A model generated the notes under the pieces. That model saw only the letters and a list, made by a program, of their open reading frames with translations. It ran no database searches and had not been told where the DNA came from. Source: Microbispora bryophytorum (GTDB taxonomy: Bacteria > Actinomycetota > Actinomycetes > Streptosporangiales > Streptosporangiaceae). From it: a DNA stretch of 64,000 bases. The position numbers were made by a program, and so were the translations under genes. Of the stretch, positions 1 through 64,000 are shown one piece after another (position 1 is the stretch's first letter; each line of letters begins with the position of its first letter). Location: NCBI RefSeq assembly GCF_006874465.1, contig NZ_VIRL01000002.1, forward strand, positions 328,092 through 392,091, written 5' to 3'.

Positions 1-1
1 C

Positions 2-1393
2 GGTGTCTCTCGCCGGGCGGCCATTCAGCGGACGCTGCTGCCGGTCATGCTCGGCTGGTTCGCCGACGCCCCCGACCCCGACGCCGGCCTGCTCGGCTTC
101 CGTCAGGTGAGCGACAAGCTCGGCACCACGCCGTGGTATCTGCGCCTGCTGCGCGACGAGACCGCCGCGGCCGACCGCCTCGCCCGCCTGCTCGGCACCA
201 GCAAGTACGTCACCGGGCTGCTGCTGCACGCCCCCGAGGCCGTCGCGATGCTGGGTTCGCCCACCGAGCTGGCCGTACGGCCCGCCGCGACGCTCGCCGC
301 CGAGGCCGCCGCCGCGGTGGGCCGCTACGCGGAGGACGCCGAGACCGCCGTCGCCGCCGTCCGGGCGCTGCGCCGCAGGGAACTGTTCCGTACGGCCTGC
401 GCCGACCTGTCGGGGCTGATCGACATCGAGGAGGTCGGCCAGGCCCTTTCGTCGCTGAACGACATCACGATCCAGGCGGCGCTGGACACGGCGATCAACA
501 AGGTCACCCTGGAGCGGCGGGCTCCGTTCCCGACGCGGATGGCCGTGATCGCCATGGGCCGCCTGGGTGGCCTGGAGAGCTCCTACGCCAGCGACGCCGA
601 TGTCATGTTCGTGCACGCGCCACTGCCTGGAGCGGTCGAGCGGGACGCGGCCGTCGCCGCCCACGCGGTGGCCGAGGAGACGCGCAGGCTGCTCGCGCTT
701 CCCGCCCCCGACCCGCCGCTGCAGATCGACGCGGGACTGCGGCCGGAGGGGCGGCAGGGGCCGCTCGTGCGCACGATCGCCTCCTACCGGGCCTACTACG
801 ACCGCTGGGCCTCGCACTGGGAGGCCCAGGCACTGCTGCGGGCCCGGTTCTGCGCCGGCGACGCCGAACTCGGCCGCGAGTTCGTCGCGCTCGTGGAGCC
901 GCTGCGCTATCCGGCCGAGGGCATCTCCGGCGACGCCGTACGCGAGATCCGCAAGCTCAAGGCGCGCATGGAGGCCGAGCGGCTGCCGCGCGGGGCCGAC
1001 CCGGCGCTGCACACCAAGCTCGGCAGGGGCGGGCTGAGCGACGTGGAGTGGGTGGCCCAGCTCATCCAGTTGCGGCACGCGGGAGCCGTGCCCGTGCTGC
1101 GTACGACGCGCACTCTGGACGCGCTGCGCGCCGCGGCGGGGGAGGGCCTGCTTGACCCGGCCGACGAGGAGGTGCTCGCACAGGCGTGGCTGTTCGCCTC
1201 GCGCATCCGCGACGCCCTCATGCTGGTGCGCGGCCGGGCGGCCGACAGCATCCCCACTCCCGTCAAGGAGCGGGTGCTGCTCGCGCGGGCGCTCGGTTAT
1301 CCGCCCGAGGGCACCGAGGACTTCGTCGAGGACTACCGGCGCGCCACCCGGCGGGCCAGGACCGTGGTGGAGCGCGTCTTCTACGAGGGCTGA
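2..1393 (+). CDS. glnE: Glutamine synthetase adenylyltransferase, C-terminal part
   Basis: GlnE adenylylates glutamine synthetase (and can reverse it) to match its activity to nitrogen status. The frame is open from base 2 with no start, so the N-terminal half lies outside the window; about 463 residues remain. The second nucleotidyltransferase domain is visible, with GRLGGLESSYASDADVMFVH carrying the G-G...D-x-D metal-binding pattern near residue 185 of the fragment, followed by the helical HD-like region ending at FYEG. In E. coli this C-terminal domain performs the adenylylation. Its target glnA lies about 11 kb downstream with the modified tyrosine intact. An internal ATG at 47 is not the start, because homology continues upstream (GVSRRAAIQRTLLPVMLGW). 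Confidence 0.95.
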   Translation, partial: GVSRRAAIQRTLLPVMLGWFADAPDPDAGLLGFRQVSDKLGTTPWYLRLLRDETAAADRLARLLGTSKYVTGLLLHAPEAVAMLGSPTELAVRPAATLAAEAAAAVGRYAEDAETAVAAVRALRRRELFRTACADLSGLIDIEEVGQALSSLNDITIQAALDTAINKVTLERRAPFPTRMAVIAMGRLGGLESSYASDADVMFVHAPLPGAVERDAAVAAHAVAEETRRLLALPAPDPPLQIDAGLRPEGRQGPLVRTIASYRAYYDRWASHWEAQALLRARFCAGDAELGREFVALVEPLRYPAEGISGDAVREIRKLKARMEAERLPRGADPALHTKLGRGGLSDVEWVAQLIQLRHAGAVPVLRTTRTLDALRAAAGEGLLDPADEEVLAQAWLFASRIRDALMLVRGRAADSIPTPVKERVLLARALGYPPEGTEDFVEDYRRATRRARTVVERVFYEG

Positions 1394-1499
1394 CCCGGGC
1401 CCTGGGCCGGGTGGACCCGTACGGGGCCGGTGAAGGGCCGGTGCGGGGCGGGCCGTGCGGAGGGGCCGTGCTGCTGAGGGGGTCGTGGGGGGCGGACGG

Positions 1500-2312
1500 T
1501 CAGAGCTTCCTGCCCACGGCCCCGTACCCGCCGTGGACGCGGTCGCCCAGGAGGAGGGCCTCGTCCGGGTCCGAGCGCCACTCGCCGACCGCCACCAGGC
1601 CGGGCTCCACGAGCTCGAAGCCGTCGAAGAAGCGGCTGATCTCCGCTCCGGTGCGCAAGGTGAGCGGTACGGGCCCGGTGTTGTACGCCTCGGCGAAGGC
1701 CTCCAGGCTCTCGCGGGCGAAGTCGCCGGTGACGTGGGTGACGGCGAGGTAACTGCCGGGCACGACCGCGTCGGTGTAGCGCTTGACGATGCCGAACGGG
1801 TCGTCCTCGTCCTTGACGAACATGAGCGTGCCCACGATCACCACGCCGATCGGCTGGGTGAAGTCGAGCGTCGCCAGCGTGTCCGGATGCGTGAGGATGG
1901 AGTCCGGGTCGCGCAGATCGGCCTCGATGTAGGCGGTCCTGCCCTCCGGCGTGCCGCGCAGCAGCGCGCGGGCGTGGACCATCACGATCGGGTCGTTGTC
2001 GACGTAGACGACCCTGGCCGCCGGATTCACGGCCTGGGCGACCTCGTGGGTGTTGCTCTGGGTCGGAATGCCGGTGCCGATGTCGAGGAACTGGGTGATC
2101 CCCTGCTCCGCGAGGAACTGTACGGCCCGGCCCAGGAACGCCCGGTTGTCCCGGGCCCCCTGGACGACCCCGGGGGAGGCGATCTTGACCGCTTCGGCGA
2201 CCCTGCGGTCGGCCTCGAAGTTGTCCTTGCCGCCCAGCCAGTAGTCGTACACCCGGGCGGGGTGCGGCACCAAGGTGTTGAGCTTCGGGGCAGCGGGTGT
2301 CTCGTCGGCCAT
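1500..2312 (-). CDS. DUF574-type SAM-dependent methyltransferase
   Basis: This is an actinobacterial S-adenosylmethionine methyltransferase of the DUF574 (PF04672) family; the substrate is unknown. The family opening is seen in VYDYWLGGKDNFEADR (about residues 21-36) and the SAM-binding Rossmann motif in FLDIGTGIPT, followed by the acidic strand VVYVDNDPIV. About 270 residues is the usual length. The ATG at 2312 is preferred because GGAG lies six bases before it; an in-frame ATG at 2351 would add 13 residues. It converges on glnE with about 106 bp between stops and is divergent from the membrane protein gene at 2439. These proteins are abundant in Streptomyces and Streptosporangium relatives, where several copies per genome are common. 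Confidence 0.85.
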   Translation of the reverse strand: MADETPAAPKLNTLVPHPARVYDYWLGGKDNFEADRRVAEAVKIASPGVVQGARDNRAFLGRAVQFLAEQGITQFLDIGTGIPTQSNTHEVAQAVNPAARVVYVDNDPIVMVHARALLRGTPEGRTAYIEADLRDPDSILTHPDTLATLDFTQPIGVVIVGTLMFVKDEDDPFGIVKRYTDAVVPGSYLAVTHVTGDFARESLEAFAEAYNTGPVPLTLRTGAEISRFFDGFELVEPGLVAVGEWRSDPDEALLLGDRVHGGYGAVGRKL

Positions 2313-2438
2313 TACGTGCTCCAAGGACGTGGTTTTCCTGATCTTATCCATTCGCCCCCCACGTCCGGTCGACTGATCGAAATTCGGGGTCGCCTAAAGC
2401 GTTGCCCTCACAGAGGCGACGCTGTATCAACGGTACGG

Positions 2439-3812
2439 GTGATCTCTTTGATCTCGTATTACGCAGACCTGGCCATCGGGCTGATCCTCGCCTTCCTGCT
2501 GCTGTCGCTTCTCGTCAGCGGCATCAACGAGGGCATCGTCAAGCTGCTCGGAATCCGCAGCAAGTTCCTGTGGGCGTACCTGCGCGACACCCTCGACGGC
2601 GCGGAGACGGCGGACGGGACCTCCCGGCTCGACCGGATCCTGGACGCGCTCAAGAGGCTCGGCCGCAAGGCGCGGACGCCGCTGACACAGGCGGCGTCGC
2701 CGGAGGAGGGCCGGTCACGCCTGCCCGCGAGCGTTCTGGGGGTGTTCGCGCGGCTGCCGTTCGGCCGGGACCCGCGGCCCGCGTTCAGCCGTCAGCCGCC
2801 GCCCGCGCAGAGCCCGCCGCTCGCCGCCGCCGCCGACTCGGTGGCCGCAGACTCGGTAGCCGCCGAGTCGGTGGCAGCCGATCCAGTGGCCGCCGGTTCT
2901 GGGGCAGCCGAGCAGGCGACGGCCTCGGCCGAGGTCCCGGCAGGCGCGTCGGCCGACCCCGCGCATCCCGCCGGACAGGCCGATCCCGAGGAGATCGCCG
3001 TCCTCACGGTGGAACCGGCGGCGGTCGGCGCGGCGGGCGGCGTGCTGCCGCCGGACCAGGGCAAGTCGATGGCCGAACTGCTCCACGAACGGCTGCAGGA
3101 GATCGACCACGCCAAGCGCGGAAGGACGAGCATCGCCGACATCCCGCCCGCGCGCTTCGCCGTCGCCGTCATGGAGATCGCCATCGAGCACGGCGGCGTG
3201 GAGGCTCTCATGCGGGACCTCGACGCGCTGAAGAGTCCCTTCTCCCAGCCGCTCAAGGCCGTGTGGGACAGGGCGAGCCACGACCTGGAGGCGTTTGGCC
3301 GCGGCGTCGAGGACTGGTTCGACGGCGAGATGGAGCGGCTCAGCCTGCTCTACCGCCGCTACGTCCGCTGGGTCCTCGTCGGGCTCGGCCTCATCGTGAC
3401 GCTGGCGTTCGGCATGGACTCCCTGGAGTACGGCAAGACCCTGCTGCGCGACAACGCCTACCGCGGCGCGGTGACCGCCTTCGGGCAGTCGGGCCCCCAG
3501 GCGCTGGAACCGCTGCGTGAGCAGTGCGAGCCGGGCCAGGACCCGTACGTGTGCGTCACCGACGTGCTGAGCACCCCCGCGTTCGTGAAGATCTTCACGC
3601 ACGCCCCGGTGAGCGTCACGATGGACGCGGCCGAGGGCCCGGCGTGGGCCTGGCACGGCGGGGACTGGTGGCAGCGCCTCACCTCGCCGGGCCACTGGCC
3701 GGGGTTCCTCATCACGCTGATCGCCCTGCTGTTCGGCGCGCCGTTCTGGTGGGACATCCTGCGCCGCCTGAGCGGCCTGCGCGCCCGGACCTCCGGCTCC
3801 ACCCCCTCCTGA
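2439..3812 (+). CDS. Membrane protein with Ala-Asp-Ser-Val repeat linker
   Basis: No family is recognised. The protein (about 457 residues) has an N-terminal hydrophobic helix (ADLAIGLILAFLLLSLLVSG, residues about 8-27), a long Ala/Pro-rich cytoplasmic-looking linker with five pentapeptide repeats, then a region rich in charged residues (KSMAELLHERLQEI...). Two further membrane segments lie near the C terminus (VRWVLVGLGLIVTLAFGM and GFLITLIALLFGAPFWW). The central part with SIADIPPARFAVAVMEIA suggests a conserved folded domain. The GTG at 2439 opens the first sensible start; TTG at 2448 has a GGGTG at better spacing and is an alternative. The frame is open far upstream, but that part is antisense to the methyltransferase. 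It may be a structural membrane protein of the envelope; that is a guess. Confidence 0.7.
   Translation: MISLISYYADLAIGLILAFLLLSLLVSGINEGIVKLLGIRSKFLWAYLRDTLDGAETADGTSRLDRILDALKRLGRKARTPLTQAASPEEGRSRLPASVLGVFARLPFGRDPRPAFSRQPPPAQSPPLAAAADSVAADSVAAESVAADPVAAGSGAAEQATASAEVPAGASADPAHPAGQADPEEIAVLTVEPAAVGAAGGVLPPDQGKSMAELLHERLQEIDHAKRGRTSIADIPPARFAVAVMEIAIEHGGVEALMRDLDALKSPFSQPLKAVWDRASHDLEAFGRGVEDWFDGEMERLSLLYRRYVRWVLVGLGLIVTLAFGMDSLEYGKTLLRDNAYRGAVTAFGQSGPQALEPLREQCEPGQDPYVCVTDVLSTPAFVKIFTHAPVSVTMDAAEGPAWAWHGGDWWQRLTSPGHWPGFLITLIALLFGAPFWWDILRRLSGLRARTSGSTPS
2832..2906 (+). repeat. 15-bp in-frame repeat encoding ADSVA-like units
   Basis: Five consecutive 15-bp units encode ADSVA, ADSVA, AESVA, ADPVA and AGSGA inside the linker of the membrane protein. 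Units are exact in frame, so length changes would not shift the reading frame. The first two units differ from each other by only a few silent changes, consistent with expansion by slippage. Confidence 0.85.
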
Positions 3813-3854
3813 CCGGCGGCACCGCACGCCGCCGTCCCGGGCCGCGATATCCGG

Positions 3855-5129
3855 TTGCGGCGGCCGATCTCCGTGCGTACGGTCGGCCGGGTGCACGGGC
3901 GAGGGTCGGCCGGGTCGCTGTGGCGGCACCGGGACTTCATGCTGCTGTGGAGCGGCCACACGGTGAGCCTGTTCGGCTCGCAGATCAGCTGGATCGCCCT
4001 GCCGATGGTCGCGGTCGCCGGGCTGCGCGCCACCACGTTCGAAGTGGCGGTGCTGGGGGCCATGAGCACGCTGCCGGCGCTGGTCGTCTCGCTCCCGGCG
4101 GGCGTGCTGGCCGACCGTCACCGCAGGCGGCGTCTCATGATCGCCTGTGACGCGGGGTCCGCGCTGGCCATGGCGTCGGTGCCGATCGTCGCCGTCGCGG
4201 GCCGGGTCACGATGGCCCAGCTCTACGCGGTCACGCTGGTGGTCGGTGCGCTCGGCGTGGTCTTCGGCACCGCGGCCGGCAGCCTGACGCCGGTGCTGCT
4301 CGGCGGCGACCGGCTCACCGACGCCAACGCCAAGATGAACACCGCGCGCGGCCTGGCGGAAATGGCCGGACCGAGCGTCGGAGGCTTCCTGGTCGGCCTC
4401 GTCGGCGCCGCCCGCGCGGTGGCCGCGGACGCCCTCTCGTACGCCGTGAGCGCCGCGGCCCTGGCGTCGATGCGCCTGCGGGAGCCGAAGCCCGAGCGCA
4501 CCCCGCACCGCGGGCGCTTCCTCGGGGAGATCGCCGAGGGGCTGCGGTTCGTGCTCGCCCAGCCGGTGCTGCGCGTGCTCGCCGTCTCCGGGGCGTTCAG
4601 CGCCGTGCTGCTGCGCGGGATCAGCTCGATGTGGCTGCTGTACGTCGTGCGGGAGCTGGGCTGGAGCGCCCGGGCGGCCGGGCTCGTCTACGGCCTGAGC
4701 CTCGTCGGCGGGGTCGTCGGGAGCATGGTGGCCGGGCGGGTCACGGCCCGGTTCGGCATCGGCCGCGTGATCGTCCTGGGCGCCCTGCTGTCGGCCCCCT
4801 TCGAGCTGGTCACCCCCCTCGTGCCACCCGGCCTGGCCGGCCAGTGGACCGTCGGGCTGGTCTTCACCTTCCTGACGGCCGCCGGGATGGTCCAGATGAC
4901 CGCGGCCCAGACCGTGCGCCAGTCGCTGTGCCCGCCCGGCATACTCGGCCGGATGAACGGCTCCACCCACTTCATGCAGGCGGGCCTGCTGCCGCTCGGG
5001 CCGCTCCTGGCCGGCGCCCTCGGCGCCTGGATCGGCCTGCGCCCCGCCCTGATCATCCTGGGCGGCGCGACCCTGCTGTGGCCGCTCCTGCTGTTCCTGT
5101 CACCCGTACGCACCGTGGATGGGAAATGA
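3855..5129 (+). CDS. MFS transporter (EntS/MFS_3 type)
   Basis: This is a 12-helix major facilitator superfamily exporter of the enterobactin-exporter-like subgroup, expected in the cytoplasmic membrane; the substrate is unknown. The opening SLWRHRDFMLLWSGHTVSLFGSQ is typical, and the loop between helices 2 and 3 carries [15 protein letters not shown], the MFS motif A equivalent. The start is uncertain: TTG at 3855, GTG at 3873 and GTG at 3891 are all in frame and none has a strong ribosome-binding site. Its stop overlaps the start of the SnoaL-like gene by ATGA, so the two are likely cotranscribed and translationally coupled. The pairing could mean export of a small molecule that the partner modifies, but nothing shows which. 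Confidence 0.85.
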   Translation: MRRPISVRTVGRVHGRGSAGSLWRHRDFMLLWSGHTVSLFGSQISWIALPMVAVAGLRATTFEVAVLGAMSTLPALVVSLPAGVLADRHRRRRLMIACDAGSALAMASVPIVAVAGRVTMAQLYAVTLVVGALGVVFGTAAGSLTPVLLGGDRLTDANAKMNTARGLAEMAGPSVGGFLVGLVGAARAVAADALSYAVSAAALASMRLREPKPERTPHRGRFLGEIAEGLRFVLAQPVLRVLAVSGAFSAVLLRGISSMWLLYVVRELGWSARAAGLVYGLSLVGGVVGSMVAGRVTARFGIGRVIVLGALLSAPFELVTPLVPPGLAGQWTVGLVFTFLTAAGMVQMTAAQTVRQSLCPPGILGRMNGSTHFMQAGLLPLGPLLAGALGAWIGLRPALIILGGATLLWPLLLFLSPVRTVDGK

Positions 5130-5488
5130 CCATGATGGACGACGACCGGCCGCGCGCCCCTCGGCGGCTCGCGACGCGCTATTTCGAGATGTGGAACACC
5201 GGTGACACCTCGGCGGCCGAGGAGATCCTGAGCCCGGACTGGAGCGATCACGCGCATCCCGAGGTGGCCGGGCCGCAGGGCGTGCGAGAGGCGGTCGAGC
5301 GGATCCGCGGCGCGCAGCCGGACCTGCGGTTCCGGATCGACGCCGTCCTCGGCGAGGGCGACCTGGTGGCGGTCGTCGGGAACGCCGGCCGCGGCCAGGA
5401 CGCGGAGGGCACCCCCCTGGTCTGGCTCATCCGCGTACAGGACGGCCTGCTCGCCGAGATGTGGACCTACCGCGGCATCGGCGGGTGA
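5126..5488 (+). CDS. SnoaL-like small protein
   Basis: This 120-residue protein has the NTF2-like cone fold expected of SnoaL polyketide-cyclase/ester-cyclase relatives: YFEMWNTGDTSAAEEILSPDWSDHAHPE at the N terminus, GVREAVERIRGAQPDL in the middle and a final strand EMWTYRGIGG. Members are either small enzymes or ligand-binding proteins, so no reaction is assigned. The ATG at 5126 overlaps the MFS stop (ATGA), with GGGAA just upstream; ATGs at 5132 and 5135 are alternatives. There is no polyketide synthase nearby, so a role in antibiotic cyclisation is not supported. Confidence 0.75.
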   Translation: MTMMDDDRPRAPRRLATRYFEMWNTGDTSAAEEILSPDWSDHAHPEVAGPQGVREAVERIRGAQPDLRFRIDAVLGEGDLVAVVGNAGRGQDAEGTPLVWLIRVQDGLLAEMWTYRGIGG

Positions 5489-5631
5489 TCGGCGAGGGCC
5501 GCGTCACCGACCACCAGAGCCCGGCGGCCGTCGTTCGTCCATGACGGTTCTCCCCACAGGGACGCGGGCGGCTGCGGCTCGGGAAACGGGAGTGCCGATG
5601 CGGTCGGCGGCGCGGCGCACCGGCCCCGGGG

Positions 5632-5738
5632 GGCCGTGAGGTGATGGGGCGGCCTCACGGTCCCTCCGCGGGCGCGGCTGCGGAAGCCGGGTCAGCGGCT
5701 CGACGGGCGGCGTCGCCCGCGGGCTCCCGGGCTTCCGC
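5632..5738. terminator. Paired hairpins between converging genes
   Basis: The 256-bp gap between two converging SnoaL-like genes has an 8-bp perfect stem CCGTGAGG/CCTCACGG (5634-5641 and 5653-5660). It also has a longer-range stem GCGGAAGCC/GGCTTCCGC (5680-5688 and 5730-5738) that encloses a smaller GGGCG/CGCCC hairpin. No U-tract follows. A bidirectional, actinobacterial-style terminator is the likely role. Confidence 0.5.
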
Positions 5739-5744
5739 GGCTCG

Positions 5745-6185
5745 TCAGGGTTCGAGGTCGGTCACTCCCTTGCCGCTCGATATATCGAGTGGAACGGAGA
5801 CCTGGTCGTGCGCGATCAGCCAGCCGCCGTCGGTCTTCCTGAAGCACACAGTGCCCCGGACCCACATACCGCTCGTCGCGGTCCCGTTCTTCAGTGTGCC
5901 GCTGAGCCGGCCGAAGAAGTGGCCGAACGCCACCGTGTCGCCCACGGTGAGTGTCAGGTCCCGAACCTCATAATCCAGATCCTGGAAGAACGCGAACGCG
6001 TTCACCCAGTTCTTCAACTTCGCGTCGATCCCTACATGCTGCAGCGGCGGCTCGACGTCGAAGGACACGACGTCCGTCGCGTAGAGCCGCCTCAGGCCGT
6101 CGAGATCCTTGGCCCGGATTCCTTCGGCAACGTTGCCGATCTGCTGCCTGATCTCGGCTTCGTCTTCCTCGCGGTGCGTGGGCAT
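5745..6185 (-). CDS. SnoaL/NTF2-like protein
   Basis: This protein of about 146 residues is of the NTF2-like superfamily (ketosteroid-isomerase or DUF4440-like branch). The family pattern is seen in IRAKDLDGLRRLYATDVVSFDVEPP followed by the strand pair DTVAFGHFFGRLSG and VCFRKTDGGWLIAHDQVSVP, the usual conserved C-terminal element. Function is unknown; relatives include small isomerases and calcium-dependent association domains. The start is put at the ATG at 6185 (MPTHREEDE) because the 21 residues upstream do not resemble the family, although an ATG at 6248 is in frame. AGGA lies close to the chosen start. Confidence 0.75.
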   Translation of the reverse strand: MPTHREEDEAEIRQQIGNVAEGIRAKDLDGLRRLYATDVVSFDVEPPLQHVGIDAKLKNWVNAFAFFQDLDYEVRDLTLTVGDTVAFGHFFGRLSGTLKNGTATSGMWVRGTVCFRKTDGGWLIAHDQVSVPLDISSGKGVTDLEP

Positions 6186-6446
6186 CGGTCCTAAGTCCTT
6201 CGCATCGGTGGGCAATCTTGACTTCTCACTGGTACGACCGAGCAGCACCCCGGAATGTCAGGCCCGCGGCTGCCGCGCCGGCTCGCCGCGTCGCCGCGCT
6301 CGTCCCCAGTGGAGCTCGATCTCGATGGAGGAATGGGCGCGCTTACAGGGCGCCGGCGGGCCGGTGAGGGTGAGAAAGGCAGCGACTCACCGCCACAACG
6401 CCGAACACGTGGACATGGACGTGAGGCCCGTCGGCCGGCGGCGACG

Positions 6447-7211
6447 TCAGGCCACCTTCGAGGACGGGGCGGTCCAGGTGTTGCAGGCCCCCGGGTCGCC
6501 GGACTTGAATCCCTCGTTGGCCCAGTAGGTGATCGACTTCCTGTTCCCGTCGTACTTGCCCGCCCAGCCGCGCAGGTAGTAGAGCAGATCGTCCCAGTCC
6601 TCCTGGTCACGCCGGAAGGACTTCCAGAAGCTCCGCAGGGAGGCTCCGGCGAAGCAGTAGCTCTGCAGGCTGTAGCGCCGTGTCTGCTCGGCGAGTTCGG
6701 CATTGCTCCGGTAGTGGACGTCCGCCCAGGCCCGGAAGATGCCGGCGACGTTCTGCACGTGCTCCCCGTACTTCGTCGCCAGCAGGTTGAACAGGTACAG
6801 ATCCCCCGGCTCCTCCAGGAGGTCCTTCCTGAGCACGATCAGGACGGTGTGCGACGCGTCGCAGTAATAGGCGTCCCAATCACCCCACTTGATGCCGCAG
6901 AACTTCGCCGGCGCCTTGGTGGCGTACGTGAGCTTCATCCGGGACTGCTTGAGACCCGCCTGGTGCAATTCAGCGCCCCAGGAGCGGGTGAGGCAGGTCA
7001 GTACCTCGTTCAGGTAGGCCTTGGCGGACCTGGTGTCCTTCTTCTTGACCGGTCTTTCCCGGCAGTCGGTGGCCGGCAACGCTCCCGCGCCGTACAGGCG
7101 GTTGTCGGTGAGAGTCCTGCTCTTGATCGGATGGGCGGCGGCCGTGCCGGAGACGGCCGGGACGAGCCCCAGTGCCACCGAACCGGCGAGCGCGATCTTG
7201 GCGAGTTTCAC
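6447..7211 (-). CDS. Secreted, active-site-less homologue of neutral zinc metallopeptidase
   Basis: This 254-residue secreted protein has a signal peptide (LAKIALAGSVALGLVPAVSG, cut near AAA-HP at residue 26) and then a fold matching YpfJ-type neutral zinc metallopeptidases: CGIKWGDWDAYYC (105-117), a helix, and QSYCFAG (183-189). In active members the helix carries HEYGHHVQ and the third ligand lies in an ELQADC motif. Here these are TKYGEHVQ (146-153) and SLQSYC (181-186), so both zinc histidines, the catalytic Glu and the third ligand are replaced. Cysteines that may form disulfides are kept, so it looks like a maintained pseudoenzyme, not a decayed gene. The GTG at 7211 is the likely start; no strong ribosome-binding site is seen. 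Confidence 0.75.
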   Translation of the reverse strand: MKLAKIALAGSVALGLVPAVSGTAAAHPIKSRTLTDNRLYGAGALPATDCRERPVKKKDTRSAKAYLNEVLTCLTRSWGAELHQAGLKQSRMKLTYATKAPAKFCGIKWGDWDAYYCDASHTVLIVLRKDLLEEPGDLYLFNLLATKYGEHVQNVAGIFRAWADVHYRSNAELAEQTRRYSLQSYCFAGASLRSFWKSFRRDQEDWDDLLYYLRGWAGKYDGNRKSITYWANEGFKSGDPGACNTWTAPSSKVA

Positions 7212-7334
7212 GGACGACGAAGGTAGGCCACCCAAAGTCCACAGGAAGTCGTTTTGTGAACATTGATCCGCTTGGCCCGCGCGTGGCAGTGTTATACCAG
7301 GACGCCCGGAGCCGAAAGCGGACAGGGAGCGTGC

Positions 7335-7856
7335 ATGGTCATCAGACGCGCCGAACCGGCGGACGCGGAGGCGGTCGCCGCCGTCCACGTCCGGTCGTGG
7401 CAGGCCGCCTATCCGGGGCTCATGCCCCAAGCCCATCTCGACGGGCTCACTCCGGCCATGCGCCTGCCCGTCTGGGAACGGCTGCTGGGGGAGTCCTCCC
7501 CGCCCGGCACGGAGGTCCTCGTGACGGAGGCGGACGGCTCCGTCGCCGGGTTCGCCTCGCTCGGCCCCGGCCGGGACGACGACGTCGACCCGGCCGAGGT
7601 CGCGGAGATCTCGGCGATCTATCTGATGCCCGAGGCATGGGGCGCCGGGGTCGGCGGGCGCCTCATGGCCGCCGCGCTGGACCGCCTCGCCGCCGCCGGG
7701 TATGAGCAGGCCGTCCTCTGGGTCGTCGACGGGAACGCCCGCGCCCGGCGGTTCTACGAGCGCGGTGGCTGGCGCCCCGACGGCGCCGTACAGCGGGACG
7801 AGTCGGACGGCTTCCCGCTGACCGAGATCCGCTACCGCCGGGCCCTGGGGCCTTGA
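7335..7856 (+). CDS. GNAT family N-acetyltransferase
   Basis: This is a 173-residue acetyl-CoA-dependent N-acetyltransferase of the GNAT superfamily; the acceptor is unknown. The core is clear: IRRAEPADAEAVAAVHVRSW at the N terminus, AEISAIYLMPEAWGAGVGGRL with the acetyl-CoA pyrophosphate loop (R/Q-x-x-G-x-G/A equivalent), and the closing NARARRFYERGGWRPDG. The ATG at 7335 is chosen because GGGAG stands five bases before it; a longer frame begins at 7263 but lacks homology. It is a stand-alone gene running toward the methyltransferase on the other strand. Confidence 0.88.
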   Translation: MVIRRAEPADAEAVAAVHVRSWQAAYPGLMPQAHLDGLTPAMRLPVWERLLGESSPPGTEVLVTEADGSVAGFASLGPGRDDDVDPAEVAEISAIYLMPEAWGAGVGGRLMAAALDRLAAAGYEQAVLWVVDGNARARRFYERGGWRPDGAVQRDESDGFPLTEIRYRRALGP

Positions 7857-7866
7857 CCGCCGAGCG

Positions 7867-8481
7867 CTAGGGACCGGGCTTCGTCCAGGTCAGGGAGTAT
7901 CGGCGGAGTACGTGCCGGCGGTAGCGCACGCCCGGCAGCAGGCGGCGTGCCGCGGCCCGCACCTGCCCGTAGCTCATCCGCGGTCCGGCCACCGGCATCC
8001 CCTCGGGCTCCCGCGCGCGTCGCAGCACCTTCGTGATGCGCACGACGGGAGCGGCCGCGATCATCGCCGCCCGCTCCGCGACGGACGCCTCGCGAGCGAG
8101 GCCGACCACCACCAGCGTGCCGCCGGGGCGCAGCAGTGCGCGCATCCGGGTGAGGGCGGCGTCGAAGTCCATGTGGTGGATCGCGGACACCGAGCAGACG
8201 AAGTCGTACTCCCCGGCGGGCAGGACGGCGGTGAGGAAGTCGCCCTCGACGAAGGTGAGCTCCGGCCGGCCGGCGGACAGCTCGCGGGCACGGGCGATCA
8301 TCTCCGGCGATCTGTCGACGCCGGTGACGCGTTTGGACCGGCCGGTCAGCTTCCGGGCGAGCAGCCCGTCTCCGCAGCCGACGTCCAGTGCGTCACCGCA
8401 CCCTGCGGGGACGGCGCGGAGGACGCCCGGGTGCCGGGCGACGTTGGTGTTCCAGTACGGGTCCGGGTCGGCCTGGCGCAT
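7867..8481 (-). CDS. Class I SAM-dependent methyltransferase
   Basis: This is a 204-residue methyltransferase with the standard class I core: ALDVGCGDGLLARKL (motif I), VTGVDRSPEMIARAR (acidic loop), FVEGDFL (motif II region) and LRPGGTLVVVGLAR (motif III region). The target molecule cannot be told. It is separated from the LysR gene by four bases on the same strand, so it may be cotranscribed with the regulator. The C-terminal extension RRHVLRRYSLTWTKP is basic and matches ubiquinone/menaquinone-type or small-molecule methyltransferases of similar length. Confidence 0.85.
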   Translation of the reverse strand: MRQADPDPYWNTNVARHPGVLRAVPAGCGDALDVGCGDGLLARKLTGRSKRVTGVDRSPEMIARARELSAGRPELTFVEGDFLTAVLPAGEYDFVCSVSAIHHMDFDAALTRMRALLRPGGTLVVVGLAREASVAERAAMIAAAPVVRITKVLRRAREPEGMPVAGPRMSYGQVRAAARRLLPGVRYRRHVLRRYSLTWTKPGP

Positions 8482-8485
8482 CGGG

Positions 8486-9358
8486 TCATCGTAGATCGGG
8501 CGTCATGACGAAGTCGCGGAAGCGGGCGGCGGGGCCGGCCGGATCGTGGTCGGTCCGCCAGGTGAGGCCGATGGTGCGGCGGGCGGCCTCCGCCGCGATC
8601 CTGACGCCGACGGTGCCGGACTGCCCGGCGAAGGGCTCCGGGACGACGGCCACGCCGAGCCCGGCCGCGACCAGGCCCTCGATGGTCGCGAGGTCCTGGC
8701 TCTCGAAGGAGACGGCGGGGGACACCCCGGCGTCGCGCAGCAGCGTGTCGACCAGGGCCCGGTAGCCGAAGCCGACCGGCGTGGTGACGAGCTCCTCGTC
8801 CGCCAGCTCCTGGAGGGCCACCTCCTCCCGGTGGCGCAGCCGGTGGCTCGGCGGGACGACGAGCACCAGCCGCTCCTCCTGGAGCGGGTGCCAGCCGAAG
8901 TCTCCGGGTGGGCGTGGGGAGGTGATCGCGAGGTCGGCGGCCCCGCTGCGCAGATCCTGGACGATCTCGTGCGCCGGTTCCTGGCGCAGCAGGATGCGCA
9001 TCCGGGGAGCGTGCTCGTGGAAGGCGCGCAGCAGCCGCGGGACGAGGGAGGTGGCGATGGAGTCGAGGAAGGCCAGGCGCACCACCCCGGTGTCCGGGTC
9101 GAGCAGGCTCCGGAGGTCGGTCAGCAACTGCTCGTAGCGCGCCGTGAGGTCGCGCGCGGCCGCCACCACGAGTCTCCCGTTGGGCGTCAGGTGGACCCCG
9201 TCCGGCGCCCGCTCGAACACCCGGGTGCCGAGTTCGGCCTCCACCCGGGCGAGGGCGCGCGAGAGCGTCGGCTGGCTGGTGCGCAGGATGGCGGCGGTGT
9301 CGGTCACGTGCCGGTGCTCGGCGAGGGCGACCAGCCAGGACAGGTCCCGGAGCAGCAT
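8486..9358 (-). CDS. LysR family transcriptional regulator
   Basis: This is a 290-residue LysR-type regulator. The N-terminal winged helix-turn-helix is typical (LRDLSWLVALAEHRHVTDTAAILRTSQPTLSRALARVEAELG, given here in outline for residues about 3-45), followed by the substrate-binding domain starting at VVRLAFLDSIATSLVP. The ATG at 9358 fits the family's N terminus; ATGs at 9367 and 9370 overlap the operator and are less likely. The gene diverges from an MFS exporter at 9413, with a T-N11-A palindrome between them. LysR genes divergent from YnfM-type exporters usually control the exporter in response to its substrate. Confidence 0.9.
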   Translation of the reverse strand: MLLRDLSWLVALAEHRHVTDTAAILRTSQPTLSRALARVEAELGTRVFERAPDGVHLTPNGRLVVAAARDLTARYEQLLTDLRSLLDPDTGVVRLAFLDSIATSLVPRLLRAFHEHAPRMRILLRQEPAHEIVQDLRSGAADLAITSPRPPGDFGWHPLQEERLVLVVPPSHRLRHREEVALQELADEELVTTPVGFGYRALVDTLLRDAGVSPAVSFESQDLATIEGLVAAGLGVAVVPEPFAGQSGTVGVRIAAEAARRTIGLTWRTDHDPAGPAARFRDFVMTPDLR

Positions 9359-9368
9359 GCCCGCCATC

Positions 9369-9383
9369 ATACGTGTCGCGTAT
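9369..9383. promoter_or_regulatory. LysR-type operator, T-N11-A palindrome
   Basis: ATACGTGTCGCGTAT is a dyad with perfect 5-bp arms (ATACG-N5-CGTAT) and has the T-N11-A layout (T at 9370, A at 9382) expected for LysR regulators. It starts 10 bp upstream of the lysR start codon and lies about 30 bp before the exporter start, suited to autorepression and divergent activation. Confidence 0.65.
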
Positions 9384-9412
9384 TGTAAGCCGCTTCTCAT
9401 CGCATTGGACGC

Positions 9413-10690
9413 ATGACGGCAGCAAAGTGCACAGTCATTCGGGTGACCGCTGTTCTCGAGACCTCCGCCGTGGAAGGACACCTGCCGGGCACCGCCGGAT
9501 ACCGGCGGGTCGTCGTCGCGCTGTTCGCCGCCGGGGTGGCGACCTTCGCGCTGCTGTATAGCACCCAGGCGATCCTGCCCGAGCTCGCGGCGCAGTTCGG
9601 GGTGTCGACCGCGGAGAGCACGCTGAGCGTGTCGCTCACCACGCTCGGGCTCGGCGTCGCGCTGCTGGTGGCCGGCCCCCTGTCCGACGTCGTCGGGCGC
9701 ACCCGGCTGATCCATCTGTCGTTGACGGCGTCCGCCGTCGTCGCGGCCGCGTGCGCGCTGGCGCCCGGCTGGCCGGCGCTCGTGGTGCTGCGGACGCTCC
9801 AGGGCATCACACTGGCCGGTCTCCCCGCGGTGGCCACCGCCTACCTGCGCGAGGAACTGCACCCGTCCACGCACGCCCGCGTCGCCGGTCTGTACGTCGG
9901 CGGCACGGCGCTGGGCGGGATGGCCGGTCGCCTCCTGACCGGCGCGGTCGCCCAGGCCGGCGGCTGGCGCTGGGCTCTCGCCGCGGCCGCCGCACTCGGC
10001 CTGCTGTGCGCCCTGACCGTACGCGTGCTGCTTCCGGCCTCCCGGCGCTTCACCGCGGCCCCCGCGAGCATGCGCGCCCTGCTCCGCGGGAGCCTGCGCG
10101 CGGTCTCGGACCGCGGACTGCTCGCGTTGTACGGCATCGGCGGCTGTTCGATGGGGGCCCTGGTCGCGGTGTTCAACACCCTAGGCTTCCGGCTCTCGGG
10201 CGCGCCGTTCCACCTCGGCGTCGGAGCCGCCGGCCTGATGTTCCTCGTCTATCCCATCGGCTCGGTCAGCTCCGCGGTGTCCGGCCGGCTGGCGGACGGC
10301 TACGGGCGCCGGACCGTGACGCCGCTCGGCTGCCTGCTGGCCGTCGCCGGCGCGCTGGTGACGCTGTCGTCCTCGCTGCCGGTCGTGGTGATCGGGCTCG
10401 CTCTCCTCACCGCGGGCTTCTTCGCCGTCCACGGGGTGGCCAGCGGCTGGGTCCCGGCACGGGCGCACGCGGGCGGGGTGTCCACGGGCCAGGCCGCCTC
10501 GCTCTACCTGTTCACCTACTACCTCGGGTCCTCCGTCTTCGGCAGCCTCGCGGGGCGCGCCTGGACGGACGCCGGATGGCCGGGCGTGGTCGCCCTCGCT
10601 GTGCTCCTGCTCACCGCCACCGGCGCTCTCGCCCTCCTGCTGCGCAGGACCCCGCTCTGGGGAAGTGATCTCTCCCGGCTGGCGCGCTAA
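9413..10690 (+). CDS. MFS transporter, YnfM-like
   Basis: This 425-residue, 12-helix major facilitator resembles the YnfM/arabinose-efflux type. Helix 1 is RVVVALFAAGVATFALLYSTQAILPELA; the loop between helices 2 and 3 holds GPLSDVVGRTRLI, the motif A relative with D-x-x-G-R. Function is probably drug or metabolite efflux across the cytoplasmic membrane. The ATG at 9413 has GGA four bases before it; a GTG at 9443 would trim ten residues of poorly conserved N terminus. The divergent LysR gene and its operator suggest substrate-induced expression. Confidence 0.88.
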   Translation: MTAAKCTVIRVTAVLETSAVEGHLPGTAGYRRVVVALFAAGVATFALLYSTQAILPELAAQFGVSTAESTLSVSLTTLGLGVALLVAGPLSDVVGRTRLIHLSLTASAVVAAACALAPGWPALVVLRTLQGITLAGLPAVATAYLREELHPSTHARVAGLYVGGTALGGMAGRLLTGAVAQAGGWRWALAAAAALGLLCALTVRVLLPASRRFTAAPASMRALLRGSLRAVSDRGLLALYGIGGCSMGALVAVFNTLGFRLSGAPFHLGVGAAGLMFLVYPIGSVSSAVSGRLADGYGRRTVTPLGCLLAVAGALVTLSSSLPVVVIGLALLTAGFFAVHGVASGWVPARAHAGGVSTGQAASLYLFTYYLGSSVFGSLAGRAWTDAGWPGVVALAVLLLTATGALALLLRRTPLWGSDLSRLAR

Positions 10691-10782
10691 CGGCCACCCA
10701 AGTCCGGTGAAGTTGTCGTCCGCCTCGGCGGCCGCGAGAAATCCGGGCGCGCCGGACACGGCGTGGACGCCATGATGATCCG

Positions 10783-11202
10783 ATGAGGGCGTGCGTTTTC
10801 TGCGAGATCATCGCAGGGCGAAAGGCGGCCAGCGTGATCCATGCCGACGACAGCGTGGTGGCGATCCTGGATCACAAGCCGGCCACCGTCGGCCACGTAC
10901 TGGTGATCCCACGTGTGCACATGGCCGGGTTGGCCGACGCCGACGACGCGGTCGGTACGGCGATCTGGCGGGCGGCGCGGCGCGTGTCGGCGGCGTTGCG
11001 GGCGTCGGGGCTGCGCTGTGACGGGGTGCGCCTGTCATTGGCCGACGGGGAGGCCGCCGGCCAGGATGTCTTCCACCTTCACCTGCACGTGCTGCCGCGT
11101 TATCCGGGAGACGGCGTCGTGGTCGCCGCGGACTGGAAGAAGCGCTCGCGTGACCTTCTCGACCAGGACGCGGCGCTGATCCGGGCCGCGCTCGCGCGCT
11201 GA
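10783..11202 (+). CDS. HIT family protein
   Basis: This 139-residue histidine triad protein is a nucleotide hydrolase or transferase of the Hint/Fhit superfamily. The zinc-type N-terminal motif CVFCEIIAG, the strand GHVLVIPRVHMAGLADAD and the catalytic triad HLHLHVLPRY (about residues 99-108) are all present. It would hydrolyse AMP-linked substrates such as adenosine phosphoramidates. The start at 10783 is preceded by a four-codon frame whose stop overlaps it (ATGA), and no clear ribosome-binding site is visible, so initiation may depend on that overlap. Confidence 0.9.
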   Translation: MRACVFCEIIAGRKAASVIHADDSVVAILDHKPATVGHVLVIPRVHMAGLADADDAVGTAIWRAARRVSAALRASGLRCDGVRLSLADGEAAGQDVFHLHLHVLPRYPGDGVVVAADWKKRSRDLLDQDAALIRAALAR

Positions 11203-11221
11203 CCCCCCTCTTCTCGCGGTC

Positions 11222-11584
11222 TCACGCCGGCCTGTGCTGGTCATGCTCGGCCACCAGCCGCTTCGGCGCCTGCTGACGCCATGCCTCTTCCACGAGACTC
11301 CTGACGCGTTCCGCAGGGACTCTGCCGAGCTCGACCTGCAGTCCGAGGAAGCTCTTCCGCGCATCGGGGCGGCGTACGGCCTCGTAGGCGGACGGGTCGG
11401 CCTGCGACGCGTCGGCGGCCTGCTGCTCGCCGACGCGGAACACCGCCGTCGTCTCGTCCCTGCCCAAGCCGAGGAAGGTCCGGCCCCGGACCTTGAAGAC
11501 GGGAACGTGGAACCGGAAGTGACTGACCTCTTCGACCTCGGGCAGCGCGGTGGCCCAGCGCCGGATGTCGTCCGTAATGGTCAT
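11222..11584 (-). CDS. MmcQ/YjbR family protein
   Basis: This 120-residue protein is of the MmcQ/YjbR family, a double-stranded DNA-mimic-like (CyaY-like) alpha/beta fold of unknown function. The pattern is ALPEVEEVSHFRFHVPVFKVRGRTFLGLG at the N terminus (given in outline), a central FRVGEQQ strand and SFLGLQVELGRVPAERVRSLVEEAWRQ at the C terminus. It is convergent with the HIT gene, with a 19-bp gap. Relatives are often found alone, as here. Confidence 0.8.
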   Translation of the reverse strand: MTITDDIRRWATALPEVEEVSHFRFHVPVFKVRGRTFLGLGRDETTAVFRVGEQQAADASQADPSAYEAVRRPDARKSFLGLQVELGRVPAERVRSLVEEAWRQQAPKRLVAEHDQHRPA

Positions 11585-11736
11585 GAAGCGACACTATCCA
11601 CATGCCGCCGCGGCAGCCGTCCTCCAGGGCCGCGGTGGCCAAGATTGGACTTGCCGGTCCAATTCCTGTCTCGCACAGTGGCGGTGCCGCACGGGTGACC
11701 GGACCAGGTTCCGGTGCGGGTACAGGCAGACGTGGA

Positions 11737-11970
11737 TGACGGCGGCGTGCGCGTGAACGCGATCTCTCCGGGTGTGGTCCTGGAGCCCACGCCGGGAGCG
11801 GCGCACCCGGGCGAGGTCATGATGAACGGCACTCCGGCGGGGGCGTGGGCGAGCCGCACGCCGTCGCGCATGCCGCGGTCTACCTCGCCAGTGCGGAGGC
11901 CGCGTTCGTCCACGGCATCGTGCTGGACGTGAACGGCGGCCGTACGACCACGGCCGTCAGCGCCGCATGA
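11737..11970 (+). pseudogene. Frameshifted C-terminal remnant of an SDR oxidoreductase
   Basis: Two frames together encode the C-terminal end of a short-chain dehydrogenase/reductase. From about 11737 the first reads GVRVNAISPGVV, the conserved stretch after the catalytic Tyr-x-x-x-Lys. After a shift, a second frame from 11872 reads AVYLASAEAAFVHGIVLDVNGGRT and stops at 11970. The catalytic residues and the whole NAD-binding half are absent, so this is a decayed fragment. It could be the trace of a deletion or of a recombination that moved in neighbouring genes. Confidence 0.7.
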
Positions 11971-12061
11971 CGCTGCGCATCGCCACGCCCGCCGTCACGG
12001 TGCGCGCCGTGACGGCGGAGTCCGGCCCGGTCAGGGCCGCCTCGGGCGGGCGATGCGGAAA

Positions 12062-12094
12062 GCCCGTGGCAAGGCGCGGGACCTTGCCACGGGC
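12062..12094. terminator. Strong hairpin downstream of glnA
   Basis: Two 13-bp arms (GCCCGTGGCAAGG and its exact complement) flank a 7-base loop. On the minus strand a TTT run follows, so it can end glnA transcripts 160 bp after the stop; on the plus strand it would follow the SDR remnant. Confidence 0.75.
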
Positions 12095-12252
12095 TTCCTG
12101 CTCCACGACTCGCGGCACTGCCTCGCGTCGCTCCTGACCTCTTCGGGCGCCGAACGCCGCCCTCGATGTGGTGCTCGCCGCTCGGACGGAACCGAGGCAG
12201 AACCAGCCGGATCACCGCGCGATGACCATGCACGTCACCGCGCAGTCACCGA

Positions 12253-13677
12253 TCACACGTCGTAGTAGAGCTCGAACTCGTGCGGATGCGGGCGCAGACG
12301 GATCGGGTCGACCTCGTTCTCGCGCTTGTAGGAGATCCAGGTCTCGATGAGGTCCGGCGTGAACACGCCGCCCTCCAGCAGGTAGTCGTGGTCGGCCTCG
12401 AGCGCGTCGAGCACCTTCTCCAGCGAGCCCGGCACCTGCGGGATGTTGCGGGCCTCCTCCGGCGGCAGCTCGTACAGGTCCTTGTCGACCGGCTCCGGCG
12501 GCTCGATCTTGTTGCGGATACCGTCGATGCCGGCCATGAGCATGGCGGCGAAGGCGAAGTACGGGTTGCAGGACGGGTCCGGCACGCGGAACTCGATGCG
12601 CTTGGCCTTCGGGTTCGATCCGGTGATCGGGATGCGAACGCAGGCCGAGCGGTTGCGCTGCGAGTAGACCAGGTTGACCGGGGCCTCGTAGCCGGGCACC
12701 AGGCGGTGGTAGGAGTTCACCGTCGGGTTGGTGAAGGCCAGCAGCGACGGGGCGTGCTTGAGCAGGCCGCCGATGTAGTAGCGCGCCATGTCCGACAGAC
12801 CGGCGTAGCCGACCTCGTCGTAGAACAGCGGCTCGCCGTCCTTCCAGAGGGACTGGTGGCAGTGCATGCCGGAGCCGTTGTCACCGAAGATCGGCTTGGG
12901 CATGAACGTGACCGTACGGCCCGCCTGGATGGCCGTGCTCTTGATGATGTACTTGTACAGCATCAGCTTGTCGGCCGTTTCGAGCAGCGTGCCGAACCTG
13001 AAGTCGATCTCCGCCTGGCCGGCCGTGCCCACCTCGTGGTGCTGCATCTCGGTCTCGATGCCGGCCTCGATGAGGTTGCGCACCATCTGCGAGCGCAGGT
13101 CGGTGAAGTGGTCCATCGGCGGGACCGGGAAGTAGCCGCCCTTGTAGCGGGGCTTGTAACCCAGGTTGCCGCCCTCGGAGGCCTTGCCGGTGTTCCAGGC
13201 GCCCTCGACGGAGTCGATGTAGTAGTAGCCGGCGTTCTGCCTCGTCTCGAAGCGGACGTCGTCGAAGATGTAGAACTCGGCCTCGGGGCCGAAGAACACG
13301 GTGTCCGCGATGCCGGTGCCCTTGAGGTACTCCTCGGCCTTACGCGCGACGTTGCGCGGGTCGCGGCTGTAGGCCTCGCCGGTCAGCGGGTCGTGCACGA
13401 AGAAATTGATGTTCAGCGTCTTGTGCTGACGGAACGGGTCGAGCACGGCCGTGGACGGGTCGGGCAGCAGAAGCATGTCCGACTCGTGGATGGCCTGGAA
13501 CCCGCGGATCGACGAGCCGTCGAACATGAGGCCGTCGGTGAAGACGTTGGCGCCGAAGTTCTCGGACGGGAAGGTGAAGTGGTGCGTCGTCCCCGGCAGG
13601 TCCGTGAACCTGACGTCAACGAACTGCACACCCTCGTCCCGGATGAACTTGAGGACGTCATCGGCGGAGTTGAACAC
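12253..13677 (-). CDS. glnA: Glutamine synthetase, type I
   Basis: GlnA makes glutamine from glutamate, ammonia and ATP as a dodecamer in the cytoplasm. The 474-residue length is typical of adenylylated GSI. Visible motifs include DVRFTDLPG near the N terminus, the metal/ATP region [12 protein letters not shown], the ATP loop region [27 protein letters not shown], and the adenylylation site DLYELPPEE with Tyr402. The start is the GTG at 13677 because GGGAGG stands seven bases before it; an upstream ATG at 13698 precedes that ribosome-binding site and so is not used. A GlnR-type operator lies just upstream, and GlnE (also in this window) would modify Tyr402. The gene is a stand-alone unit. Confidence 0.97.
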
Positions 13678-13728
13678 TCTCGAACCTCCCAGGGGCATGG
13701 GCTAGCAACCCGAAAATAGGCCGATGCC

Positions 13729-13766
13729 GTTTCCGCCCCATGTCTCGATTGTTTCGCGCATGTTAA
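13729..13766 (-). promoter_or_regulatory. GlnR box (a and b sites) upstream of glnA
   Basis: Read on the minus strand, the sequence is TTAAC-N6-GAAAC-N6-GACAT-N6-GAAAC with every spacer exactly six bases. This is the layout of the actinobacterial GlnR operator (gTnAC-n6-GaAAc, twice). Both GAAAC halves are perfect; the second GTnAC half is degenerate. It ends about 52 bp upstream of the GTG start, fitting activation of glnA under nitrogen limitation. Confidence 0.75.
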
Positions 13767-13845
13767 GGGAAAGCGCTACCCGGGCGGTTGCGGCCACAAC
13801 GTCGGCCCGCCGCTCACGAGCTCCATCCTACGGCCTTCTCGCAGG

Positions 13846-14877
13846 TCAGGTGCCCAACGCGGCCGGGCAGCGCGGCTTGCCGGAAACACCGGAGGCGCGG
13901 TCGTAGGGATCGACGGGCTCGCCGGAGGGCCTCGCTCCCTGTGGGTCACCAGGAAATCGCGGGTGGATGAATCCGTTATCCGCACCGCAATTCGCGCCAA
14001 AGAGGGCTGATCTGTCCATTACTAGCCAGACCACAAGCTTCCCGCCCTCCCGATAGGCGGAGAACTCGCTCCTGTGGTGCTCGACGACTCTCGTCACGAT
14101 CAGGGGCGCGCCGGTGCGGCTGACCGGGTGGACGAACAGATAGTCCGTCCCGATCGTGACGCCTCCACCGGCCCTTTCCGAGACCGTCGTCTCGCCGGAG
14201 ACCTTCACGACGTCCCCGACCGGCTCGGCCGCGTCCGGGGCGAGGCTGAACAGCCACGACCGGGTGCCCGAGGGGCCGCTGTCGTCCAGATGGCGCAGGA
14301 ACGTCTCACGCTGCCGGGGATGCAACAGGCGGGCGAACGCCTCCGGGCGCCCGCCACGCACGGTGGCCGGGTCGAGGTGCGCCGCCGACAGCAGCCGCCG
14401 TACGCGCTGCAGGGCCTGGCCGACCTCCTTCTCCGTGAGCCCGCCGAGCGCGCGGGCCGCGGGCATGGCCAGCCCCTGCTCCCCGTCGGCGTAGTCGACG
14501 GCGGGAGTGCCGGCGAACGGGCCGGCGGCCGGCGCCGGGACGGGGCCGTGGTCGAACAGGCCCTCCTCGCCGTCGGGGATCGGCGTCAGCACGGGCCCGG
14601 GCCGGGCGACCACGGCGCCGGAGATCACCAGGTCCTCGCCGCCGGCCGCCGGGCGGACGAAGCCGAGCCTCTCCAGGACGCCGGGCCGCAGGACGACGAC
14701 CCCCACGAGCACGACCAGGCCCGCGATCATCACCAGCACGGCCGGGCGGCGTCGCCGACCCGGCGGTGGCGCGACCGACCCGGCCGCCGCGGTCATCCGG
14801 CGGATCTCGTCCTTGTCGAACTGTGCGACCAGCGCCTCGAAGCGCGCGTCGATGTCATCGGGGTCCGCCGGTCGCAC
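13846..14877 (-). CDS. Membrane-anchored hypothetical protein
   Basis: This 343-residue protein is not assigned to a named family. It has a short cytoplasmic N terminus (RPADPDDIDARFEALVAQFD), one transmembrane helix (PAVLVMIAGLVVLVGVVVLRPG, about residues 45-65) and a large extracytoplasmic domain with LLHPRQRETFLRHLDD and TIGTDYLFVHPVSR. Two C-terminal cysteines (CGADNG and KPRC) could form a disulfide. Similar proteins sit beside glnA/RDD genes in other actinomycetes. The GTG at 14877 is chosen because GGAGGG stands four bases before it; a TTG at 14889 lies in front of that site. Confidence 0.7.
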   Translation of the reverse strand: MRPADPDDIDARFEALVAQFDKDEIRRMTAAAGSVAPPPGRRRRPAVLVMIAGLVVLVGVVVLRPGVLERLGFVRPAAGGEDLVISGAVVARPGPVLTPIPDGEEGLFDHGPVPAPAAGPFAGTPAVDYADGEQGLAMPAARALGGLTEKEVGQALQRVRRLLSAAHLDPATVRGGRPEAFARLLHPRQRETFLRHLDDSGPSGTRSWLFSLAPDAAEPVGDVVKVSGETTVSERAGGGVTIGTDYLFVHPVSRTGAPLIVTRVVEHHRSEFSAYREGGKLVVWLVMDRSALFGANCGADNGFIHPRFPGDPQGARPSGEPVDPYDRASGVSGKPRCPAALGT

Positions 14878-15007
14878 GGTTCCCTCCAAAGCGCTCAGAT
14901 AGGAAACGATTCACGATACCGGGATCTAACGCGATAAGCCCGCCCATGATGTACGGCTTCGCGGCCGGACGCCAGACCGGTGTCCCTCCCCGATACGCTG
15001 GGAAACC

Positions 15008-15469
15008 ATGAGTGACCGGCAGCCGCGTTGGACGCAGACCTGGATCGGGGGCCCGCGGGCCGCCGGGATGGACCTGGGCTATCCGGGGGAGCGCCTCGGC
15101 CTGCCCGAGCAGGGTCCCGGGGCGGTCGCCGGGTGGGGACGCAGAGTCGGCGCCGTCGTCGTCGACTGGTTGCTGTGCACCTGGGCCATCGCCGGCGGTC
15201 TGCTGCGCGTGCAGGGCAACGACATCGGCGCGGTCGGCCTCGGGGTCTTCGCCGCGGAGTACGTCCTGCTGGTCGGCACGATCGGCATGACGCTGGGGAT
15301 GCGCCTGTTCGGCATCCGCGTGGCCGCGCTCGACGGCGGGCGGCCGCCCTTCTCCAGCGTGCTGGTGCGCACGCTGCTGCTGTGCCTCGCCGTGCCCGCG
15401 CTCATCTGGGACCGCGACCGGCGCGGCCTGCACGACCGTGCGAGCCGCACGGTCGTGGTCAACCTCTGA
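15008..15469 (+). CDS. RDD family membrane protein
   Basis: This 153-residue protein is of the RDD family, small integral membrane proteins named for conserved Arg-Asp-Asp residues; some relatives act in ion transport but the role here is unknown. Two hydrophobic segments are visible (WLLCTWAIAGGLL and YVLLVGTIGMTLGMRLFGIRV), along with the C-terminal DRDRRGLHDRASRTVVV motif. It lies between glnA and lipA, the same place as Rv2219A in M. tuberculosis, so it belongs to the conserved backbone. The gene diverges from the membrane-anchored hypothetical at 14877. Confidence 0.88.
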   Translation: MSDRQPRWTQTWIGGPRAAGMDLGYPGERLGLPEQGPGAVAGWGRRVGAVVVDWLLCTWAIAGGLLRVQGNDIGAVGLGVFAAEYVLLVGTIGMTLGMRLFGIRVAALDGGRPPFSSVLVRTLLLCLAVPALIWDRDRRGLHDRASRTVVVNL

Positions 15470-15555
15470 CACCGCGTCGAACCCTGGTCAGGGTCATTGC
15501 GATGGCCTGGGTGCATGTCCGGCCGCGTTACTTCCTCTGACGTCGCCGCCGGGAC

Positions 15556-16329
15556 CTACGACGCCGCCCTGGCGCACTGGAAGATAGCCGTGCCGGGCAG
15601 CAGCCGCCCGCGCAGCGGACTCCAGCCGCCCCACGTGCGGTCGTGGCCCTGCGGCCACTCCGGCTCGGTCAGGCCGGTCAGCACGAGGCCGGAGGCGGCG
15701 ATCAGGCCCACCCAGTCGCCCATCGTCCGGTGGTGCTCCACGTACGACGGCTCGCCGCCTTCGCCGAACTCCACGTACGGCGACCGGTCGAAGTAGGGGC
15801 GGTCGGCGGTCAGGCCGCGCGGGCCCGGATCGTCGGGGAAGGCCCACCGGACGGGGTGGCTGACGGAGAACACGAACCGGCCGCCCGGCCGCAGCACCCG
15901 CCGCACCTCGGCCAGCACCGCCCCGGCGTCGGCCACGAACGGCAGCGCGCCGTAGGCCGAGCACGCGAGGTCGAACGACCGGTCCGCGAACGGCAGCGTC
16001 TCGGCGTCGGCCTGCACGACGGGCAGGGCCGCCCCGGCGGACATGTCGATCCGCCGGGAGTGCTGCAACTGCCGGTAGGACAGGTCGACGGCGGCGACCG
16101 CCGCGCCCTGCCCCAGCAGCCAGCGGCCGCACTGGCCGGCGCCGCACCCGATCTCCAGGATCCGGCGCCCGGCCACGTCGCCCAGCAGCCGGGCATCGGC
16201 CTCGTCGAGCCCCTCGGGGCACCACACGAAGCCGTCGTCGCGCAGAAAGCCGCCGTGCTCGGCCTGATACTCGTCGGCCGCGCCGTCCCACCAGCCCCGG
16301 TTGGCCCGGGAGGTCTGCGACCGGGACAC
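15556..16329 (-). CDS. Class I SAM-dependent methyltransferase
   Basis: This 257-residue methyltransferase has ILEIGCGAGQCGRWL (motif I), VAAVDLSYRQLQHSR, VVQADAETLPFADRSFDLACS and LRPGGRFVFSVSHPVRW, the last typical of the Methyltransf_11 group acting on small molecules. WGGWSPLRGRLLPGTAIF near the C terminus is characteristic of an actinobacterial orthologue group. The GTG at 16329 is chosen because GGAAGG lies six bases upstream; TTG at 16353 is in frame but precedes it. It follows the DUF4191 gene by 29 bp on the same strand and may be the end of the lipA-DUF4191 transcript. Confidence 0.85.
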   Translation of the reverse strand: MSRSQTSRANRGWWDGAADEYQAEHGGFLRDDGFVWCPEGLDEADARLLGDVAGRRILEIGCGAGQCGRWLLGQGAAVAAVDLSYRQLQHSRRIDMSAGAALPVVQADAETLPFADRSFDLACSAYGALPFVADAGAVLAEVRRVLRPGGRFVFSVSHPVRWAFPDDPGPRGLTADRPYFDRSPYVEFGEGGEPSYVEHHRTMGDWVGLIAASGLVLTGLTEPEWPQGHDRTWGGWSPLRGRLLPGTAIFQCARAAS

Positions 16330-16358
16330 CGGCCGCCTTCCCACGAGGTCCAACGCGG

Positions 16359-17030
16359 TCAGCGCATCTTCGGGCCGCGCGGCATCCGGGCGCCCTTGGG
16401 GATGGGGCCTTTCGGCATCGGGATGGCCGGGGTGAGGGCGCGCATCCGGTTGTTGACCTCGGACACGGCGCCCTTCTTCAGGTTGCGGGGCAGCTTCATC
16501 ATGTGCCGCTGGAGCTTGGCCAGCGGGATCTGGCCCTCCGCGTCACCGCACTGGACGTCGTACACGGGCACGTCGACCGCGACGCGCTGCACGCGCTTCT
16601 TCTCCGCGAGGAGCATGCGCTGCACCCGGTTCGGCGGGCCCTCGGAGACCAGGATGACCCCCGGGAATCCGACGACCCGGAACACGAGGTCCTGGTCGCG
16701 GTTGACCGCGACCGGCTTCTCCTCGACGTGCCAGGTGCCGCGCAGGCTCTGCAGGATCGCGTACGTCGCCCCCGCCTGGCCGTGGAGCATCGAGTACTGC
16801 GCCTTCTGCGCCAACCGGCTGAAGACGACCATCCCCACCAGCACGGCGGCGAAGACGCCGAACACGATCCACGTCCAGCCGAAGATCACGCCGATGACGA
16901 CGAACACGATGAGCGTGCCCAGAGCCGACGCGTAGACGATCGGCATACCCTTGGGGTTCGCCTGCTGAATGATCTGTGCGACCATCCGGAGTTGCTTGAG
17001 GCGACCCGGAGCCGCTGCGTCTTTCGCCAT
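16359..17030 (-). CDS. DUF4191 membrane protein
   Basis: This 223-residue protein has two adjacent transmembrane helices (MPIVYASALGTLIVFVVIGVIFG and TWIVFGVFAAVLVGMVVFSRLA, about residues 29-74), followed by a soluble domain with YSMLHGQAGATYAILQSLRG and FRVVGFPGVILVSEGP. This is the DUF4191 layout, corresponding to Rv2219, which also sits beside lipA. Function is unknown. Its start is 29 bp after the lipA stop, so it is probably read from the lipA promoter. The C terminus is basic and Pro/Met-rich (GPIPKGARMPRGPKMR). Confidence 0.88.
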   Translation of the reverse strand: MAKDAAAPGRLKQLRMVAQIIQQANPKGMPIVYASALGTLIVFVVIGVIFGWTWIVFGVFAAVLVGMVVFSRLAQKAQYSMLHGQAGATYAILQSLRGTWHVEEKPVAVNRDQDLVFRVVGFPGVILVSEGPPNRVQRMLLAEKKRVQRVAVDVPVYDVQCGDAEGQIPLAKLQRHMMKLPRNLKKGAVSEVNNRMRALTPAIPMPKGPIPKGARMPRGPKMR

Positions 17031-17059
17031 GGTGTGAAGGATACAAACGCCGAGCTGAC

Positions 17060-18001
17060 TTAATGAAAACGAGACTCGCCCACGCGGGCGGCGATCGCCT
17101 GCTGGTACAGGCGGCCGGCCCGGTAGGACGAGCGCACCAGCGGCCCGGACATGACGCCGGCGAAGCCGATCTCCTCGGCCTCCCGCTGGAGCTCCACGAA
17201 CTCCTCGGGCTTGACCCAGCGGTCCACCGGGTGGTGGCGCGGGGTGGGACGCAGATACTGCGTGATGGTCACCAGGTCGCATCCGGCCTCGTGCAGGTCG
17301 CGCAGCGCCTGGACGATCTCCTCGCGCTCCTCGCCCATGCCGAGGATGAGGTTCGACTTGGTGACCAGCCCCGCCTCGCGGGCCATGGTGATGACCGCCA
17401 GCGAGCGCTCGTAGCGGAACGCGGGCCGGATCCGCTTGAAGATCCGGGGCACGGTCTCGATGTTGTGCGCGAGGACCTCGGGCCTGCTGGAGAAGACCTC
17501 CTCGAGCTGGCCGCGGTCGCCGTTGAAGTCCGGCACCAGCAGCTCGACGCCGCAGCCGGGAACCATCTCGTGGATCTGCCGGGCGGTCTCCGCGTACAGC
17601 CAGGAGCCGCCGTCGGGCAGGTCGTCACGGGCGACTCCGGTCACCGTGGCGTAGCGCAGGCCCATCTGCTGCACCGACTCGGCGACGCGGCGCGGTTCGT
17701 CCCTGTCGTACTCCGCCGGCTTGCCGGTGTCGATCTGGCAGAAGTCGCAGCGCCGGGTGCACTGGTCGCCGCCGATGAGGAAGGTGGCCTCGCGGTCCTC
17801 CCAGCATTCGGAGATGTTGGGACAGCCCGCTTCCTGGCACACGGTGTGCAGCCCCGCGCCCTTCACCAACGACTTGATCTCGTTGAAGTTGGGGCCGTTG
17901 TGCAGCCGCGTCTTGATCCACGGCGGCTTCTTCTCGATGGGGGTCTGGCTGTTGCGCACCTCCAGGCGGAGGAGCTTTCGGCCTTCAGGAGCGACGGTCA
18001 T
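17060..18001 (-). CDS. lipA: Lipoyl synthase
   Basis: LipA is a radical-SAM enzyme that inserts two sulfurs into protein-bound octanoyl groups to make lipoyl groups on E2 and GcvH proteins. The 313-residue protein has the auxiliary cluster motif [12 protein letters not shown], the radical-SAM motif CTRRCDFC, and the C-terminal RSSYRAGRL carrying the serine ligand of the auxiliary cluster. AAGGAAG stands four bases before the ATG at 18001. Its product works with LipB (19216-19893) and serves SucB (21668-23134), whose lipoyl lysine is intact. The upstream 273 bp hold its promoter and that of the divergent TetR gene. Confidence 0.97.
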
Positions 18002-18241
18002 GCGACTTCCTTCGCAGCACTCCGCGGTAGCGGTCCGCGGGCCCGGGGTCCGAGCGGGAGCACGCGGCCCGGCGCCGTACGCGGGCCTGCGTGCCTGTCG
18101 GAACGCTCGTTCATGAGCCCAGCTTATTACCTGCTTTCAGGTGATCCGGGACGGCTCCCGGACCATCGCGCGAGGTGGCGCCACAGCTCGGCGCCGATCC
18201 GAGTCCGAGGCCGTCCGGCCCGGCCGGGCCACGGGAAAGTG

Positions 18242-18251
18242 CAATCGATTG
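18242..18251. promoter_or_regulatory. Candidate TetR operator CAATCGATTG
   Basis: A perfect 10-bp palindrome, in an extended near-dyad TGCAATCGATTGTA, stands 23 bp before the tetR start codon. Position and symmetry suit autorepression by the TetR regulator at 18275. Confidence 0.5.
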
Positions 18252-18274
18252 TAATTTTGCAGTAGGGTGCAGAA

Positions 18275-18928
18275 ATGGCTGAGGGGCTGCGGGAGCGCAA
18301 GAAGCGGCAGACCCGGCGGCGCATCGCCGAGGTGGCGGTTCGGCTGTTCGTGGAACGCGGCTTCGACGACGTCACGATGGCCGAGGTCGCGCAGGCCGCC
18401 GAGGTCTCGGTGAACACCGTCTACAACTACTTCCAGGCCAAGGAGGACCTGGTGCTTCCGCCCGAGGAGGCGTCGCCCCGGAGGCTGGCCGACATCGTGG
18501 GGGAGCGGCCGCCGGGTCAGTCGGCGGCCGTCGCGGTGCTGGAGCGCCTGCGCCGGGAGGTACGCGGTCGCGAACGCGCGGTCGGGCTGAGCGCGGGATT
18601 CGGGCGCGTGCTGGAGATGATGCGGGCCGCCCCCACGCTGACCGCCCGGCTGGAGGACCTCGGCCGTCAGATGACCGACGCGCTGGCGGTCGCGCTGGCA
18701 GAGGAGACCGGCGCGGACGCCGGCGATCCGCTGCCGCGCGTGGTCGCCTGGCACATCGGCTGCCTCCACTCGCTGGTGTACGCGGAGATCGGGCGGCGTA
18801 CGACGGCGGGGGAGAGCCCGGACGCCATCGCCGCGGCCGTGCTGGAGCTGCTCGACGTCGCCGAGAGCCTTCTGGGCGAGCGCGTCCGCACCTACGCCGT
18901 ACGAGAGGGACGACCGTGTTCAGAGTGA
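18275..18928 (+). CDS. TetR family transcriptional regulator
   Basis: This 217-residue regulator has a TetR helix-turn-helix near residues 10-55: RRRIAEVAVRLFVERGFDDVTM followed by AEVSVNTVYNYFQAKEDLV, where the recognition helix lies. The C-terminal ligand domain is all-helical with no recognisable ligand. Its last four codons overlap the DUF6204 gene by 13 bp, and this TetR-DUF6204 pair is common in actinomycetes. The palindrome CAATCGATTG upstream is a plausible operator. The product probably represses its own two-gene operon. Confidence 0.9.
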   Translation: MAEGLRERKKRQTRRRIAEVAVRLFVERGFDDVTMAEVAQAAEVSVNTVYNYFQAKEDLVLPPEEASPRRLADIVGERPPGQSAAVAVLERLRREVRGRERAVGLSAGFGRVLEMMRAAPTLTARLEDLGRQMTDALAVALAEETGADAGDPLPRVVAWHIGCLHSLVYAEIGRRTTAGESPDAIAAAVLELLDVAESLLGERVRTYAVREGRPCSE

Positions 18929-19212
18929 CGATCAGAGGAAAGTTCAAGGACCTCGACGACGCCGGCCGGGCCGCCGTGACGGCGGCGGGCGGCGCCGCCT
19001 ACACCGAGGGCGGCACGTTCACCCACGACGCGAGCGTGTCCGCCTTCACCTTCCGCTGCCAGGTGCCCGCGGGGCCGGACGACGGCGAGGACGAGGCCGC
19101 GCTCGGAGCGATGGCCGCCCTGGACGCGCACGGGCACCCGTACGAGATCCTGCGGGTCGCGGTGACCGACATGCGCCAGATCAAGATCCGCAGGAAGGGC
19201 CGCGGCGCGTAG
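18916..19212 (+). CDS. DUF6204 family protein
   Basis: This 98-residue protein matches DUF6204, small actinobacterial proteins of unknown function usually encoded just after a TetR gene. It begins FRVTIRGKFKDL, has FTHDASVSAFTFRCQVP in the middle and ends MRQIKIRRKGRG. The GTG start at 18916 lies within the end of tetR, so translation is probably coupled. The stop is four bases from the end of the converging lipB gene. The beta-rich pattern suggests a small binding protein; nothing more can be said. Confidence 0.8.
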   Translation: MFRVTIRGKFKDLDDAGRAAVTAAGGAAYTEGGTFTHDASVSAFTFRCQVPAGPDDGEDEAALGAMAALDAHGHPYEILRVAVTDMRQIKIRRKGRGA

Positions 19213-19215
19213 CCG

Positions 19216-19893
19216 TCAGGCGAGATCCTCCTCGTACAGGTCGTACGGCTCCTCGCCGAGCGCCTCGGCGAGGCGCTTGCCGGCGAACGGGATGACCTCG
19301 TCGACCGTGATCCGCCGGCCGGTCTCGGCCGCCAGCGACGTGACGCCGGCGTCGTCACCGGCGATGCGGGTGTACCAGCTCAGGTCGTTGACGCAGTTGA
19401 GCGCGAAGCCGTGCATGGTGACCCCGCCGGAGACCCGGATGCCGATCATGCCGATCCTGCGGTCCGGCAGCCCGTGCGCGGGGTCACCGGGCACCCAGAT
19501 CCCGCCACGGCCCTCGACCCGCCGGGCCGTCACCCCGAAGTCGGCGCAGACCTGGATCAGGACCTCTTCCAGCACGCGGACGTAGGAGACCACGTCGCCG
19601 ATGCGAATGATGGGATAGCAGACGAGCTGCCCCGGGCCGTGCCAGGTGATCTTCCCGCCCCGGTCCACGTCGATGACCGGCGTGCCGTCGACCGGCCGCT
19701 CGTGCGGCAGCGTCCGCTTGCCCGCCGTGTAGACGGGGGCGTGCTCCAGGATGAGGCACAGGTCGGAGATCTCGTCGGCCGCCCGCCGGGCGTGCAGCCG
19801 CCGCTGCAGGGTCCACGCCTGCTCGTACGGTACGTCGACGCCCAGGCGGACGATGGCCACGCCCTTCACGTTCCCATCGTCCTTCACGTTCAC
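19216..19893 (-). CDS. lipB: Lipoyl(octanoyl) transferase
   Basis: LipB moves octanoyl groups from acyl carrier protein to lipoyl domains, the first step of lipoate assembly before LipA. The protein has [17 protein letters not shown], the conserved [26 protein letters not shown], and the catalytic pair region [22 protein letters not shown] with the conserved Cys and the upstream Lys equivalent. The GTG at 19893 overlaps the peptidase E stop by GTGA, favouring translational coupling; GTGs at 19887, 19869 and 19860 are alternatives that would remove up to 11 residues. Neighbours lipA, sucB and lpdA form the lipoate context. Confidence 0.93.
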
Positions 19894-20630
19894 AGCGTAG
19901 AGGTCAGCAGCCGGGGCTCGACACGCAGCTCCTTGACCGCGGACCCGTCCCGCTCGATCCGGTAGGCGTACCCCTCGGGGTCGGTGGTCACGGCCTGGAT
20001 GAACTCCGTGCCCACGTAGTGCAGCGCCACGCCCTCGTCGGCGGCGTAGCCCTCGGGCAGCTCGCCCGACGCGACCGACTCGTGCAGCAGCGCCCGCCGC
20101 TGGGGGTCGGAGTTGTAGTGGACGCCGCAGGAGTAGGGGAGCAGGCCCAGGCCCTCGGCCCAGGGACGCAGCCTCGGCCCGAACGAGTCGGTGTTGCCGC
20201 CGACGTGCCAGCACAGCGCGCCCGCGCTCTGCCCGGACAGCACGATCCCCGCCCGCCAGGCCTCGGCGAACGCCTCGTCCAGGCCGTGCAGCCGCCACAG
20301 CGCGGCGAGGTTGGCGACGCTGCCGCCGCTCACGTAGATGGCGTCCTGCTCCAGGATCCACTCGCGGGGGTCCTCGACGTTCGGCATCGGGAAGACCGTC
20401 AGGTGGCTCACCTCGACGTCCCAGCTGGCGAACGCGCCGTACATCTTGAGCAGCCACTCGGAGTCGTCGCCGGTCGCCGTGGCGAGCAGGCCGAGCTTGG
20501 GCCGGTCCTGGCCGGTCAGGTCGAGGACGTAACGCAGCAGGGCGGTCGGCTCGATGAACCCGTATCGCTCCGTCTGCCGGAATGACCCGCCTCCGATGGC
20601 GACGATGTGCGACTGCCCGATGCGGCTCAT
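19890..20630 (-). CDS. Peptidase E-like serine peptidase (S51)
   Basis: This 246-residue protein is an S51-family peptidase, related to alpha-aspartyl dipeptidase (PepE) and cyanophycinase. Motifs are [24 protein letters not shown], the nucleophile elbow [13 protein letters not shown] with the catalytic serine, and [12 protein letters not shown] near the third catalytic region. It would cleave small Asp-containing dipeptides in the cytoplasm. The ATG at 20630 follows GGGAG at eight bases; a GTG nine bases earlier is in frame. The stop overlaps the lipB start, an unusual operon pairing for a lipoate gene. Confidence 0.88.
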
Positions 20631-20664
20631 GCCCACCACTCCCGTTCCCGGATCGAATGACTCT

Positions 20665-21555
20665 TTAGAGTACGGCGGCCAGCGCCTCGCCGACGGTGGG
20701 ATGGGCGAACCGATGACCCGCGTCGAGCAGCCGCCGGGGGAGCACCCGCTGGCCGGCGAGCAGGGCCTCCTCCGCGAACTCCCCGAGCGCCAGACGCAGC
20801 GCGAGGCGCGGTGCCGGCAGCGGCATCGTCGGGCGCCGCAGCGCCTTGGCGAGAGCGGCGGTGTACTCGGCGTTGGTCACCGGCTCGGGAGCCGTCAGGT
20901 TCACCGGCCCGGCCAGGTCGTGCGCGAGCAGGAAGCGGACCGCGTTTACCCAGTCGGGCAGCGAGATCCATGAGACGTACTGCCTGCCGTTGCCGAGCAC
21001 GGCGCCCGCGCCCATCTTGAATATCGGCAGCATCCGGGCGAGCGCGCCGCCCCGGCCGCTGAGCACGACACCCGTGCGCATCGGCGTCACCCGCACGCCC
21101 GCCTCCCCGGCGGGCGCGGTGGCGGCCTCCCAGGCGCCCACCAGATCGGCCAGGAACCCCGTGCCCGCCGGCGCGGACTCGTCCACCGCGCGATCCCCCG
21201 TGTCGCCGTAGAAGCCGATCGCGGAGGAGGACAGCAGCACCCGCGGTCCGCCGTCGGCGCGGGCCAGCGCCTCGGCGAGGGTGCGCGTGCCGCTGACCCG
21301 GCTTGCCACCAGCTCCCGCTTGTACGCCTCGGACCACCGGCGGTCGCCGATCCCGGCGCCGGCCAGGTGGACGACGGCGTCGGCGCCCTCCAGCGCACCG
21401 GGGTCGAGCGTGCCGCCCGCAGGGTCCCAGAAGTGCTCGTCCGGCCCGGCGGGCGCGCGGCGTACGAGGCGGCGCACCTCGTGCCCGTCGGCGCGCAGCA
21501 CGCGCACCAGAGCCGTCCCGAGCAGTCCCGAGGAGCCCGTCACCACTGTCGTCAT
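20665..21555 (-). CDS. TIGR01777 family epimerase/oxidoreductase
   Basis: This 296-residue extended SDR protein is of the TIGR01777 group (YfcH, SDR39U1-like), a nucleotide-sugar-epimerase fold of unknown substrate. It has TGSSGLLGTALVRVL (NAD(P)-binding glycine motif), VVHLAGAGIGDRRW, the SSSAIGFYGDTG active-site segment where the Tyr lies, and the C-terminal DUF1731 domain RPTMPLPAPRLALRLALGEFAEE. It corresponds to Rv2216, which is also beside sucB and lipB. The ATG at 21555 is used; a GTG at 21564 is an alternative. The sucB terminator separates it from sucB. Confidence 0.9.
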   Translation of the reverse strand: MTTVVTGSSGLLGTALVRVLRADGHEVRRLVRRAPAGPDEHFWDPAGGTLDPGALEGADAVVHLAGAGIGDRRWSEAYKRELVASRVSGTRTLAEALARADGGPRVLLSSSAIGFYGDTGDRAVDESAPAGTGFLADLVGAWEAATAPAGEAGVRVTPMRTGVVLSGRGGALARMLPIFKMGAGAVLGNGRQYVSWISLPDWVNAVRFLLAHDLAGPVNLTAPEPVTNAEYTAALAKALRRPTMPLPAPRLALRLALGEFAEEALLAGQRVLPRRLLDAGHRFAHPTVGEALAAVL

Positions 21556-21589
21556 CGTCTCCACGCACCGATCACTACCCGGAAACGAA

Positions 21590-21622
21590 GGGGGCCGCCC
21601 CGCGAAACGCGGGACGGCCCCC
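21590..21622 (-). terminator. Terminator after sucB
   Basis: GGGGGCCG and CGGCCCCC form an 8-bp outer stem, continued by CCCGCG/CGCGGG around a loop of AAA, with one mismatched pair between. It lies in the 112-bp gap after sucB, with TTCGTTT following on the minus strand. Confidence 0.75.
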
Positions 21623-21667
21623 AGAGGCGTCCGGGGCGTACGGCTCGCGCCGGCCCCGGGCCCGCGG

Positions 21668-23134
21668 CTACGCCAGGCCGAGCTGGGCCTCGAAGCGGCC
21701 CTCCTCGAGACGGTGCTTGATCGTCGTGAGGAAGCGGGCCGCGTCGGCGCCGTCGACCAGGCGGTGGTCGTAGCTGAGCGCGAGGTACACCATCGAGCGG
21801 ACCGCGATGACCTCGCCCTCCGGGGTGTCCACGACGACCGGGCGCTTGACGACCGCGCCGGTGCCCAGCATGCCGACCTGCGGCTGGTTGAGGATCGGCG
21901 TGTCGAACAGCGCGCCCCGGCTGCCGGTGTTGGTCAGCGTGAACGTGCCGCCGGTGATCTCGTCCGGGCTCACCTTGTTGGTGCGGGTGCGCTCGGCGAG
22001 GTCGGCGATCTTACGGGCGAGCCCGGCGATGTTGAGGTCGCCCGCGTTCTTGATCACCGGGACGAGCAGGCCGCGCTCGGTGTCGGTCGCGAAACCGAGG
22101 TGCTCGACGTCGAAGTAGGTGACCTCGTTGGTCTCGCTGTTGATCGTGGCGTTCAGCTTCGGGTGCTGCTTGAGCGCCTCCACCGCGGCCAGCGCGAAGA
22201 ACGGCATGAACGACAGCTTCACGCCCTCGCGCCGCAGGAACTCGCCCTTGGCCCGGTCGCGCAGGCGGGCGATGCGGGTGACGTCGACCTCGACCACGGT
22301 GGTGAGCTGGGCCGAGACCTGCAGCGACTCCACCATGCGCTTGGCGATGGTCTGCCGCAGGCGCGACATCTTCTCCGTACGGCCGCGCAGCGTGGTGTCC
22401 ACCCGCACCTCCGCCGCGGCGGGCGCGGCGGCGGGAGCCTGGGCCGGGGCGGGCGCCGCCTGCGGGGCCGCGGGAGCGGCGGCAGCGGCGGCGGCCTGCT
22501 CACGCTGGACGCGGGCGGCCTCGATCACGTCCTGCTTGCGGATCCGGCCGCCGACGCCGGTGCCGGTCAGCGCGTCGAGGTCGACGTTGTGCTCGGCGGC
22601 GAGCTTGCGGACCAGCGGCGTGACGTACGGGCTCTCGCCGGACGAGGGCAGCGGGGTCGGCTCGCTCGGCTGCGCGGCCGGAGCCTGCTGCGCCGGAGCC
22701 TGCGGGGCCGGAGCCTGCGGGGCCGGGGCCGGGGCCGGGGCGGGCGCCGGGGGCGCCGGCTGCGGGATCGACGAGATCGGCGCGGCGGGGGCGGGCTCGG
22801 GCGCCGCGGCCTGCGCAGGGGCCGGAGCGGGCTCCGGCTCGGGCTGCGGAGCGGGAGCCGGAGCCGCGGGCTCGGCGGCGGCCGGGGCGGCGCCCGCCTC
22901 GGAGTCGATCAGGGCGAGCTCGGCGCCGACCTCGACCGTCTCGTCCTCAGCAACGATGATCTTGGTCAGGTAGCCGGCGGACGGCGAAGGGATCTCGGTG
23001 TCGACCTTGTCGGTCGACACCTCGAGGAGCGGCTCGTCGGCCTCGACGCGGTCGCCTTCCTTCTTCAGCCAGCGGGTGACGGTGCCCTCGGTAACGCTCT
23101 CGCCGAGCTGGGGCATGGTTACGGAGACCGGCAT
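21668..23134 (-). CDS. sucB: 2-oxoacid dehydrogenase E2 (dihydrolipoamide succinyltransferase)
   Basis: This E2 component transfers the acyl group to CoA in a 2-oxoacid dehydrogenase, most likely the 2-oxoglutarate/pyruvate-shared E2 of actinobacteria. Order: one lipoyl domain ([16 protein letters not shown]... with the lipoylated Lys43 in STDKVDTE), a Pro/Ala-rich hinge (residues about 80-160), a peripheral-subunit-binding domain ([16 protein letters not shown]), and a catalytic domain ending [15 protein letters not shown] with the catalytic His. Only one lipoyl domain is present, whereas several actinobacterial homologues have two or three. It is 33 bp downstream of lpdA and corresponds to Rv2215. 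Confidence 0.93.
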
Positions 23135-23167
23135 GGTGTGTCTTCTCTCGCGTTCGCTAGGAGGGCT

Positions 23168-24547
23168 TCAGTTGTGGACGTGCAGCGGCTTGCCGGCCAG
23201 GGCCAGCATGGCCTCGCCGAGGGCCTCGGACTGGGTCGGGTGCGGGTGGATGAGCTGGGCGACGTCGGTGGCCGTGGCCTCCCAGTTGAAGATCAGCTGA
23301 GCCTCCGCGATCAGCTCGCCCACCCGGCTGCCGACCATGTGGACGCCGAGCACCCGGCCGTCGCGCTCGGCGACGACCTTGACCTCGCCCTGGGTCTGCA
23401 GGATCTTGCTCCTGCCGTTGCCGGCGAGGTTGTAGTTCTGCTCGACGACGTCGTGACCGCGCTCGCGGGCGACCGACGTGGCGATGCCCACCGACGCGAC
23501 CTCGGGCTCGGAGTAGGTGATGCGCGGCACGCCGTCGTAGTCGATCGGCACCGGGTTCACCCCGGCGATGTGCTCGGCGACCAGGATGCCCTCGGCGAAG
23601 CCGACGTGGGCGAGCTGCAGCGTGGGGATCAGGTCGCCCACGGCGTACACACCCGGCACGCTGGTCTGGCAGAACTCGTTGACCAGCACGTAGCCGCGCT
23701 CCATCGCGACGCCGTTCTCCTCGTAACCGAGGCCGGCCGAGACGGGGCCGCGGCCGACGGCGACGAGCATGATCTCGGCGTCGAGGGTCTTGCCGTTCTC
23801 GAGGGAGACGACGACCCCGGTGTCGGTGGTCTTGACGCTCTCGAACCGGGTGCCCAGCTCGTACTTGATGCCACGGCGGCGGAAGGCGCGCTCCAGCAGC
23901 TTGGAGCTGGACTCGTCCTCCAGCGGCAGCAGGTGCGGCAGCGCCTCGACGATGGTGACCTCGGCGCCGAAGGAGCGCCACACGCTGGCGAACTCGACGC
24001 CGATGACGCCGCCGCCCAGGATGACGACCGAGGACGGGATCCGGTCGAGGACCAACGCGTGGTCGCTGCTGATCACCTTCTCGCCGTCGATGTCGAGGCC
24101 GGGCAGCGACTTCGGCACCGAGCCGGTCGCCAGCACGACGTTGCGGCCCTCGTAGACCTGGTCGCCGACCACGACGCGGCCGGGGCCGGCCAGGCGGCCC
24201 TCGCCCTCGACCACGGTGATCTTCTTGCTCTTGACGAGCCCGGCCAGGCCCTTGTAGAGGCCCGCGATCACCTTGTCCTTGTACGCGTGGACGCCGGGGA
24301 CGTCGATGCCCTCCAGCCGGGTGCGGACGCCGAACGACTCACCCTCGCGGGCCTGGTCGGCGAGCTCGGCCGCGTGCAGCAGCGCCTTGGTGGGGATGCA
24401 GCCGCGGTGCAGGCAGGTGCCCCCGACCTTGTCCTTCTCGATGAGGACGACGTTCATGCCGAACTCGGCCGCCCGCAGGGCACAGGCGTAACCACCGCTA
24501 CCGCCACCTAGGACGACGATGTCGTAGGGGCCGCTGCCATCAGCCAC
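23168..24547 (-). CDS. lpdA: Dihydrolipoyl dehydrogenase
   Basis: Lpd is the FAD-dependent E3 that reoxidises dihydrolipoamide of 2-oxoacid dehydrogenases with NAD+. The 459-residue protein has the FAD motif VLGGGSGGYACALRA, the redox disulfide GGTCLHRGCIPTK (Cys45 and Cys50), the NAD motif VILGGGVIGVEFAS, and the C-terminal His-Glu region HPHPTQSEALGEA. AAGGAG stands seven bases before the GTG start at 24547. It is followed by sucB at 33 bp, forming an lpdA-sucB operon. Confidence 0.96.
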   Translation of the reverse strand: MADGSGPYDIVVLGGGSGGYACALRAAEFGMNVVLIEKDKVGGTCLHRGCIPTKALLHAAELADQAREGESFGVRTRLEGIDVPGVHAYKDKVIAGLYKGLAGLVKSKKITVVEGEGRLAGPGRVVVGDQVYEGRNVVLATGSVPKSLPGLDIDGEKVISSDHALVLDRIPSSVVILGGGVIGVEFASVWRSFGAEVTIVEALPHLLPLEDESSSKLLERAFRRRGIKYELGTRFESVKTTDTGVVVSLENGKTLDAEIMLVAVGRGPVSAGLGYEENGVAMERGYVLVNEFCQTSVPGVYAVGDLIPTLQLAHVGFAEGILVAEHIAGVNPVPIDYDGVPRITYSEPEVASVGIATSVARERGHDVVEQNYNLAGNGRSKILQTQGEVKVVAERDGRVLGVHMVGSRVGELIAEAQLIFNWEATATDVAQLIHPHPTQSEALGEAMLALAGKPLHVHN

Positions 24548-24700
24548 TGGAATGCTCCTTGGTCGTATTCACACCGCCGGGTGGATCCGGCAGCATCTTT
24601 TCACTTGTCCCGGAAGATCGTGGCCCCGGCCCGGGCCCGCACGGCAGGCCGCGGCGGAGCCGTCTTCCCTCTTCGAACAGCCCGCGAAGGCTCTTTCTGT

Positions 24701-26221
24701 CTAAACAGCCTGCGCGGACGTCCCGTTCCCCGTGTAGCGCTCGGCCACGGCGACGAGCGTGCGGGTCAGCGCGCCGGTGCCGCCCTTGGGCGTGTAGCCG
24801 TGCGGCTCGCCCTTGTTGAACGCCGGCCCGGCCATGTCCACGTGCGCCCAGCGGACGCCCGCGGGGACGAACTCCCGCAGGAAGATGCCCGCGGCGAGCA
24901 TGCTGCCCCACCGCTCGGGCTGGAGGTTGGCGATGTCGGCGACCGCGGAGTCGAGCCCCTTGCGCAGCTCGGCGGGCAGCGGCATGCCCCAGGCGCCCTC
25001 GCCCTGCTCGCCGGCGATGCGGACGATCTCCTCGCGCAGGGCGTCGTCGTTGGCCATCACGCCGGCCGTGCGCCACCCGAGCGCCACGATCTGGGCGCCG
25101 GTCAGGGTGGCGACGTCGATGATCACGTCGGGCTCGTCCTCGGCGGCGCGGGCGATGCCGTCGATCAGCACCAGGCGGCCCTCGGCGTCGGTGTCGAGCA
25201 CCTCGACGGTCTTGCCGCTGTAGGTGTGCAGGACGTCGGAGGGACGCTGGGCGCTGCCCGAGGGCATGTTCTCGGCGAGGCAGAGGTAGCCGACCGCGTT
25301 GACGCGCAGGCCCAGCCGGGCGATCGCGACGAGCGCGCCGAACACGGCTCCCGCTCCGCCCATGTCCGACTTCATCCAGTCCATGGAGGCGGAGGGCTTG
25401 AGCGACAGGCCGCCGGAGTCGAAAGTGATGCCCTTGCCGACGAACGCGACCTTCCGAGTGGCCTCGGGGTGGGTGTAGGCGACGCGGACCAGGCGCGGGG
25501 GGTTGACCGAGCCCTGGCCGACGCCGACGATGCCGCCGTAGCCGTCCTCCTTGAGCCTGACCTCGTCCAGCACCTCGACCGACAGGCCGGCCTCAAGGCC
25601 GGTCTCCTGGGCGATCTCGGCGAAACGCGCGGGCCAGAGGTCCGACGGCGGCGTGTTCACCAGGTCGCGGACGAGGGTCACGGAGTCGGCGAGCGTCGCC
25701 GCGTGCGCGACGGCCTCCTCGGCCCCGGCCGCGCCGGACAGGACGGTCAGCTCGCCGACCGGCTGCCTGCGGTCACCGCCGGTGCGGTAGCGCGTGAAGT
25801 CGTAGGCGCCCAGCAGGCCGCCCAGCGCCACGGCCTCCGCTTCGGCGGCCGTACGGGCGGGCAGAGCGAGCGTGGCGGACGCCGTGCCGGCGAGGGAGCG
25901 GACGGCGGCTCCGGCCGCGCGGCGCAGGTTTTCAAGGTCGTAGTTATCCCCGGGGCCGTCCTGCGGGGCGTCGCCGAGTCCCACGGCGACGGCGACGGGC
26001 GCGGGCAGCGCCCCGAAGGTCGGGATCTTGACGATCTCCTGGGCCTTGCCGGTGAACCCCATGGTGGTGAGGATCTCGGCTAGTCGTCCGTCCAGGGCCT
26101 GGTCGAGGCCTTCACCTCCGGGAGCCGGGCGTGGACCCTCCGGGGTCGTGTGGACGCCGATTATGAGAGCACTGGTCTCGATGGAGACCGCGTCAGATGC
26201 GTTGATGCGCACTGTGGTCAC
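24701..26221 (-). CDS. pepA: Leucyl aminopeptidase (M17)
   Basis: PepA is a cytosolic two-metal aminopeptidase that removes N-terminal residues from peptides. The 506-residue protein has the M17 core: VAFVGKGITFDSGGLSLKP (metal-binding Lys and Asp), MKSDMGGAGAV, the signature DTDAEGRLVLIDG (usually NTDAEGRL), and GWRTAGVMAN. The GTG at 26221 is assigned; no ribosome-binding site is visible, so the transcript may be leaderless. It is divergent from the GntR operon, corresponds to Rv2213 (pepB), and lies 153 bp upstream of lpdA. Confidence 0.95.
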   Translation of the reverse strand: MTTVRINASDAVSIETSALIIGVHTTPEGPRPAPGGEGLDQALDGRLAEILTTMGFTGKAQEIVKIPTFGALPAPVAVAVGLGDAPQDGPGDNYDLENLRRAAGAAVRSLAGTASATLALPARTAAEAEAVALGGLLGAYDFTRYRTGGDRRQPVGELTVLSGAAGAEEAVAHAATLADSVTLVRDLVNTPPSDLWPARFAEIAQETGLEAGLSVEVLDEVRLKEDGYGGIVGVGQGSVNPPRLVRVAYTHPEATRKVAFVGKGITFDSGGLSLKPSASMDWMKSDMGGAGAVFGALVAIARLGLRVNAVGYLCLAENMPSGSAQRPSDVLHTYSGKTVEVLDTDAEGRLVLIDGIARAAEDEPDVIIDVATLTGAQIVALGWRTAGVMANDDALREEIVRIAGEQGEGAWGMPLPAELRKGLDSAVADIANLQPERWGSMLAAGIFLREFVPAGVRWAHVDMAGPAFNKGEPHGYTPKGGTGALTRTLVAVAERYTGNGTSAQAV

Positions 26222-26301
26222 GTGAGCCGATGCTAGCTGGGCTTACTCGGCTACGCATAAACGAGGGTTCATCCTACCTATCGGTGGCCTCGATGATGCC
26301 A

Positions 26302-26317
26302 ATGGAACTAGTACCAT
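26302..26317. promoter_or_regulatory. Palindrome ATGGAACTAGTACCAT
   Basis: The 16-bp dyad has only one mismatched pair (ATGG-n-ACTAGT-n-CCAT). It lies 40 bp before the gntR start in the pepA-gntR divergent region and is one of two candidate operators there. Confidence 0.5.
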
Positions 26318-26338
26318 CGCGCCCTTCCGGACATATGG

Positions 26339-26355
26339 TGCTAATGTCGGTAGCA
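26339..26355. promoter_or_regulatory. Inverted repeat TGCTA-N7-TAGCA before gntR
   Basis: Perfect 5-bp arms spaced by seven bases end two bases before the gntR start codon, so a bound protein would block translation start or transcription. Autorepression by the YtrA-type GntR regulator is the likely function. Confidence 0.5.
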
Positions 26356-26357
26356 TC

Positions 26358-26717
26358 ATGTTGCTCACGCTCGATCTCAACGATCCGCGGCCCCTGCACG
26401 AACAGGTGGCCGTCGCCATCAGGCGCGCGATCGAGGCCGGGGACATCGCCCCCGGCGATCGGCTGCCGCCCGCCCGCGACCTGGCCCACGCGCTGGGCGT
26501 CAACGCGAACACGGTGCTGCGCTCGCTGCGCGACCTGCGGGACGAGGGCCTGCTGGAGTTCCGCCGCGGGCGCGGCGTGTCGGTGCTGCGGCGGCCGGAC
26601 GGCCGCGCGGCGCTCAGGACGCGTGCGCGCGATCTGCTCGACGAGGCCGCCAGGTATGGCCTCACCGCCGGCGACGTCGTCGCTCTCATCACGGACCTCA
26701 GTGAGGAAATGGCATGA
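26358..26717 (+). CDS. GntR regulator, YtrA subfamily
   Basis: This 119-residue regulator has only the winged helix (PRPLHEQVAVAIRRAIEAGDIAPGDRLPPARDLAHALGVNANTVLRSLRDLRDEGLLEFRRGRGVSV, described here as residues about 11-75) and a short helical tail. That is the YtrA subfamily, which lacks a ligand domain and usually controls an adjacent membrane-protein or ABC operon. It overlaps the next gene by ATGA and stands at the head of a three-gene operon. The operators at 26302-26317 and 26339-26355 fit autoregulation. No strong ribosome-binding site precedes the ATG. Confidence 0.9.
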   Translation: MLLTLDLNDPRPLHEQVAVAIRRAIEAGDIAPGDRLPPARDLAHALGVNANTVLRSLRDLRDEGLLEFRRGRGVSVLRRPDGRAALRTRARDLLDEAARYGLTAGDVVALITDLSEEMA

Positions 26718-27727
26718 CCGACCCGCGCGACACCTCCGCAACCGGCTTCCGCACCCGATTCCTGCCGGCCGCCGCGGCCTGGGCCGTCCTGGTCGCCGCC
26801 GTGCTCGTGGCGGTGCCGCTCGTGCTCGCCGGCCGCCTGCCGGACCCGCTGGCCACTCATTGGGGGCCGTCCGGGCGGCCCGACGGCTCGATGTCATTCG
26901 CCGCCTTCGCGCTCTTTCCGGTCGTGCTGTGGGTCGCCGTCGCGGGGATCGGCATCGGCGTCGCGGCGCGCGCTCGCACGTTGGTCCGCCGGGCGCCGCG
27001 CGCCTTCTACTGCGCCGGGCTGGCCTGGGCGGGCGGGCTCCTGATCACCACGCAGGCGTTCACGGTCGCCGCCAACCTCGACCGCGGCGACTGGACCCGC
27101 GCGGCGGGCATGACCTGGCAGGTCGCGGTGGTCGTCGTCGCGCCGATCGCGCTCGGGGCGCTGGGCTGGCTCGCCGGCCGCCGCGGCCCGGACGCCTCCC
27201 CGGCGCCGCCGCCGGCGGAACCGGTGATCGACCTCAGTCCGGGAAAGCGGCCGGTGTGGGTCTCCACCGCCACCGCGCCGTGGGCGTCCTGGCTCACGCT
27301 CGTGGCGCTCGCCGCCGCGGTGGTCATCGCGGCCGCGGCCCGGTCCGGCCTGATCCGCGACGGGTGGGGCGCCGTGGTGCCTCTGGCCCTGACGGGCGTG
27401 GTCGGCGCGGTGCTGTCGTCGGTATCGGTGCGGGTCGTCCCCGAATCGCTGACGGTGTCGGTCGGCCCGCTGCGGTGGCCCTTGCGCAGGGTGCGTCTCG
27501 ACCGTGTGGAGCGGGCGTGGGTGGAGGAGCGGTATCCGGCGCAGGTGGGCGGCTGGGGCTACCGAGGGCTCCCCGGACGGGCCACGATCATGATCCGCGG
27601 CGGCGAGTGCCTGGTCGTCAGGTACACCTCCGGCGGTGAGCTGGGGATCACGGTGGACGACGCCGCCGCGGGCGCCGCCCTGCTCAACGCCCTCATCGCC
27701 CGGCAGCACCCCTCCGTCGAAAGGTGA
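26714..27727 (+). CDS. DUF1648 membrane protein
   Basis: This 337-residue integral membrane protein starts with the DUF1648 pattern (LAGRLPDPLATHWGPSGRPDGSMS, about residues 40-64), flanked by helices AAAAWAVLVAAVLVAVPLVLA and FALFPVVLWVAVAGIGIGV. Four more hydrophobic segments follow, with a C-terminal soluble part (TIMIRGGECLVVRYTSGGELGI) that resembles a PH-like domain. SdpI-type immunity proteins carry a DUF1648 domain, but this longer architecture is only distantly related. GAGGAA precedes the ATG at 26714. Gene order GntR-DUF1648-CPBP suggests a regulated envelope or immunity role. Confidence 0.8.
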   Translation: MTDPRDTSATGFRTRFLPAAAAWAVLVAAVLVAVPLVLAGRLPDPLATHWGPSGRPDGSMSFAAFALFPVVLWVAVAGIGIGVAARARTLVRRAPRAFYCAGLAWAGGLLITTQAFTVAANLDRGDWTRAAGMTWQVAVVVVAPIALGALGWLAGRRGPDASPAPPPAEPVIDLSPGKRPVWVSTATAPWASWLTLVALAAAVVIAAAARSGLIRDGWGAVVPLALTGVVGAVLSSVSVRVVPESLTVSVGPLRWPLRRVRLDRVERAWVEERYPAQVGGWGYRGLPGRATIMIRGGECLVVRYTSGGELGITVDDAAAGAALLNALIARQHPSVER

Positions 27728-28713
27728 TGAGCGTGATCCGGCGCAACGCCGATGTCTGCCTGTTCCTCCTCGTCGCGTTCGGGGCCTCGTGGCTGATCGC
27801 GCTGCCCCTGTGGACGGGACCGGTCAGCCCGTCCGCCTTCCAGCTCCTCGGCATCCCGATCATGTTCACGCCGTCCCTGGGCGTACTGGCCGTGTGGCTC
27901 ACCCGGCGGCGCGGCACGCCGCTGCGGGAATGGGCGCGGGCGACCGGGCTCACGCTCGGACCGGACCGGGGCACGACGGCCCCGCTCCTGGTGGCGGCGC
28001 TGCTCGGCGTGCCGCTTCTCGTGGCCGTCGCCCTCCTGGTGAGCGCCGCCGTCGGCGTCGTGAGCCTCGACTTCGCCGGGCTGAGCCTGTTCCGCGCGCA
28101 GCTGGGCGCGGCAGCCGACAAGGTGCCGCTGGACCCGCGGGTCCTGTACGTCGTGCAGGTCGTGCAGGCCGTGCTGATCGCCCCGTTCATCAACGCGATC
28201 CCCGCGTTCGGAGAGGAGTGGGGCTGGCGGGGCTGGCTGCTGCCGCGCCTGCTCGGCGACCCGGCGGTCGCCCCCGTGCCGGCGGTCTCGCCGATGCCGG
28301 GCGTCTCGCCCGAGCCGGCGGGAGTGCCCGGCCCGGGGGAGCGGCGGCCCGCCCGGGTGTGGCCGGCGATGGTGCTGTCCGGCGTGATCTGGGGTCTGTG
28401 GCACGCGCCGCTCACGTTGAAGGGCTACAACTACCCGGAGCTCGGCGCCTGGGCGGCGGTGTTGTTCGTCGGCTTCTGCGTCATCTTCGGGGCGCTGCTC
28501 GGCTGGATGCGGCTGCGGTCCCGCAGCGTGTGGCCCGCGGTCATCGCACACGGCTCGCTGAACGCCGTGGCGGGCCTGGCGCTGCTCCTCGGCGACACGG
28601 CCGCCCCGCCGAACGCGGCGCTCGCCGGGATCACCGGGGTCGTCGGCTGGGTGCTGCTCGCGGCCGCCGTCCTCGTCGCCTACCGGCTGCGTCCCGTCAC
28701 CGCGCCGCGCTGA
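27727..28713 (+). CDS. CPBP family intramembrane protease
   Basis: This 328-residue membrane protein is of the CPBP/Abi (type II CAAX-prenyl protease-like) family. Motif 1 is EEWGWRGWLLPRLL (paired Glu and Arg), motif 2 is GLWHAPLTLKG (His), and motif 3 is VIAHGSLNAVAG (His and Asn), all intact, so it may be catalytic. Eight hydrophobic stretches are visible. Bacterial relatives process or protect against bacteriocin-like peptides or regulate membrane proteins. The start overlaps the DUF1648 stop (GTGATG), ATG at 27727 or GTG at 27724. A 45-residue Pro-rich loop (PGVSPEPAGVPGPGERR) separates motifs 1 and 2. Confidence 0.85.
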   Translation: MSVIRRNADVCLFLLVAFGASWLIALPLWTGPVSPSAFQLLGIPIMFTPSLGVLAVWLTRRRGTPLREWARATGLTLGPDRGTTAPLLVAALLGVPLLVAVALLVSAAVGVVSLDFAGLSLFRAQLGAAADKVPLDPRVLYVVQVVQAVLIAPFINAIPAFGEEWGWRGWLLPRLLGDPAVAPVPAVSPMPGVSPEPAGVPGPGERRPARVWPAMVLSGVIWGLWHAPLTLKGYNYPELGAWAAVLFVGFCVIFGALLGWMRLRSRSVWPAVIAHGSLNAVAGLALLLGDTAAPPNAALAGITGVVGWVLLAAAVLVAYRLRPVTAPR

Positions 28714-28731
28714 GCCGCCTGTTCGCGAGGG

Positions 28732-29661
28732 TCACATCAGCAGGACGGCGGTCAGCAGCGTGACCGTCGTGGCCGTCTCCACCAGGGCGCCGAGCACGTC
28801 GCCCGTGACGCCGCCCAGCCGCCGTACGGCCCGGCGGCGCAGCAGCGCGGCGGCCCCCAGTCCGGCGGCCATCGCCAGCAGCAGCCCGGCCACCGTGATC
28901 AGGTACGGATCGGCCGCCAGGTGGTGCAGCACCCCGGCGGGCCGCACGTCCGGGCCAGAGGTGTACCCGGTCACCTCGGAGTAGGTGACCAGCGCGGGAT
29001 GAGGGCGGTCGAAGGGGTTCGACAGACCGGACGGCCGGCAGTAGTCCAGCAGCGACGGACCGGCGGCCTCCGCGAGAGCGAGCACGGCGACCACGGCGGC
29101 GGTCGCGAGGGTGGCCCCGATCGCGGCACCCCGCCGTACGGTGCCGGCGACGAGCGCGCCGAGGCCGGTGGGCCGGGCGGCGGGCACGCCCCCGCGGCAC
29201 GCCCACGTGACGGCCAGCCTGCCGGTCGCCGCCGCCGTCACCAGCGCGGCCCAGGCGGCCGTGCCGTCCCGCGACAGCGCGGCCACCTGCACGAGCAGGG
29301 CGATCACGATGGTGACGACCCCGAACGGGCCGATGTCGGAGCGCTTCATCACCTCCAACGCGCCGTCGGCCGGCCTGCCGCTGCCGAACCCGTCGGCCAG
29401 GTCCGCGAGGCCGTCCAGATGCAGGGCCCGGGTCAGCCAGGCCAGCGCCGCCACCGCGAGGACGGCGCCGAGCAGCGGCGAGCCCGACACCGCGCCGGCG
29501 ACCGCGAGCACCACGGCGGCGGCCAGGCCGAGGAGCAGGCCGACGAACGGCGCCAGCGACATGGCGCGTCCCGCCACGGCGCGGTCGACCTCCACCGGCC
29601 GTACGGGGAAGACGGTGAGGGTCCCGACCGCGAGCCGCCAGGCCGCGCCGGGGCCGCTCAT
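28732..29661 (-). CDS. cobS: Adenosylcobinamide-GDP ribazoletransferase
   Basis: CobS joins alpha-ribazole to adenosylcobinamide-GDP, the last step of nucleotide-loop assembly in cobalamin synthesis; it is an integral membrane enzyme. The 309-residue protein has LTVFPVRP at the N terminus and HLDGLADLADGFGSGRPADGALEVMKRSDIGPFG (in outline, about 81-114), the family's hallmark. The C-terminal LRRRAVRRLGGVTGDVLGA is also typical. A family-atypical insert, about 55 residues rich in Pro and Tyr (SLLDYCRPSGLSNPFDRP...), lies near residues 202-256. It is encoded about 120 bp after cobU. No cobT lies between them. Confidence 0.92.
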   Translation of the reverse strand: MSGPGAAWRLAVGTLTVFPVRPVEVDRAVAGRAMSLAPFVGLLLGLAAAVVLAVAGAVSGSPLLGAVLAVAALAWLTRALHLDGLADLADGFGSGRPADGALEVMKRSDIGPFGVVTIVIALLVQVAALSRDGTAAWAALVTAAATGRLAVTWACRGGVPAARPTGLGALVAGTVRRGAAIGATLATAAVVAVLALAEAAGPSLLDYCRPSGLSNPFDRPHPALVTYSEVTGYTSGPDVRPAGVLHHLAADPYLITVAGLLLAMAAGLGAAALLRRRAVRRLGGVTGDVLGALVETATTVTLLTAVLLM

Positions 29662-29716
29662 GCCGGCTCCTTGCCTGGCGGCTCACGGTCGCATGAGCGG
29701 ATCACCCTGTGCTTGC

Positions 29717-29774
29717 CGATCTGCTCGCTTCGCTCGCTCATGCGGGAGGGTTCGTGGGGCACGAGGGCAGATCG
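29717..29774. repeat. 8-bp inverted repeat between cobU and cobS
   Basis: CGATCTGC (29717-29724) and GCAGATCG (29767-29774) are exact complements separated by 42 bases that include CGCTTCGCTCGCTC direct repeats. It may fold in the cobU-cobS transcript, weakly ending or protecting it; no U-tract follows. Confidence 0.45.
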
Positions 29775-29780
29775 TAGTTC

Positions 29781-30842
29781 TCACAGGGGCAACGGGACGA
29801 CCCGCCCGGAGACCACCAGGGCGACGTCCTCGGACTCGCGGGCGAGTGCCTGGTTGAGGCGGCCGAGCGCGTCGCGGAACAGCCGTCCGGCGGGCGTGGC
29901 CGGGATCACCCCGAGGCCCACCTCGTCGGTCACCGCCACCACCCGGGCGCGGGTGCCGCGCCAGGCGGCCGTCAGCGCGTCGCACCGCTCTGCCACCCGG
30001 TCGAGGGCGGCGCGATGGCTGGCCGCGGGCGTGCCGTCCGGCCAGGCGGCGCACTCGTCGAACACGGCGGCGAGCCAGGTGCCGATCCCGTCGATGAGCG
30101 ACGTCCCCGGACCGCCGGACAGGACGGACGCGAGGTCGGTCGTCTCCACGGTCCGCCAGTGCGCCGGGCGCCGTTCACGGTGGGCGCGCACACGGGCGAG
30201 CCAGGCCGGGTCGTCACCGCCCGAGGGCCCGGTGGCGACATAGGTCACCTCGGGTTCGGCGGCCAGGCGGAGCTCGGCCTCCTCGGACTTGCCGGACCGC
30301 GACCCGCCCAGCAGCAGCGTCCGGCGTGGCCGCACCCACGGCGCCGCCTCCACGCTCGCCGCCCGCACGCTCGCCGTGTCCACGACGGTTTCGTCGGGGA
30401 CGGCCGTCGCGCCCCAGAATCCCAGGCGGCGGGCCAGCTCGCTCTCCGCCGGGACCCGGTGGCCGAGGTGCACCGCGATGATCGGTGTCGCGGGCGTGAC
30501 CCGTCCGCGGCGGCGCAGGTCGCCCAGCCGCTCCGGCCGGTCGGGCAGGTCCATGAGCACCACGTCGAAGGGCGCGTCCGCGTCCCGCGCGGGAGAGCCG
30601 GTGGCGGGTCCCACGGCGTACAGCAGGCGATCGCCGCCGGGCCCGGTGACCTCGCACCCGTCGGCCGTCCGGCGGATCACGTACCCGGCGGGCGGGCGGG
30701 CGTCCGTGAGCCGTACGCGGCCGTCGAGCACGATGGAGGCCGGACGCCGGTGGCCGGGGGCGAGCCGGCCGCAGGACGCGCAGGGACAGCCGGGGACGGG
30801 CCAGCCCTCCGGGCCGCCGGTTCCCTCCAGGCGGATCTCCAT
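29781..30842 (-). CDS. cobU: Adenosylcobinamide kinase/GMP transferase with N-terminal extension
   Basis: CobU phosphorylates adenosylcobinamide and adds GMP to it. The C-terminal half (from about residue 173) is the standard CobU: LLLGGSRSGKSEEAE with a P-loop at 179-186, VTYVATGP, HRERRPAHWRTVE with the GMP-accepting His region, and TDEVGLGVIPATPAGR. The first 170 residues are unusual. They begin MEIRLEGTGGPEGWPVPGCPCASCGR, like PqqB-type metallo-beta-lactamase folds, but the HxHxDH metal motif is missing; AVHLGHRVPAESELARRLGFWG recalls the C-terminal end of that domain. Such fusions occur in other actinomycetes. It is divergent from the small gene at 31004. Confidence 0.88.
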   Translation of the reverse strand: MEIRLEGTGGPEGWPVPGCPCASCGRLAPGHRRPASIVLDGRVRLTDARPPAGYVIRRTADGCEVTGPGGDRLLYAVGPATGSPARDADAPFDVVLMDLPDRPERLGDLRRRGRVTPATPIIAVHLGHRVPAESELARRLGFWGATAVPDETVVDTASVRAASVEAAPWVRPRRTLLLGGSRSGKSEEAELRLAAEPEVTYVATGPSGGDDPAWLARVRAHRERRPAHWRTVETTDLASVLSGGPGTSLIDGIGTWLAAVFDECAAWPDGTPAASHRAALDRVAERCDALTAAWRGTRARVVAVTDEVGLGVIPATPAGRLFRDALGRLNQALARESEDVALVVSGRVVPLPL

Positions 30843-31003
30843 GCCGCTGCCTTTCCGCGTCCGTGTCGCCGGGCGCCCCGCGCCGGCGGGGGAGTGGACG
30901 CCGGGAAGAGAGGATAGGGTCCGGCTGCACGGTCGTTGTGCCGCACCGGCCCTGGCGTGAAGTCCCGCGCGGGGGCCGCGAGGAACCGAAGGAGCGGGTG
31001 CGG

Positions 31004-31210
31004 ATGATTTGGCGGTGGCGTTACGAGGACGCGAACGGCGGCGAGGTCACGGACCGGCCGCTGCCCCGGGAGATCTTCTCCAGCCAGTCGGACGCGGAGT
31101 CGTGGCTGGGGGAGAGCTGGCGCGAGCTGCTCGAGGCCGGTGTCGAGCAGGTCACGCTCATGGAGGACGAGCGGGTCGAATACTCGGGGATGTCCCTGCG
31201 CGCCGAATGA
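31004..31210 (+). CDS. Small conserved hypothetical protein
   Basis: This 68-residue acidic protein begins IWRWRYEDANGGEV and ends DERVEYSGMSLRAE. No named family is recognised, but such proteins with a WRWRYED opening are seen elsewhere in actinomycetes. A predominantly helical middle (SDAESWLGESWRELLEAGVEQV) suggests a compact alpha/beta protein. GAAGGAG stands nine bases before the ATG; a GTG at 30998 would add two residues. Divergent from cobU, and convergent with the aldo/keto reductase. Confidence 0.65.
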   Translation: MIWRWRYEDANGGEVTDRPLPREIFSSQSDAESWLGESWRELLEAGVEQVTLMEDERVEYSGMSLRAE

Positions 31211-31263
31211 GCCGGGCGGGGGCCGGGACCGCGACGAGCGCGGTGCCGACCCCCGTGACGACA

Positions 31264-31281
31264 CCGGTCCGGCAGGACCGG
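31264..31281. terminator. Weak hairpin CCGGTCC/GGACCGG
   Basis: Seven-base arms around loop GGCA in the gap between converging genes, with no U-tract. It may end transcripts of either gene. Confidence 0.4.
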
Positions 31282-31289
31282 CGACGGTG

Positions 31290-32288
31290 TCAGGGACGCG
31301 TGGGCGGGCTGACGGTCTTGGCCGGGTCACGCTCGACGACCGGGCCGAGCACGTCGTCGATCTTCTTGAGCACCTCGGCGTCGAGCTTCACGCCCGCGGC
31401 CTTGACGTTGTCGCGCACCTGCTCGGGCTTGGTGGCCCCGATGATGGCCGACGACACGTTCGGGTTCTGCAGCACCCACGCCACGGCGAGCTGGGCCATC
31501 GAGAGCCCGAGGTCGGCCGCGATCGGCTTGAGGTCCTGCACCCGGCGCAGCAGCTCGTCGTCCATCAGCCGGCCGATGAAGCCCGAACCGGACGGGTCGG
31601 TGGCGCGGGATCCGGCCGGCGGCGGCTGGCCGGGCAGGTACTTGCCGGTGAGCACACCCTGCGCGATCGGCGACCAGACGATCTGGCCCAGGCCCTCCTT
31701 CTCGCACAACGGCACGACCTCGGCCTCTATGACCCGCCAGAGCATCGAGTACTGCGGCTGATTGGACACCAGCCGGTCGAAGCCCATCTCGTCGGCGATC
31801 TTCAGGGCCCTGGCGATCTGGTCGGCCGACCACTCGCTGACGCCGACGTACAGCACCTTGCCCTGCCGTACGAGGTCGTCGAAGGCCCGCAGGGTCTCCT
31901 CCAGCGGCGTCTCCGCGTCGTAGCGGTGCGCCTGGTAGAGGTCGACGTAGTCGGTCTGCAGCCGCCGGAGCGACCCGTTGATCGACTCAGTGATGTGCTT
32001 GCGGGACAGCCCGCGGTCGTTCTTGCCCTCCCCGGTCGGCCAGTAGACCTTGGTGAAGATCTCCAGCGACTCGCGGCGCACGCCCTTCAGCGCCCGGCCG
32101 AGGACGTCCTCGGCCCTGGTCCCGGCGTAGACGTCGGCGGTGTCGAAGGTCGTGACGCCCTCGTCGAGAGCCGCTCGGACGCACTCGACGGCGGCGTCCT
32201 CCTCCACCTGCGACCCATGGGTGATCCAGTTGCCGTAGCTGATCTCGCTGACCATGAGGCCACTGCGGCCAAGATGACGGTATTCCAT
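31290..32288 (-). CDS. Aldo/keto reductase
   Basis: This 332-residue NADPH-dependent oxidoreductase is of the aldo/keto reductase superfamily, closest in pattern to the voltage-gated potassium channel beta-subunit-like group (YghZ-type). The catalytic set is visible: FDTADVYAG (Asp and Tyr), FTKVYWP (Lys) and YQAHRYD (His). The cofactor loop VWSPIAQGVLTGKYLPG and the C-terminal AIIGATKPEQVRDN are typical. The natural substrate is unknown; aldehyde detoxification is a plausible role. Divergent from the SUKH-like gene at 32352. Confidence 0.9.
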   Translation of the reverse strand: MEYRHLGRSGLMVSEISYGNWITHGSQVEEDAAVECVRAALDEGVTTFDTADVYAGTRAEDVLGRALKGVRRESLEIFTKVYWPTGEGKNDRGLSRKHITESINGSLRRLQTDYVDLYQAHRYDAETPLEETLRAFDDLVRQGKVLYVGVSEWSADQIARALKIADEMGFDRLVSNQPQYSMLWRVIEAEVVPLCEKEGLGQIVWSPIAQGVLTGKYLPGQPPPAGSRATDPSGSGFIGRLMDDELLRRVQDLKPIAADLGLSMAQLAVAWVLQNPNVSSAIIGATKPEQVRDNVKAAGVKLDAEVLKKIDDVLGPVVERDPAKTVSPPTRP

Positions 32289-32351
32289 GGTCCGACCTTA
32301 GGTCATGACATCGCGTCACTCCGCCGGGTGGTTCGCGATAAGGTGCCCGGC

Positions 32352-33467
32352 GTGCGCCGCTTGATCGCTTCTCGCCCTGTACGAGTGGCTCTGGTCGTCG
32401 CGCTGGTCGCCGGTGCGGCCGCCGGACTGGTCGTCGTCGCACGCCGGCGCCGTGCCGCTCCGCAGGCACCGGCCGCTCCGCACCCTGCCCCGCCGGCTTC
32501 GCGGCACCCCGCTCCGCCGGGGGATGCCGGAGACCTGGCCGGGCGCGGCCCCGAGCCCCTGCTCGGATGGCCCACGAGCGAGGACCTCGAGAGGTATGAC
32601 CGGCCGGAGGGCGGCGCGCCGATCGCCCGTCTCCTCGACAGCCTCCCCCGGATCGAGCGGCCGCGCGGGAGGAAGGCGCGCCGCTGGACGGCCGCGCTCG
32701 CCGCGCTCGGCCTGCTCGTGCTCGCGTCGCAGTTGCTGGAGAACGCCGTGTTCCGCCCGCAGGCCGGGACGGCCTCCGGCCGGGCCGCGTACGCGGGCGC
32801 GTACGCCGAACCCGCCACCGCGGTCCCGTCGGCGGATCCGGTCACCGGTGTGCCCGCGGCCCAGCCGCCGCTGCCGTCCCGCGACCCGGCGTGCGCGCTC
32901 AGGAAGACGGGCTCCACGGCCCCGGCCGTGCGGCCGGTCTCCCGGCGCGTGACGGCCGCGGTCAACCGGCAGTGGCGGCGGATGGAGAGGTGGCTGAAGG
33001 CGCACGCGCCGAGGACGTACGCCTCGCTGAACGGCCCGGCCGGTCATGTGCTGCTGGCGAAGGCCGAGGCCCGGCTGGGGAGGCGCATCCCCGACTCGCT
33101 CAGGGCCTCGCTGCTGCGGCACGACGGCGCCCGCGGCCCGGCGGCGTTCCGGTTCTCGTCGAGTTACGAGATCATGGGCGCCCGCGGGCTGGTCTCCTCC
33201 TGGCCCGAGGCCTGCGGGCTGGGCGGAGGCATCCCCTTCGCCTACGACTCCGACTTCGGCGACTATCTCGTGACGAACTCCGCCACCGGCGGCGTGGGCT
33301 CCGCCACCGGCGGCGTGGGCTCGGCCGACTGGGAGATGCCGTACGCCGAGGACGAGTGGTCGTCGTACTACGCGCTGCTCAAGAGCACCGCGGACGCCCT
33401 CGCCGAGGGCGGCCCGGTGGGCGGGTGGGTCCCCGTGGTACGCGAGGGCGTCCTGGAGTGGAAGTGA
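32352..33467 (+). CDS. Membrane-anchored SUKH (SMI1/KNR4)-like protein
   Basis: The 371-residue protein has a transmembrane helix near residues 11-30 (RVALVVALVAGAAAGLVVVA), a Pro-rich linker, a second helix about 112-130 (WTAALAALGLLVLASQLL), another linker, and a C-terminal domain (about 196-353) resembling SUKH. Its signature is AEARLGRRIPDSLRASLLRHDGA, followed by GGIPFAYDSDFGDYLVT and EWSSYYALLKSTADALAEG. SUKH proteins are often immunity proteins to toxins or scaffolds; here no toxin gene is adjacent. A 21-bp exact duplication encodes SATGGVG twice at 310-324. The GTG at 32352 is chosen for AAGG at nine bases; GTG 32343 is in frame. Confidence 0.7.
   Translation: MRRLIASRPVRVALVVALVAGAAAGLVVVARRRRAAPQAPAAPHPAPPASRHPAPPGDAGDLAGRGPEPLLGWPTSEDLERYDRPEGGAPIARLLDSLPRIERPRGRKARRWTAALAALGLLVLASQLLENAVFRPQAGTASGRAAYAGAYAEPATAVPSADPVTGVPAAQPPLPSRDPACALRKTGSTAPAVRPVSRRVTAAVNRQWRRMERWLKAHAPRTYASLNGPAGHVLLAKAEARLGRRIPDSLRASLLRHDGARGPAAFRFSSSYEIMGARGLVSSWPEACGLGGGIPFAYDSDFGDYLVTNSATGGVGSATGGVGSADWEMPYAEDEWSSYYALLKSTADALAEGGPVGGWVPVVREGVLEWK
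33279..33320 (+). repeat. Exact 21-bp tandem duplication in the SUKH-like gene
   Basis: TCCGCCACCGGCGGCGTGGGC occurs twice in a row (33279-33299, 33300-33320), keeping frame and encoding SATGGVG twice. Being identical at every base, it is recent and likely to vary among strains. Confidence 0.95.
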
Positions 33468-33480
33468 GGCGGCCCGGCCC

Positions 33481-33526
33481 AGGCGGCCCAGGTCAGGCAG
33501 CCCGGCTGAGACGGCCCGGGTCAGGC
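33481..33526. repeat. Imperfect 18-bp repeats after the SUKH-like gene
   Basis: AGGCGGCCCAGGTCAGGC (33481-33498) recurs as AGACGGCCCGGGTCAGGC (33509-33526), a 28-bp period. The repeat tract starts about 13 bp past the stop codon. Confidence 0.6.
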
Positions 33527-33537
33527 GGCCGTGCGGG

Positions 33538-34173
33538 TCACTTCTTCGCGCCGGCCGTGTTCTTGAGGGCGACAGGGAGGCCGCCGGGCAGGACGGCCGG
33601 CTTGGGGAAACGCAGGCGGCGCATCTGGGACGAGCGCATCGCCGCGTAGAAGCCCACGCCCTTGAGGTCCTCGCCCGGGAACTTCTCCGCCGCCTCCTTC
33701 TTCACCTTCCCCGCCACGTAGAAGGAGCTCGCCAGCACGAGCACCATCACGACCGGCAGCGACATGGTGTAGACCAGCAGGACGGCCGAGCGGACCGGGA
33801 TCGGGAACGGCACCATTGACAGCAGCATGATGACGAACACGACGGGCAGGAAGTACTGCCCCGGCAGCCGTCGCGAGTCCACCCACTCGCGGGCGAACTT
33901 GCGCACCGGGCCGCGGTCGCGTGCCGGCAGCGCCCGTTCGTCGCCCCGCAGCAGGGCCTCGCGCTGCTTGCTGCGTAGCGTCTTGTCGCGCTCGCGCGAC
34001 AGGCGGTAGGCCTCCTTGCGGTTGGCCGGAGCGGTCACCGGGGAGCGGCGGCGGCCCTGCGCCTCGCTCCGCTTCGGGGTAGGACGACCCTTCCCCGGGG
34101 TGCCGTGGGGCTTAGGATCCTCTACAGGGACGGGGGAGTCCTCCGCGGAGGTCTGGCTGCGACGTCGGAACAC
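33538..34173 (-). CDS. DUF3043 membrane protein
   Basis: This 211-residue protein matches DUF3043, an actinobacterial family of unknown function. The N-terminal half is basic and disordered (GRPTPKRSEAQGRRRSPVTAP), followed by EAYRLSRERDKTLRSKQRE and RDRGPVRKFAREWVDSRRLPGQYFLPVVFVIMLLSMVPFPIPV (in outline), where two membrane helices begin; the second is LLVYTMSLPVVMVLVLASSFYVAG. The C terminus MRSSQMRRLRFPKPAV is typical. It is the probable counterpart of Rv2206. The GTG at 34173 faces the pspA operon with only a 145-bp divergent region. Confidence 0.88.
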   Translation of the reverse strand: MFRRRSQTSAEDSPVPVEDPKPHGTPGKGRPTPKRSEAQGRRRSPVTAPANRKEAYRLSRERDKTLRSKQREALLRGDERALPARDRGPVRKFAREWVDSRRLPGQYFLPVVFVIMLLSMVPFPIPVRSAVLLVYTMSLPVVMVLVLASSFYVAGKVKKEAAEKFPGEDLKGVGFYAAMRSSQMRRLRFPKPAVLPGGLPVALKNTAGAKK

Positions 34174-34194
34174 GTCGCCCAGCCTACCGGGAGT

Positions 34195-34220
34195 GCAACT
34201 TAGTGACGCCCTCGCGCGTT
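34195..34220 (+). promoter_or_regulatory. ECF sigma-type promoter before pspA
   Basis: GCAAC (34195-34199), N17, CGTT (34217-34220) resembles the SigE-type consensus GGAAC-N16/17-CGTT with one mismatch. It stands about 99 bp before the pspA start, fitting envelope-stress control. Confidence 0.4.
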
Positions 34221-34236
34221 ATGCGTAGGGTGAACC

Positions 34237-34255
34237 CAGGCGGCTGCGCCGCCTG
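34237..34255 (+). other. Hairpin in the pspA leader
   Basis: CAGGCGGC and GCCGCCTG form a perfect 8-bp stem around TGC about 64 bp before the pspA start, directly after the proposed promoter. It may stabilise the leader or attenuate transcription. Confidence 0.55.
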
Positions 34256-34318
34256 ACAAGGGGTTTGAGACGGCTGGGATCACCCACGCACAACCTGAGA
34301 AGGGGACGGCCGACGCGC

Positions 34319-35122
34319 ATGAGCGTGATGAAGAGACTTTCCATGATCTTCAAGTCCAAGGCCAACAAGGCCCTGGACAAGATGGAGGATCCGCGGGAGA
34401 CGCTGGACTATTCCTATCAGCGCCAGCTTGAGCTGCTGCAGAAGGTCCGCCGGGGCGTGGCCGACGTGGCCACCAGCCGCAAGCGGGTGGAGCTGCAGAT
34501 CAACCAGCTCGAAGGGCAGGCCACGAAGCTGGAGAACCAGAGCAGGCAGGCCCTGTCGGCCGGGCGCGAGGATCTGGCCCGTGAGGCGCTGACCCGCCGC
34601 AACGGTCTCAACACCCAGATCGCCGACCTGCGCATCCAGTACGGCAACCTGCAGGGTGAGGAGGAGAAGCTCACCCTCGCCAGCCAGCGGCTTCAGGCCA
34701 AGGTCGACTCCTTCCGCACGAAGAAGGAGACCATCAAGGCCACCTACACGGCGGCCGAGGCCCAGACGCGGATCAACGAGGCGTTCTCCGGCATCTCCGA
34801 GGAGATGGGCGACGTCGGCCTGGCGATCCAGCGGGCCGAGGACAAGACCGCGCAGATGCAGGCGCGCGCGGGCGCGATCGACGAGCTGCTGGCCAGCGGC
34901 GCGCTGGACGACTTCACCGGGCAGCGTGACGACATCCAGGCGGAGCTCGACCGCATGGGCGGCGGCTCGGACGTCGAGCTGGAGCTCGCCAAGATGAAGG
35001 CCGAGCTCGGCCAGGGCCCGGCGCCCAGGAGCGCGATCGAGCCCGGTCAGCAGCAGGGCCAGGCCGCCCCGTCCAGCCAGCAGCACACCCAGCAGCTGCG
35101 CCAGCCCGGGGAGGGACTGTGA
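34319..35122 (+). CDS. pspA: PspA/IM30 family membrane-stress protein
   Basis: PspA binds stressed inner membrane and preserves the proton gradient, being built mainly of long coiled coils. The 267-residue protein has MSVMKRLSMIFKSKANKALDKMEDP (amphipathic membrane-binding N terminus, in outline), then coiled-coil helices through about residue 220 (RRGVADVATSRKRVELQINQLEGQ, EAQTRINEAFSGISEEMGDVG), and a Gln/Pro-rich tail. The ATG at 34319 is assigned; AAGGGGA stands 13 bases away, so the ATG at 34328 is also possible. It heads the pspA-pspAA-htpX-pspAB operon. An ECF-type promoter is proposed upstream. Confidence 0.93.
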   Translation: MSVMKRLSMIFKSKANKALDKMEDPRETLDYSYQRQLELLQKVRRGVADVATSRKRVELQINQLEGQATKLENQSRQALSAGREDLAREALTRRNGLNTQIADLRIQYGNLQGEEEKLTLASQRLQAKVDSFRTKKETIKATYTAAEAQTRINEAFSGISEEMGDVGLAIQRAEDKTAQMQARAGAIDELLASGALDDFTGQRDDIQAELDRMGGGSDVELELAKMKAELGQGPAPRSAIEPGQQQGQAAPSSQQHTQQLRQPGEGL

Positions 35123-35397
35123 TCGTCAGAATCATGGGTGAGGGACAGGTCGAGATCGGCGCCGCCGACATCGACGTCCTCAACGAGCTCGACAGCGAGC
35201 TGGAGGCCGCGATCGAGTCTGACGACGAGATCGAGTTCCGCACCAAGCTGCACGCGCTCCTCGACAAGGTGCGTCACGTCGGCAAGGCCCTGCCGGACGA
35301 CTCGCTCGAGCCGTCCGAACTGATCCTGCCTCCGGCCGACGCCTCCATCGAGGAAGTGCGGGAGATGCTCGGCGACACCGGGCTCATCCCTGGCTGA
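35119..35397 (+). CDS. pspAA: PspA-associated protein PspAA
   Basis: This 92-residue protein is of the PspAA family, found next to PspA in actinobacteria and archaea and thought to work with it on the membrane. The pattern is IVRIMGEGQVEIGAADIDVLNELD, with SDDEIEFRTKLHALLDKVR and the C-terminal PADASIEEVREMLGDTGLIPG. The GTG start overlaps the pspA stop (GTGA) and follows GGGGAGGGA at optimum spacing, so translation is coupled. It is followed by htpX with a one-base overlap. Confidence 0.9.
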   Translation: MIVRIMGEGQVEIGAADIDVLNELDSELEAAIESDDEIEFRTKLHALLDKVRHVGKALPDDSLEPSELILPPADASIEEVREMLGDTGLIPG

Positions 35398-36287
35398 TGG
35401 CATCCACGCGCTTCGCCCCTGATCGCGGACTCACCGTCCGGATGACCGTGACGATGTTCCTGCTCGGGCTGCTCTACGTCGCGTTCGTGGCCCTCCTCAT
35501 CGCGATGGGCGTGCGTGCGGTCACCGTGCTCGTGATCGCCGGGGGTTTCCTGCTGGCGCAGTACTTCCTGTCCGACAAGATCGCGCTGTTCGCGATGCAC
35601 GGGCGGGAGGTCTCCCCGCAGGAGGCCCCCGAGCTGCATGGAATCATCGACCGGCTGAGCGCGATGGCGGGGATGCCGAAGCCGCGGGTGGCGATCGCCG
35701 ACTCGGACCTTCCGAACGCGTTCGCCACCGGACGCAACCAGAAGCACTCGGTGGTCTGCGTGACCACCGGCATCCTGCGCAGGCTCGACGCCCGGGAGCT
35801 CGAAGGGGTGCTGGCCCACGAGATGTCCCATGTGGCCCACCGGGACGTGGCGGTGATGACGATCGCCTCGTTCCTGGGGGTCGTGGCCGGTCTGATGACG
35901 CGCTTCGCGCTCTACACCGGTCTGGGCGGCCGGAGGAACGACAACGGGCCCCCGGTCGGCCTGATCATCTTCGCGGTCTCCGGGCTGGTCTACGCCGTCA
36001 GCTTCCTGCTGACGCGGGCGCTGTCGCGCTACCGCGAACTGGCCGCCGACCGCGCCGGCGCGCTGCTGACGCAGCAGCCGAGCGCTCTGGCCAGCGCCCT
36101 GGTCAAGATCAGCGGAGACATCGGCAGGATCCCGACCAGGGACCTGCGCGAGGCGCAGCCGTTCAACGCCTTCTTCTTCGCGCCCGCCCTGTCGGGACAG
36201 AGCATCGCCTCGCTGCTGTCGACCCACCCGTCGCTGGAGCGCAGGCTGGACCAGCTCGCCAGGATCTCCGCGGCCCTGGGCCGCTGA
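35397..36287 (+). CDS. htpX: Zinc metalloprotease HtpX
   Basis: HtpX is a membrane-embedded zinc protease that degrades misfolded membrane proteins. The 296-residue protein has two N-terminal helices (MTVTMFLLGLLYVAFVALLIAMG and VTVLVIAGGFLLAQYFLS), the catalytic ELEGVLAHEMSHVAHRD with His-Glu-x-x-His, a pair of later helices, and the third ligand in RYRELAADRAGALLT (Glu). The stop of pspAA overlaps its ATG by one base (TGATG). It belongs to the PspA operon, which suggests joint control with membrane-stress protection. Confidence 0.95.
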   Translation: MASTRFAPDRGLTVRMTVTMFLLGLLYVAFVALLIAMGVRAVTVLVIAGGFLLAQYFLSDKIALFAMHGREVSPQEAPELHGIIDRLSAMAGMPKPRVAIADSDLPNAFATGRNQKHSVVCVTTGILRRLDARELEGVLAHEMSHVAHRDVAVMTIASFLGVVAGLMTRFALYTGLGGRRNDNGPPVGLIIFAVSGLVYAVSFLLTRALSRYRELAADRAGALLTQQPSALASALVKISGDIGRIPTRDLREAQPFNAFFFAPALSGQSIASLLSTHPSLERRLDQLARISAALGR

Positions 36288-36300
36288 TGAGGAGGCACTG

Positions 36301-36849
36301 ATGGGCTGGTTCGACGCCCTGCTCGGCCGCTCCAAGCCCGCCAGGCCCGATCTGGACGCGCTGTTCGGCCTGCCGTCGGCCGCCGTCACGCTGCAGGCCG
36401 CCACCGGATTCGCCCCGGCGGGCACCGGCTCGGTGTGCTTCCGCGCCGCGGAGGGCGGCGCGTTCGCCCGGCTCGAACAGGACATCGAGGCGCTGATGGG
36501 CCGGGTCGAGGTCTCCCGGGACTCCTACGGCTACACCTGGCTGCAGGTGCGCAACCCCGACGTGGCCGGGCTCGTGACCGACCTCCACGCCGCGAACTCG
36601 TCCCTGGAGTCGGCCGGGTTCGGCCCGTCGCTGCTGTGCTCGCTCGTCACCTTCGCCGACCCCTCGCACAGGACGCTGGCGATCGTGTATCTCTACAAGC
36701 GCGGCACGTTCTACCCCTTCGCCCCCGCCGGCGAATCGCGCCGCGACAACGCACTGGAACTACAGGTGCGGGGCGTGCTGGACCACGAGCTCACGATCGA
36801 GCCCGAGCTGGCGAGCTGGTTTCCCGTCTGGGGCGCCCCCGGCCTGTGA
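36301..36849 (+). CDS. pspAB: PspA-associated protein PspAB
   Basis: This 182-residue protein is of the PspAB family, encoded next to HtpX in the same actinobacterial and archaeal operons. It starts MGWFDALLGRSKPARPDLDALFGLPSA, has DSYGYTWLQVRNPDVAGLVTDLHAANSSLE and ends with WFPVWGAPGL. A GAGGAGG stands five bases before the ATG, the strongest ribosome-binding site in the operon. Function is unknown; it is presumably cytoplasmic and supports HtpX or PspA. Confidence 0.9.
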   Translation: MGWFDALLGRSKPARPDLDALFGLPSAAVTLQAATGFAPAGTGSVCFRAAEGGAFARLEQDIEALMGRVEVSRDSYGYTWLQVRNPDVAGLVTDLHAANSSLESAGFGPSLLCSLVTFADPSHRTLAIVYLYKRGTFYPFAPAGESRRDNALELQVRGVLDHELTIEPELASWFPVWGAPGL

Positions 36850-36865
36850 CCCTTCGGGAGTCCTC

Positions 36866-37621
36866 ATGACCGAGTGGACCCACCTGCGGCGCACCGAGGC
36901 CGCGAGCGCGCAGATCGGCCGGATGGCCGAGGCCGTACGGGGACGGGACGGCGCCACGCCCGTGCCGACCTGCCCGGGATGGGACCTCAGGGAGCTGGTC
37001 GAGCACACCGGCGCCATCCACCGGTGGGCCGCCGCGATGGTGCGGGATGGCGCCCGCCGCCGATACGACCGCGCCGCGATGGACCTCGGCTTCCCCGAGG
37101 ACTTCGCCGGCCACGCGGACTGGCTGGAGGCGGGAGCCGTACAGCTCGCCGAGGCGCTGAAGGGCCGCGACCCGGACGACGAGGTGTGGAACTGGACGGG
37201 GGACCGCAGCGCTCGGTTCTGGTCCCGCCGCCAGCTCCACGAGACCGTCGTCCACCGCGCCGACGCCGAGATCGCCCTGGGCATCGCCCCGCAGGTGGAC
37301 GAGGACGTCGCCGCCGACGGGGTGGGGGAGTTCTTCGACCTGCTCCCGCATACCCGCTGGCGGCCCCAGATCGCCGAGCTGAGGGGCGACGGGGAGACGA
37401 TCTCCTGGCGGACGGAGACGGGCGGGGCGTGGCTCGTGCGGCTCACGCCCGAGGGGTTCACGTACGAGCGGTCCGACGTCCCGGCCGTGACGGCGGATGT
37501 CACCGTGCGCGCGGAGACGACCGGCGAGCTGATGCTGACGCTGTGGGGACGGCGCGAGCCCGGCGCGGCCGAGGGCGACGCGGCGCTGCTGGACTGGTGG
37601 CGCGAGCGCGCCAAGATCTGA
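36866..37621 (+). CDS. Maleylpyruvate isomerase/mycothiol-dependent family protein
   Basis: This 251-residue protein belongs to the mycothiol-dependent maleylpyruvate isomerase N-terminal (DinB-fold) family. The metal site is suggested by GWDLRELVEHTGAIHRWA (His) and the paired LHETVVHRADAEIALG (His and His/Asp). The C-terminal domain (about 170-250) resembles the SCP2-like part of the family. It would use mycothiol, typical of actinomycetes; the substrate is not known. GGGAG stands five bases before the ATG. The stop codon falls in the first unit of a 13-bp tandem repeat. Confidence 0.85.
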   Translation: MTEWTHLRRTEAASAQIGRMAEAVRGRDGATPVPTCPGWDLRELVEHTGAIHRWAAAMVRDGARRRYDRAAMDLGFPEDFAGHADWLEAGAVQLAEALKGRDPDDEVWNWTGDRSARFWSRRQLHETVVHRADAEIALGIAPQVDEDVAADGVGEFFDLLPHTRWRPQIAELRGDGETISWRTETGGAWLVRLTPEGFTYERSDVPAVTADVTVRAETTGELMLTLWGRREPGAAEGDAALLDWWRERAKI

Positions 37622-37719
37622 GGCGCGGATCTGAGGCGCGGTTCCGAGTCGTGGTTCTGCGGCGCGGATGCGAGGCGCGGTTCTGATGCGTGGTTCTGCG
37701 GCGCGGATCCGGAGCCGGG
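37616..37719. repeat. Eight-unit 13-bp minisatellite starting at a stop codon
   Basis: Eight units of 13 bp (consensus WTCTGAGGCGCGG) run from 37616 to 37719, the first containing the stop codon of the isomerase gene (TGA at 37619-37621). Units 2-4 and 5-7 resemble each other in order (for example ..TCGTGG then TTCTGCGGCGCGG), showing a 39-bp higher-order period. Two adjacent units are identical (37616-37628, 37629-37641). Confidence 0.9.
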
Positions 37720-37739
37720 TGCTGAGAACAGGGCGGGAA

Positions 37740-37779
37740 GACGCGGGCGCCCCCGGGAGATCCCGGGGGCGCCCGCGTC
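37740..37779. terminator. Bidirectional terminator, 19-bp stem
   Basis: GACGCGGGCGCCCCCGGGA and its exact complement are separated by two bases (the real loop is a few more). It lies between converging isomerase-family and nadA genes and should end both transcripts without a U-tract. Confidence 0.85.
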
Positions 37780-37791
37780 GTACGGCCGCGA

Positions 37792-38946
37792 CTACGGCAG
37801 GGCAAGCATGCGGTCGAGGGCGACCTTGGCCCAGTGGGTGGTGTCCGCGTCGACGGTGATCTGGTTGACGACCTCGCCGTCGGCCAGCGACTCCAGGGCC
37901 CAGACCAGATGCGGCAGGTCGATGCGGTTCATGGTGGAGCAGTAGCACACGGTCCGGTCGAGGAACGTGATGGTCTTGTCAGGGAACCGGCCGGCCAGGC
38001 GGCGCACCAGGTTCAGCTCGGTCCCGACGGCCCAGGAGGACCCGGCCGGGGCGTCCTCCAGCTTGCGGATGATGTATTCGGTGGAGCCGACGAAGTCGGC
38101 CTTCGTCACGACCTCGTGGCGGCACTCCGGGTGCACGAGCACGTTCACCCCGGGGATGCGGGCCCGCACCTCGTCCACGCACTCGGCGGAGAAACGCCCG
38201 TGGACCGAGCAGTGGCCCTTCCACAGGATCATCTTCGCGTTCTCCAGCTGCTCCCGGGTGAGGCCGCCGTTCGGGCGGTGCGGGTTGTAGACCACGCAGT
38301 CGTCCAGCGACAGCCCCATCTCCAGCACGGCCGTGTTGCGGCCCAGGTGCTGGTCGGGCAGGAACAGCACCTTCTCGCCCTGCTCGAAGGCCCAGTCGAG
38401 GGCGCGCTTGGCGTTGGAGGAGGTGCACACGGCGCCGCCGTGCCGTCCGCAGAACGCCTTGATGTCCGCGCTGGAGTTCATGTACGTGATCGGCACCACC
38501 TGGTCGGCGATGCCGGCGTCCTCCAGGGCGTCCCAGCAGTCCTCGACCTGGGTGAAGGTCGCCATGTCGGCCATCGAGCAGCCGGCGGCGAGATCGGGGA
38601 GCACCACCTTCTGCGTGTCACCGGTCAGGATGTCGGCCGACTCGGCCATGAAGTGCACACCGCAGAACACGATGTACTCGGCCTCGGGCCGGGCGGCGGC
38701 CTCGCGGGCGAGCTTGAACGAGTCGCCGGTCACGTCGGCGAACTGGATGACCTCGTCACGCTGGTAGTGGTGACCGAGCACGAACAACCGGTCGCCAAGC
38801 CGCTCCTTGGCCGCGCGGGCGCGCTCCACGAGGGTCGGATCGGACGCGGGAGGCAGCTCGCCCGGGCAGTCGACGCCGCGTTCGCTGTGCGGATCGGTGC
38901 CCTGGCCGAGGATGAAGAGCGGAAGACCGGTCTCGGTGATCGTCAC
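37792..38946 (-). CDS. nadA: Quinolinate synthase
   Basis: NadA is a [4Fe-4S] enzyme that condenses iminoaspartate and dihydroxyacetone phosphate into quinolinate, the NAD precursor. The 384-residue protein has LFVLGHHYQRDEVIQFAD, IVFCGVHFMAESADI (Cys ligand), WKGHCSVHGRFS (Cys), VLVHPECRHEVV (Cys), and VGTELNLVRRLAGRFPDKTI. The GTG at 38946 is preferred as GGGGG lies seven bases before it; GTG at 38952 is also in frame. No nadB or nadC is adjacent. The region upstream holds a TCGTC-N5-GACGA dyad. Confidence 0.94.
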   Translation of the reverse strand: MTITETGLPLFILGQGTDPHSERGVDCPGELPPASDPTLVERARAAKERLGDRLFVLGHHYQRDEVIQFADVTGDSFKLAREAAARPEAEYIVFCGVHFMAESADILTGDTQKVVLPDLAAGCSMADMATFTQVEDCWDALEDAGIADQVVPITYMNSSADIKAFCGRHGGAVCTSSNAKRALDWAFEQGEKVLFLPDQHLGRNTAVLEMGLSLDDCVVYNPHRPNGGLTREQLENAKMILWKGHCSVHGRFSAECVDEVRARIPGVNVLVHPECRHEVVTKADFVGSTEYIIRKLEDAPAGSSWAVGTELNLVRRLAGRFPDKTITFLDRTVCYCSTMNRIDLPHLVWALESLADGEVVNQITVDADTTHWAKVALDRMLALP

Positions 38947-38969
38947 GACCACACCCCCTAGGGGACTTA

Positions 38970-38984
38970 TCGTCTAACTGACGA
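38970..38984. promoter_or_regulatory. Dyad TCGTC-N5-GACGA upstream of nadA
   Basis: Perfect 5-bp arms lie 24 bp before the nadA start, with TTA and TAA flanks suggesting a longer operator. A NAD-responsive repressor such as NrtR is possible but unproven. Confidence 0.45.
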
Positions 38985-39045
38985 CTAATGATTACACATC
39001 ACACCGCCTGGTTCGTCGCGCGGGTTGCCCGTGAGCCAGGTGGAA

Positions 39046-39061
39046 TGTGTAAGGCTTCACG
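39046..39061 (+). promoter_or_regulatory. CRP-like half-match before erpA
   Basis: TGTGTAAGGCTTCACG matches the CRP pattern TGTGA-N6-TCACA at eight of ten arm positions and lies 82 bp before the erpA start. A weak -10-like TAGATA follows at 39077-39082. Confidence 0.25.
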
Positions 39062-39100
39062 GGTGTTGGTAGCGTCTAGATAGGACGTCGGAACCAATCG

Positions 39101-39118
39101 ACCGCCCCGAAGGGCGGT
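39101..39118 (+). other. Small hairpin in the erpA leader
   Basis: ACCGCCC and GGGCGGT pair perfectly around a CGAA tetraloop, 25 bp before the start codon. It may stabilise the message or influence translation. Confidence 0.5.
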
Positions 39119-39142
39119 TGGCGCAGACGCGGGAGTCAGTAC

Positions 39143-39496
39143 ATGACGGTTGAGAGCAGCGAGACCACGCAGCAGGGCCTGATCCTGACTGACGCGGCCG
39201 CCGGCAAGGTCAAGAGCCTGCTCGAGCAGCAGGGCGAGGAGGGGCTGCAGCTCCGGGTGGCCGTCCAGCCGGGTGGCTGTTCCGGCCTGCGTTACCAACT
39301 CTTCTTCGACGACCGCTCGATGGACGGCGACGTGGTCTCCACCTTCGGCGGCGTGCACGTCGTCACCGACCGGATGAGCGCGCCGTACCTCGTCGGGGCC
39401 ACGGTCGACTTCGTGGACACCATCGAGAAGCAGGGCTTCACCATCGACAACCCCAACGCGACGGGGTCGTGCGCGTGCGGCGACTCGTTCAACTGA
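39143..39496 (+). CDS. erpA: Iron-sulfur cluster insertion protein (HesB/IscA type)
   Basis: This 117-residue A-type carrier delivers iron-sulfur clusters to apo-enzymes such as NadA and LipA. The family signature is LTDAAAGKVKSLLEQQGE and QPGGCSGLRYQLFFD with the first Cys; the C-terminal pair is in GSCACGDSF. It corresponds to Rv2204c. The flanking genes nadA, which needs a [4Fe-4S] cluster, and the cysteine desulfurase downstream fit iron-sulfur and sulfur metabolism. GAGTCAG is not a good ribosome-binding site, and a leader hairpin lies just before the ATG. Confidence 0.93.
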   Translation: MTVESSETTQQGLILTDAAAGKVKSLLEQQGEEGLQLRVAVQPGGCSGLRYQLFFDDRSMDGDVVSTFGGVHVVTDRMSAPYLVGATVDFVDTIEKQGFTIDNPNATGSCACGDSFN

Positions 39497-39565
39497 CGTC
39501 GTCCGGCTGACGACGGGCACGCGCCCGGCGGTGCCGGGCTCGTGCCATGTGGAGCGTGGGTCGAA

Positions 39566-39595
39566 CGCCCCGTACGGAACGTTCCGTGCGGGGCG
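39566..39595 (+). terminator. Terminator after erpA
   Basis: CGCCCCGTACGGAA and TTCCGTGCGGGGCG form a 14-bp stem with one G-U pair and a two-base loop, 69 bp after the erpA stop. TCGTC follows. Confidence 0.75.
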
Positions 39596-39687
39596 TCGTC
39601 ATGCCTGAGACGGTACGCTCAGTAGGTTCGGCGGGATCAACGTCCCGGCCCTTTCTCTCTGATGCTGACAACGAGGAGAATGACCCC

Positions 39688-40674
39688 GTGCGCATCGCCG
39701 TCACCGGCTCCATCGCCACCGACCATCTGATGACGTTCCCCGGCCGCTTCGGCGACCAGCTCATCGCCGAGCAGCTCGACCGGGTGTCGTTGTCGTTCCT
39801 CGTCGACGATCTGCAGATCCGCCGCGGCGGATGCGCGGCCAACATCGCGTTCGGCATGGGCTGCCTCGGGCTCACCCCGGTCCTCGTCGGCGCGGTCGGC
39901 GCGGACTTCGCCGACTACCGCTCCTGGCTGGAGCGCCACGGCGTCGACTGCGCCTCGGTGCACGTCTCCGAGCTGCACCACACGGCGCGCTTCCTGTGCA
40001 CCACGGACGACGACCACAACCAGATCGCCTCGTTCTACACCGGCGCGATGGCCGAGGCGAGGGAGATCGAGCTGGGCCCTGTCGCCGAGCGTCTCGGCGG
40101 GCTCGACCTCGTGCTGATCAGCCCCAACGACCCTGCGGCGATGCTGCGGCACACCGACGAGGCGCGCCGGCGGGGCATCCCGTTCGCCGCCGACCCGTCG
40201 CAGCAGCTCGCCCGCATGCCGGGCGAGGAGATCCGCCAGCTCGTGGAGGGCGCGGCCTACCTGTTCAGCAACGACTACGAGCTCGGGCTGATCGAGCAGA
40301 AGACGGGCTGGTCCGGCGAGGAGATCCTTGACCGGGTCGGTGTCCGGGTGACCACCCTCGGCCCCAAGGGCGCCAGGATCGACCGCAAGGGCGAGCCGTC
40401 GCTGCACATCTCGCCGGCTCCGGAGCTGGGCAAGGCCGACCCGACCGGTGTCGGCGACGCCTTCCGCGCCGGGTTCCTCGCGGGCCTGTCCTGGGGGCTG
40501 CCGCTGGAGCGCTGCGCCCAGATCGGCAACCTCACCGCCACCCACGTGCTCGAGCGAGTCGGCTGCCAGGAGTACGAGCTGGGCCAGCGCGTCTTCCTGG
40601 AGCGCTTCGCCGGGGCGTACGGCTCCGCGGCGGCCGACGAGGTGGGCGCGCACGCCCGCTGCCACTACGCCTGA
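39688..40674 (+). CDS. PfkB-family carbohydrate/adenosine kinase
   Basis: This 328-residue protein is a ribokinase-family sugar or nucleoside kinase. It begins RIAVTGSIATDHLMTFPGRF, has LQIRRGGCAANIAFGMG (the conserved glycine pair), FAADPSQQLAR, and the ATP/anion-hole motif DPTGVGDAFRAGFLAGL with the catalytic Asp. Its homologue in M. tuberculosis, Rv2202c, lies in the same place and is an adenosine kinase, so that activity is likely here. The GTG at 39688 follows GAGGAGA at eight bases. It converges on the TusA gene. Confidence 0.88.
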   Translation: MRIAVTGSIATDHLMTFPGRFGDQLIAEQLDRVSLSFLVDDLQIRRGGCAANIAFGMGCLGLTPVLVGAVGADFADYRSWLERHGVDCASVHVSELHHTARFLCTTDDDHNQIASFYTGAMAEAREIELGPVAERLGGLDLVLISPNDPAAMLRHTDEARRRGIPFAADPSQQLARMPGEEIRQLVEGAAYLFSNDYELGLIEQKTGWSGEEILDRVGVRVTTLGPKGARIDRKGEPSLHISPAPELGKADPTGVGDAFRAGFLAGLSWGLPLERCAQIGNLTATHVLERVGCQEYELGQRVFLERFAGAYGSAAADEVGAHARCHYA

Positions 40675-40681
40675 GAACGCC

Positions 40682-40700
40682 GAGCCGTCAGGCGCGGCTC
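40682..40700. terminator. Short hairpin at convergent stops
   Basis: GAGCCG and CGGCTC pair around a seven-base loop; the second arm overlaps the tusA stop codon. It may end both converging transcripts. Confidence 0.35.
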
Positions 40701-41013
40701 AGTAGTTGCGGCGCACGTGGATGGACCAGCCGCCCTGCGGCAGCTCGTAGCTCGCCACGTGCTCGTGTGACTTCAACCGGCACCAGGCCGGGACGTCGGT
40801 GAACGCGGCGGGGTCGTCGGCCAGCACGGCGACCACGCCGCCCGTCGCCACCTGGTTGATCCGCTCGGCCAGCATGATGATCGGGATCGGGCACTTGCGG
40901 CCCAGCGCGTCGATCGTCAGCGCGGGCGGCTCCACCGGCTGGACCGGCTCGGCGAGCTCGGCCTGAGCCGCCTCGGGAGACCGCCGGGCGCCGCCCGTCC
41001 GTCTGCGCCACAT
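40699..41013 (-). CDS. TusA-like sulfurtransferase
   Basis: This 104-residue protein has an N-terminal basic/acidic tail followed by a TusA domain: TIDALGRKCPIPIIMLAERINQV with the Cys-Pro-x-Pro active site, then VVAVLADDPAAFTDVPAWCRLKSHEH and WSIHVRRNY. TusA proteins accept persulfide from cysteine desulfurases and pass it on, for example to thiolated tRNA. The ATG shares one base with the stop of the cysteine desulfurase, so the pair is coupled. An RRRTGGARRSPEAAQ tail is longer than in typical TusA (about 80 aa). Confidence 0.88.
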   Translation of the reverse strand: MWRRRTGGARRSPEAAQAELAEPVQPVEPPALTIDALGRKCPIPIIMLAERINQVATGGVVAVLADDPAAFTDVPAWCRLKSHEHVASYELPQGGWSIHVRRNY

Positions 41014-42146
41014 CAGTGCACCCCCAAGCTCGACCGGATCCGCCGCACGATGTCCGGGAGCACCGCGAGAAAACGATCGATGTCGTCCTCGGACGCGCCC
41101 CGGGGCAGCGATACCCGCACATTTCCGTGCGTAAGCACGCCCATTGCCTCCAGAACATGCGATGGACGAAGCGTACTCGCCGTGCAGGAGCTGCCGGACG
41201 AGACGGCGAAACCGGCCTTGTCGAGCTCGGTCAGCAGCGCCTCGCCCTCGACGTACAGGCAGGAGAACGTCACGAGGTGCGGCAGCCGCAGGACCGGGTC
41301 GCCGACGACCTCCACGTCGGGCACCAGGCGGGGCACCTCGGCGCGGATCCGGTCGACCAGGGCGGACAGCCGCCGCCCCTCGGCCTGCGCCTCCTCGGAG
41401 CGGGCGCGCAGGGCCGCGGCGGCGGCCACGATCGCGGGCACGTTCTCGAACCCCGGCACGCGCCGTCGCTCCCGCTCGTCCTCGGGCAGCGGCGAGCGCC
41501 AGCGCACGCCCTTGCGCACCGCCAGCACGCCCACCCCGGCCGGGCCGCCCCACTTGTGCGCGCTCGCGGTGAGGACCGACCAGCCCTCGGGGATCGGCAG
41601 GCGGCCCGCCGACTGGGCGGCGTCGACCAGCAGCGGCACGCCCGCCTCCCGGCAGGCCCGCGCCGCCTCCTCGACCGGCTGAAGGGTCCCCACCTCGTGG
41701 TTGGCCGTCTGCAGGCACGCCAGGGCCGTGCCGGGGCGCGCGACGGACTCGGCGAACGCGCCCGCGTCCACCCGGCCGGTACGGCTCACGCCCACGATCT
41801 CCATCTCGCCGCCGGCGTGCTCGTGGACCTCGCCCGCGTGCAGGACGCTGGAGTGCTCGACGGCGCCCGTCACCAGGCGCGTCCCGGCCCGGCGGCGGCC
41901 GGCCAGCGTGCCGAGCACTCCCAGGTGGACGGCCTGCGTCCCCGACGAGGTGAACGACACCTCGTCGGGCCGGGCGCCGATCAGTTCGGCTACCTCTCCC
42001 CGCGCGCGCTCCAGTAACATCTGGGCGCGGCGCGCCGTGCCGTACAGGCGGGCGGGATCGGCCCAGCCGGCGTCGATCGCCGCCAGCAAGGCGTCACGGG
42101 CCGCGGGATGGAGAGGTTCGGTCGACGCCGCGTCGAGGTAGGCCAC
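41013..42146 (-). CDS. Cysteine desulfurase-type aminotransferase (class V)
   Basis: This 377-residue PLP enzyme would release sulfur from cysteine as persulfide. Motifs are AYLDAASTEPLHPAARDAL, SFTSSGTQAVHLGVLG, ANHEVGTLQPVEEAA, VDAAQSAG, the PLP-lysine region LTASAHKWGGPAGVGVLAV, and the catalytic-Cys loop SSGSSCTASTLRPSHVL. The pattern is IscS/NifS-like but with a short active-site loop. The downstream TusA gene is the probable sulfur acceptor; erpA and the iron-sulfur enzymes nearby may use the products. Divergent from ctaC. Confidence 0.9.
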   Translation of the reverse strand: MAYLDAASTEPLHPAARDALLAAIDAGWADPARLYGTARRAQMLLERARGEVAELIGARPDEVSFTSSGTQAVHLGVLGTLAGRRRAGTRLVTGAVEHSSVLHAGEVHEHAGGEMEIVGVSRTGRVDAGAFAESVARPGTALACLQTANHEVGTLQPVEEAARACREAGVPLLVDAAQSAGRLPIPEGWSVLTASAHKWGGPAGVGVLAVRKGVRWRSPLPEDERERRRVPGFENVPAIVAAAAALRARSEEAQAEGRRLSALVDRIRAEVPRLVPDVEVVGDPVLRLPHLVTFSCLYVEGEALLTELDKAGFAVSSGSSCTASTLRPSHVLEAMGVLTHGNVRVSLPRGASEDDIDRFLAVLPDIVRRIRSSLGVH

Positions 42147-42288
42147 AGTTAGGACATTAACGGGGGCTGCTCAGAGGGGCGGCGCCGGTCCGCGCTAATG
42201 TGTCCCCCAGCGTGAACTCAACAAAGTAATGGGCAGACCGGTCACAAGGCTGGTGCCGGTCTCACCCAAGGGTCAATTGGAAAAACCA

Positions 42289-42309
42289 CCCAGGAGAGGA
42301 ACTCCTGGG
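42289..42309 (+). other. Hairpin in the ctaC leader
   Basis: CCCAGGAG and CTCCTGGG form a perfect 8-bp stem around AGGAA, ending 24 bp before the ctaC start, followed by CTTCATC. It could act in attenuation or mRNA stability. Confidence 0.5.
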
Positions 42310-42333
42310 CTTCATCTGTGGGGTAGGCGATCC

Positions 42334-43164
42334 GTGAGTCCGACCCGCCGTACGACACGGCGACCGTGGGCACGCCGCCGGTTGCCCGGAGCCGCCGCCC
42401 TGGCGCTGCTGGTGGCGTCCGGGACGGCGTGTAGCAACCAGGCGATCGATCAGTGGTCCCGTGGGGGCATGCCGGAAGGTGTCACCAAGCAGGCCGACAT
42501 CGTCCAGACGCTCTGGAACGGGAGCTGGATCGCGGCTCTCGCCACCGGCGTGGTCGTCTGGGGACTGATCCTGTGGGCGTGCATCTTCCACCGGAAGAAG
42601 AAGAACAGCCCCGATCAGCTGCCTCCGCAGGTGCGCTACAACCTGCCGATCGAGATCCTCTACACGGTGGTCCCGGTCATCATGGTCGCGGTCTTCTTCT
42701 ACTTCACGGCCCGTGACGAGACCGAGATCACGCGGATCACCAAGGCCGCCCCGGTCAAGGTCGCCGTCGAGGGCTACCAGTGGAGCTGGCGCTTCACGAC
42801 CGAATACCAGGGCCAGAAGGCTGTCGTCGCGGGCGTGCCGGTCGACCTCAGCAAGCAGAGCGCGGAGAACCCGCAGGGTCCGCAGCTCGTGCTGCCGGTC
42901 AACACCCAGGTGCAGTTCGACCTCCACTCGCCCGACGTCATCCACTCGTTCTGGGTGCCGGCCTTCCTGTTCAAGCAGGACGTCTTCCCGGGCAACGTAC
43001 GCAACCAGTTCCAGATCACGACGCTCGACAAGACGGGCGTCTTCGTCGGCCGATGCGCCGAGCTCTGCGGCACCGACCACAGCAAGATGCTGTTCTCCGT
43101 GAAGCTCGTGCCGCAGGCCGAATTCGACCAGTACATCAAGAGCCAGGCGGGGAGTGCGCAGTGA
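42334..43164 (+). CDS. ctaC: Cytochrome c oxidase subunit II
   Basis: CtaC receives electrons through its CuA centre for the aa3-type oxidase. The 276-residue protein has an N-terminal basic signal and hydrophobic stretch ([16 protein letters not shown]), with Cys as a possible lipoprotein site. Two membrane helices follow ([22 protein letters not shown] and [20 protein letters not shown]), then the copper domain with [15 protein letters not shown] and the CuA ligands in [14 protein letters not shown]. The GTG at 42334 is taken with GTAGG seven bases upstream; an ATG at 42229 lacks a ribosome-binding site. It overlaps ctaD by GTGA. Confidence 0.95.
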
Positions 43165-44825
43165 CCGCCATCCAGGAACCGGCGGGCGTCGTCGCCCGGC
43201 CGTACACCAAGGGCACGGTCATCGCCAAGTGGCTGTCCTCGACCGACCACAAGGTGATCGGGCATCTCTACCTGATCACGTCGTTCGTGTTCTTCCTCAT
43301 CGGCGGCCTCATGGCGCTGGTGATGCGGGCCGAGCTCGCGCAGCCGGGGCTGCAGGTCGTGTCGAACGAGCAGTTCAACCAGCTGTTCACCATGCACGGC
43401 ACGATCATGCTGCTCATGTTCGCGACGCCGCTGTTCGCCGGCTTCGCCAACGAGCTGATGCCGCTGCAGATCGGCGCCCCTGACGTGGCGTTCCCGCGGC
43501 TGAACATGGTGAGCTACTGGCTCTACCTGTTCGGCAGCACGATCGCCGTCTCCGGCTTCTTCACCCCGAACGGGTCCGCGTCGTTCGGCTGGACCGCGTA
43601 CGCGCCGCTGTCCAACGCGGTGACCTCGCCGGGCCTCGGCAGCGACCTGTGGGTCATGGGCCTGGCACTGTCCGGTCTCGGCACGATCCTCGGCGCGGTG
43701 AACTTCATCACCACGATCCTCACCATGCGGGCCCCCGGCATGACGATGTTCCGGATGCCGATCTTCACCTGGAACATCCTGCTGACCAGCATCCTGGTGC
43801 TGCTGGCGTTCCCGGTGCTGGCCGCCGCGCTGCTCGCCCTGGAGGCCGACCGCAAGCTGGGCGCCCACATCTTCGACTCGCCCACCGGCGGGCCGATGCT
43901 GTGGCAGCACCTGTTCTGGTTCTTCGGCCACCCCGAGGTCTACATCATCGCGCTGCCGTTCTTCGGCATCATCACCGAGGTCCTGCCGGTCTTCAGCCGC
44001 AAGCCGATCTTCGGGTACGTCGGACTGGTCGGCGCGACCATCGCCATCGCCGGCCTGTCGGTCACCGTCTGGGCGCACCACATGTTCGTCACCGGACAGG
44101 TGCTGCTGCCGTTCTTCTCGTTCATGACGTTCCTGATCGCCGTGCCGACCGGTGTGAAGTTCTTCAACTGGATCGGCACCATGTGGCGAGGTCACCTGTC
44201 GTTCGAGACGCCGATGCTGTTCGCGGTCGGCTTCCTGGTGACCTTCCTGTTCGGCGGTCTGACCGGCATCATCCTCGCCTCGCCCCCGCTGGACTTCCAC
44301 ATCAGCGACACCTACTTCGTCGTGGCCCACTTCCACTACGTGGTCTTCGGCACCGTGGTGTTCGCGATGTTCGCCGGCTTCTACTTCTGGTGGCCCAAGT
44401 TCACCGGCAAGATGCTGAACGACAAGATCGGCAGGCTCCACTTCTGGCTGCTGTTCTTCGGGTTCCACCTGACCTTCCTGGTGCAGCACTGGCTGGGCGT
44501 CATCGGGTTCCCCCGCCGGTACGCCGACTACTCGGCGGCCGACGGCTTCACCGACCTGAACATGATCTCCTCGGCCGGCGCGCTCCTGCTGGGCCTGTCC
44601 ACCCTGCCGTTCTTCTACAACGTCTGGGTGACGTGGCGTAAGGCGCCCAAGGTCACCGTGGACGACCCGTGGGGCTTCGGTGGCTCGCTCGAGTGGGCGA
44701 CCTCCTGCCCGCCGCCGCGGCACAACTTCGTGTCGCTGCCGCGGATCCGGTCCGAGCGCCCGGCGTTCGATCTCAAGTACCCGCACATCACCGCCAAGCC
44801 GGAGCTGGTGGAGGAGTCCCGATGA
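43161..44825 (+). CDS. ctaD: Cytochrome c oxidase subunit I
   Basis: CtaD carries the haem a and a3-CuB site that reduces oxygen and pumps protons. The 554-residue protein spans twelve helices; visible ligands include [10 protein letters not shown] (His), the CuB/Tyr-His region [25 protein letters not shown] and [11 protein letters not shown] (paired haem His). The GTG at 43161 follows GGGGAGTG closely and overlaps ctaC's stop. The gene order ctaC-ctaD-ctaF contrasts with M. tuberculosis, where ctaD lies elsewhere, so the operon is more complete here. Confidence 0.97.
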
Positions 44826-45217
44826 AGATCCAGGGATGGATGTTCCTGCTCTGCGGCGTCTTCTTCGCCGCCGCGGACGTGGTCTATTGGTTCTGGTCCA
44901 AGGAGCCGACCGGCACCACCGCCATGGCGATCTCCGTCGGCCTGGCCCTCATGATCGGCTATTACCTGCTGTTCACCGCGCGTCGCATCGGCGACCAGCC
45001 GGAGGACAACAAGGAGGCCGAGATCAGCGACGGCGCGGGCGAGATCGGCTTCTACAGCCCGCACAGCTGGTGGCCGCTGTTCGTGTGCCTGTCGGCCGCG
45101 CTGACGTTCTTCGGCTTCGCGATCGGCTGGTGGCTGTTCTTCATCGGCGTGTTCTGCACGGTCATGAGCATGATCGGATTCGTGTTCCAGTACTACCGGG
45201 GCAACTTCTCGCACTGA
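44822..45217 (+). CDS. ctaF: Cytochrome c oxidase subunit IV
   Basis: CtaF is the small actinobacterial subunit IV of the aa3 oxidase, and its homologue in mycobacteria is part of the bcc-aa3 supercomplex. The 131-residue protein has four membrane helices, starting [25 protein letters not shown], with the hydrophilic loop [19 protein letters not shown] in the middle and closing [21 protein letters not shown]. The ATG overlaps ctaD's stop (ATGA), with GGAGGAG five bases upstream. A strong terminator follows. Confidence 0.95.
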
Positions 45218-45236
45218 GCGCGTGAACCCCGCTGGG

Positions 45237-45266
45237 CGGCCGGTCGGCGATCTCGCCGACCGGCCG
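45237..45266 (+). terminator. Terminator after ctaF
   Basis: CGGCCGGTCGGCGA and its exact complement form a 14-bp stem with a two-base loop, followed by TTCGCGTTCTTT. It ends the ctaCDF operon. Confidence 0.85.
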
Positions 45267-45357
45267 TTCGCGTTCTTTGCCGGCACGCGGTCCCTGGACT
45301 GCCCGAACGGTACGTCACCTGGGAATAACCCCTGAAAGCGACGCTAGGGGGACGGAC

Positions 45358-46530
45358 GTGCGTGCTGCTGGGGCGGGGGCGCTGGCCCTTCTCGTGATGG
45401 TTGCCGGGTGTTCCACCTCGGGTGGGCGGGACGAGGATCGAGGCGCGGGGACGGCGATCAGCATCAGTCCGCTCGACGGGGCCGCCGACCTGCCGCCCGA
45501 GCTTCCGATCCTGATCGGCGCGGCGAACGGCAAACTCACCCACGTGGCCGTACAGGCTGCTGGACGGTCCGTGGCGGGCGTCTTCAGCCCCGACCGCACT
45601 CAGTGGCGCAGCGAGCGTCCGATGGCTCCCGGGACGGCCTACAGCGTCGAGGCGACGGCCGCGGGCTCCGGCGGTTCGGCCACCAGGACGGTACGCTTCG
45701 CCACGAAACAGGCCGCCAAGACCTTCGGCATCTCCACCCTGCTGCCCAACAAGCAGGACACCGGCCTGACGGTCGGCGTCGGCATGCCGATCATCATCAC
45801 CTTCGACAAGCCGATCGGCGACCGTGTGTCCGTCGAGCGCAACCTGATCGTGCGGGCGTCCAAGCCCATCGACGGCGCCTGGCACTGGCTCGACGACAAG
45901 AACGTGGTCTTCCGGCCGGAGAAGTACTGGCCGACGCACACCAAGGTCCGCGTCACCGCACTCATGGCCGGCATCAGGGGCGGCGAGGGCATGTACGGCA
46001 AGCAGGACTACGTGCGGGACTTCGAGATCGGCCGTTCGCAGATCAGCGTCGCCAACACCCAGACCCACTACATGAAGATCGAGCGGGACGGCAAGCAGAT
46101 CAAGAACATGCCGATCAGCGCGGGCATGGGCGGCGTGCTCCGCCACCACACCACCAGCGGGATCCACGTGGCGATGTCCAGGGAGGACGTCACGGTCATG
46201 ACGTCTCCGGACGCCTCGCCGGGGCAGTCCGGCTACTACGAGACGACCGTGTACAACAGCGTCCGCATCTCCAACACCGGCGAGTACGTCCACGGCGCTC
46301 CGTGGTCCGTCGGCGACCAGGGCAACTCCAACGTCAGCCACGGCTGCGTGAACGTCAGCCCGGAGAACGCCAAGTGGTTCAAGAACAACACACTGATCGG
46401 CGACCCGATCGTCGTGACCGGGACGCCGCGCAGGCTGGAGGCGACCAACGGCTGGAGCTACTGGCAGGACTCCTGGCCGGCCTGGCTCAAGCGGAGCCGC
46501 CTGCGTGCCGCTCCCGCCGAGGCCCTCTGA
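45358..46530 (+). CDS. Lipoprotein L,D-transpeptidase (YkuD)
   Basis: This 390-residue enzyme makes 3-3 peptidoglycan cross-links. The lipobox ALALLVMVAGCS (Cys near residue 18) marks a lipoprotein; two Ig-like domains follow (SPLDGAADLPPELPILIG... and TGLTVGVGMPIIITFDKPI...), then the YkuD catalytic domain with VSHGCVNVSPENAKWF, where the nucleophilic Cys lies, and a Trp-rich tail (NGWSYWQDSWPAWL). This is the layout of LdtMt2-type proteins of mycobacteria. The GTG at 45358 follows AGGGGGA. The last 44 bases overlap the converging acyltransferase gene. Confidence 0.93.
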   Translation: MRAAGAGALALLVMVAGCSTSGGRDEDRGAGTAISISPLDGAADLPPELPILIGAANGKLTHVAVQAAGRSVAGVFSPDRTQWRSERPMAPGTAYSVEATAAGSGGSATRTVRFATKQAAKTFGISTLLPNKQDTGLTVGVGMPIIITFDKPIGDRVSVERNLIVRASKPIDGAWHWLDDKNVVFRPEKYWPTHTKVRVTALMAGIRGGEGMYGKQDYVRDFEIGRSQISVANTQTHYMKIERDGKQIKNMPISAGMGGVLRHHTTSGIHVAMSREDVTVMTSPDASPGQSGYYETTVYNSVRISNTGEYVHGAPWSVGDQGNSNVSHGCVNVSPENAKWFKNNTLIGDPIVVTGTPRRLEATNGWSYWQDSWPAWLKRSRLRAAPAEAL

Positions 46531-47701
46531 GCGGCTTTCCGCCACCGGCCGGGCGGCGCGTCTCGTGGCGGCGGAAGGCCGCCACGCACACGGCCAGGGC
46601 CGCCACGAACGCCGGCAGCCACGCCAGACGGGCGGCCACCCAGCCGGGATCGCCGGGGACGGTGTGCAGGCCGGGCAGCGCCCCGCCCGCGAGCCGCAGG
46701 GCCGCCGCCGTGACCGCGATCATCGCGGTCTGGTGCCACAGGAAGATCGTCATCGCGGAGAGGTTGGCCGCCGCCACGAGCGCCCAGGCGGCGGGACGGC
46801 GCAGCACCCGCCGCAACGGCCCGGACAGCACCAGGGCCGCCCCGCACTGGGCCAGCCCGAACGCTACGGCCGCAAGCGTGGGCGGGGACTGGTTGGAGAC
46901 CGGCGCGCCCGGCACCCCGACCATCGACGCCGGATAGCCGGCCCACAGGACGAGACCGGCGGTGGCGGCGGCCCCGCCGAGCAGCAGCGCCCATCCGGTC
47001 ACCCGGCCGTCCAGCCGCCCGCGCGCCCACAGGGCGCCCAGGCAGTACGGCACCAGCCAGCCGGTCCCCACGTTGACCCAGCCGATCCAGGACGGCCCGC
47101 TCAGGCCGAACCTGACGAGGTCGGCCACCGCGACGGCGGCGATCGGCCACACCGGGTGCAGCCGGACGGCGAGCGGGGTCGCCGCCGTCAGCGCCGCGAA
47201 GACCAGCAGGAACCACATCGGCGACCACACCAGTTTGACCAGCGCGTACACGGTCCCGGGATCGGCGCCCCAGGCGAGCATCGCGACCGCCGCCGCGCTC
47301 CACACCCCCAGCACGGGCACGACGGGCCGGAACAGTCGGGCCATCCGGGCGGCGGCCCACCGTCCGTGGCCCACGCCCCGGTCCCGCGCGCGGCCGCGGC
47401 TCCCGGCGGCCACCCGGCCGCCCACGAAGAAGAACACGGCCATGGTCTGGAACAGCCAGGAGACGGGCGCGAGCTGCGGCATGTACTTCAACGGGCTGGT
47501 CACGCGGAGGACGCCGCTGTCGGCGACCGGGGCGGTCACCAGCCAGTGGCCGAGCACCACACCCACGATGGCGAGGGCACGCAGCGCGTCGACGGCACGG
47601 TCGCGCGGTGTCTCCGCGGCGCGCTCGCGCGGTGTTTCCGAGAGGCGCTCGCGCCGGGCCGCTGCCGCCTCCTTGAGACGCGGGACGAGGTCACGAAGCA
47701 T
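46487..47701 (-). CDS. Membrane acyltransferase family 3
   Basis: This 404-residue protein belongs to the acyltransferase-3 family (OafA/PatB-like), integral membrane enzymes that acylate sugars or glycopeptides outside the cell. It begins RDRAVDALRALAIVGVVLGHWLV, containing the motif histidine (GHW), and has about ten hydrophobic segments, with the MTIFLWHQTAMI motif also present. It overlaps the alpha/beta hydrolase by 11 bp at its start and the L,D-transpeptidase by 44 bp at its end. The disordered arginine-rich N terminus (RRERLSETPRERAAETPRDRA) contains a TPRERAAE-type duplication. Confidence 0.85.
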   Translation of the reverse strand: MLRDLVPRLKEAAAARRERLSETPRERAAETPRDRAVDALRALAIVGVVLGHWLVTAPVADSGVLRVTSPLKYMPQLAPVSWLFQTMAVFFFVGGRVAAGSRGRARDRGVGHGRWAAARMARLFRPVVPVLGVWSAAAVAMLAWGADPGTVYALVKLVWSPMWFLLVFAALTAATPLAVRLHPVWPIAAVAVADLVRFGLSGPSWIGWVNVGTGWLVPYCLGALWARGRLDGRVTGWALLLGGAAATAGLVLWAGYPASMVGVPGAPVSNQSPPTLAAVAFGLAQCGAALVLSGPLRRVLRRPAAWALVAAANLSAMTIFLWHQTAMIAVTAAALRLAGGALPGLHTVPGDPGWVAARLAWLPAFVAALAVCVAAFRRHETRRPAGGGKPLRGPRRERHAGGSA

Positions 47702-48797
47702 GGCTCACCTCGGCCGCAGTATGCCCCGACACGATCCGGGCGATGTTCGCCAGCGCGGGCGATCCGTCTTTCAGATAGTCGCTGTGCCCGCCGTCGCCCG
47801 CGGCGAAGATCCGGGCGCCGAACCGGGGATCCATGGGATCCTCCCCGAGCCCGACCGTGGCGAAGGGCAGGCGCACCGCCACGTGCGGCAGATCGGCGAT
47901 CCAGTCCCCGGCGCCGCGTGCGGCCCACACGGCCGCAGGAGTGCGCATCGCCGCCACGTCGTCCACGCCGGCGCCCGGGCTGCCGTACAGGACGATGTCC
48001 GCGACGTTCAGCCCGGGCGCGGCCCGGCCGCACAGCACGCCGCCGTACGAGTGACACAGCAGGCTGATGCGGGCGGCGGGCTTGAGCCGGGCCAGGTCGC
48101 GGACGAAGGCGCGTAGTGCGGGGACGGCCTCGTCCGCGCGGCCGGGTGTCAGCGCCTGGAGGCTCACGGTGCTCGGGGTCCGGTATCCGAGCCAGGCGAC
48201 GACGGCCCCCCGGCCGCCGATCGCCCGCCGCAGCCGCATCGAGCCGCCCCGCAGGAGCCCGTACGTGTCGAGGCTGGTGCCGGAGCCGGGGACGACCACC
48301 GCGATCCGGTCGGCGGTCGCCAGCTCGCCGAACACCTCGGCGGCCCGGCCGCCGTCACGGCCGTCGAAGGACAGGAAGTGCCGGTCGGGGCCGGCCATCG
48401 CGCGCAGCATCGCGGCCCGCCATCGGTGACCCGCGGCCGTGGCGGTCCGCATCGCCGCCTCAATCGCGCCGCGGCTCGCGGCGTACCGCTCGGCCAGGCT
48501 CACGGCGGTCAGGGCGCGCAGCGGGGCGAGGGGAGGCGGGACGGGCGCGGCGACCGCCTCGGGACGTGCCGCGCCGGTCACCGGGACGGCGAGCGCGGCG
48601 GCGACGAGTGCGGCGAGCAGGGTCCGGCGTAGGCGGCTCCCGGCGGGGCTGGGGTGAGGGCGTGCGCCCGTGCCGCCGCGGGGGAGGGGGAGCGGCGCCG
48701 GTGGACGGTCGTGGACGCCCGTCGGCTGTGGGGTGTCGATCACCCGGTTCACGGTGCCGTGCGGCGCGTCCGCGCCGCATCGGACCACCAGGGACAT
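47691..48797 (-). CDS. Alpha/beta hydrolase (DUF1023 type)
   Basis: This 368-residue secreted or membrane-anchored protein has a long Pro/Arg-rich N terminus, a hydrophobic segment LRRTLLAALVAAALAVPVTGAA (about 55-78), and an alpha/beta-hydrolase core of the DUF1023 type: VVVPGSGTSLDTYGLLRGG, AVVAWLGYRTPS, and the nucleophile elbow ISLLCHSYGGVLCGRAA with the catalytic Ser. The C-terminal GGHSDYLKDGSPALANIAR contains the likely catalytic His. Substrate unknown. It overlaps the acyltransferase start, so the two are likely cotranscribed; together they suggest an envelope-modification function. Confidence 0.8.
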   Translation of the reverse strand: MSLVVRCGADAPHGTVNRVIDTPQPTGVHDRPPAPLPLPRGGTGARPHPSPAGSRLRRTLLAALVAAALAVPVTGAARPEAVAAPVPPPLAPLRALTAVSLAERYAASRGAIEAAMRTATAAGHRWRAAMLRAMAGPDRHFLSFDGRDGGRAAEVFGELATADRIAVVVPGSGTSLDTYGLLRGGSMRLRRAIGGRGAVVAWLGYRTPSTVSLQALTPGRADEAVPALRAFVRDLARLKPAARISLLCHSYGGVLCGRAAPGLNVADIVLYGSPGAGVDDVAAMRTPAAVWAARGAGDWIADLPHVAVRLPFATVGLGEDPMDPRFGARIFAAGDGGHSDYLKDGSPALANIARIVSGHTAAEVSHAS

Positions 48798-48865
48798 TCA
48801 CCGCGGCACCGGTCAGACCGCGGATGTAGACCCCTGGTCGGATGCCTGCAAAAGGGACGCCCGGT

Positions 48866-48871
48866 TACGAT
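48866..48871 (+). promoter_or_regulatory. -10 element suggesting leaderless start of the histidine kinase
   Basis: TACGAT (48866-48871) lies six bases before the ATG at 48878, so transcription would begin at or next to the start codon. No clear -35 is visible. Confidence 0.4.
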
Positions 48872-48877
48872 CTGATC

Positions 48878-50152
48878 ATGCAGGTCGCACCTCCGAGTCC
48901 GCTTCTGAAGCGGCTGCCGCCCGGGGCCTGGGTGGTCCTCGCCTGGTGTGGCGGCATGGCGTTCACGTTCCTGCTGCGGCTGCAACTTCCCGGCGAGTGG
49001 TACCCCGCCGCCCGGCCGGCGGCGCAGTTCTTCCGATGGGACGGCCAGGTCGACATGGCGGTGGCCACCGCACTGGCGCTGGCCGGAGGTGCCCTGCTGC
49101 GCCGCCGCCCGCTGTGGGCTCTGGTCCTGCTGCTCACCGCGTCCGCTCTCGGGACGATGCCCTTGGGCGTGGCGGAGATCCCGCTGCCTCAGTTCCTCGC
49201 GGCCGAGGTCGCGGTGTTCTTCATCGCCGCCGGACGGCCGCGCGCGACCGGTGTCGTCGCCGTTCTCCTGGCCCTCGCCGTGCTGGGCGGCTACCTGGCG
49301 GTGCGGCTGATGTGCGGGTGGCCGATCACGACGTCGTCCGAGACGGCCGTGGCCCTGACGACCGTCATCGCCTGGCTCCTCGGCAACTCGGTGCGTGAGT
49401 CTCGCGAGCACGCCGAGGAACTGCGCGTCCGCGCGGCGACCCAGGCGGTCACCGACGAGCGGCTCAGAATCGCCCGTGAGCTGCACGACATGGTCGCCCA
49501 CAGCATCGGCGTCATCGCGCTCCAGGCCGGCGCGGCCCGGCGGGTCATCGACACCCAGCCGGATCGGGCACATGACGCGCTCGGGGAGATCGAGACGGCC
49601 GGTCGGCAGACGCTTTCCGGGCTGCGCCGGATGCTCGGCGGGCTGCGCGGCCCCGAGCAGGGCCGTACGGGGCCGCCCGTGCCGCTGGAGCCGGCGCCCT
49701 TAGAACCGGCGCCCATGGAACCGGGGCATCCAAAGCCGGGACATCCGGAGTCGGGGCATCGGGAGTCGGGGCTCGGGCTCGCCGACCTTGACCGGCTGGC
49801 CGCCACGATCACGCAGGCGGGCGTACGGGTCGACGTGCGCCGGTCGGGGGAGCCTCGTCCACTGCCGCCGGAGATCGACGTGTCGGCCTACCGCATCGTC
49901 CAGGAAGCCGTCACCAACGTGGTGCGTCACGCCGGCACGACATCGTGCCGGGTGTCGATCGGCTACCGGGACGACGAGGTGCGCATCGAGGTTCTCGACG
50001 ACGGGCGCGGCGGTGACGCCGAAGGAGGTTACGGCCTGATCGGGATGCGCGAGCGGGTCGGCGTCCTGCACGGGACCTTCGCCGCCGGGCCGCGTCCCGG
50101 GGGAGGCTTCCGGGTTGCGGCCCGGCTGCCCGTGCCCACGGGAGTGCGATGA
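48878..50152 (+). CDS. NarL-type sensor histidine kinase
   Basis: This 424-residue kinase has four or five N-terminal membrane helices with little outside the membrane, a HisKA_3 dimerisation domain (ERLRIARELHDMVAHSIGVIAL with the phosphorylated His), a Pro/Glu-rich spacer (LEPAPLEPAPMEPGHPKPG), and an ATP-binding domain with YRIVQEAVTNVVRHAG (N box), VLDDGRGGDAEGGYGLIGMRERV (G boxes). The signal is unknown. The partner response regulator follows with ATGA overlap. The chosen ATG at 48878 follows a -10 box at leaderless spacing; an ATG at 48842 is in frame. Confidence 0.92.
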   Translation: MQVAPPSPLLKRLPPGAWVVLAWCGGMAFTFLLRLQLPGEWYPAARPAAQFFRWDGQVDMAVATALALAGGALLRRRPLWALVLLLTASALGTMPLGVAEIPLPQFLAAEVAVFFIAAGRPRATGVVAVLLALAVLGGYLAVRLMCGWPITTSSETAVALTTVIAWLLGNSVRESREHAEELRVRAATQAVTDERLRIARELHDMVAHSIGVIALQAGAARRVIDTQPDRAHDALGEIETAGRQTLSGLRRMLGGLRGPEQGRTGPPVPLEPAPLEPAPMEPGHPKPGHPESGHRESGLGLADLDRLAATITQAGVRVDVRRSGEPRPLPPEIDVSAYRIVQEAVTNVVRHAGTTSCRVSIGYRDDEVRIEVLDDGRGGDAEGGYGLIGMRERVGVLHGTFAAGPRPGGGFRVAARLPVPTGVR

Positions 50153-50802
50153 CCGTCCGGGTGCTGCTCGCCGACGACCAGCCGCTGGTCCGCGCCGCCC
50201 TGCGGATGGTGATCGCCGATGCGCCCGGCCTCGACCTGGCCGGGGAGGCGGGCACCGGCGCGGAGGCGGTGCGGATGGCGGAGGACGTCGAGCCCGACGT
50301 CGTGGTGATGGACATCCGCATGCCCGGCATGGACGGCATCGAGGCCACCCGGCTGATCACCGTGGGCTGTGGCGCCCAGGTCCTCGTCCTGACGACCTTC
50401 GACGACGACGAGTACGTCTACGGCGCGCTGCGCGCCGGGGCGTCCGGGTTCCTCGTCAAGGACATGGCCTTGGACGACATCCTCGCCGCCATCCGGGTGG
50501 TCGCCGCCGGTGAGGCCCTGATCGCCCCGCGCGTGACCCGCCGGCTGATCGAGGAGTTCGCGGGCCGTCCCGCGCCCGGCCCGCGGCCTCCGCGCGCCAC
50601 AGGGCTCACCGAGCGGGAGGCCGAGGTGCTGACCCTCGTCGGGCGCGGCCTGTCCAACGCGGAGATCGCCGCCGAGCTGTTCATCAGCGCCGCCACCGTC
50701 AAGACGTACGTGACGCGGCTGCTCGCCAAGCTCGGCGCCCGCGACCGCGTGCGGCTGGTCATCATCGCCTACGAGACGGGCCTCGTGTCACCGGCCGTCT
50801 GA
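50149..50802 (+). CDS. NarL-type response regulator
   Basis: This 217-residue regulator has a receiver domain (VRVLLADDQPLVRAALRMV, with the phosphoacceptor Asp in VVVMDIRMPGMDG, and Lys in FLVKDM) and a LuxR-type helix-turn-helix (TGLTEREAEVLTLVGRGLSNAEIAAELFISAATVKTYVTRLLAKLG, residues about 150-195). The start overlaps the kinase by ATGA with GGGAG four bases upstream. It should bind near its own targets; none is identified here. It converges on qcrB with a strong hairpin between. Confidence 0.95.
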   Translation: MTVRVLLADDQPLVRAALRMVIADAPGLDLAGEAGTGAEAVRMAEDVEPDVVVMDIRMPGMDGIEATRLITVGCGAQVLVLTTFDDDEYVYGALRAGASGFLVKDMALDDILAAIRVVAAGEALIAPRVTRRLIEEFAGRPAPGPRPPRATGLTEREAEVLTLVGRGLSNAEIAAELFISAATVKTYVTRLLAKLGARDRVRLVIIAYETGLVSPAV

Positions 50803-50839
50803 GCGGCAGAGCGCCCCGATGAGCGAAGCGGGAAACACA

Positions 50840-50878
50840 GCGGCCCGGCCAGGGGAGTGGTTCCCCCTGCCGGGCCGC
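50840..50878. terminator. Bidirectional terminator, response regulator and qcrB
   Basis: GCGGCCCGG and CCGGGCCGC form the outer stem, continued by CAGGGGA/TCCCCCTG with one mismatch. It stands between the converging ends of the two genes, 26 bp before the qcrB stop. Confidence 0.8.
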
Positions 50879-50903
50879 TTCGTGCCGGTCGGTCAGGTGC
50901 CCG

Positions 50904-52535
50904 TCAGTGGAGCTCCTTGCGGTCGCCGGCGCCGACGCCCGCGTGCTCCTCTTCGTGGGCCTCCTCGTGGTGGCCGTCGGTCAGCGGGACCCGGTCGGTT
51001 CCGTACGCCTCACTCATCTTGGCGCGGAGCCGGCCGATCGCGCTGCGGGCGCCCTTGGGCGGGATGCCCTCGCCGTCCTCGGCGCTTTCGAGAACCGGAA
51101 TCTCCTGCTTGCCGCGGATGTGCGCGGCGATGTCCTCCGCCGGCGGCGTGTGGACCTCGATGTACTGGCCGTTCGGCATCCGCTTGATGACGCCGGACTC
51201 CACGCCGTGGGACAGCACCTCGGCGTCCTTGCGCTGGAGGCCGATGCACATCCGATAGGTGATCCAGTACGCGATGGCCGGGCCGATGAAGATGGCGAAT
51301 CGTCCGAACCAGGTCGTGGTGTACAGGTCGACGTGGAAGTTCGCCGAGATCTCGTCGTTGGCACCAAGCAGCCACAGGATGCCGTAGAACGTCATGCCCG
51401 AGATGCCGATGGCCGTGCGGTGCGGGTTGTTGCGCGGCCGGTCGGCGATGTGGTGCTCGCGGCGGTCGCCCGTGATCCACTGCTCCAGGAACGGGTACAG
51501 CGCCAGGCCCGTCATGACGAGGCCCAGCGGCACCAGCGCCGGGATCAGCACGCTGAACGTCACCGTGTGGTCGAGGAAGTTGATCTCCCACGACGGCATG
51601 AGGCGGAGCGCGCCCTCCAGGAAGCCCATGTACCAGTCGGGCTGGGAGCCGGCCGAGATGTCCGCCGGTGTGTACGGCCCGAACAGCCAGATCGGGTTGA
51701 TCTGGGCGAACGTGCCGAGCAGCGCGATGACGCCGAACGTGAAGAGGAAGAACGCGCCCGACTTGATCATGAAGGCCGGGTAGAACGGAGCGCCCACCAC
51801 GTTCTTGTCGGTCCTGTTCTTGCCCGGCATCTGCGTGTGCTTCTGCACCCACATGAGGATCATGTGGGCCGAGACGAGCGCGAGCAGGATGCCCGGGATC
51901 AGCAGGATGTGGATCGAGTAGAACCGCGAGATGACGTCGTGGCCCGGATACTCGCCGCCGAACAGGAAGAACGAGACGTAGGTGCCCACGATCGGGATCG
52001 ACTGGGCGACGCCCTGGGTGATCCGCAGACCCGCGCCGGAGAGCAGGTCGTCGGGGAGGGAGTATCCGGTGAGGCCCTCAAGGAGCGCCAGCGAGAGCAG
52101 GAGGATGCCGATGATCCAGTTGAGCTCGCGCGGCTTGCGGTACGCGCCGGTGAAGAAGATCCGGAGCATGTGCACCGTCATGCCGCCCACGAACAGCAGC
52201 GCCGCCCAGTGGTGGATCTGCCGCATCAGCAGACCGCCGCGGACGTCGAAGCTGATGTGCAGCGCCGAGGCGTAGGCCTCCGACATCCTCACGCCGTACA
52301 GCGGGGCGTAGTTGCCCGTGTACGTGACCTCGCCCATACTCGGCTTGAACCAGAACGTCAGGAACGTGCCGGTCAGCAGCAGGATGATGAACGAGTAGAG
52401 CGCGATCTCCCCCAGGAGGAACGACCAGTGGTCGGGGAAGATCTTCCTCAGGTTGCGCTTGAGGAAGTTCCCCGCGCCGATGCGGTCGTCGACGAAGGTC
52501 GATACGCCGGAAATGGCTTTCGGGGGAGCGTTCAT
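50904..52535 (-). CDS. qcrB: Cytochrome bc complex, cytochrome b subunit
   Basis: QcrB is the quinol-oxidising subunit with two b haems and both quinone sites. The 543-residue length is typical of actinobacteria. It has the haem-ligand helix pairs HHWAALLFVGGMTVHMLRIFF and SIHILLIPGILLALVSAHMI (each with two His), the PDWYMGFLEGALRLMPSW region of the Qo site, and a long C-terminal cytoplasmic part. The ATG at 52535 overlaps the qcrA stop (ATGA). With ctaCDF it forms the bcc-aa3 supercomplex. Confidence 0.96.
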   Translation of the reverse strand: MNAPPKAISGVSTFVDDRIGAGNFLKRNLRKIFPDHWSFLLGEIALYSFIILLLTGTFLTFWFKPSMGEVTYTGNYAPLYGVRMSEAYASALHISFDVRGGLLMRQIHHWAALLFVGGMTVHMLRIFFTGAYRKPRELNWIIGILLLSLALLEGLTGYSLPDDLLSGAGLRITQGVAQSIPIVGTYVSFFLFGGEYPGHDVISRFYSIHILLIPGILLALVSAHMILMWVQKHTQMPGKNRTDKNVVGAPFYPAFMIKSGAFFLFTFGVIALLGTFAQINPIWLFGPYTPADISAGSQPDWYMGFLEGALRLMPSWEINFLDHTVTFSVLIPALVPLGLVMTGLALYPFLEQWITGDRREHHIADRPRNNPHRTAIGISGMTFYGILWLLGANDEISANFHVDLYTTTWFGRFAIFIGPAIAYWITYRMCIGLQRKDAEVLSHGVESGVIKRMPNGQYIEVHTPPAEDIAAHIRGKQEIPVLESAEDGEGIPPKGARSAIGRLRAKMSEAYGTDRVPLTDGHHEEAHEEEHAGVGAGDRKELH

Positions 52536-53611
52536 GATGCGTTCTCCCTAGCTTCCGCTTCAGCGTCGCCACGCTCCCAGAAGCTGGGGCCGACGGGGAC
52601 CTTGAAGTCGGACTTCGCGACGAGGTAGCCCTCCTCGTCGATTCCGATGGGGAGCTGCGGCAGCGGCCGGGCGGCGGGGCCGAAGACGACCCTCGCTCCG
52701 TCCGCCGCGTCGAAGGTCGACTGGTGGCACGGGCAGAGGATGTGGTGCGTCGTCTGCTCGTAGAGAGCCGCCGGGCAGCCCACGTGGGTGCAGATCTTGG
52801 AGTAGGCGACGATGCCGTCGTGCGTCCAGTTCAGGTTCGTGCCGGACTTGAGCTCCTCCGGACGGAACTTGAGCAGGATCAGCGTCGCCTTGGCCAGCGC
52901 GTTCAGGTCCTCCTCGTAGCCCTCGGGGACCACGGAGAGGATGCCGCCGGGCGAGTTGAAGTCCGCCGCGCGGATCGGCTGGCCGCTGCCCTCGACCACG
53001 AGGCGGCGCGGCTTGCCGTCCTTGGTGGGCGCGCCCCAGACGGTGTGCCTGAGCGCGGTCCCGGGGAGCGGGCCGAGGTCCTTCAGCAGCACCAGCGGGG
53101 CCAGGCCCAGCGGAGCGGCGGCCAGCAGCAGCGTGCGGCGCAGCAGCCGGTGCTTGACGAACCCGCTCTCGTCGGCGCCCTGGAGGAAGGTCTCCCCGAC
53201 GTACTCACGCGTTTCGTCGTCGGAGCGCATCTCGTGGCGCTCCTGGACGAGGTTGTACTTCGGCATGATCTGCCGAACCCAGACCGTGAGGCCCGCGGCC
53301 AGCGCGAGCAGGGCCAGGGCCAGGGTGCCGCCGAGCGTGTAGTTCGACGTCGCCGTCCTGTCGATCGTACCGACCTGGAAGATCACGTACGAGGCGATGA
53401 AGCCGGCCCCGGCCAGGAAGGTGATCAGGAACAGCAGCGCGACGAGGCGCTCGGCCTTGCGGGCCTTGACGGGGTCCTGCGGGATCACGCCGGGAACACC
53501 CTCGGGCGCGTGGATCGGGTCGCTGTCGACGATCGGCGCGTCTGCGGGCGGCGTGCCGAGGACGCGCGTCGGCACGCGGCTGCTCTCGGGGTACTCGTTC
53601 TGCTCTGTCAT
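52532..53611 (-). CDS. qcrA: Rieske iron-sulfur subunit of the bc complex
   Basis: QcrA carries the [2Fe-2S] cluster between quinol and cytochrome c. The protein (about 359 residues) has the three N-terminal membrane helices of actinobacterial QcrA, for example ALLFLITFLAGAGFIASYVIFQ, then the Rieske domain with CTHVGC and CPCHQS cluster ligands. The ATG at 53611 overlaps the qcrC stop (ATGA). The extension upstream of MTEQNEYP lacks family resemblance, so it is excluded. Confidence 0.95.
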   Translation of the reverse strand: MTEQNEYPESSRVPTRVLGTPPADAPIVDSDPIHAPEGVPGVIPQDPVKARKAERLVALLFLITFLAGAGFIASYVIFQVGTIDRTATSNYTLGGTLALALLALAAGLTVWVRQIMPKYNLVQERHEMRSDDETREYVGETFLQGADESGFVKHRLLRRTLLLAAAPLGLAPLVLLKDLGPLPGTALRHTVWGAPTKDGKPRRLVVEGSGQPIRAADFNSPGGILSVVPEGYEEDLNALAKATLILLKFRPEELKSGTNLNWTHDGIVAYSKICTHVGCPAALYEQTTHHILCPCHQSTFDAADGARVVFGPAARPLPQLPIGIDEEGYLVAKSDFKVPVGPSFWERGDAEAEARENAS

Positions 53612-54438
53612 GCCGCACGCCGCTTCTTCGCTGTGATCCAGATGGAGGCCAGGACCAGGAGGCTGAGACCCACGACCCACGCTACAAGGCCCTCGGTGAC
53701 GGGGCCGATACGGCCCAGTCCCGAACCGCCCGGGTCGACCTGCGACCGCACGTGGGTGATGTACGCGATCATGTCACGCTTCTGCTCGGGCGTGATGGTC
53801 GAGTCGTTGAACACCGGCATCGCCTGCGGGCCGGTGGCCATCGCCTCGTAGATCTGCGTCGGCGTCGCCGGGTTCAGCGGCGGCGCGTACTTGCCGTAGG
53901 TCAGCGCGCCGCCTGCGCCCACGAAGTTGTGGCACTGGATGCAGTTGGCGCGGAAGAGCTCGCCGCCCTTGGCCGGGTCGCCCTTGGCCGGGTCGACCTG
54001 TTCGGCGCCGGGCACCGTCGGGCCGCCGCCCAGCGACTGGACGTACGCCGCGAGCTGGTCGACGGCCTGGTCGGTCGCCCACTCGGCGCGCGGCTTGCGC
54101 GGAGCCTGGGGACCGGCGTCGGCGGCGGGCATACGGCCGCTGCTCACCTGGAAGTTCACAGCGGCGGCTCCGACGCCGATGAGCGTCGGAGCCTTCTTGG
54201 TGCCCTCGGCGTTCAACCCGTGGCAGCTCGCGCAGTGCGCCACGAAGAGGCTCTTGCCCTGCGCCACGTCGTCGGCCTTGCCGGACGCGATCGCGGCGTC
54301 CGCGGTGCTGCCGTTCGGCGCCGCGAGCGCGTAGCCGCCGCCGAGCAGGCCCAGCGCGAGTGCCAGGACGGCGACTCGCGCGAGGGGATGGCGCCGTCGG
54401 GCGGTGATGGAGTTCACCGAAATCCCCGTTCCGATCAT
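53608..54438 (-). CDS. qcrC: Dihaem cytochrome c subunit of the bc complex
   Basis: QcrC replaces soluble cytochrome c, carrying electrons from the bc complex to oxidase. The 276-residue protein has an N-terminal helix ([21 protein letters not shown]), two c-type haem sites (CASCH and CIQCH) in paired cytochrome domains, met ligands in SSGRMPA and PQAMPVF, and a C-terminal anchor [21 protein letters not shown]. It overlaps ctaE by ATGA. The two-haem layout is the actinobacterial type. Confidence 0.96.
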
Positions 54439-55052
54439 TTGATGATGTAGATGGTCGCGAAAAGGCCGATCCAGACCACGTCGACGAAGTGCCAGTAGTA
54501 GGACACGACGATCGCGCTGGTCTGCTGCTCATACGTCAAGCGCTTCGCGGCGTACGTACGTCCCAGGATGAACAGGAACGCGATCAGACCACCCGTCACG
54601 TGCAAGCCATGGAAGCCCGTGGTCAGGTAGAACACCGAGTCGTACGGGGAGTGGGACAGGACGTGACCCTCCTCCGCCAGGTGCCCGTACTCCCAGAGCT
54701 GCCCGCCCACGAAGAACGCACCCATCAAGAAGCTTACGAGATACCAAAATCGCAGCTTCTTGACCTGGCCTTTCTCGACAGCCCACACGCCCAGCTGGCA
54801 TGTGACGCTCGAGAGGACCAGGACGGTCGTGTTGAAGGTCGCGAACGGGACGTTGAGGTCCGCCTCGGGCCAGTGCGTGCCCTGCCCAAGGCTGACCGAC
54901 CGGATGGTGAAGTACATCGCGAACAGCGCCGCGAAGAACATGAGCTCAGAGGACAACCACACGATGGTCCCGACCTGAACCAGGTTCGGCCGGCTGGACC
55001 CGTGCGGTCTCGTCGTCGTAGTAATTGCGGATGCTGTCGCCACGCCCAGCAT
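54435..55052 (-). CDS. ctaE: Cytochrome c oxidase subunit III
   Basis: CtaE is the seven-helix subunit III of the aa3 oxidase. Motifs are [50 protein letters not shown] and [22 protein letters not shown]. The ATG at 55052 ([12 protein letters not shown]) is chosen because GGGGAG lies about eight bases before it and the length of 205 residues is typical; an ATG at 55103 is in frame. It overlaps qcrC by ATGA, so the four genes ctaE-qcrC-qcrA-qcrB form one translationally chained unit. Confidence 0.95.
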
Positions 55053-55214
55053 TATTGCGGCTCCCCAGGTCGGGTCGCCCCACGACCCCCCGCTAGGGTT
55101 CATACGCGCCTACGAAACGGGCATGTCATGCCAATCGCCCCGGGGCTGCGAGTCCTGCAGCCGCGCCGGTAGCATCACGATGACCATACCCCGCGATTCG
55201 ACAGTGAGCGTGAA

Positions 55215-55610
55215 ATGAGGGTTCTCGTCTACAGCGACGACGCAGGCACCCGCGAGAAGGTGCGCCTGGCCATCGGGCGGCGCCCCGCCGCTGACGTGCC
55301 CCTCGTCGAGATCGTCGAGTGCGCGACCCAGCCGGCCGTGATCAAGCACCTCGACTCCGGCGACATCGACGTGGCCGTCCTCGACGGCGAGGCGCAGCCG
55401 GCCGGCGGCATGGGGGTGAGCCGGCAGGCCAAGGACGAGGTGCACAACTGCCCGCCGATCCTGCTGCTCATCGCCCGCAGGGACGACCGGTGGCTGGCCA
55501 ACTGGTCCCGCGCCGACGCCGTCGTCGCACAGCCCATCGACCCCGTCGTCTTCGCCGAGGCCGTGGCCGATCTCATGCGGCGCCGCCTCAGCCTCACCCG
55601 GGCGCACTGA
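55215..55610 (+). CDS. Receiver-like protein without output domain
   Basis: The 131-residue protein resembles a response-regulator receiver: MRVLVYSDDAGTREKVRLAI with acidic pair at 8-9 and DVAVLDGEAQP with a candidate phosphoacceptor Asp57. However, the conserved Thr/Ser (here Ala87 in LLLIARRDD) and Lys (Gln106 in VVAQPIDP) are absent, and no output domain follows. It is divergent from ctaE and has no kinase neighbour. A role as a pseudo-receiver scaffold is possible. The gene ends inside a 28-bp tandem repeat unit. Confidence 0.6.
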   Translation: MRVLVYSDDAGTREKVRLAIGRRPAADVPLVEIVECATQPAVIKHLDSGDIDVAVLDGEAQPAGGMGVSRQAKDEVHNCPPILLLIARRDDRWLANWSRADAVVAQPIDPVVFAEAVADLMRRRLSLTRAH

Positions 55611-56090
55611 GCTGGGCGCACCGATCCGGGTGCACTGACCTGGGCGCACCGATCCGGGCGCGTCAGCGCCGGGCCCCGAACCTGGAGGCCCGAACCTGGG
55701 GCCCCAAACCTGGAGGCCCGGAACCTGGGCGTGGACCTTGAGGCCTGCAACCTCGGGGCCCGGGAATCTTGGGTCCTGGCACCTCGGGTTCCGGCGACTC
55801 GGGTCCTGGCGACTCGGGTCCTGGCAACTCGGCTCCTGGAACCTTGCGTCCTGGAGCCGTGGGGAGCGGCACCGGGCGCGCACCGACGCCGGGCGCCGTC
55901 GCCTCCGGTCGGGGGCCCACGTGTCACCGACTCACCCGACTCATCTGATTCACCGGACTCACCCGACTCACTGACTCGCGACTCACACCGGCCCGGGGTC
56001 ATCGGGCCGTCGCCTCACCCCGGGCACGCCGACGCCGCCCAACCCACACCGAACCGCCGACGCCGCCCAGCGACACCGAACCGCCGACCC
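55598..56090. repeat. Patchwork of five kinds of tandem repeats before trpD
   Basis: From the end of the receiver gene, five different repeats follow: 28-bp units at 55598-55625 and 55626-55653; about 14-15-bp AACCTGGRGGCCC units at 55675-55767; six 15-bp CTCGGGTCCTGGCRA units at 55768-55857; ACTCACCCGACTC-type units at about 55923-55975; and 27-28-bp CGCCGACGCCGCCCA units at 56027-56081. The stop codon (55608-55610) lies inside the first unit. The trpD frame is open through 55731-56120 in part of this tract. Confidence 0.85.
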
Positions 56091-56120
56091 GACCCCACAT
56101 CGAATCCCGCGGAGCCCACC

Positions 56121-57170
56121 ATGGACACGCGCACCACCTGGCCCTCCACGCTGAACGCCCTGCTCGCGGGTGTGAACCTGACGGCCGACGAGACGGCCTG
56201 GGTGATGGGGGAGATCATGTCGGGGTCGGCCACCCCGGCGCAGATCGCCGCCTTCGCCGTCGCCCTGCGGGCCAAGGGCGAGACCGTCGCCGAGGTGACG
56301 GGCCTCGTCCGCACCATGTTCGAGCGCGCCACCCCGCTCACGGTCGAGGGGCCGGTGGTCGACATCGTCGGCACCGGCGGCGACCGGGCGCACACCGTCA
56401 ACGTCTCGACGATGGCCGCGATCGTCGCGGCGGCGGCCGGAGCCCGGGTCGTCAAGCACGGCAACCGGGCCGCCTCCTCGCTGTGCGGCGCGGCCGACGT
56501 GCTCGAGCACCTGGGCGTCGCCCTCGACCTGTCGCCGGAGACCACCGCCAGGGTCGCGGTTGAGGCGGGTATCGCCTTCTGCTTCGCGCCCGTCTACCAC
56601 CCCGCGCTGCGCTTCACCGGCCCGCCGCGCAAGGAGATCGGCGTGCCGACGGTGTTCAACTTCCTCGGGCCGCTGGCCAACCCGGCGCGCCCGGCCGCCC
56701 AGGCCATCGGTGTGTTCGATGCGCGCATGCTGCCGGTCATGGCCGGGGTGTTCGCCGAGCGCGGCGTGTCGGCGCTGGTCTTCCGCGGCGACGACGGCCT
56801 GGACGAACTGTCCACCGCGGCCCCGTCGACGGTCTTCGTCGTCCGGGACGGCACCGCGACCCAGACGACGCTCGACCCGGCCGACCTCGGCATTCCCCGC
56901 TCCCAGCCGGACGATCTGCGCGGCGGCGACGTCGAGTTCAACGCGGCGGCAGTGCGCGACCTGCTGCGCGGCGCGACGGGGCCGGTGCGCGACGCGGTGC
57001 TGCTGAACGCGGCGGCCGGCCTGGTCGCCTACGACGGTCCTCGCGACGACCTGGCGGGCGACCTGCGCGTGGCGTACGACCGCGCGGCCGAGGCGGTCGA
57101 CTCGGGCAGGGCCGCGCAGACCCTGGAGCGCTGGATCGAGATCAGCCGCACGCTCGGCGGTAAGGCCTGA
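56121..57170 (+). CDS. trpD: Anthranilate phosphoribosyltransferase
   Basis: TrpD attaches phosphoribose to anthranilate in tryptophan synthesis. The 349-residue protein has [22 protein letters not shown] (PRPP-binding), [30 protein letters not shown] and [20 protein letters not shown]. The ATG at 56121 follows GGAG at six bases; a longer frame upstream consists of repeats. No other trp gene is adjacent, as for Rv2192c. A palindrome downstream may end the transcript. Confidence 0.95.
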
Positions 57171-57177
57171 TCGGGCT

Positions 57178-57214
57178 CCTGATCCGGATCGCCTCCACCG
57201 CTGGACGGATCAGG
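57178..57214 (+). terminator. Candidate terminator after trpD
   Basis: CCTGATCC (57178-57185) and GGATCAGG (57207-57214) pair perfectly with a 21-base loop, eight bases after the trpD stop. No U-tract follows. Confidence 0.5.
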
Positions 57215-57268
57215 CGTCCGCCTTGATGGGGACGTGCATGGTTCGGCCTGAGCCGTACCGTTCCCGCC

Positions 57269-58081
57269 ATGATGCGTCTGTTCGCCCTTCGCGTCGTCCG
57301 CCGATGGGCCGCGTTGGCCCGCGGCGGGATGGCCGTACTCGCCGCCGGTGTCCGCGGCGCGTCCTCGGCCGGTTCTCGCCCCGGCTCGGCCTTCCCGGGA
57401 CGGGACCGCGGCAGGAGCGACCGGCAGGTCCGGGCGGAGGGCGGGGACGGCGCATGGCCCGGGCGCCCCGTTCCCCCCGACGCGGAGGACGACGCCGTCT
57501 GGGAGCGCCTGCGGATCGCCTCGGAACTGCACGACCTGGTGGCCCACGACCTGAGCGTGATGACGCTGGGTGTGGGAGCAGGCCGGGTGATCATGGACAA
57601 GGACCCGGAACGGGCCCGGCGGACCTTCCGCGAGGCGGAGGAGTCGGGCCGCCGGGTCCTGTCCGACCTGCGCCGCATGATGGTTCTGCTGTGCTCGGAC
57701 GGGCGGCGCCGCGGCGCCCAGCCGGGCCTGGGCGACCTGCCCGGAATGATCGACGACTTCCGTGCGAGCGGGCTCGCCGTCTCGTTCGCCGAGCTCGGCG
57801 AGGCCGGTGAGCGGGGGAGTGGCCCCACGCTGGAGCTGACGGCATACCGCATCGTGGAGCAGGCGCTGGGCAACGCCCTGTGGTACGGCACGGCCCGCAC
57901 GGCGACGGTCACGCTGCGGTGGCTGCCCGCCGTTGTCGAGGTCGTCGTTCACGACGACGGGATCCCCCGCGACCGGCTCGTCGGCACCTGGGAGCGCACG
58001 GCGCTGTTCGGCGGCTCGGTCGCCGCGCGTCCGCTTCCCGGCGGGTTCGAGGTCCGCGTCCGGCTGCTGCGTCCGGCCTGA
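57269..58081 (+). CDS. Orphan, degenerate histidine kinase-like protein
   Basis: This 270-residue protein contains a HisKA_3 domain (WERLRIASELHDLVAHDLSVMTL, His88) and the N box of an ATPase domain (YRIVEQALGNALWYG). The G boxes are damaged: DDG is kept at VVVHDDGIPRDR but the following GxG is missing, and the GLxGMRER motif is replaced by LVGTWERTALFGGS. It lacks clear membrane helices and a partner regulator. The N-terminal 70 residues are Arg/Gly-rich. It may be an inactive fragment or a protein with altered chemistry. Confidence 0.7.
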   Translation: MMRLFALRVVRRWAALARGGMAVLAAGVRGASSAGSRPGSAFPGRDRGRSDRQVRAEGGDGAWPGRPVPPDAEDDAVWERLRIASELHDLVAHDLSVMTLGVGAGRVIMDKDPERARRTFREAEESGRRVLSDLRRMMVLLCSDGRRRGAQPGLGDLPGMIDDFRASGLAVSFAELGEAGERGSGPTLELTAYRIVEQALGNALWYGTARTATVTLRWLPAVVEVVVHDDGIPRDRLVGTWERTALFGGSVAARPLPGGFEVRVRLLRPA

Positions 58082-58138
58082 TCCCCGCGCCCTGTCTTGC
58101 CCGCTCCGGTCTGCCGCGCGCCGCTCGGCCGGGCGGGG

Positions 58139-58426
58139 TCAGTCCGCGTCGGCGAGGCCGATGGAGAAGGCCGCCTCCAGGTCGTGGCGTGAGTAGGTGC
58201 GGAAGGCGATGTGCGTCTCGGTGTGGCGCACGCCGGGCACCTTGTTGACGCGGCCGGGCACGACCTCGGCCACCTCGTCGTAGCGGCCGACCCTGACCAT
58301 GGCCAGCAGGTCGAACTCGCCGGTGATCGAGTACACCTCGCTGACGCCCTCGATCTCGGCGATGGCCTCGGCGACCTCGGGGATCTTGTCGACGTCCGCC
58401 TTGATGTGGACGATCGCGGTGACCAT
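58139..58426 (-). CDS. Lrp/AsnC ligand-binding domain protein
   Basis: This 95-residue protein has only the RAM/effector domain of Lrp/AsnC regulators, without the DNA-binding domain. The fold is VTAIVHIKADVDKIPEVAEAIAEIEGVSEVYSITGEFDLLAMVRV (in outline, about 1-45) and ETHIAFRTYSRHDLEAAFSIGLADAD. Such stand-alone domains bind amino acids or modulate other regulators. GGAGAG lies seven bases before the ATG at 58426; the upstream 30 residues do not resemble the family. It precedes the exonuclease gene by less than 70 bp on the same strand. Confidence 0.88.
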   Translation of the reverse strand: MVTAIVHIKADVDKIPEVAEAIAEIEGVSEVYSITGEFDLLAMVRVGRYDEVAEVVPGRVNKVPGVRHTETHIAFRTYSRHDLEAAFSIGLADAD

Positions 58427-58493
58427 TCGCGTCTCTCCTGCTGTCTCGCGGCTCGGGTCTGTCGCCCCCGACCTTAGTGCCACCCCCGCCGCG

Positions 58494-60227
58494 TCACCGC
58501 AGAGGCCGTCCCTCACGGCGGTCGCTCCGCTGGTGCCGGTAGGCGCGCTCGATGCGCTCGATCAGCCGCCCCGCGCCGTACGCGGGAAGGCTCCAGGTGC
58601 CGTCGACCTGAACGAGGCGCACGCCGGGGGAGTCGAGCCAGCGCAGCACGCACTCGGTCTCCTCGGCGCTGGCGGCCGGGGTGGGGCCGGGGCCGGGCAG
58701 GACCGTCTCCGCCGTGGCGACCAGCGCGTCCACGTACGGCGTGGGGTGGGCGCCCCGGGGCATCACGCCGGCCGCGGCGAGCCTGCCGTGCCGGATGACG
58801 TGGATGTCCCAGCCCCCGTCGAAGGCCGGGCTGGCCGCGACCATCTGCGGGATGCCGGTCAGCGAGCGCAGGCGCTGCATGCGCGCGGCGGTCCTGACGT
58901 AGGCCGCGAGCCGGTCCCGGTCGACGGCCGCCTCCTCGTATCGCTGCTCGGCCGACAGACGGCTCATGCGCGCCTCCATCGCGGAGAAGACCGCATCGGC
59001 GTCGAGCTCCATCGCGTGCCGGGCACGGCGGACGTGGCCGGCGTAGCTCTCCTCGCTCTCGCGGCCCTCGCAGGGCGCGCCGCACCGGCCGATCTCGGCG
59101 AGCGCGCAGGCCGGGCGCCGCACCCGGGCCGACAGCCGCTCGGTGCACTGACGCAGCGGCAGCGCCTCGTGCATGGCGGTCCGCGCGTCGTCGGCGGTGC
59201 GGCTGCTGCCGAACGGGCCGAGGTAGGCCGCGCCGTCGTCCTTCACCTCGCGCACCACGCTGAGCCGGGGGAACGCCTCGTCGGTCAGCTTGAGCCAGAC
59301 CACCCGCTCGGGGAAGCGGGACCGTCTGTTGTAGCGCGGCTTGGTCACCCCGATCATCCGCAGTTCGCGGATCTCCGCCTCCAGCGCGGTGGCGCAGACG
59401 ATCGTCCTGACCCGCTCGGCGATGCCGACCATCTCGCGGATGCGCGAGCGGGTCTCGCTCGCGGTGAAGTAGCTGCGCACGCGGTTGCGCAGGTTGGAGC
59501 TCTTCCCGATGTAGAGCGCCTCGCCCCTGTCGTCCTCGAAGACGTAGACGCCGGGCGCGCCGGGCACCCCCTCGGCGAGGTGGCGTTTGCGCTGCTGCTC
59601 CGGGGTGGGGGCGCGCACGAAGCCGCGCAGGTCTTCCAGCGTGTGCACGCCGAGCGACCCGACCCGCGCGATGAGGCCGTGCAGCACGTCGACCGTGGCC
59701 TTCGCGTCGGCGAGCGCCCGGTGGCAGGGCTCGGTGGAACTTCGGAAGACCCGCGCGAGGGTGGCCAGCTTGCAGTTGGGGGTCTCGTCGCGGGTCAGCA
59801 CGCGGCGCGCGAGGTCGGCCGTGTCCACCACCGGGTTGGCCGGGGGCGGGTAGCCGTTGACCTGGCACGCCGCCTTCAGGAAGGACATGTCGAACGGCGC
59901 GTTGTGCGCCACGAGCGCCGCCCCGGCGACGAACTCCAGAAAGCTCGGCAGCACCTCGGAGAACTTCGGCGCGGCCACGACCATCGCGTCGGTGATGCCG
60001 GTCAGCACGGAGATGAACGGCGGGATCGGGCCCCCGGGGTCGACCAGCGTGGCGAACTCGCCGATCACCTCGCCGCCGCGCACCTTCACCGCGCCGATCT
60101 CCGTGATGGCGTGCTCAGCGGCGGACCCGCCGGTGGTCTCCAGGTCGAAGACGACGAACGTCACCTCCCGCAGGGGAGTGCCGAGCTCGTCCAGCGTGCC
60201 CTGTACCGCATCCACGCCCATGACCAT
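58494..60227 (-). CDS. DEDDh exonuclease fused to UvrC-like nuclease
   Basis: This 577-residue protein joins two nuclease modules. Residues about 20-190 form a DnaQ-like DEDDh 3'-5' exonuclease (FDLETTGG, VAHNAPFDMSFL and CHRALADAKATVDVL). Residues about 215-300 are a GIY-YIG domain (PGVYVFEDDRGEALYIGKSSNLRNRVRSYF in outline) followed by a UvrC-like region with a Cys cluster (RRPACALAEIGRCGAPC) and a UVR-like helix pair (EQRYEEAAVDRDRLAAYV). It corresponds to Rv2191. The ATG at 60227 is chosen because GGGA lies a few bases before it. A DNA repair or processing role is likely. Confidence 0.92.
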   Translation of the reverse strand: MVMGVDAVQGTLDELGTPLREVTFVVFDLETTGGSAAEHAITEIGAVKVRGGEVIGEFATLVDPGGPIPPFISVLTGITDAMVVAAPKFSEVLPSFLEFVAGAALVAHNAPFDMSFLKAACQVNGYPPPANPVVDTADLARRVLTRDETPNCKLATLARVFRSSTEPCHRALADAKATVDVLHGLIARVGSLGVHTLEDLRGFVRAPTPEQQRKRHLAEGVPGAPGVYVFEDDRGEALYIGKSSNLRNRVRSYFTASETRSRIREMVGIAERVRTIVCATALEAEIRELRMIGVTKPRYNRRSRFPERVVWLKLTDEAFPRLSVVREVKDDGAAYLGPFGSSRTADDARTAMHEALPLRQCTERLSARVRRPACALAEIGRCGAPCEGRESEESYAGHVRRARHAMELDADAVFSAMEARMSRLSAEQRYEEAAVDRDRLAAYVRTAARMQRLRSLTGIPQMVAASPAFDGGWDIHVIRHGRLAAAGVMPRGAHPTPYVDALVATAETVLPGPGPTPAASAEETECVLRWLDSPGVRLVQVDGTWSLPAYGAGRLIERIERAYRHQRSDRREGRPLR

Positions 60228-60587
60228 AGAAGTCCCGACCGACAATTGCCGCCCCCGCCCCCGGCGGAGGCAAAGCGACGGTCAGGTGGGCGGAGGGGGT
60301 GTCGCGGGCGCCTCGCCCGGCCCCGCCGGTGCGAGGCCCGGTGACAGATCATGAACGCGACATGGACACGGTGCGACGGTCGTACCCTTAAAAGAAGACA
60401 TGGACAGGGGAGTGTCTCGCAGATCTTGCCGTGTGAGGGCGGTCTGGTGAGCGCGCCGCGAGGCCGGGCCTCGCGGGCGGCGGGCATCGGGACCTTCTCG
60501 CACCCGGGGGCGACAGCACCGCGAGGCGCCGCCGGGGGCGACCGCAGTAGGCAGAAGATCTCTAGGACACGACCGAGGAGCGACGAG
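60228..60587. other. Leader/intergenic gap of 360 bp
   Basis: This gap between divergent genes contains a 10-bp direct repeat GACATGGACA (60359-60368 and 60397-60406) and a 7-bp stem GCCTCGC/GCGAGGC (60310-60316 and 60331-60337). Further strong signals are not seen. It presumably holds promoters for the nuclease gene and for the NYN gene. Confidence 0.6.
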
Positions 60588-61904
60588 ATGAGTTCAGCCG
60601 GAGAAGGCCTGTCTCGTCCGTTGCCCGAGCAGATCCGCTTACACGTGGTGGAGGTCGCGGCGCAGGTGCTGGGCTCGATGCCCGCCGCGGCCGTGCCGCC
60701 CCCGTTGCGCAACATCGCCAGGTTCGACCCGCGCAAGCGCGCCCGCCTGGGGAGCGCGCCGATCGCGACCCAGCTGGAGAACGACAAGGAGTTCCGCGAG
60801 CGGGTGGCCGAGGCGGTGGAGACCGCCTGGCCCGAGCTGGTGGCGAGCCTGGCCGAGGGCACGGTGCCTCCCGCGGCCGAGCCGGTGCTGGTCGCGGCGG
60901 CGGCGTACCTGACCCGCCCGCCCGGGTGGCCGGACCTGGTCGAGCAGGCGCGGACCGACCTGGAGCAGGCCGCGGCCGCGGGCGCCCAGCGAGAGCAGGC
61001 GGAGACGCGGCTGCGCGAGCAGCTCGCGGCGCAGCGCGCCTCCGCCAAGGAGGAGATCGACCGGGTGCGCGAGCAGCTCAAGGCGGCCCGGGTGGAGAAC
61101 TCCGACCTGCGGCGCAAGCTGCACGACGCCCGCGAGCGGGTCAGGGCCGCCGAGGCCAGGGCGGCCGAGGTGGAGGCGGGGACGGCCGAGGCGCGGGCCA
61201 GGGCCGCGAGCGCCAACGGTGCGGCCGAGACCGAGCTGCGGCGGCTCAGGGAGCGCCTGGCGGACGTCGAGCGCCAGCTGGAGGCCAGCCGCAGGGCCGC
61301 GCGTGAGGGCCGCAGCGTCGAGGACGCCCGGGTGCGGGTGCTGCTGGACGCGCTTCAGGACACCGCCGCCGGGCTGCGCAAGGAGCTCGGCCTGCCCACG
61401 ACGATCAGCAGGCCGGCCGACTACGTGAACGCGGTGGTGCCGGGCGAGCCTGGAGTGACGGCCGTGCCCGCGCGGGCGCTGGCCAACGACGATCCCCAGC
61501 TCCTCGATCAGCTCCTGGCCATCCCTCATCTGCATCTGATCGTCGACGGCTACAACGTGACCAAGACCGGTTATCCGTCGCTGACCCTCGCCGACCAGCG
61601 GGCCCGGTTGCTGACCGGGCTCGGCGGGCTCGCCGTGCAGACGCGGGCGGAGGTGACGTGCGTGTTCGACGGCGCCGAGCTGAACGGGCCCGTCCAGGTG
61701 TCCGCGCCGCGCGGGGTGCGGGTGATGTTCAGCGCGCCCGGGGAGATCGCCGACGACCTCATCCGCACGCTGGTGCGGGCGGAGCCGCCGGGGCGGGCCA
61801 TCGCCGTGGCCTCCTCCGACCGGGAGGTGGCCGAGTCGGTGCGCCGCATGGGCGCCCGGCCGGTGCCCTCGCTCCTGTTGCTGCGCCGCCTCGGCCGGGG
61901 CTGA
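60588..61904 (+). CDS. Coiled-coil protein with NYN domain
   Basis: This 438-residue protein has an N-terminal helical region (EQIRLHVVEVAAQVLGS), a long coiled coil (about 115-290, rich in Glu, Arg and Ala), and a C-terminal NYN (PIN-like) nuclease domain: HLIVDGYNVTKTGYP, VTCVFDGAELNGP, GEIADDLIRTLV and AIAVASSDREVAESVRRMGARPVPS. The conserved acidic residues that bind metal are retained. It would act as an RNA-binding or RNase-like factor. GGAG lies seven bases before the ATG. Family members are found near rRNA or RNA-processing genes; here the neighbour is the cell-wall hydrolase gene. Confidence 0.88.
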   Translation: MSSAGEGLSRPLPEQIRLHVVEVAAQVLGSMPAAAVPPPLRNIARFDPRKRARLGSAPIATQLENDKEFRERVAEAVETAWPELVASLAEGTVPPAAEPVLVAAAAYLTRPPGWPDLVEQARTDLEQAAAAGAQREQAETRLREQLAAQRASAKEEIDRVREQLKAARVENSDLRRKLHDARERVRAAEARAAEVEAGTAEARARAASANGAAETELRRLRERLADVERQLEASRRAAREGRSVEDARVRVLLDALQDTAAGLRKELGLPTTISRPADYVNAVVPGEPGVTAVPARALANDDPQLLDQLLAIPHLHLIVDGYNVTKTGYPSLTLADQRARLLTGLGGLAVQTRAEVTCVFDGAELNGPVQVSAPRGVRVMFSAPGEIADDLIRTLVRAEPPGRAIAVASSDREVAESVRRMGARPVPSLLLLRRLGRG

Positions 61905-61975
61905 AACGCCGTACGCGCGCTCCGGACCCACGCCGTCACGAGGAGTGATGACTGTCGCGAATACCTGCGAATAGG

Positions 61976-61987
61976 TTGAAGCTTCAA
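61976..61987 (+). promoter_or_regulatory. Palindrome TTGAAGCTTCAA before the NlpC/P60 gene
   Basis: Perfect 12-bp palindrome, 67 bp before the start codon of the RipC-like gene, with a TAGATA element 7 bp downstream. It could be an operator or part of the promoter. Confidence 0.4.
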
Positions 61988-62053
61988 GATCGCCTAGATA
62001 GAGTCGCGCCGCAGGTTTCGTCGATCTAAGAGGTTGATCCTCAAGGGGGCTCA

Positions 62054-63016
62054 GTGCGAGGGCGTGTGCCGGTGGCCGCCGGTCTGGCCGCCGTGATCCT
62101 GCTTACGCCGGTGACGGGCGCGCAGGCGGATCCGAAGCCCACGGTCGCGCAGGCCAAGGCGAAGCTGAGCAAGCTCAACGAGCAGGCCGACAAGCTCGTC
62201 GACCGCTACAACGCGGCCAACGAGAAGTGGAAGAAGTCGCGGCAGAAGTACCTCGCGATCAACGACGACTACAAGAAGCAGAACACCCGGGTCGAGGCGC
62301 TGCGCTCCGGGCTGGTCTCGATGGCCGTCAGCAGCTACCAGGTCGGCGATATGGGCTCGTGGGGCGGTGTCTTCTACAGCTCCAACCCTGACGCCATGCT
62401 CAGCGGCCTCGCCACGCTCAACCACATGTCGGCCGAGCGGGCCGGGCGGCTCAGGGAGTACGAGGGCGCCATCAAGGACCTCAAGGACCGCCGCGACCAG
62501 AGCAAGGTGGTCTACAAGGAGGCCACCGACGTCAGGGGCGAGCTCGCCGGCGAGAAGGAGAAGGTCGACAAGCTCGTCCGGGAGCAGATGAAGCTCCTGC
62601 GCTCGCTCGGGACGTTCAACCCCGGCAACCCCAACAGCGCCGGCGTCGTCTACACCGGGCCGGCGTCCGGCAACGCGCTGTCGGCCCTCCAGTTCGCCTA
62701 CAAGCAGGTCGGCAAGCCCTACCGTTACGGGGGCACGGGACCGGCCTCCTGGGACTGCTCGGGGCTCGTGCAGGCCGCGTGGGCGGCGGCGGGCGTGACG
62801 CTGCCCCGGACCAGCTACGAACAGTGGGCCTGGGGCGCGAGCCGCAGGGTCTCGCTGGACGAGCTCCAGCCGGGCGACCTGCTCTGGCACGCCGGGTACG
62901 GGCACGTCGGCATCTACGCCGGCGACGGCAAGGTCGTCCACGCTCCGCAGACCGGCGATGTTGTGAAGATTGTCTCACTCGCCGAGTATCACGCGATCGG
63001 AGCCGTGCGCCCCTGA
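62054..63016 (+). CDS. RipC-like NlpC/P60 endopeptidase
   Basis: This 320-residue secreted peptidoglycan hydrolase has a signal sequence (VAAGLAAVILLTPVTGAQA, about residues 6-25), a long coiled coil (about 28-190), and a C-terminal NlpC/P60 domain with catalytic Cys235 (WDCSGLVQAAW), His284 (GYGHVGIYAG) and His296. The domain cleaves gamma-D-glutamyl-meso-diaminopimelate bonds. It is equivalent to Rv2190c, a RipC-type daughter-cell separation enzyme whose coiled coil is thought to hold it inactive until FtsX binds it. AAGGGGG stands four bases before the GTG start. A palindrome lies upstream. Confidence 0.93.
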   Translation: MRGRVPVAAGLAAVILLTPVTGAQADPKPTVAQAKAKLSKLNEQADKLVDRYNAANEKWKKSRQKYLAINDDYKKQNTRVEALRSGLVSMAVSSYQVGDMGSWGGVFYSSNPDAMLSGLATLNHMSAERAGRLREYEGAIKDLKDRRDQSKVVYKEATDVRGELAGEKEKVDKLVREQMKLLRSLGTFNPGNPNSAGVVYTGPASGNALSALQFAYKQVGKPYRYGGTGPASWDCSGLVQAAWAAAGVTLPRTSYEQWAWGASRRVSLDELQPGDLLWHAGYGHVGIYAGDGKVVHAPQTGDVVKIVSLAEYHAIGAVRP

Positions 63017-63088
63017 GGGGCTCGACCGGCTCTGTGATCTCTGTGCCTTTTGGGGCTTCTGTGCCCCGATTTGGCCGGTGTTGTGGAG

Positions 63089-63108
63089 ATTGTGAGCAGA
63101 GTCACAAT
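63089..63108 (+). promoter_or_regulatory. CRP box, perfect TGTGA-N6-TCACA
   Basis: ATTGTGA-GCAGAG-TCACAAT is a perfect 20-bp dyad matching the cAMP-CRP consensus in both arms. Its centre is about 42 bp before the predicted transcription start, the class II activator position. Confidence 0.8.
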
Positions 63109-63128
63109 TAGCGGTTTGCTGTGCGGGG

Positions 63129-63134
63129 TACGCT
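63129..63134 (+). promoter_or_regulatory. -10 element TACGCT of the riboswitch transcript
   Basis: TACGCT lies 21 bp after the CRP box, predicting a start near 63140 and a leader of about 360 bases before the CTG start codon. No good -35 box is visible, as expected for CRP-dependent promoters. Confidence 0.5.
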
Positions 63135-63221
63135 GCGCTTTCTTCTCGGCGGCCTTCGTTATCTGATCTTTATCCGGCGGGAGGACTTTGCCGAATGCGG
63201 CGGGTCCTGGGTAGCTTCTGG

Positions 63222-63248
63222 GCCGCGGCGAGCACGCCTCGCCGCGGC
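63222..63248 (+). other. Hairpin in the leader, 11-bp stem
   Basis: GCCGCGGCGAG and its exact complement enclose a five-base loop (CACGC). It lies upstream of the riboswitch and might stabilise the leader, or end read-through from the previous gene. Confidence 0.5.
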
Positions 63249-63349
63249 GCACCCGGTCCGGCCGGCCGGGTCGCGCAGTCATCCACCGTCATCGGCGCCC
63301 TTCATCACCCTCCCCTTCGCGGGATCCTCCGGCGCCGGTGGCCTGCCGA

Positions 63350-63492
63350 GTCCGTGCAGTCAGGAGGCACGGAGCCGGGGAACCATCGACCTTCACGCGA
63401 AGGTCCGGGGTGAATCGGCGCATCGCGCGCCGTAGGGCGACTTCCCCGCCCGAACCCGTCAGCTAACCCGGTAGGCGTGAGCGGAAGACCCG
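63350..63492 (+). ncRNA. c-di-AMP riboswitch (ydaO/yuaA type)
   Basis: The conserved cores of the ydaO/yuaA element are present in order: GAGCCGGGGAACC (about 63372-63384), GGGGTGAATCGGC (63407-63419) and, at 63434-63476, GGGCGACTTCCCCGCC followed by CGAACCCGTCAGCTAACC and GGTAGGC. This riboswitch binds cyclic di-AMP and usually turns expression off; in actinobacteria it precedes cell-wall hydrolase genes. The exact ends are approximate. Its expression platform is not obvious by eye. Confidence 0.92.
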
Positions 63493-63502
63493 AGGAGAGA
63501 TC

Positions 63503-64000
63503 CTGTCTACCACCCCCGCTAGTCTGTCCCGTCTTGCCCGAATTGCCCTTGGTGGTGCTGCTTTGACGGCATCCGTAGGGGCCGCCGGAGTACATCCGGC
63601 GGCGGCCGACACGGTGACGGTCACGGTCGTCAAGACGGCCCCAGCCAAGAAGACGGCTACGAAGACGGGCACCGAGAAGAGCGCGGACGCCGCCGCCCGC
63701 AAGGCCGCCGCGAAGAAGCGGCAGACCAAGAAGACCACCGCCAAGCGGAAGATCAGCAGGGCCTCGCTCCAGCGGGCCAAGGGCCTGCGCGCGGTGAAGG
63801 TCGCGGAAAAGCAGATCGGCGACCCCTACCGCTACGGAGCGACGGGACCGGGCGCGTTCGACTGCTCGGGCCTGGTCCAGTACGCCTGGCGCAGGGCGGG
63901 CGTACGGCTGCCGCGCACGACGTGGTCCATTCGCGGCGCGGTCAGGAAGAAGGTGTCCTGGGGTCACTTCGAGCCCGGTGACCTGATCTTCACCAGCGGC
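63503..64000 (+). CDS. NlpC/P60 cell-wall endopeptidase, 3' end beyond window
   Basis: This secreted hydrolase has at least 166 residues here. The signal region is SRLARIALGGAALTASVGAAGVHPAAAD, followed by a Lys/Ala-rich linker (KKTATKTGTEKSADAAARKAA in outline, about 50-85) and an NlpC/P60 domain with catalytic Cys121 (FDCSGLVQYAW); the catalytic His is expected past the window end. The start appears to be CTG at 63503: it is the only initiator in frame with good spacing from GAGGAGAG, and no ATG, GTG or TTG lies in frame upstream of the signal region. It is governed by the c-di-AMP riboswitch and CRP box upstream. Confidence 0.9.
   Translation, partial: MSTTPASLSRLARIALGGAALTASVGAAGVHPAAADTVTVTVVKTAPAKKTATKTGTEKSADAAARKAAAKKRQTKKTTAKRKISRASLQRAKGLRAVKVAEKQIGDPYRYGATGPGAFDCSGLVQYAWRRAGVRLPRTTWSIRGAVRKKVSWGHFEPGDLIFTSG

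Follow-up and report, generated by a model that had tools for sequence, protein, structure and literature searches.

Control of a cell-wall hydrolase gene by two second messengers has been described before. The nlpC gene of C. glutamicum (cg2402) is, like the gene studied here, an NlpC/P60 gene that carries both a c-di-AMP riboswitch and a site for GlxR, a regulator that depends on cAMP; its riboswitch is reported to act on translation in reporters, and no canonical terminator is described (PMC9960051). Unlike the present gene, it is presented with no mention of a non-canonical start in the main text of that paper, in which ATG, GTG and "start codon" do not occur (PMC9960051). The leader of S. 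coelicolor rpfA also joins Crp control to a c-di-AMP riboswitch in front of a muralytic enzyme (PMC10117811; PMC5693915), and the original prediction had likewise pointed to rpfA in Streptomyces as a precedent for each input. The product of rpfA, however, is a lysozyme-like Rpf rather than an NlpC/P60 protein, and its riboswitch is described as acting through transcription termination (PMC10117811), which differs from the mode proposed for the leader considered here and counts against it.

Conserved weak start codons are also known. In S. aureus, infC (AUA), ccpN (AUA) and cvfC1 (AUU) combine, as here, a conserved weak start with a strong Shine-Dalgarno (SD) sequence; the AUA of ccpN is common to S. 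aureus and B. subtilis, the AUU of cvfC1 is kept among staphylococci, and the S. aureus reporters with non-canonical starts are described as reaching ~10% of AUG in one medium and, for ccpN, up to 30% in another (PMC13009471). Unlike the present start, these are AUA or AUU rather than CUG, a codon absent from the main text of that report, in which no riboswitch coupling is described either (PMC13009471). In an M. smegmatis reporter selection with an SD, ATG, GTG, TTG and CTG are given as 20.5, 22.2, 28.7 and 0.03%, respectively (PMC4633059), and in E. coli the complexes formed on CUG are reported to be less stable than those on AUG, GUG and UUG (PMC11497404). CUG starts are missed wherever the start set is limited to ATG, GTG and TTG, as is stated for a reannotation of S. 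lividans (PMC8079986).

Because C. glutamicum nlpC has already been published with both inputs (PMC9960051), the dual wiring of an NlpC/P60 gene is not new, and the novelty claimed for a hydrolase with both inputs plus a rare start lies in the CTG and not in the inputs. Two-messenger control has a precedent on an NlpC/P60 gene, and what is both new and backed by strong evidence is the CTG start. No report of a CUG start constant across 23 genera behind a riboswitch was found in the open-access literature searched. It is nevertheless a known kind of thing, because infC, ccpN and cvfC1 are already described as conserved weak starts (PMC13009471).

Gene neighbourhood, CRP box and putative promoter

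The gene lies at the end of the window, by which we mean the whole stretch of 64,000 nucleotides of DNA that was analysed, and the source genome has a size of 7.85 Mb. An upstream NlpC/P60 gene is its tandem neighbour:

62054..63016, + strand, upstream NlpC/P60 gene (PF00877, E = 2.3e-23)
63503..64000, + strand, NlpC/P60 hydrolase gene, secreted-looking, running past the window end (PF00877, E = 1.1e-23 for the full protein)

The hydrolase is 210 codons long, its gene extending beyond the window, and the closest named matches of the protein are from Microbispora species. Besides the match to PF00877, the motifs DCSG and GGGHVG are visible in the protein; we take the Cys of the former and the His of the latter to be the catalytic residues of an NlpC/P60 hydrolase. 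The source genome encodes one DAC-domain protein, and it encodes a CRP that matches the solved mycobacterial CRP 3d0s (E = 3e-88) and chain 3r6s (E = 1.3e-83), the latter presumably corynebacterial GlxR.

The putative regulatory elements upstream of the leader are the following:

62962..62977, no strand assigned, further CRP-like palindrome with one mismatch, lying within the upstream NlpC gene at its 3' end
63091..63106, no strand assigned, CRP box, perfect palindrome TGTGA-N6-TCACA (motif scan and conservation)
63129..63134, + strand, -10-like TACGCT, read from the sequence, weak

The perfect CRP site that had been claimed is present. In one window the box is suggestive only, because two CRP-like palindromes with no more than one mismatch, against 0.51 expected, are also reached in 10 of 100 shuffles; the case for a putative CRP box is carried by its conservation among orthologues. 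All 38 orthologues of clade A keep it with at most one mismatch (31 perfect and 7 with one mismatch), compared with 0/38 when the same windows are read backwards. It is also perfect in 19 of 20 further fetched loci and has one mismatch in the other, and in a paralogue (clade B, n = 15) it is perfect in 4, has one mismatch in 8 and more in 3. Clades A and B were chosen by hand from a search allowing any NTG, and six duplicate sequences were removed.

The site, its spacing and its conservation suggest that cAMP-bound CRP at 63091-63106 would activate a class II-like promoter. If transcription starts near 63141, a position guessed from TACGCT, the centre of the CRP box would lie at about -42, and TANNNT is found 21-22 nt after the box in 14/38 clade A orthologues. 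The promoter is putative because a generic sigma-70 promoter scan of 63000-63700 found none and a terminator-like pattern at 63121-63138 overlaps the proposed -10; the -10 box that had been claimed thus exists as a hexamer, and its role is weakened by these two results.

The second palindrome at 62962-62977 is perfect in eight relatives (L009, L010, L012, L018, L021, L022, L024 and L029), and its inner bases differ between the one-mismatch and the perfect groups.

The c-di-AMP riboswitch and probable control of translation

Between the putative promoter and the gene, the leader contains the following elements:

63334..63488, + strand, c-di-AMP (ydaO/yuaA) riboswitch aptamer, RF00379, 75.2 bits
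63441..63445, + strand, CUUCC loop arm of a loop-tail pairing (matched loop/tail complementarity above that of shuffled partners)
63483..63487, + strand, GGAAG tail arm of the same pairing, ending 5 nt before the SD
63493..63497, + strand, SD AGGAG, read from the sequence (the collecting patterns required GGAG/AGGAG)

A complete ydaO/yuaA riboswitch had been proposed here, and a covariance search with RF00379 bears this out. The match at 63334-63488 exceeds the gathering threshold of 38 bits (75.2 bits, E = 1.2e-15), and covers model positions 1-134, that is, a full-length aptamer; nothing else in the 64-kb window reaches an Rfam gathering threshold. In the source genome, seven RF00379 matches were found (loci L001-L007).

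A loop-tail pairing downstream of P1 belongs to the RF00379 motif. In 112 riboswitch sequences from the fetched loci, taken as independent with their relatedness ignored, loop-tail complementarity is 5.06 for matched partners versus 4.50 for shuffled partners (sd 0.075), and some riboswitch types (L007) are without the pairing. The constancy of GGAAG across leaders is no evidence for it, since the collecting patterns required GGAAG.

A search for terminator-like sites between the aptamer and the hydrolase gene found none, and an intrinsic terminator as the expression platform was rejected for this reason. Since 5 nt separate the tail from the SD and the stretch from aptamer to gene shows no terminator-like site, control by the riboswitch is most likely translational, as is reported for C. 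glutamicum nlpC (PMC9960051). The long leader would fold into the riboswitch, and binding of c-di-AMP would stabilise the aptamer together with the CUUCC/GGAAG pairing, which, ending so close to the SD, may block ribosome loading. A ligand-bound fold that blocks translation thus appears to be the likeliest mode for this leader.

The probable CTG start and its conservation

63503..63505, + strand, CTG start codon, 5 nt after the GGAG of the SD (comparative evidence)

Comparison of sequences indicates that the CTG at 63503 is very probably the start of the hydrolase gene. No in-frame ATG, GTG or TTG is found upstream of it back to the stop TAA at 63464, which is 39 nt upstream and sits inside CAGCTAACC of the aptamer, and the next canonical in-frame codon downstream is a TTG at codon 21, within a signal-peptide-like stretch. 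The codon is not ATG, GTG or TTG, stands at SD spacing and is kept across genera. In clade A, CTG is present in 35/35 unique sequences and in 3 more that the first pattern missed; L031, L205 and L209 joined the clade via a pattern requiring ATCCTG, after CTG had already been observed in them. Because the collecting patterns required GGAAG, GGAG/AGGAG and the TG of the start, they can inform on the first base of the start and on the spacer but not on the fixed letters.

To this first base the wider search speaks directly. A leader pattern with the first start base left free gave 143 matches in 341 family genomes (139 genomes with matches, 23 genera), of which 140 are CTG, 3 are from a TTG paralogue and none is ATG or GTG (end types counted by eye), and the same pattern read backwards over the family genomes matched nowhere. 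The three non-CTG matches, all in one genus, have the sequence of the TTG paralogue taken one base too early, and the one that was retrieved is indeed that paralogue. Twenty matched loci, picked for odd spacers and new genera, were also fetched. Every one of the 20 encodes DCSG and lacks a canonical in-frame start upstream; the start is CTG in 19 and the TTG of the paralogue in one. Two genomes that gave no match in otherwise matching genera were re-searched: G305 has the same leader, again with CTG, but its linker is longer by one base (L281), and in G277 none of the six riboswitches has the clade A leader.

The orthologues have one common ancestor, and the CTG could therefore be regarded as a historical accident conserved by descent. 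However, the first start base never changes on the tree of 57 orthologues (38 + 19; length 13.4 substitutions per site), whereas 15 fourfold sites on the same tree show a mean of 12.3 changes and at least 6; moreover, ATG, GTG and TTG are reported to initiate far better in one reporter selection (PMC4633059). Conservation by descent alone is thus highly improbable.

Because CTG is given only 0.03% in that selection (PMC4633059), expression of the hydrolase could be negligible or start elsewhere. The real start would then be a downstream codon and the conserved ATCCTG a non-coding element, a reading that draws on the near inertness of CTG in the mycobacterial reporter (PMC4633059), on the TTG at codon 21 of the window gene and on a GTG at codon 5 in 5 of the 20 further fetched loci. 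It is at odds with the position of the first canonical in-frame codon, which is unconserved and wanders from codon 5 to codon 109 among relatives, and with the signal-peptide-like stretch read from the sequence, which a later start would truncate. Moreover, codons 2-19 evolve like coding sequence: over 23 sequences their pS/pN is 3.5 when read from the CTG, falls to 0.73 and 0.32 in the two remaining frames, and compares with 0.68 for the in-frame stretch upstream. In 22 of these 23 sequences the first canonical start comes after these codons. A downstream start is therefore very unlikely. The CTG start of the original prediction is upheld by the leader matches, by the unchanged first base and by the coding-like codons 2-19.

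The paralogue has CTG in 14/15 members of clade B and TTG at the aligned codon in 1/15, and this CTG was marked as a start because it persists in 14/15 although spacer lengths range over 6-8 nt. Codons 2-15 of the paralogue carry no coding signal (pS/pN of 1.04 in frame and 2.48 in another frame), which counts against a CTG start.

An ATC at 63500 was rejected as the start; it lies 2 nt from GGAG, is out of frame in several paralogues and is absent in some. A CUG-reading initiator tRNA was also considered and rejected: an initiator-like anticodon-arm pattern that left the anticodon open matched 29 times in 15 genomes, always with CAT, which leaves no initiator tRNA of this form to read CUG.

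In one genus, three genomes, one of them the source of locus L268, have both a CTG orthologue and a TTG-type paralogue, which make a natural start-strength pair.

The candidate hairpin, the weak CUG and other riboswitch-led genes

63493..63504, + strand, candidate AGGA-GAGA-UCCU hairpin that spans the SD and two start-codon bases (-2.9 kcal/mol alone)

This hairpin offers another explanation, namely that CTG is kept since its first two bases close an SD-sequestering AGGA-GNRA-UCCU hairpin, and not as a weak start. AGGA-GNNA-UCCU is present in 38/38 clade A sequences (3 of them collected with the ATCCTG pattern) and only its two loop bases vary, ATCCTG ends 133 of the 140 CTG matches (counted by eye), and a stability of -2.9 kcal/mol is predicted; in the leader context the hairpin folds no better than many shuffles. 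However, relatives with a missing or weak hairpin (AGGAGACACACTG, AGGAGACGTTCTG, AGGATTCGTTCTG and AGGAGCAATTCTG; 0 kcal/mol) still have CTG, and in the paralogue CTG persists although the stems of several members are degenerate. Since CTG remains where the hairpin is gone, the latter was rejected as the sole reason for CTG; this explanation is unlikely, and the hairpin would be at most an accessory to the CTG start, not its cause. In L250 (G150), AGGA-UUCG-UUCU replaces the GNRA-type hairpin with CTG kept, and its predicted stability alone is nil.

The same letters could also be read as DNA. AGGAnnnnTCCT forms an inverted repeat; of the 15 genus genomes, 14 contain a single copy of AGGAGNNATCCTGTC and one contains two. 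Both observations would suit an operator for a dimeric regulator. That one half-site of AGGAnnnnTCCT is simply the SD, and that the repeat decays in some relatives, speaks against an operator, which we regard as extremely improbable.

Taken together, this gene for a putatively secreted peptidoglycan hydrolase of Streptosporangiaceae is probably activated by cAMP-CRP, repressed at translation by c-di-AMP and limited in yield by a weak CUG that is kept by selection; we infer regulation by each of these three layers (CRP, riboswitch and CUG). Translation would begin at CUG with a good SD, for which the comparative evidence is strong. The CUG probably caps protein yield, given that initiation at CUG is very poor in other systems and that the codon is preserved here by selection. 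The tetraloop hairpin over the SD and start, which is common though not universal, may lower initiation still more. CUG is constant in 23 genera where any first-base change should strengthen the start, and this constancy suggests that the weak start is retained to restrain a dangerous enzyme further. The earlier proposal that a CTG start limits a potentially lethal enzyme would fit such extreme conservation. The weak CUG may also bring sensitivity to IF3 or ribosome state. That the CUG is a third, selected sensor, the leader combining the cAMP and c-di-AMP inputs with a reading of the initiation machinery (CUG depending on IF3 stringency and ribosome state) and having features that make a nearly dead codon usable, is a tentative and rather doubtful extension, and the leader as a sensor of translation rate, which had also been proposed, is speculation. 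The case makes a clean and testable example of weak initiation favoured by selection, linked here to two second messengers and to an enzyme that cuts the cell wall, and it suggests that the N-termini of these hydrolase genes may be misannotated.

CTG is found at the start position in 3 of the 7 riboswitch-led genes of the source genome, namely the window gene, the paralogue (L004) and L006. The L006 gene (position 1644, secreted-looking, no Pfam match) reads CTG at the start position in each of the 11 Microbispora loci found. In other genera, comparable genes begin with GTG (L174, L206, L211 and L220), with a CTG-looking start in L277 (by eye); because these are mostly GTG, the CTG of the L006 type probably arose separately from that of the NlpC genes. 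Starts of riboswitch-led genes were surveyed in loci with an SD-spaced start and a hydrophobic N-terminus, some loci giving no start; the clear starts outside clades A and B are ATG, GTG or TTG, and CTG as a general habit of riboswitch-led genes was rejected. In L221, L233, L235 and L240, CTG is listed besides a canonical start. The genes identified behind the seven riboswitches of the source genome include those of NlpC/P60, CHAP and GH25 proteins. In the highest-scoring riboswitch type (L001 and L068-L077), the enzyme frame opens far behind the aptamer, with a long stretch between them.
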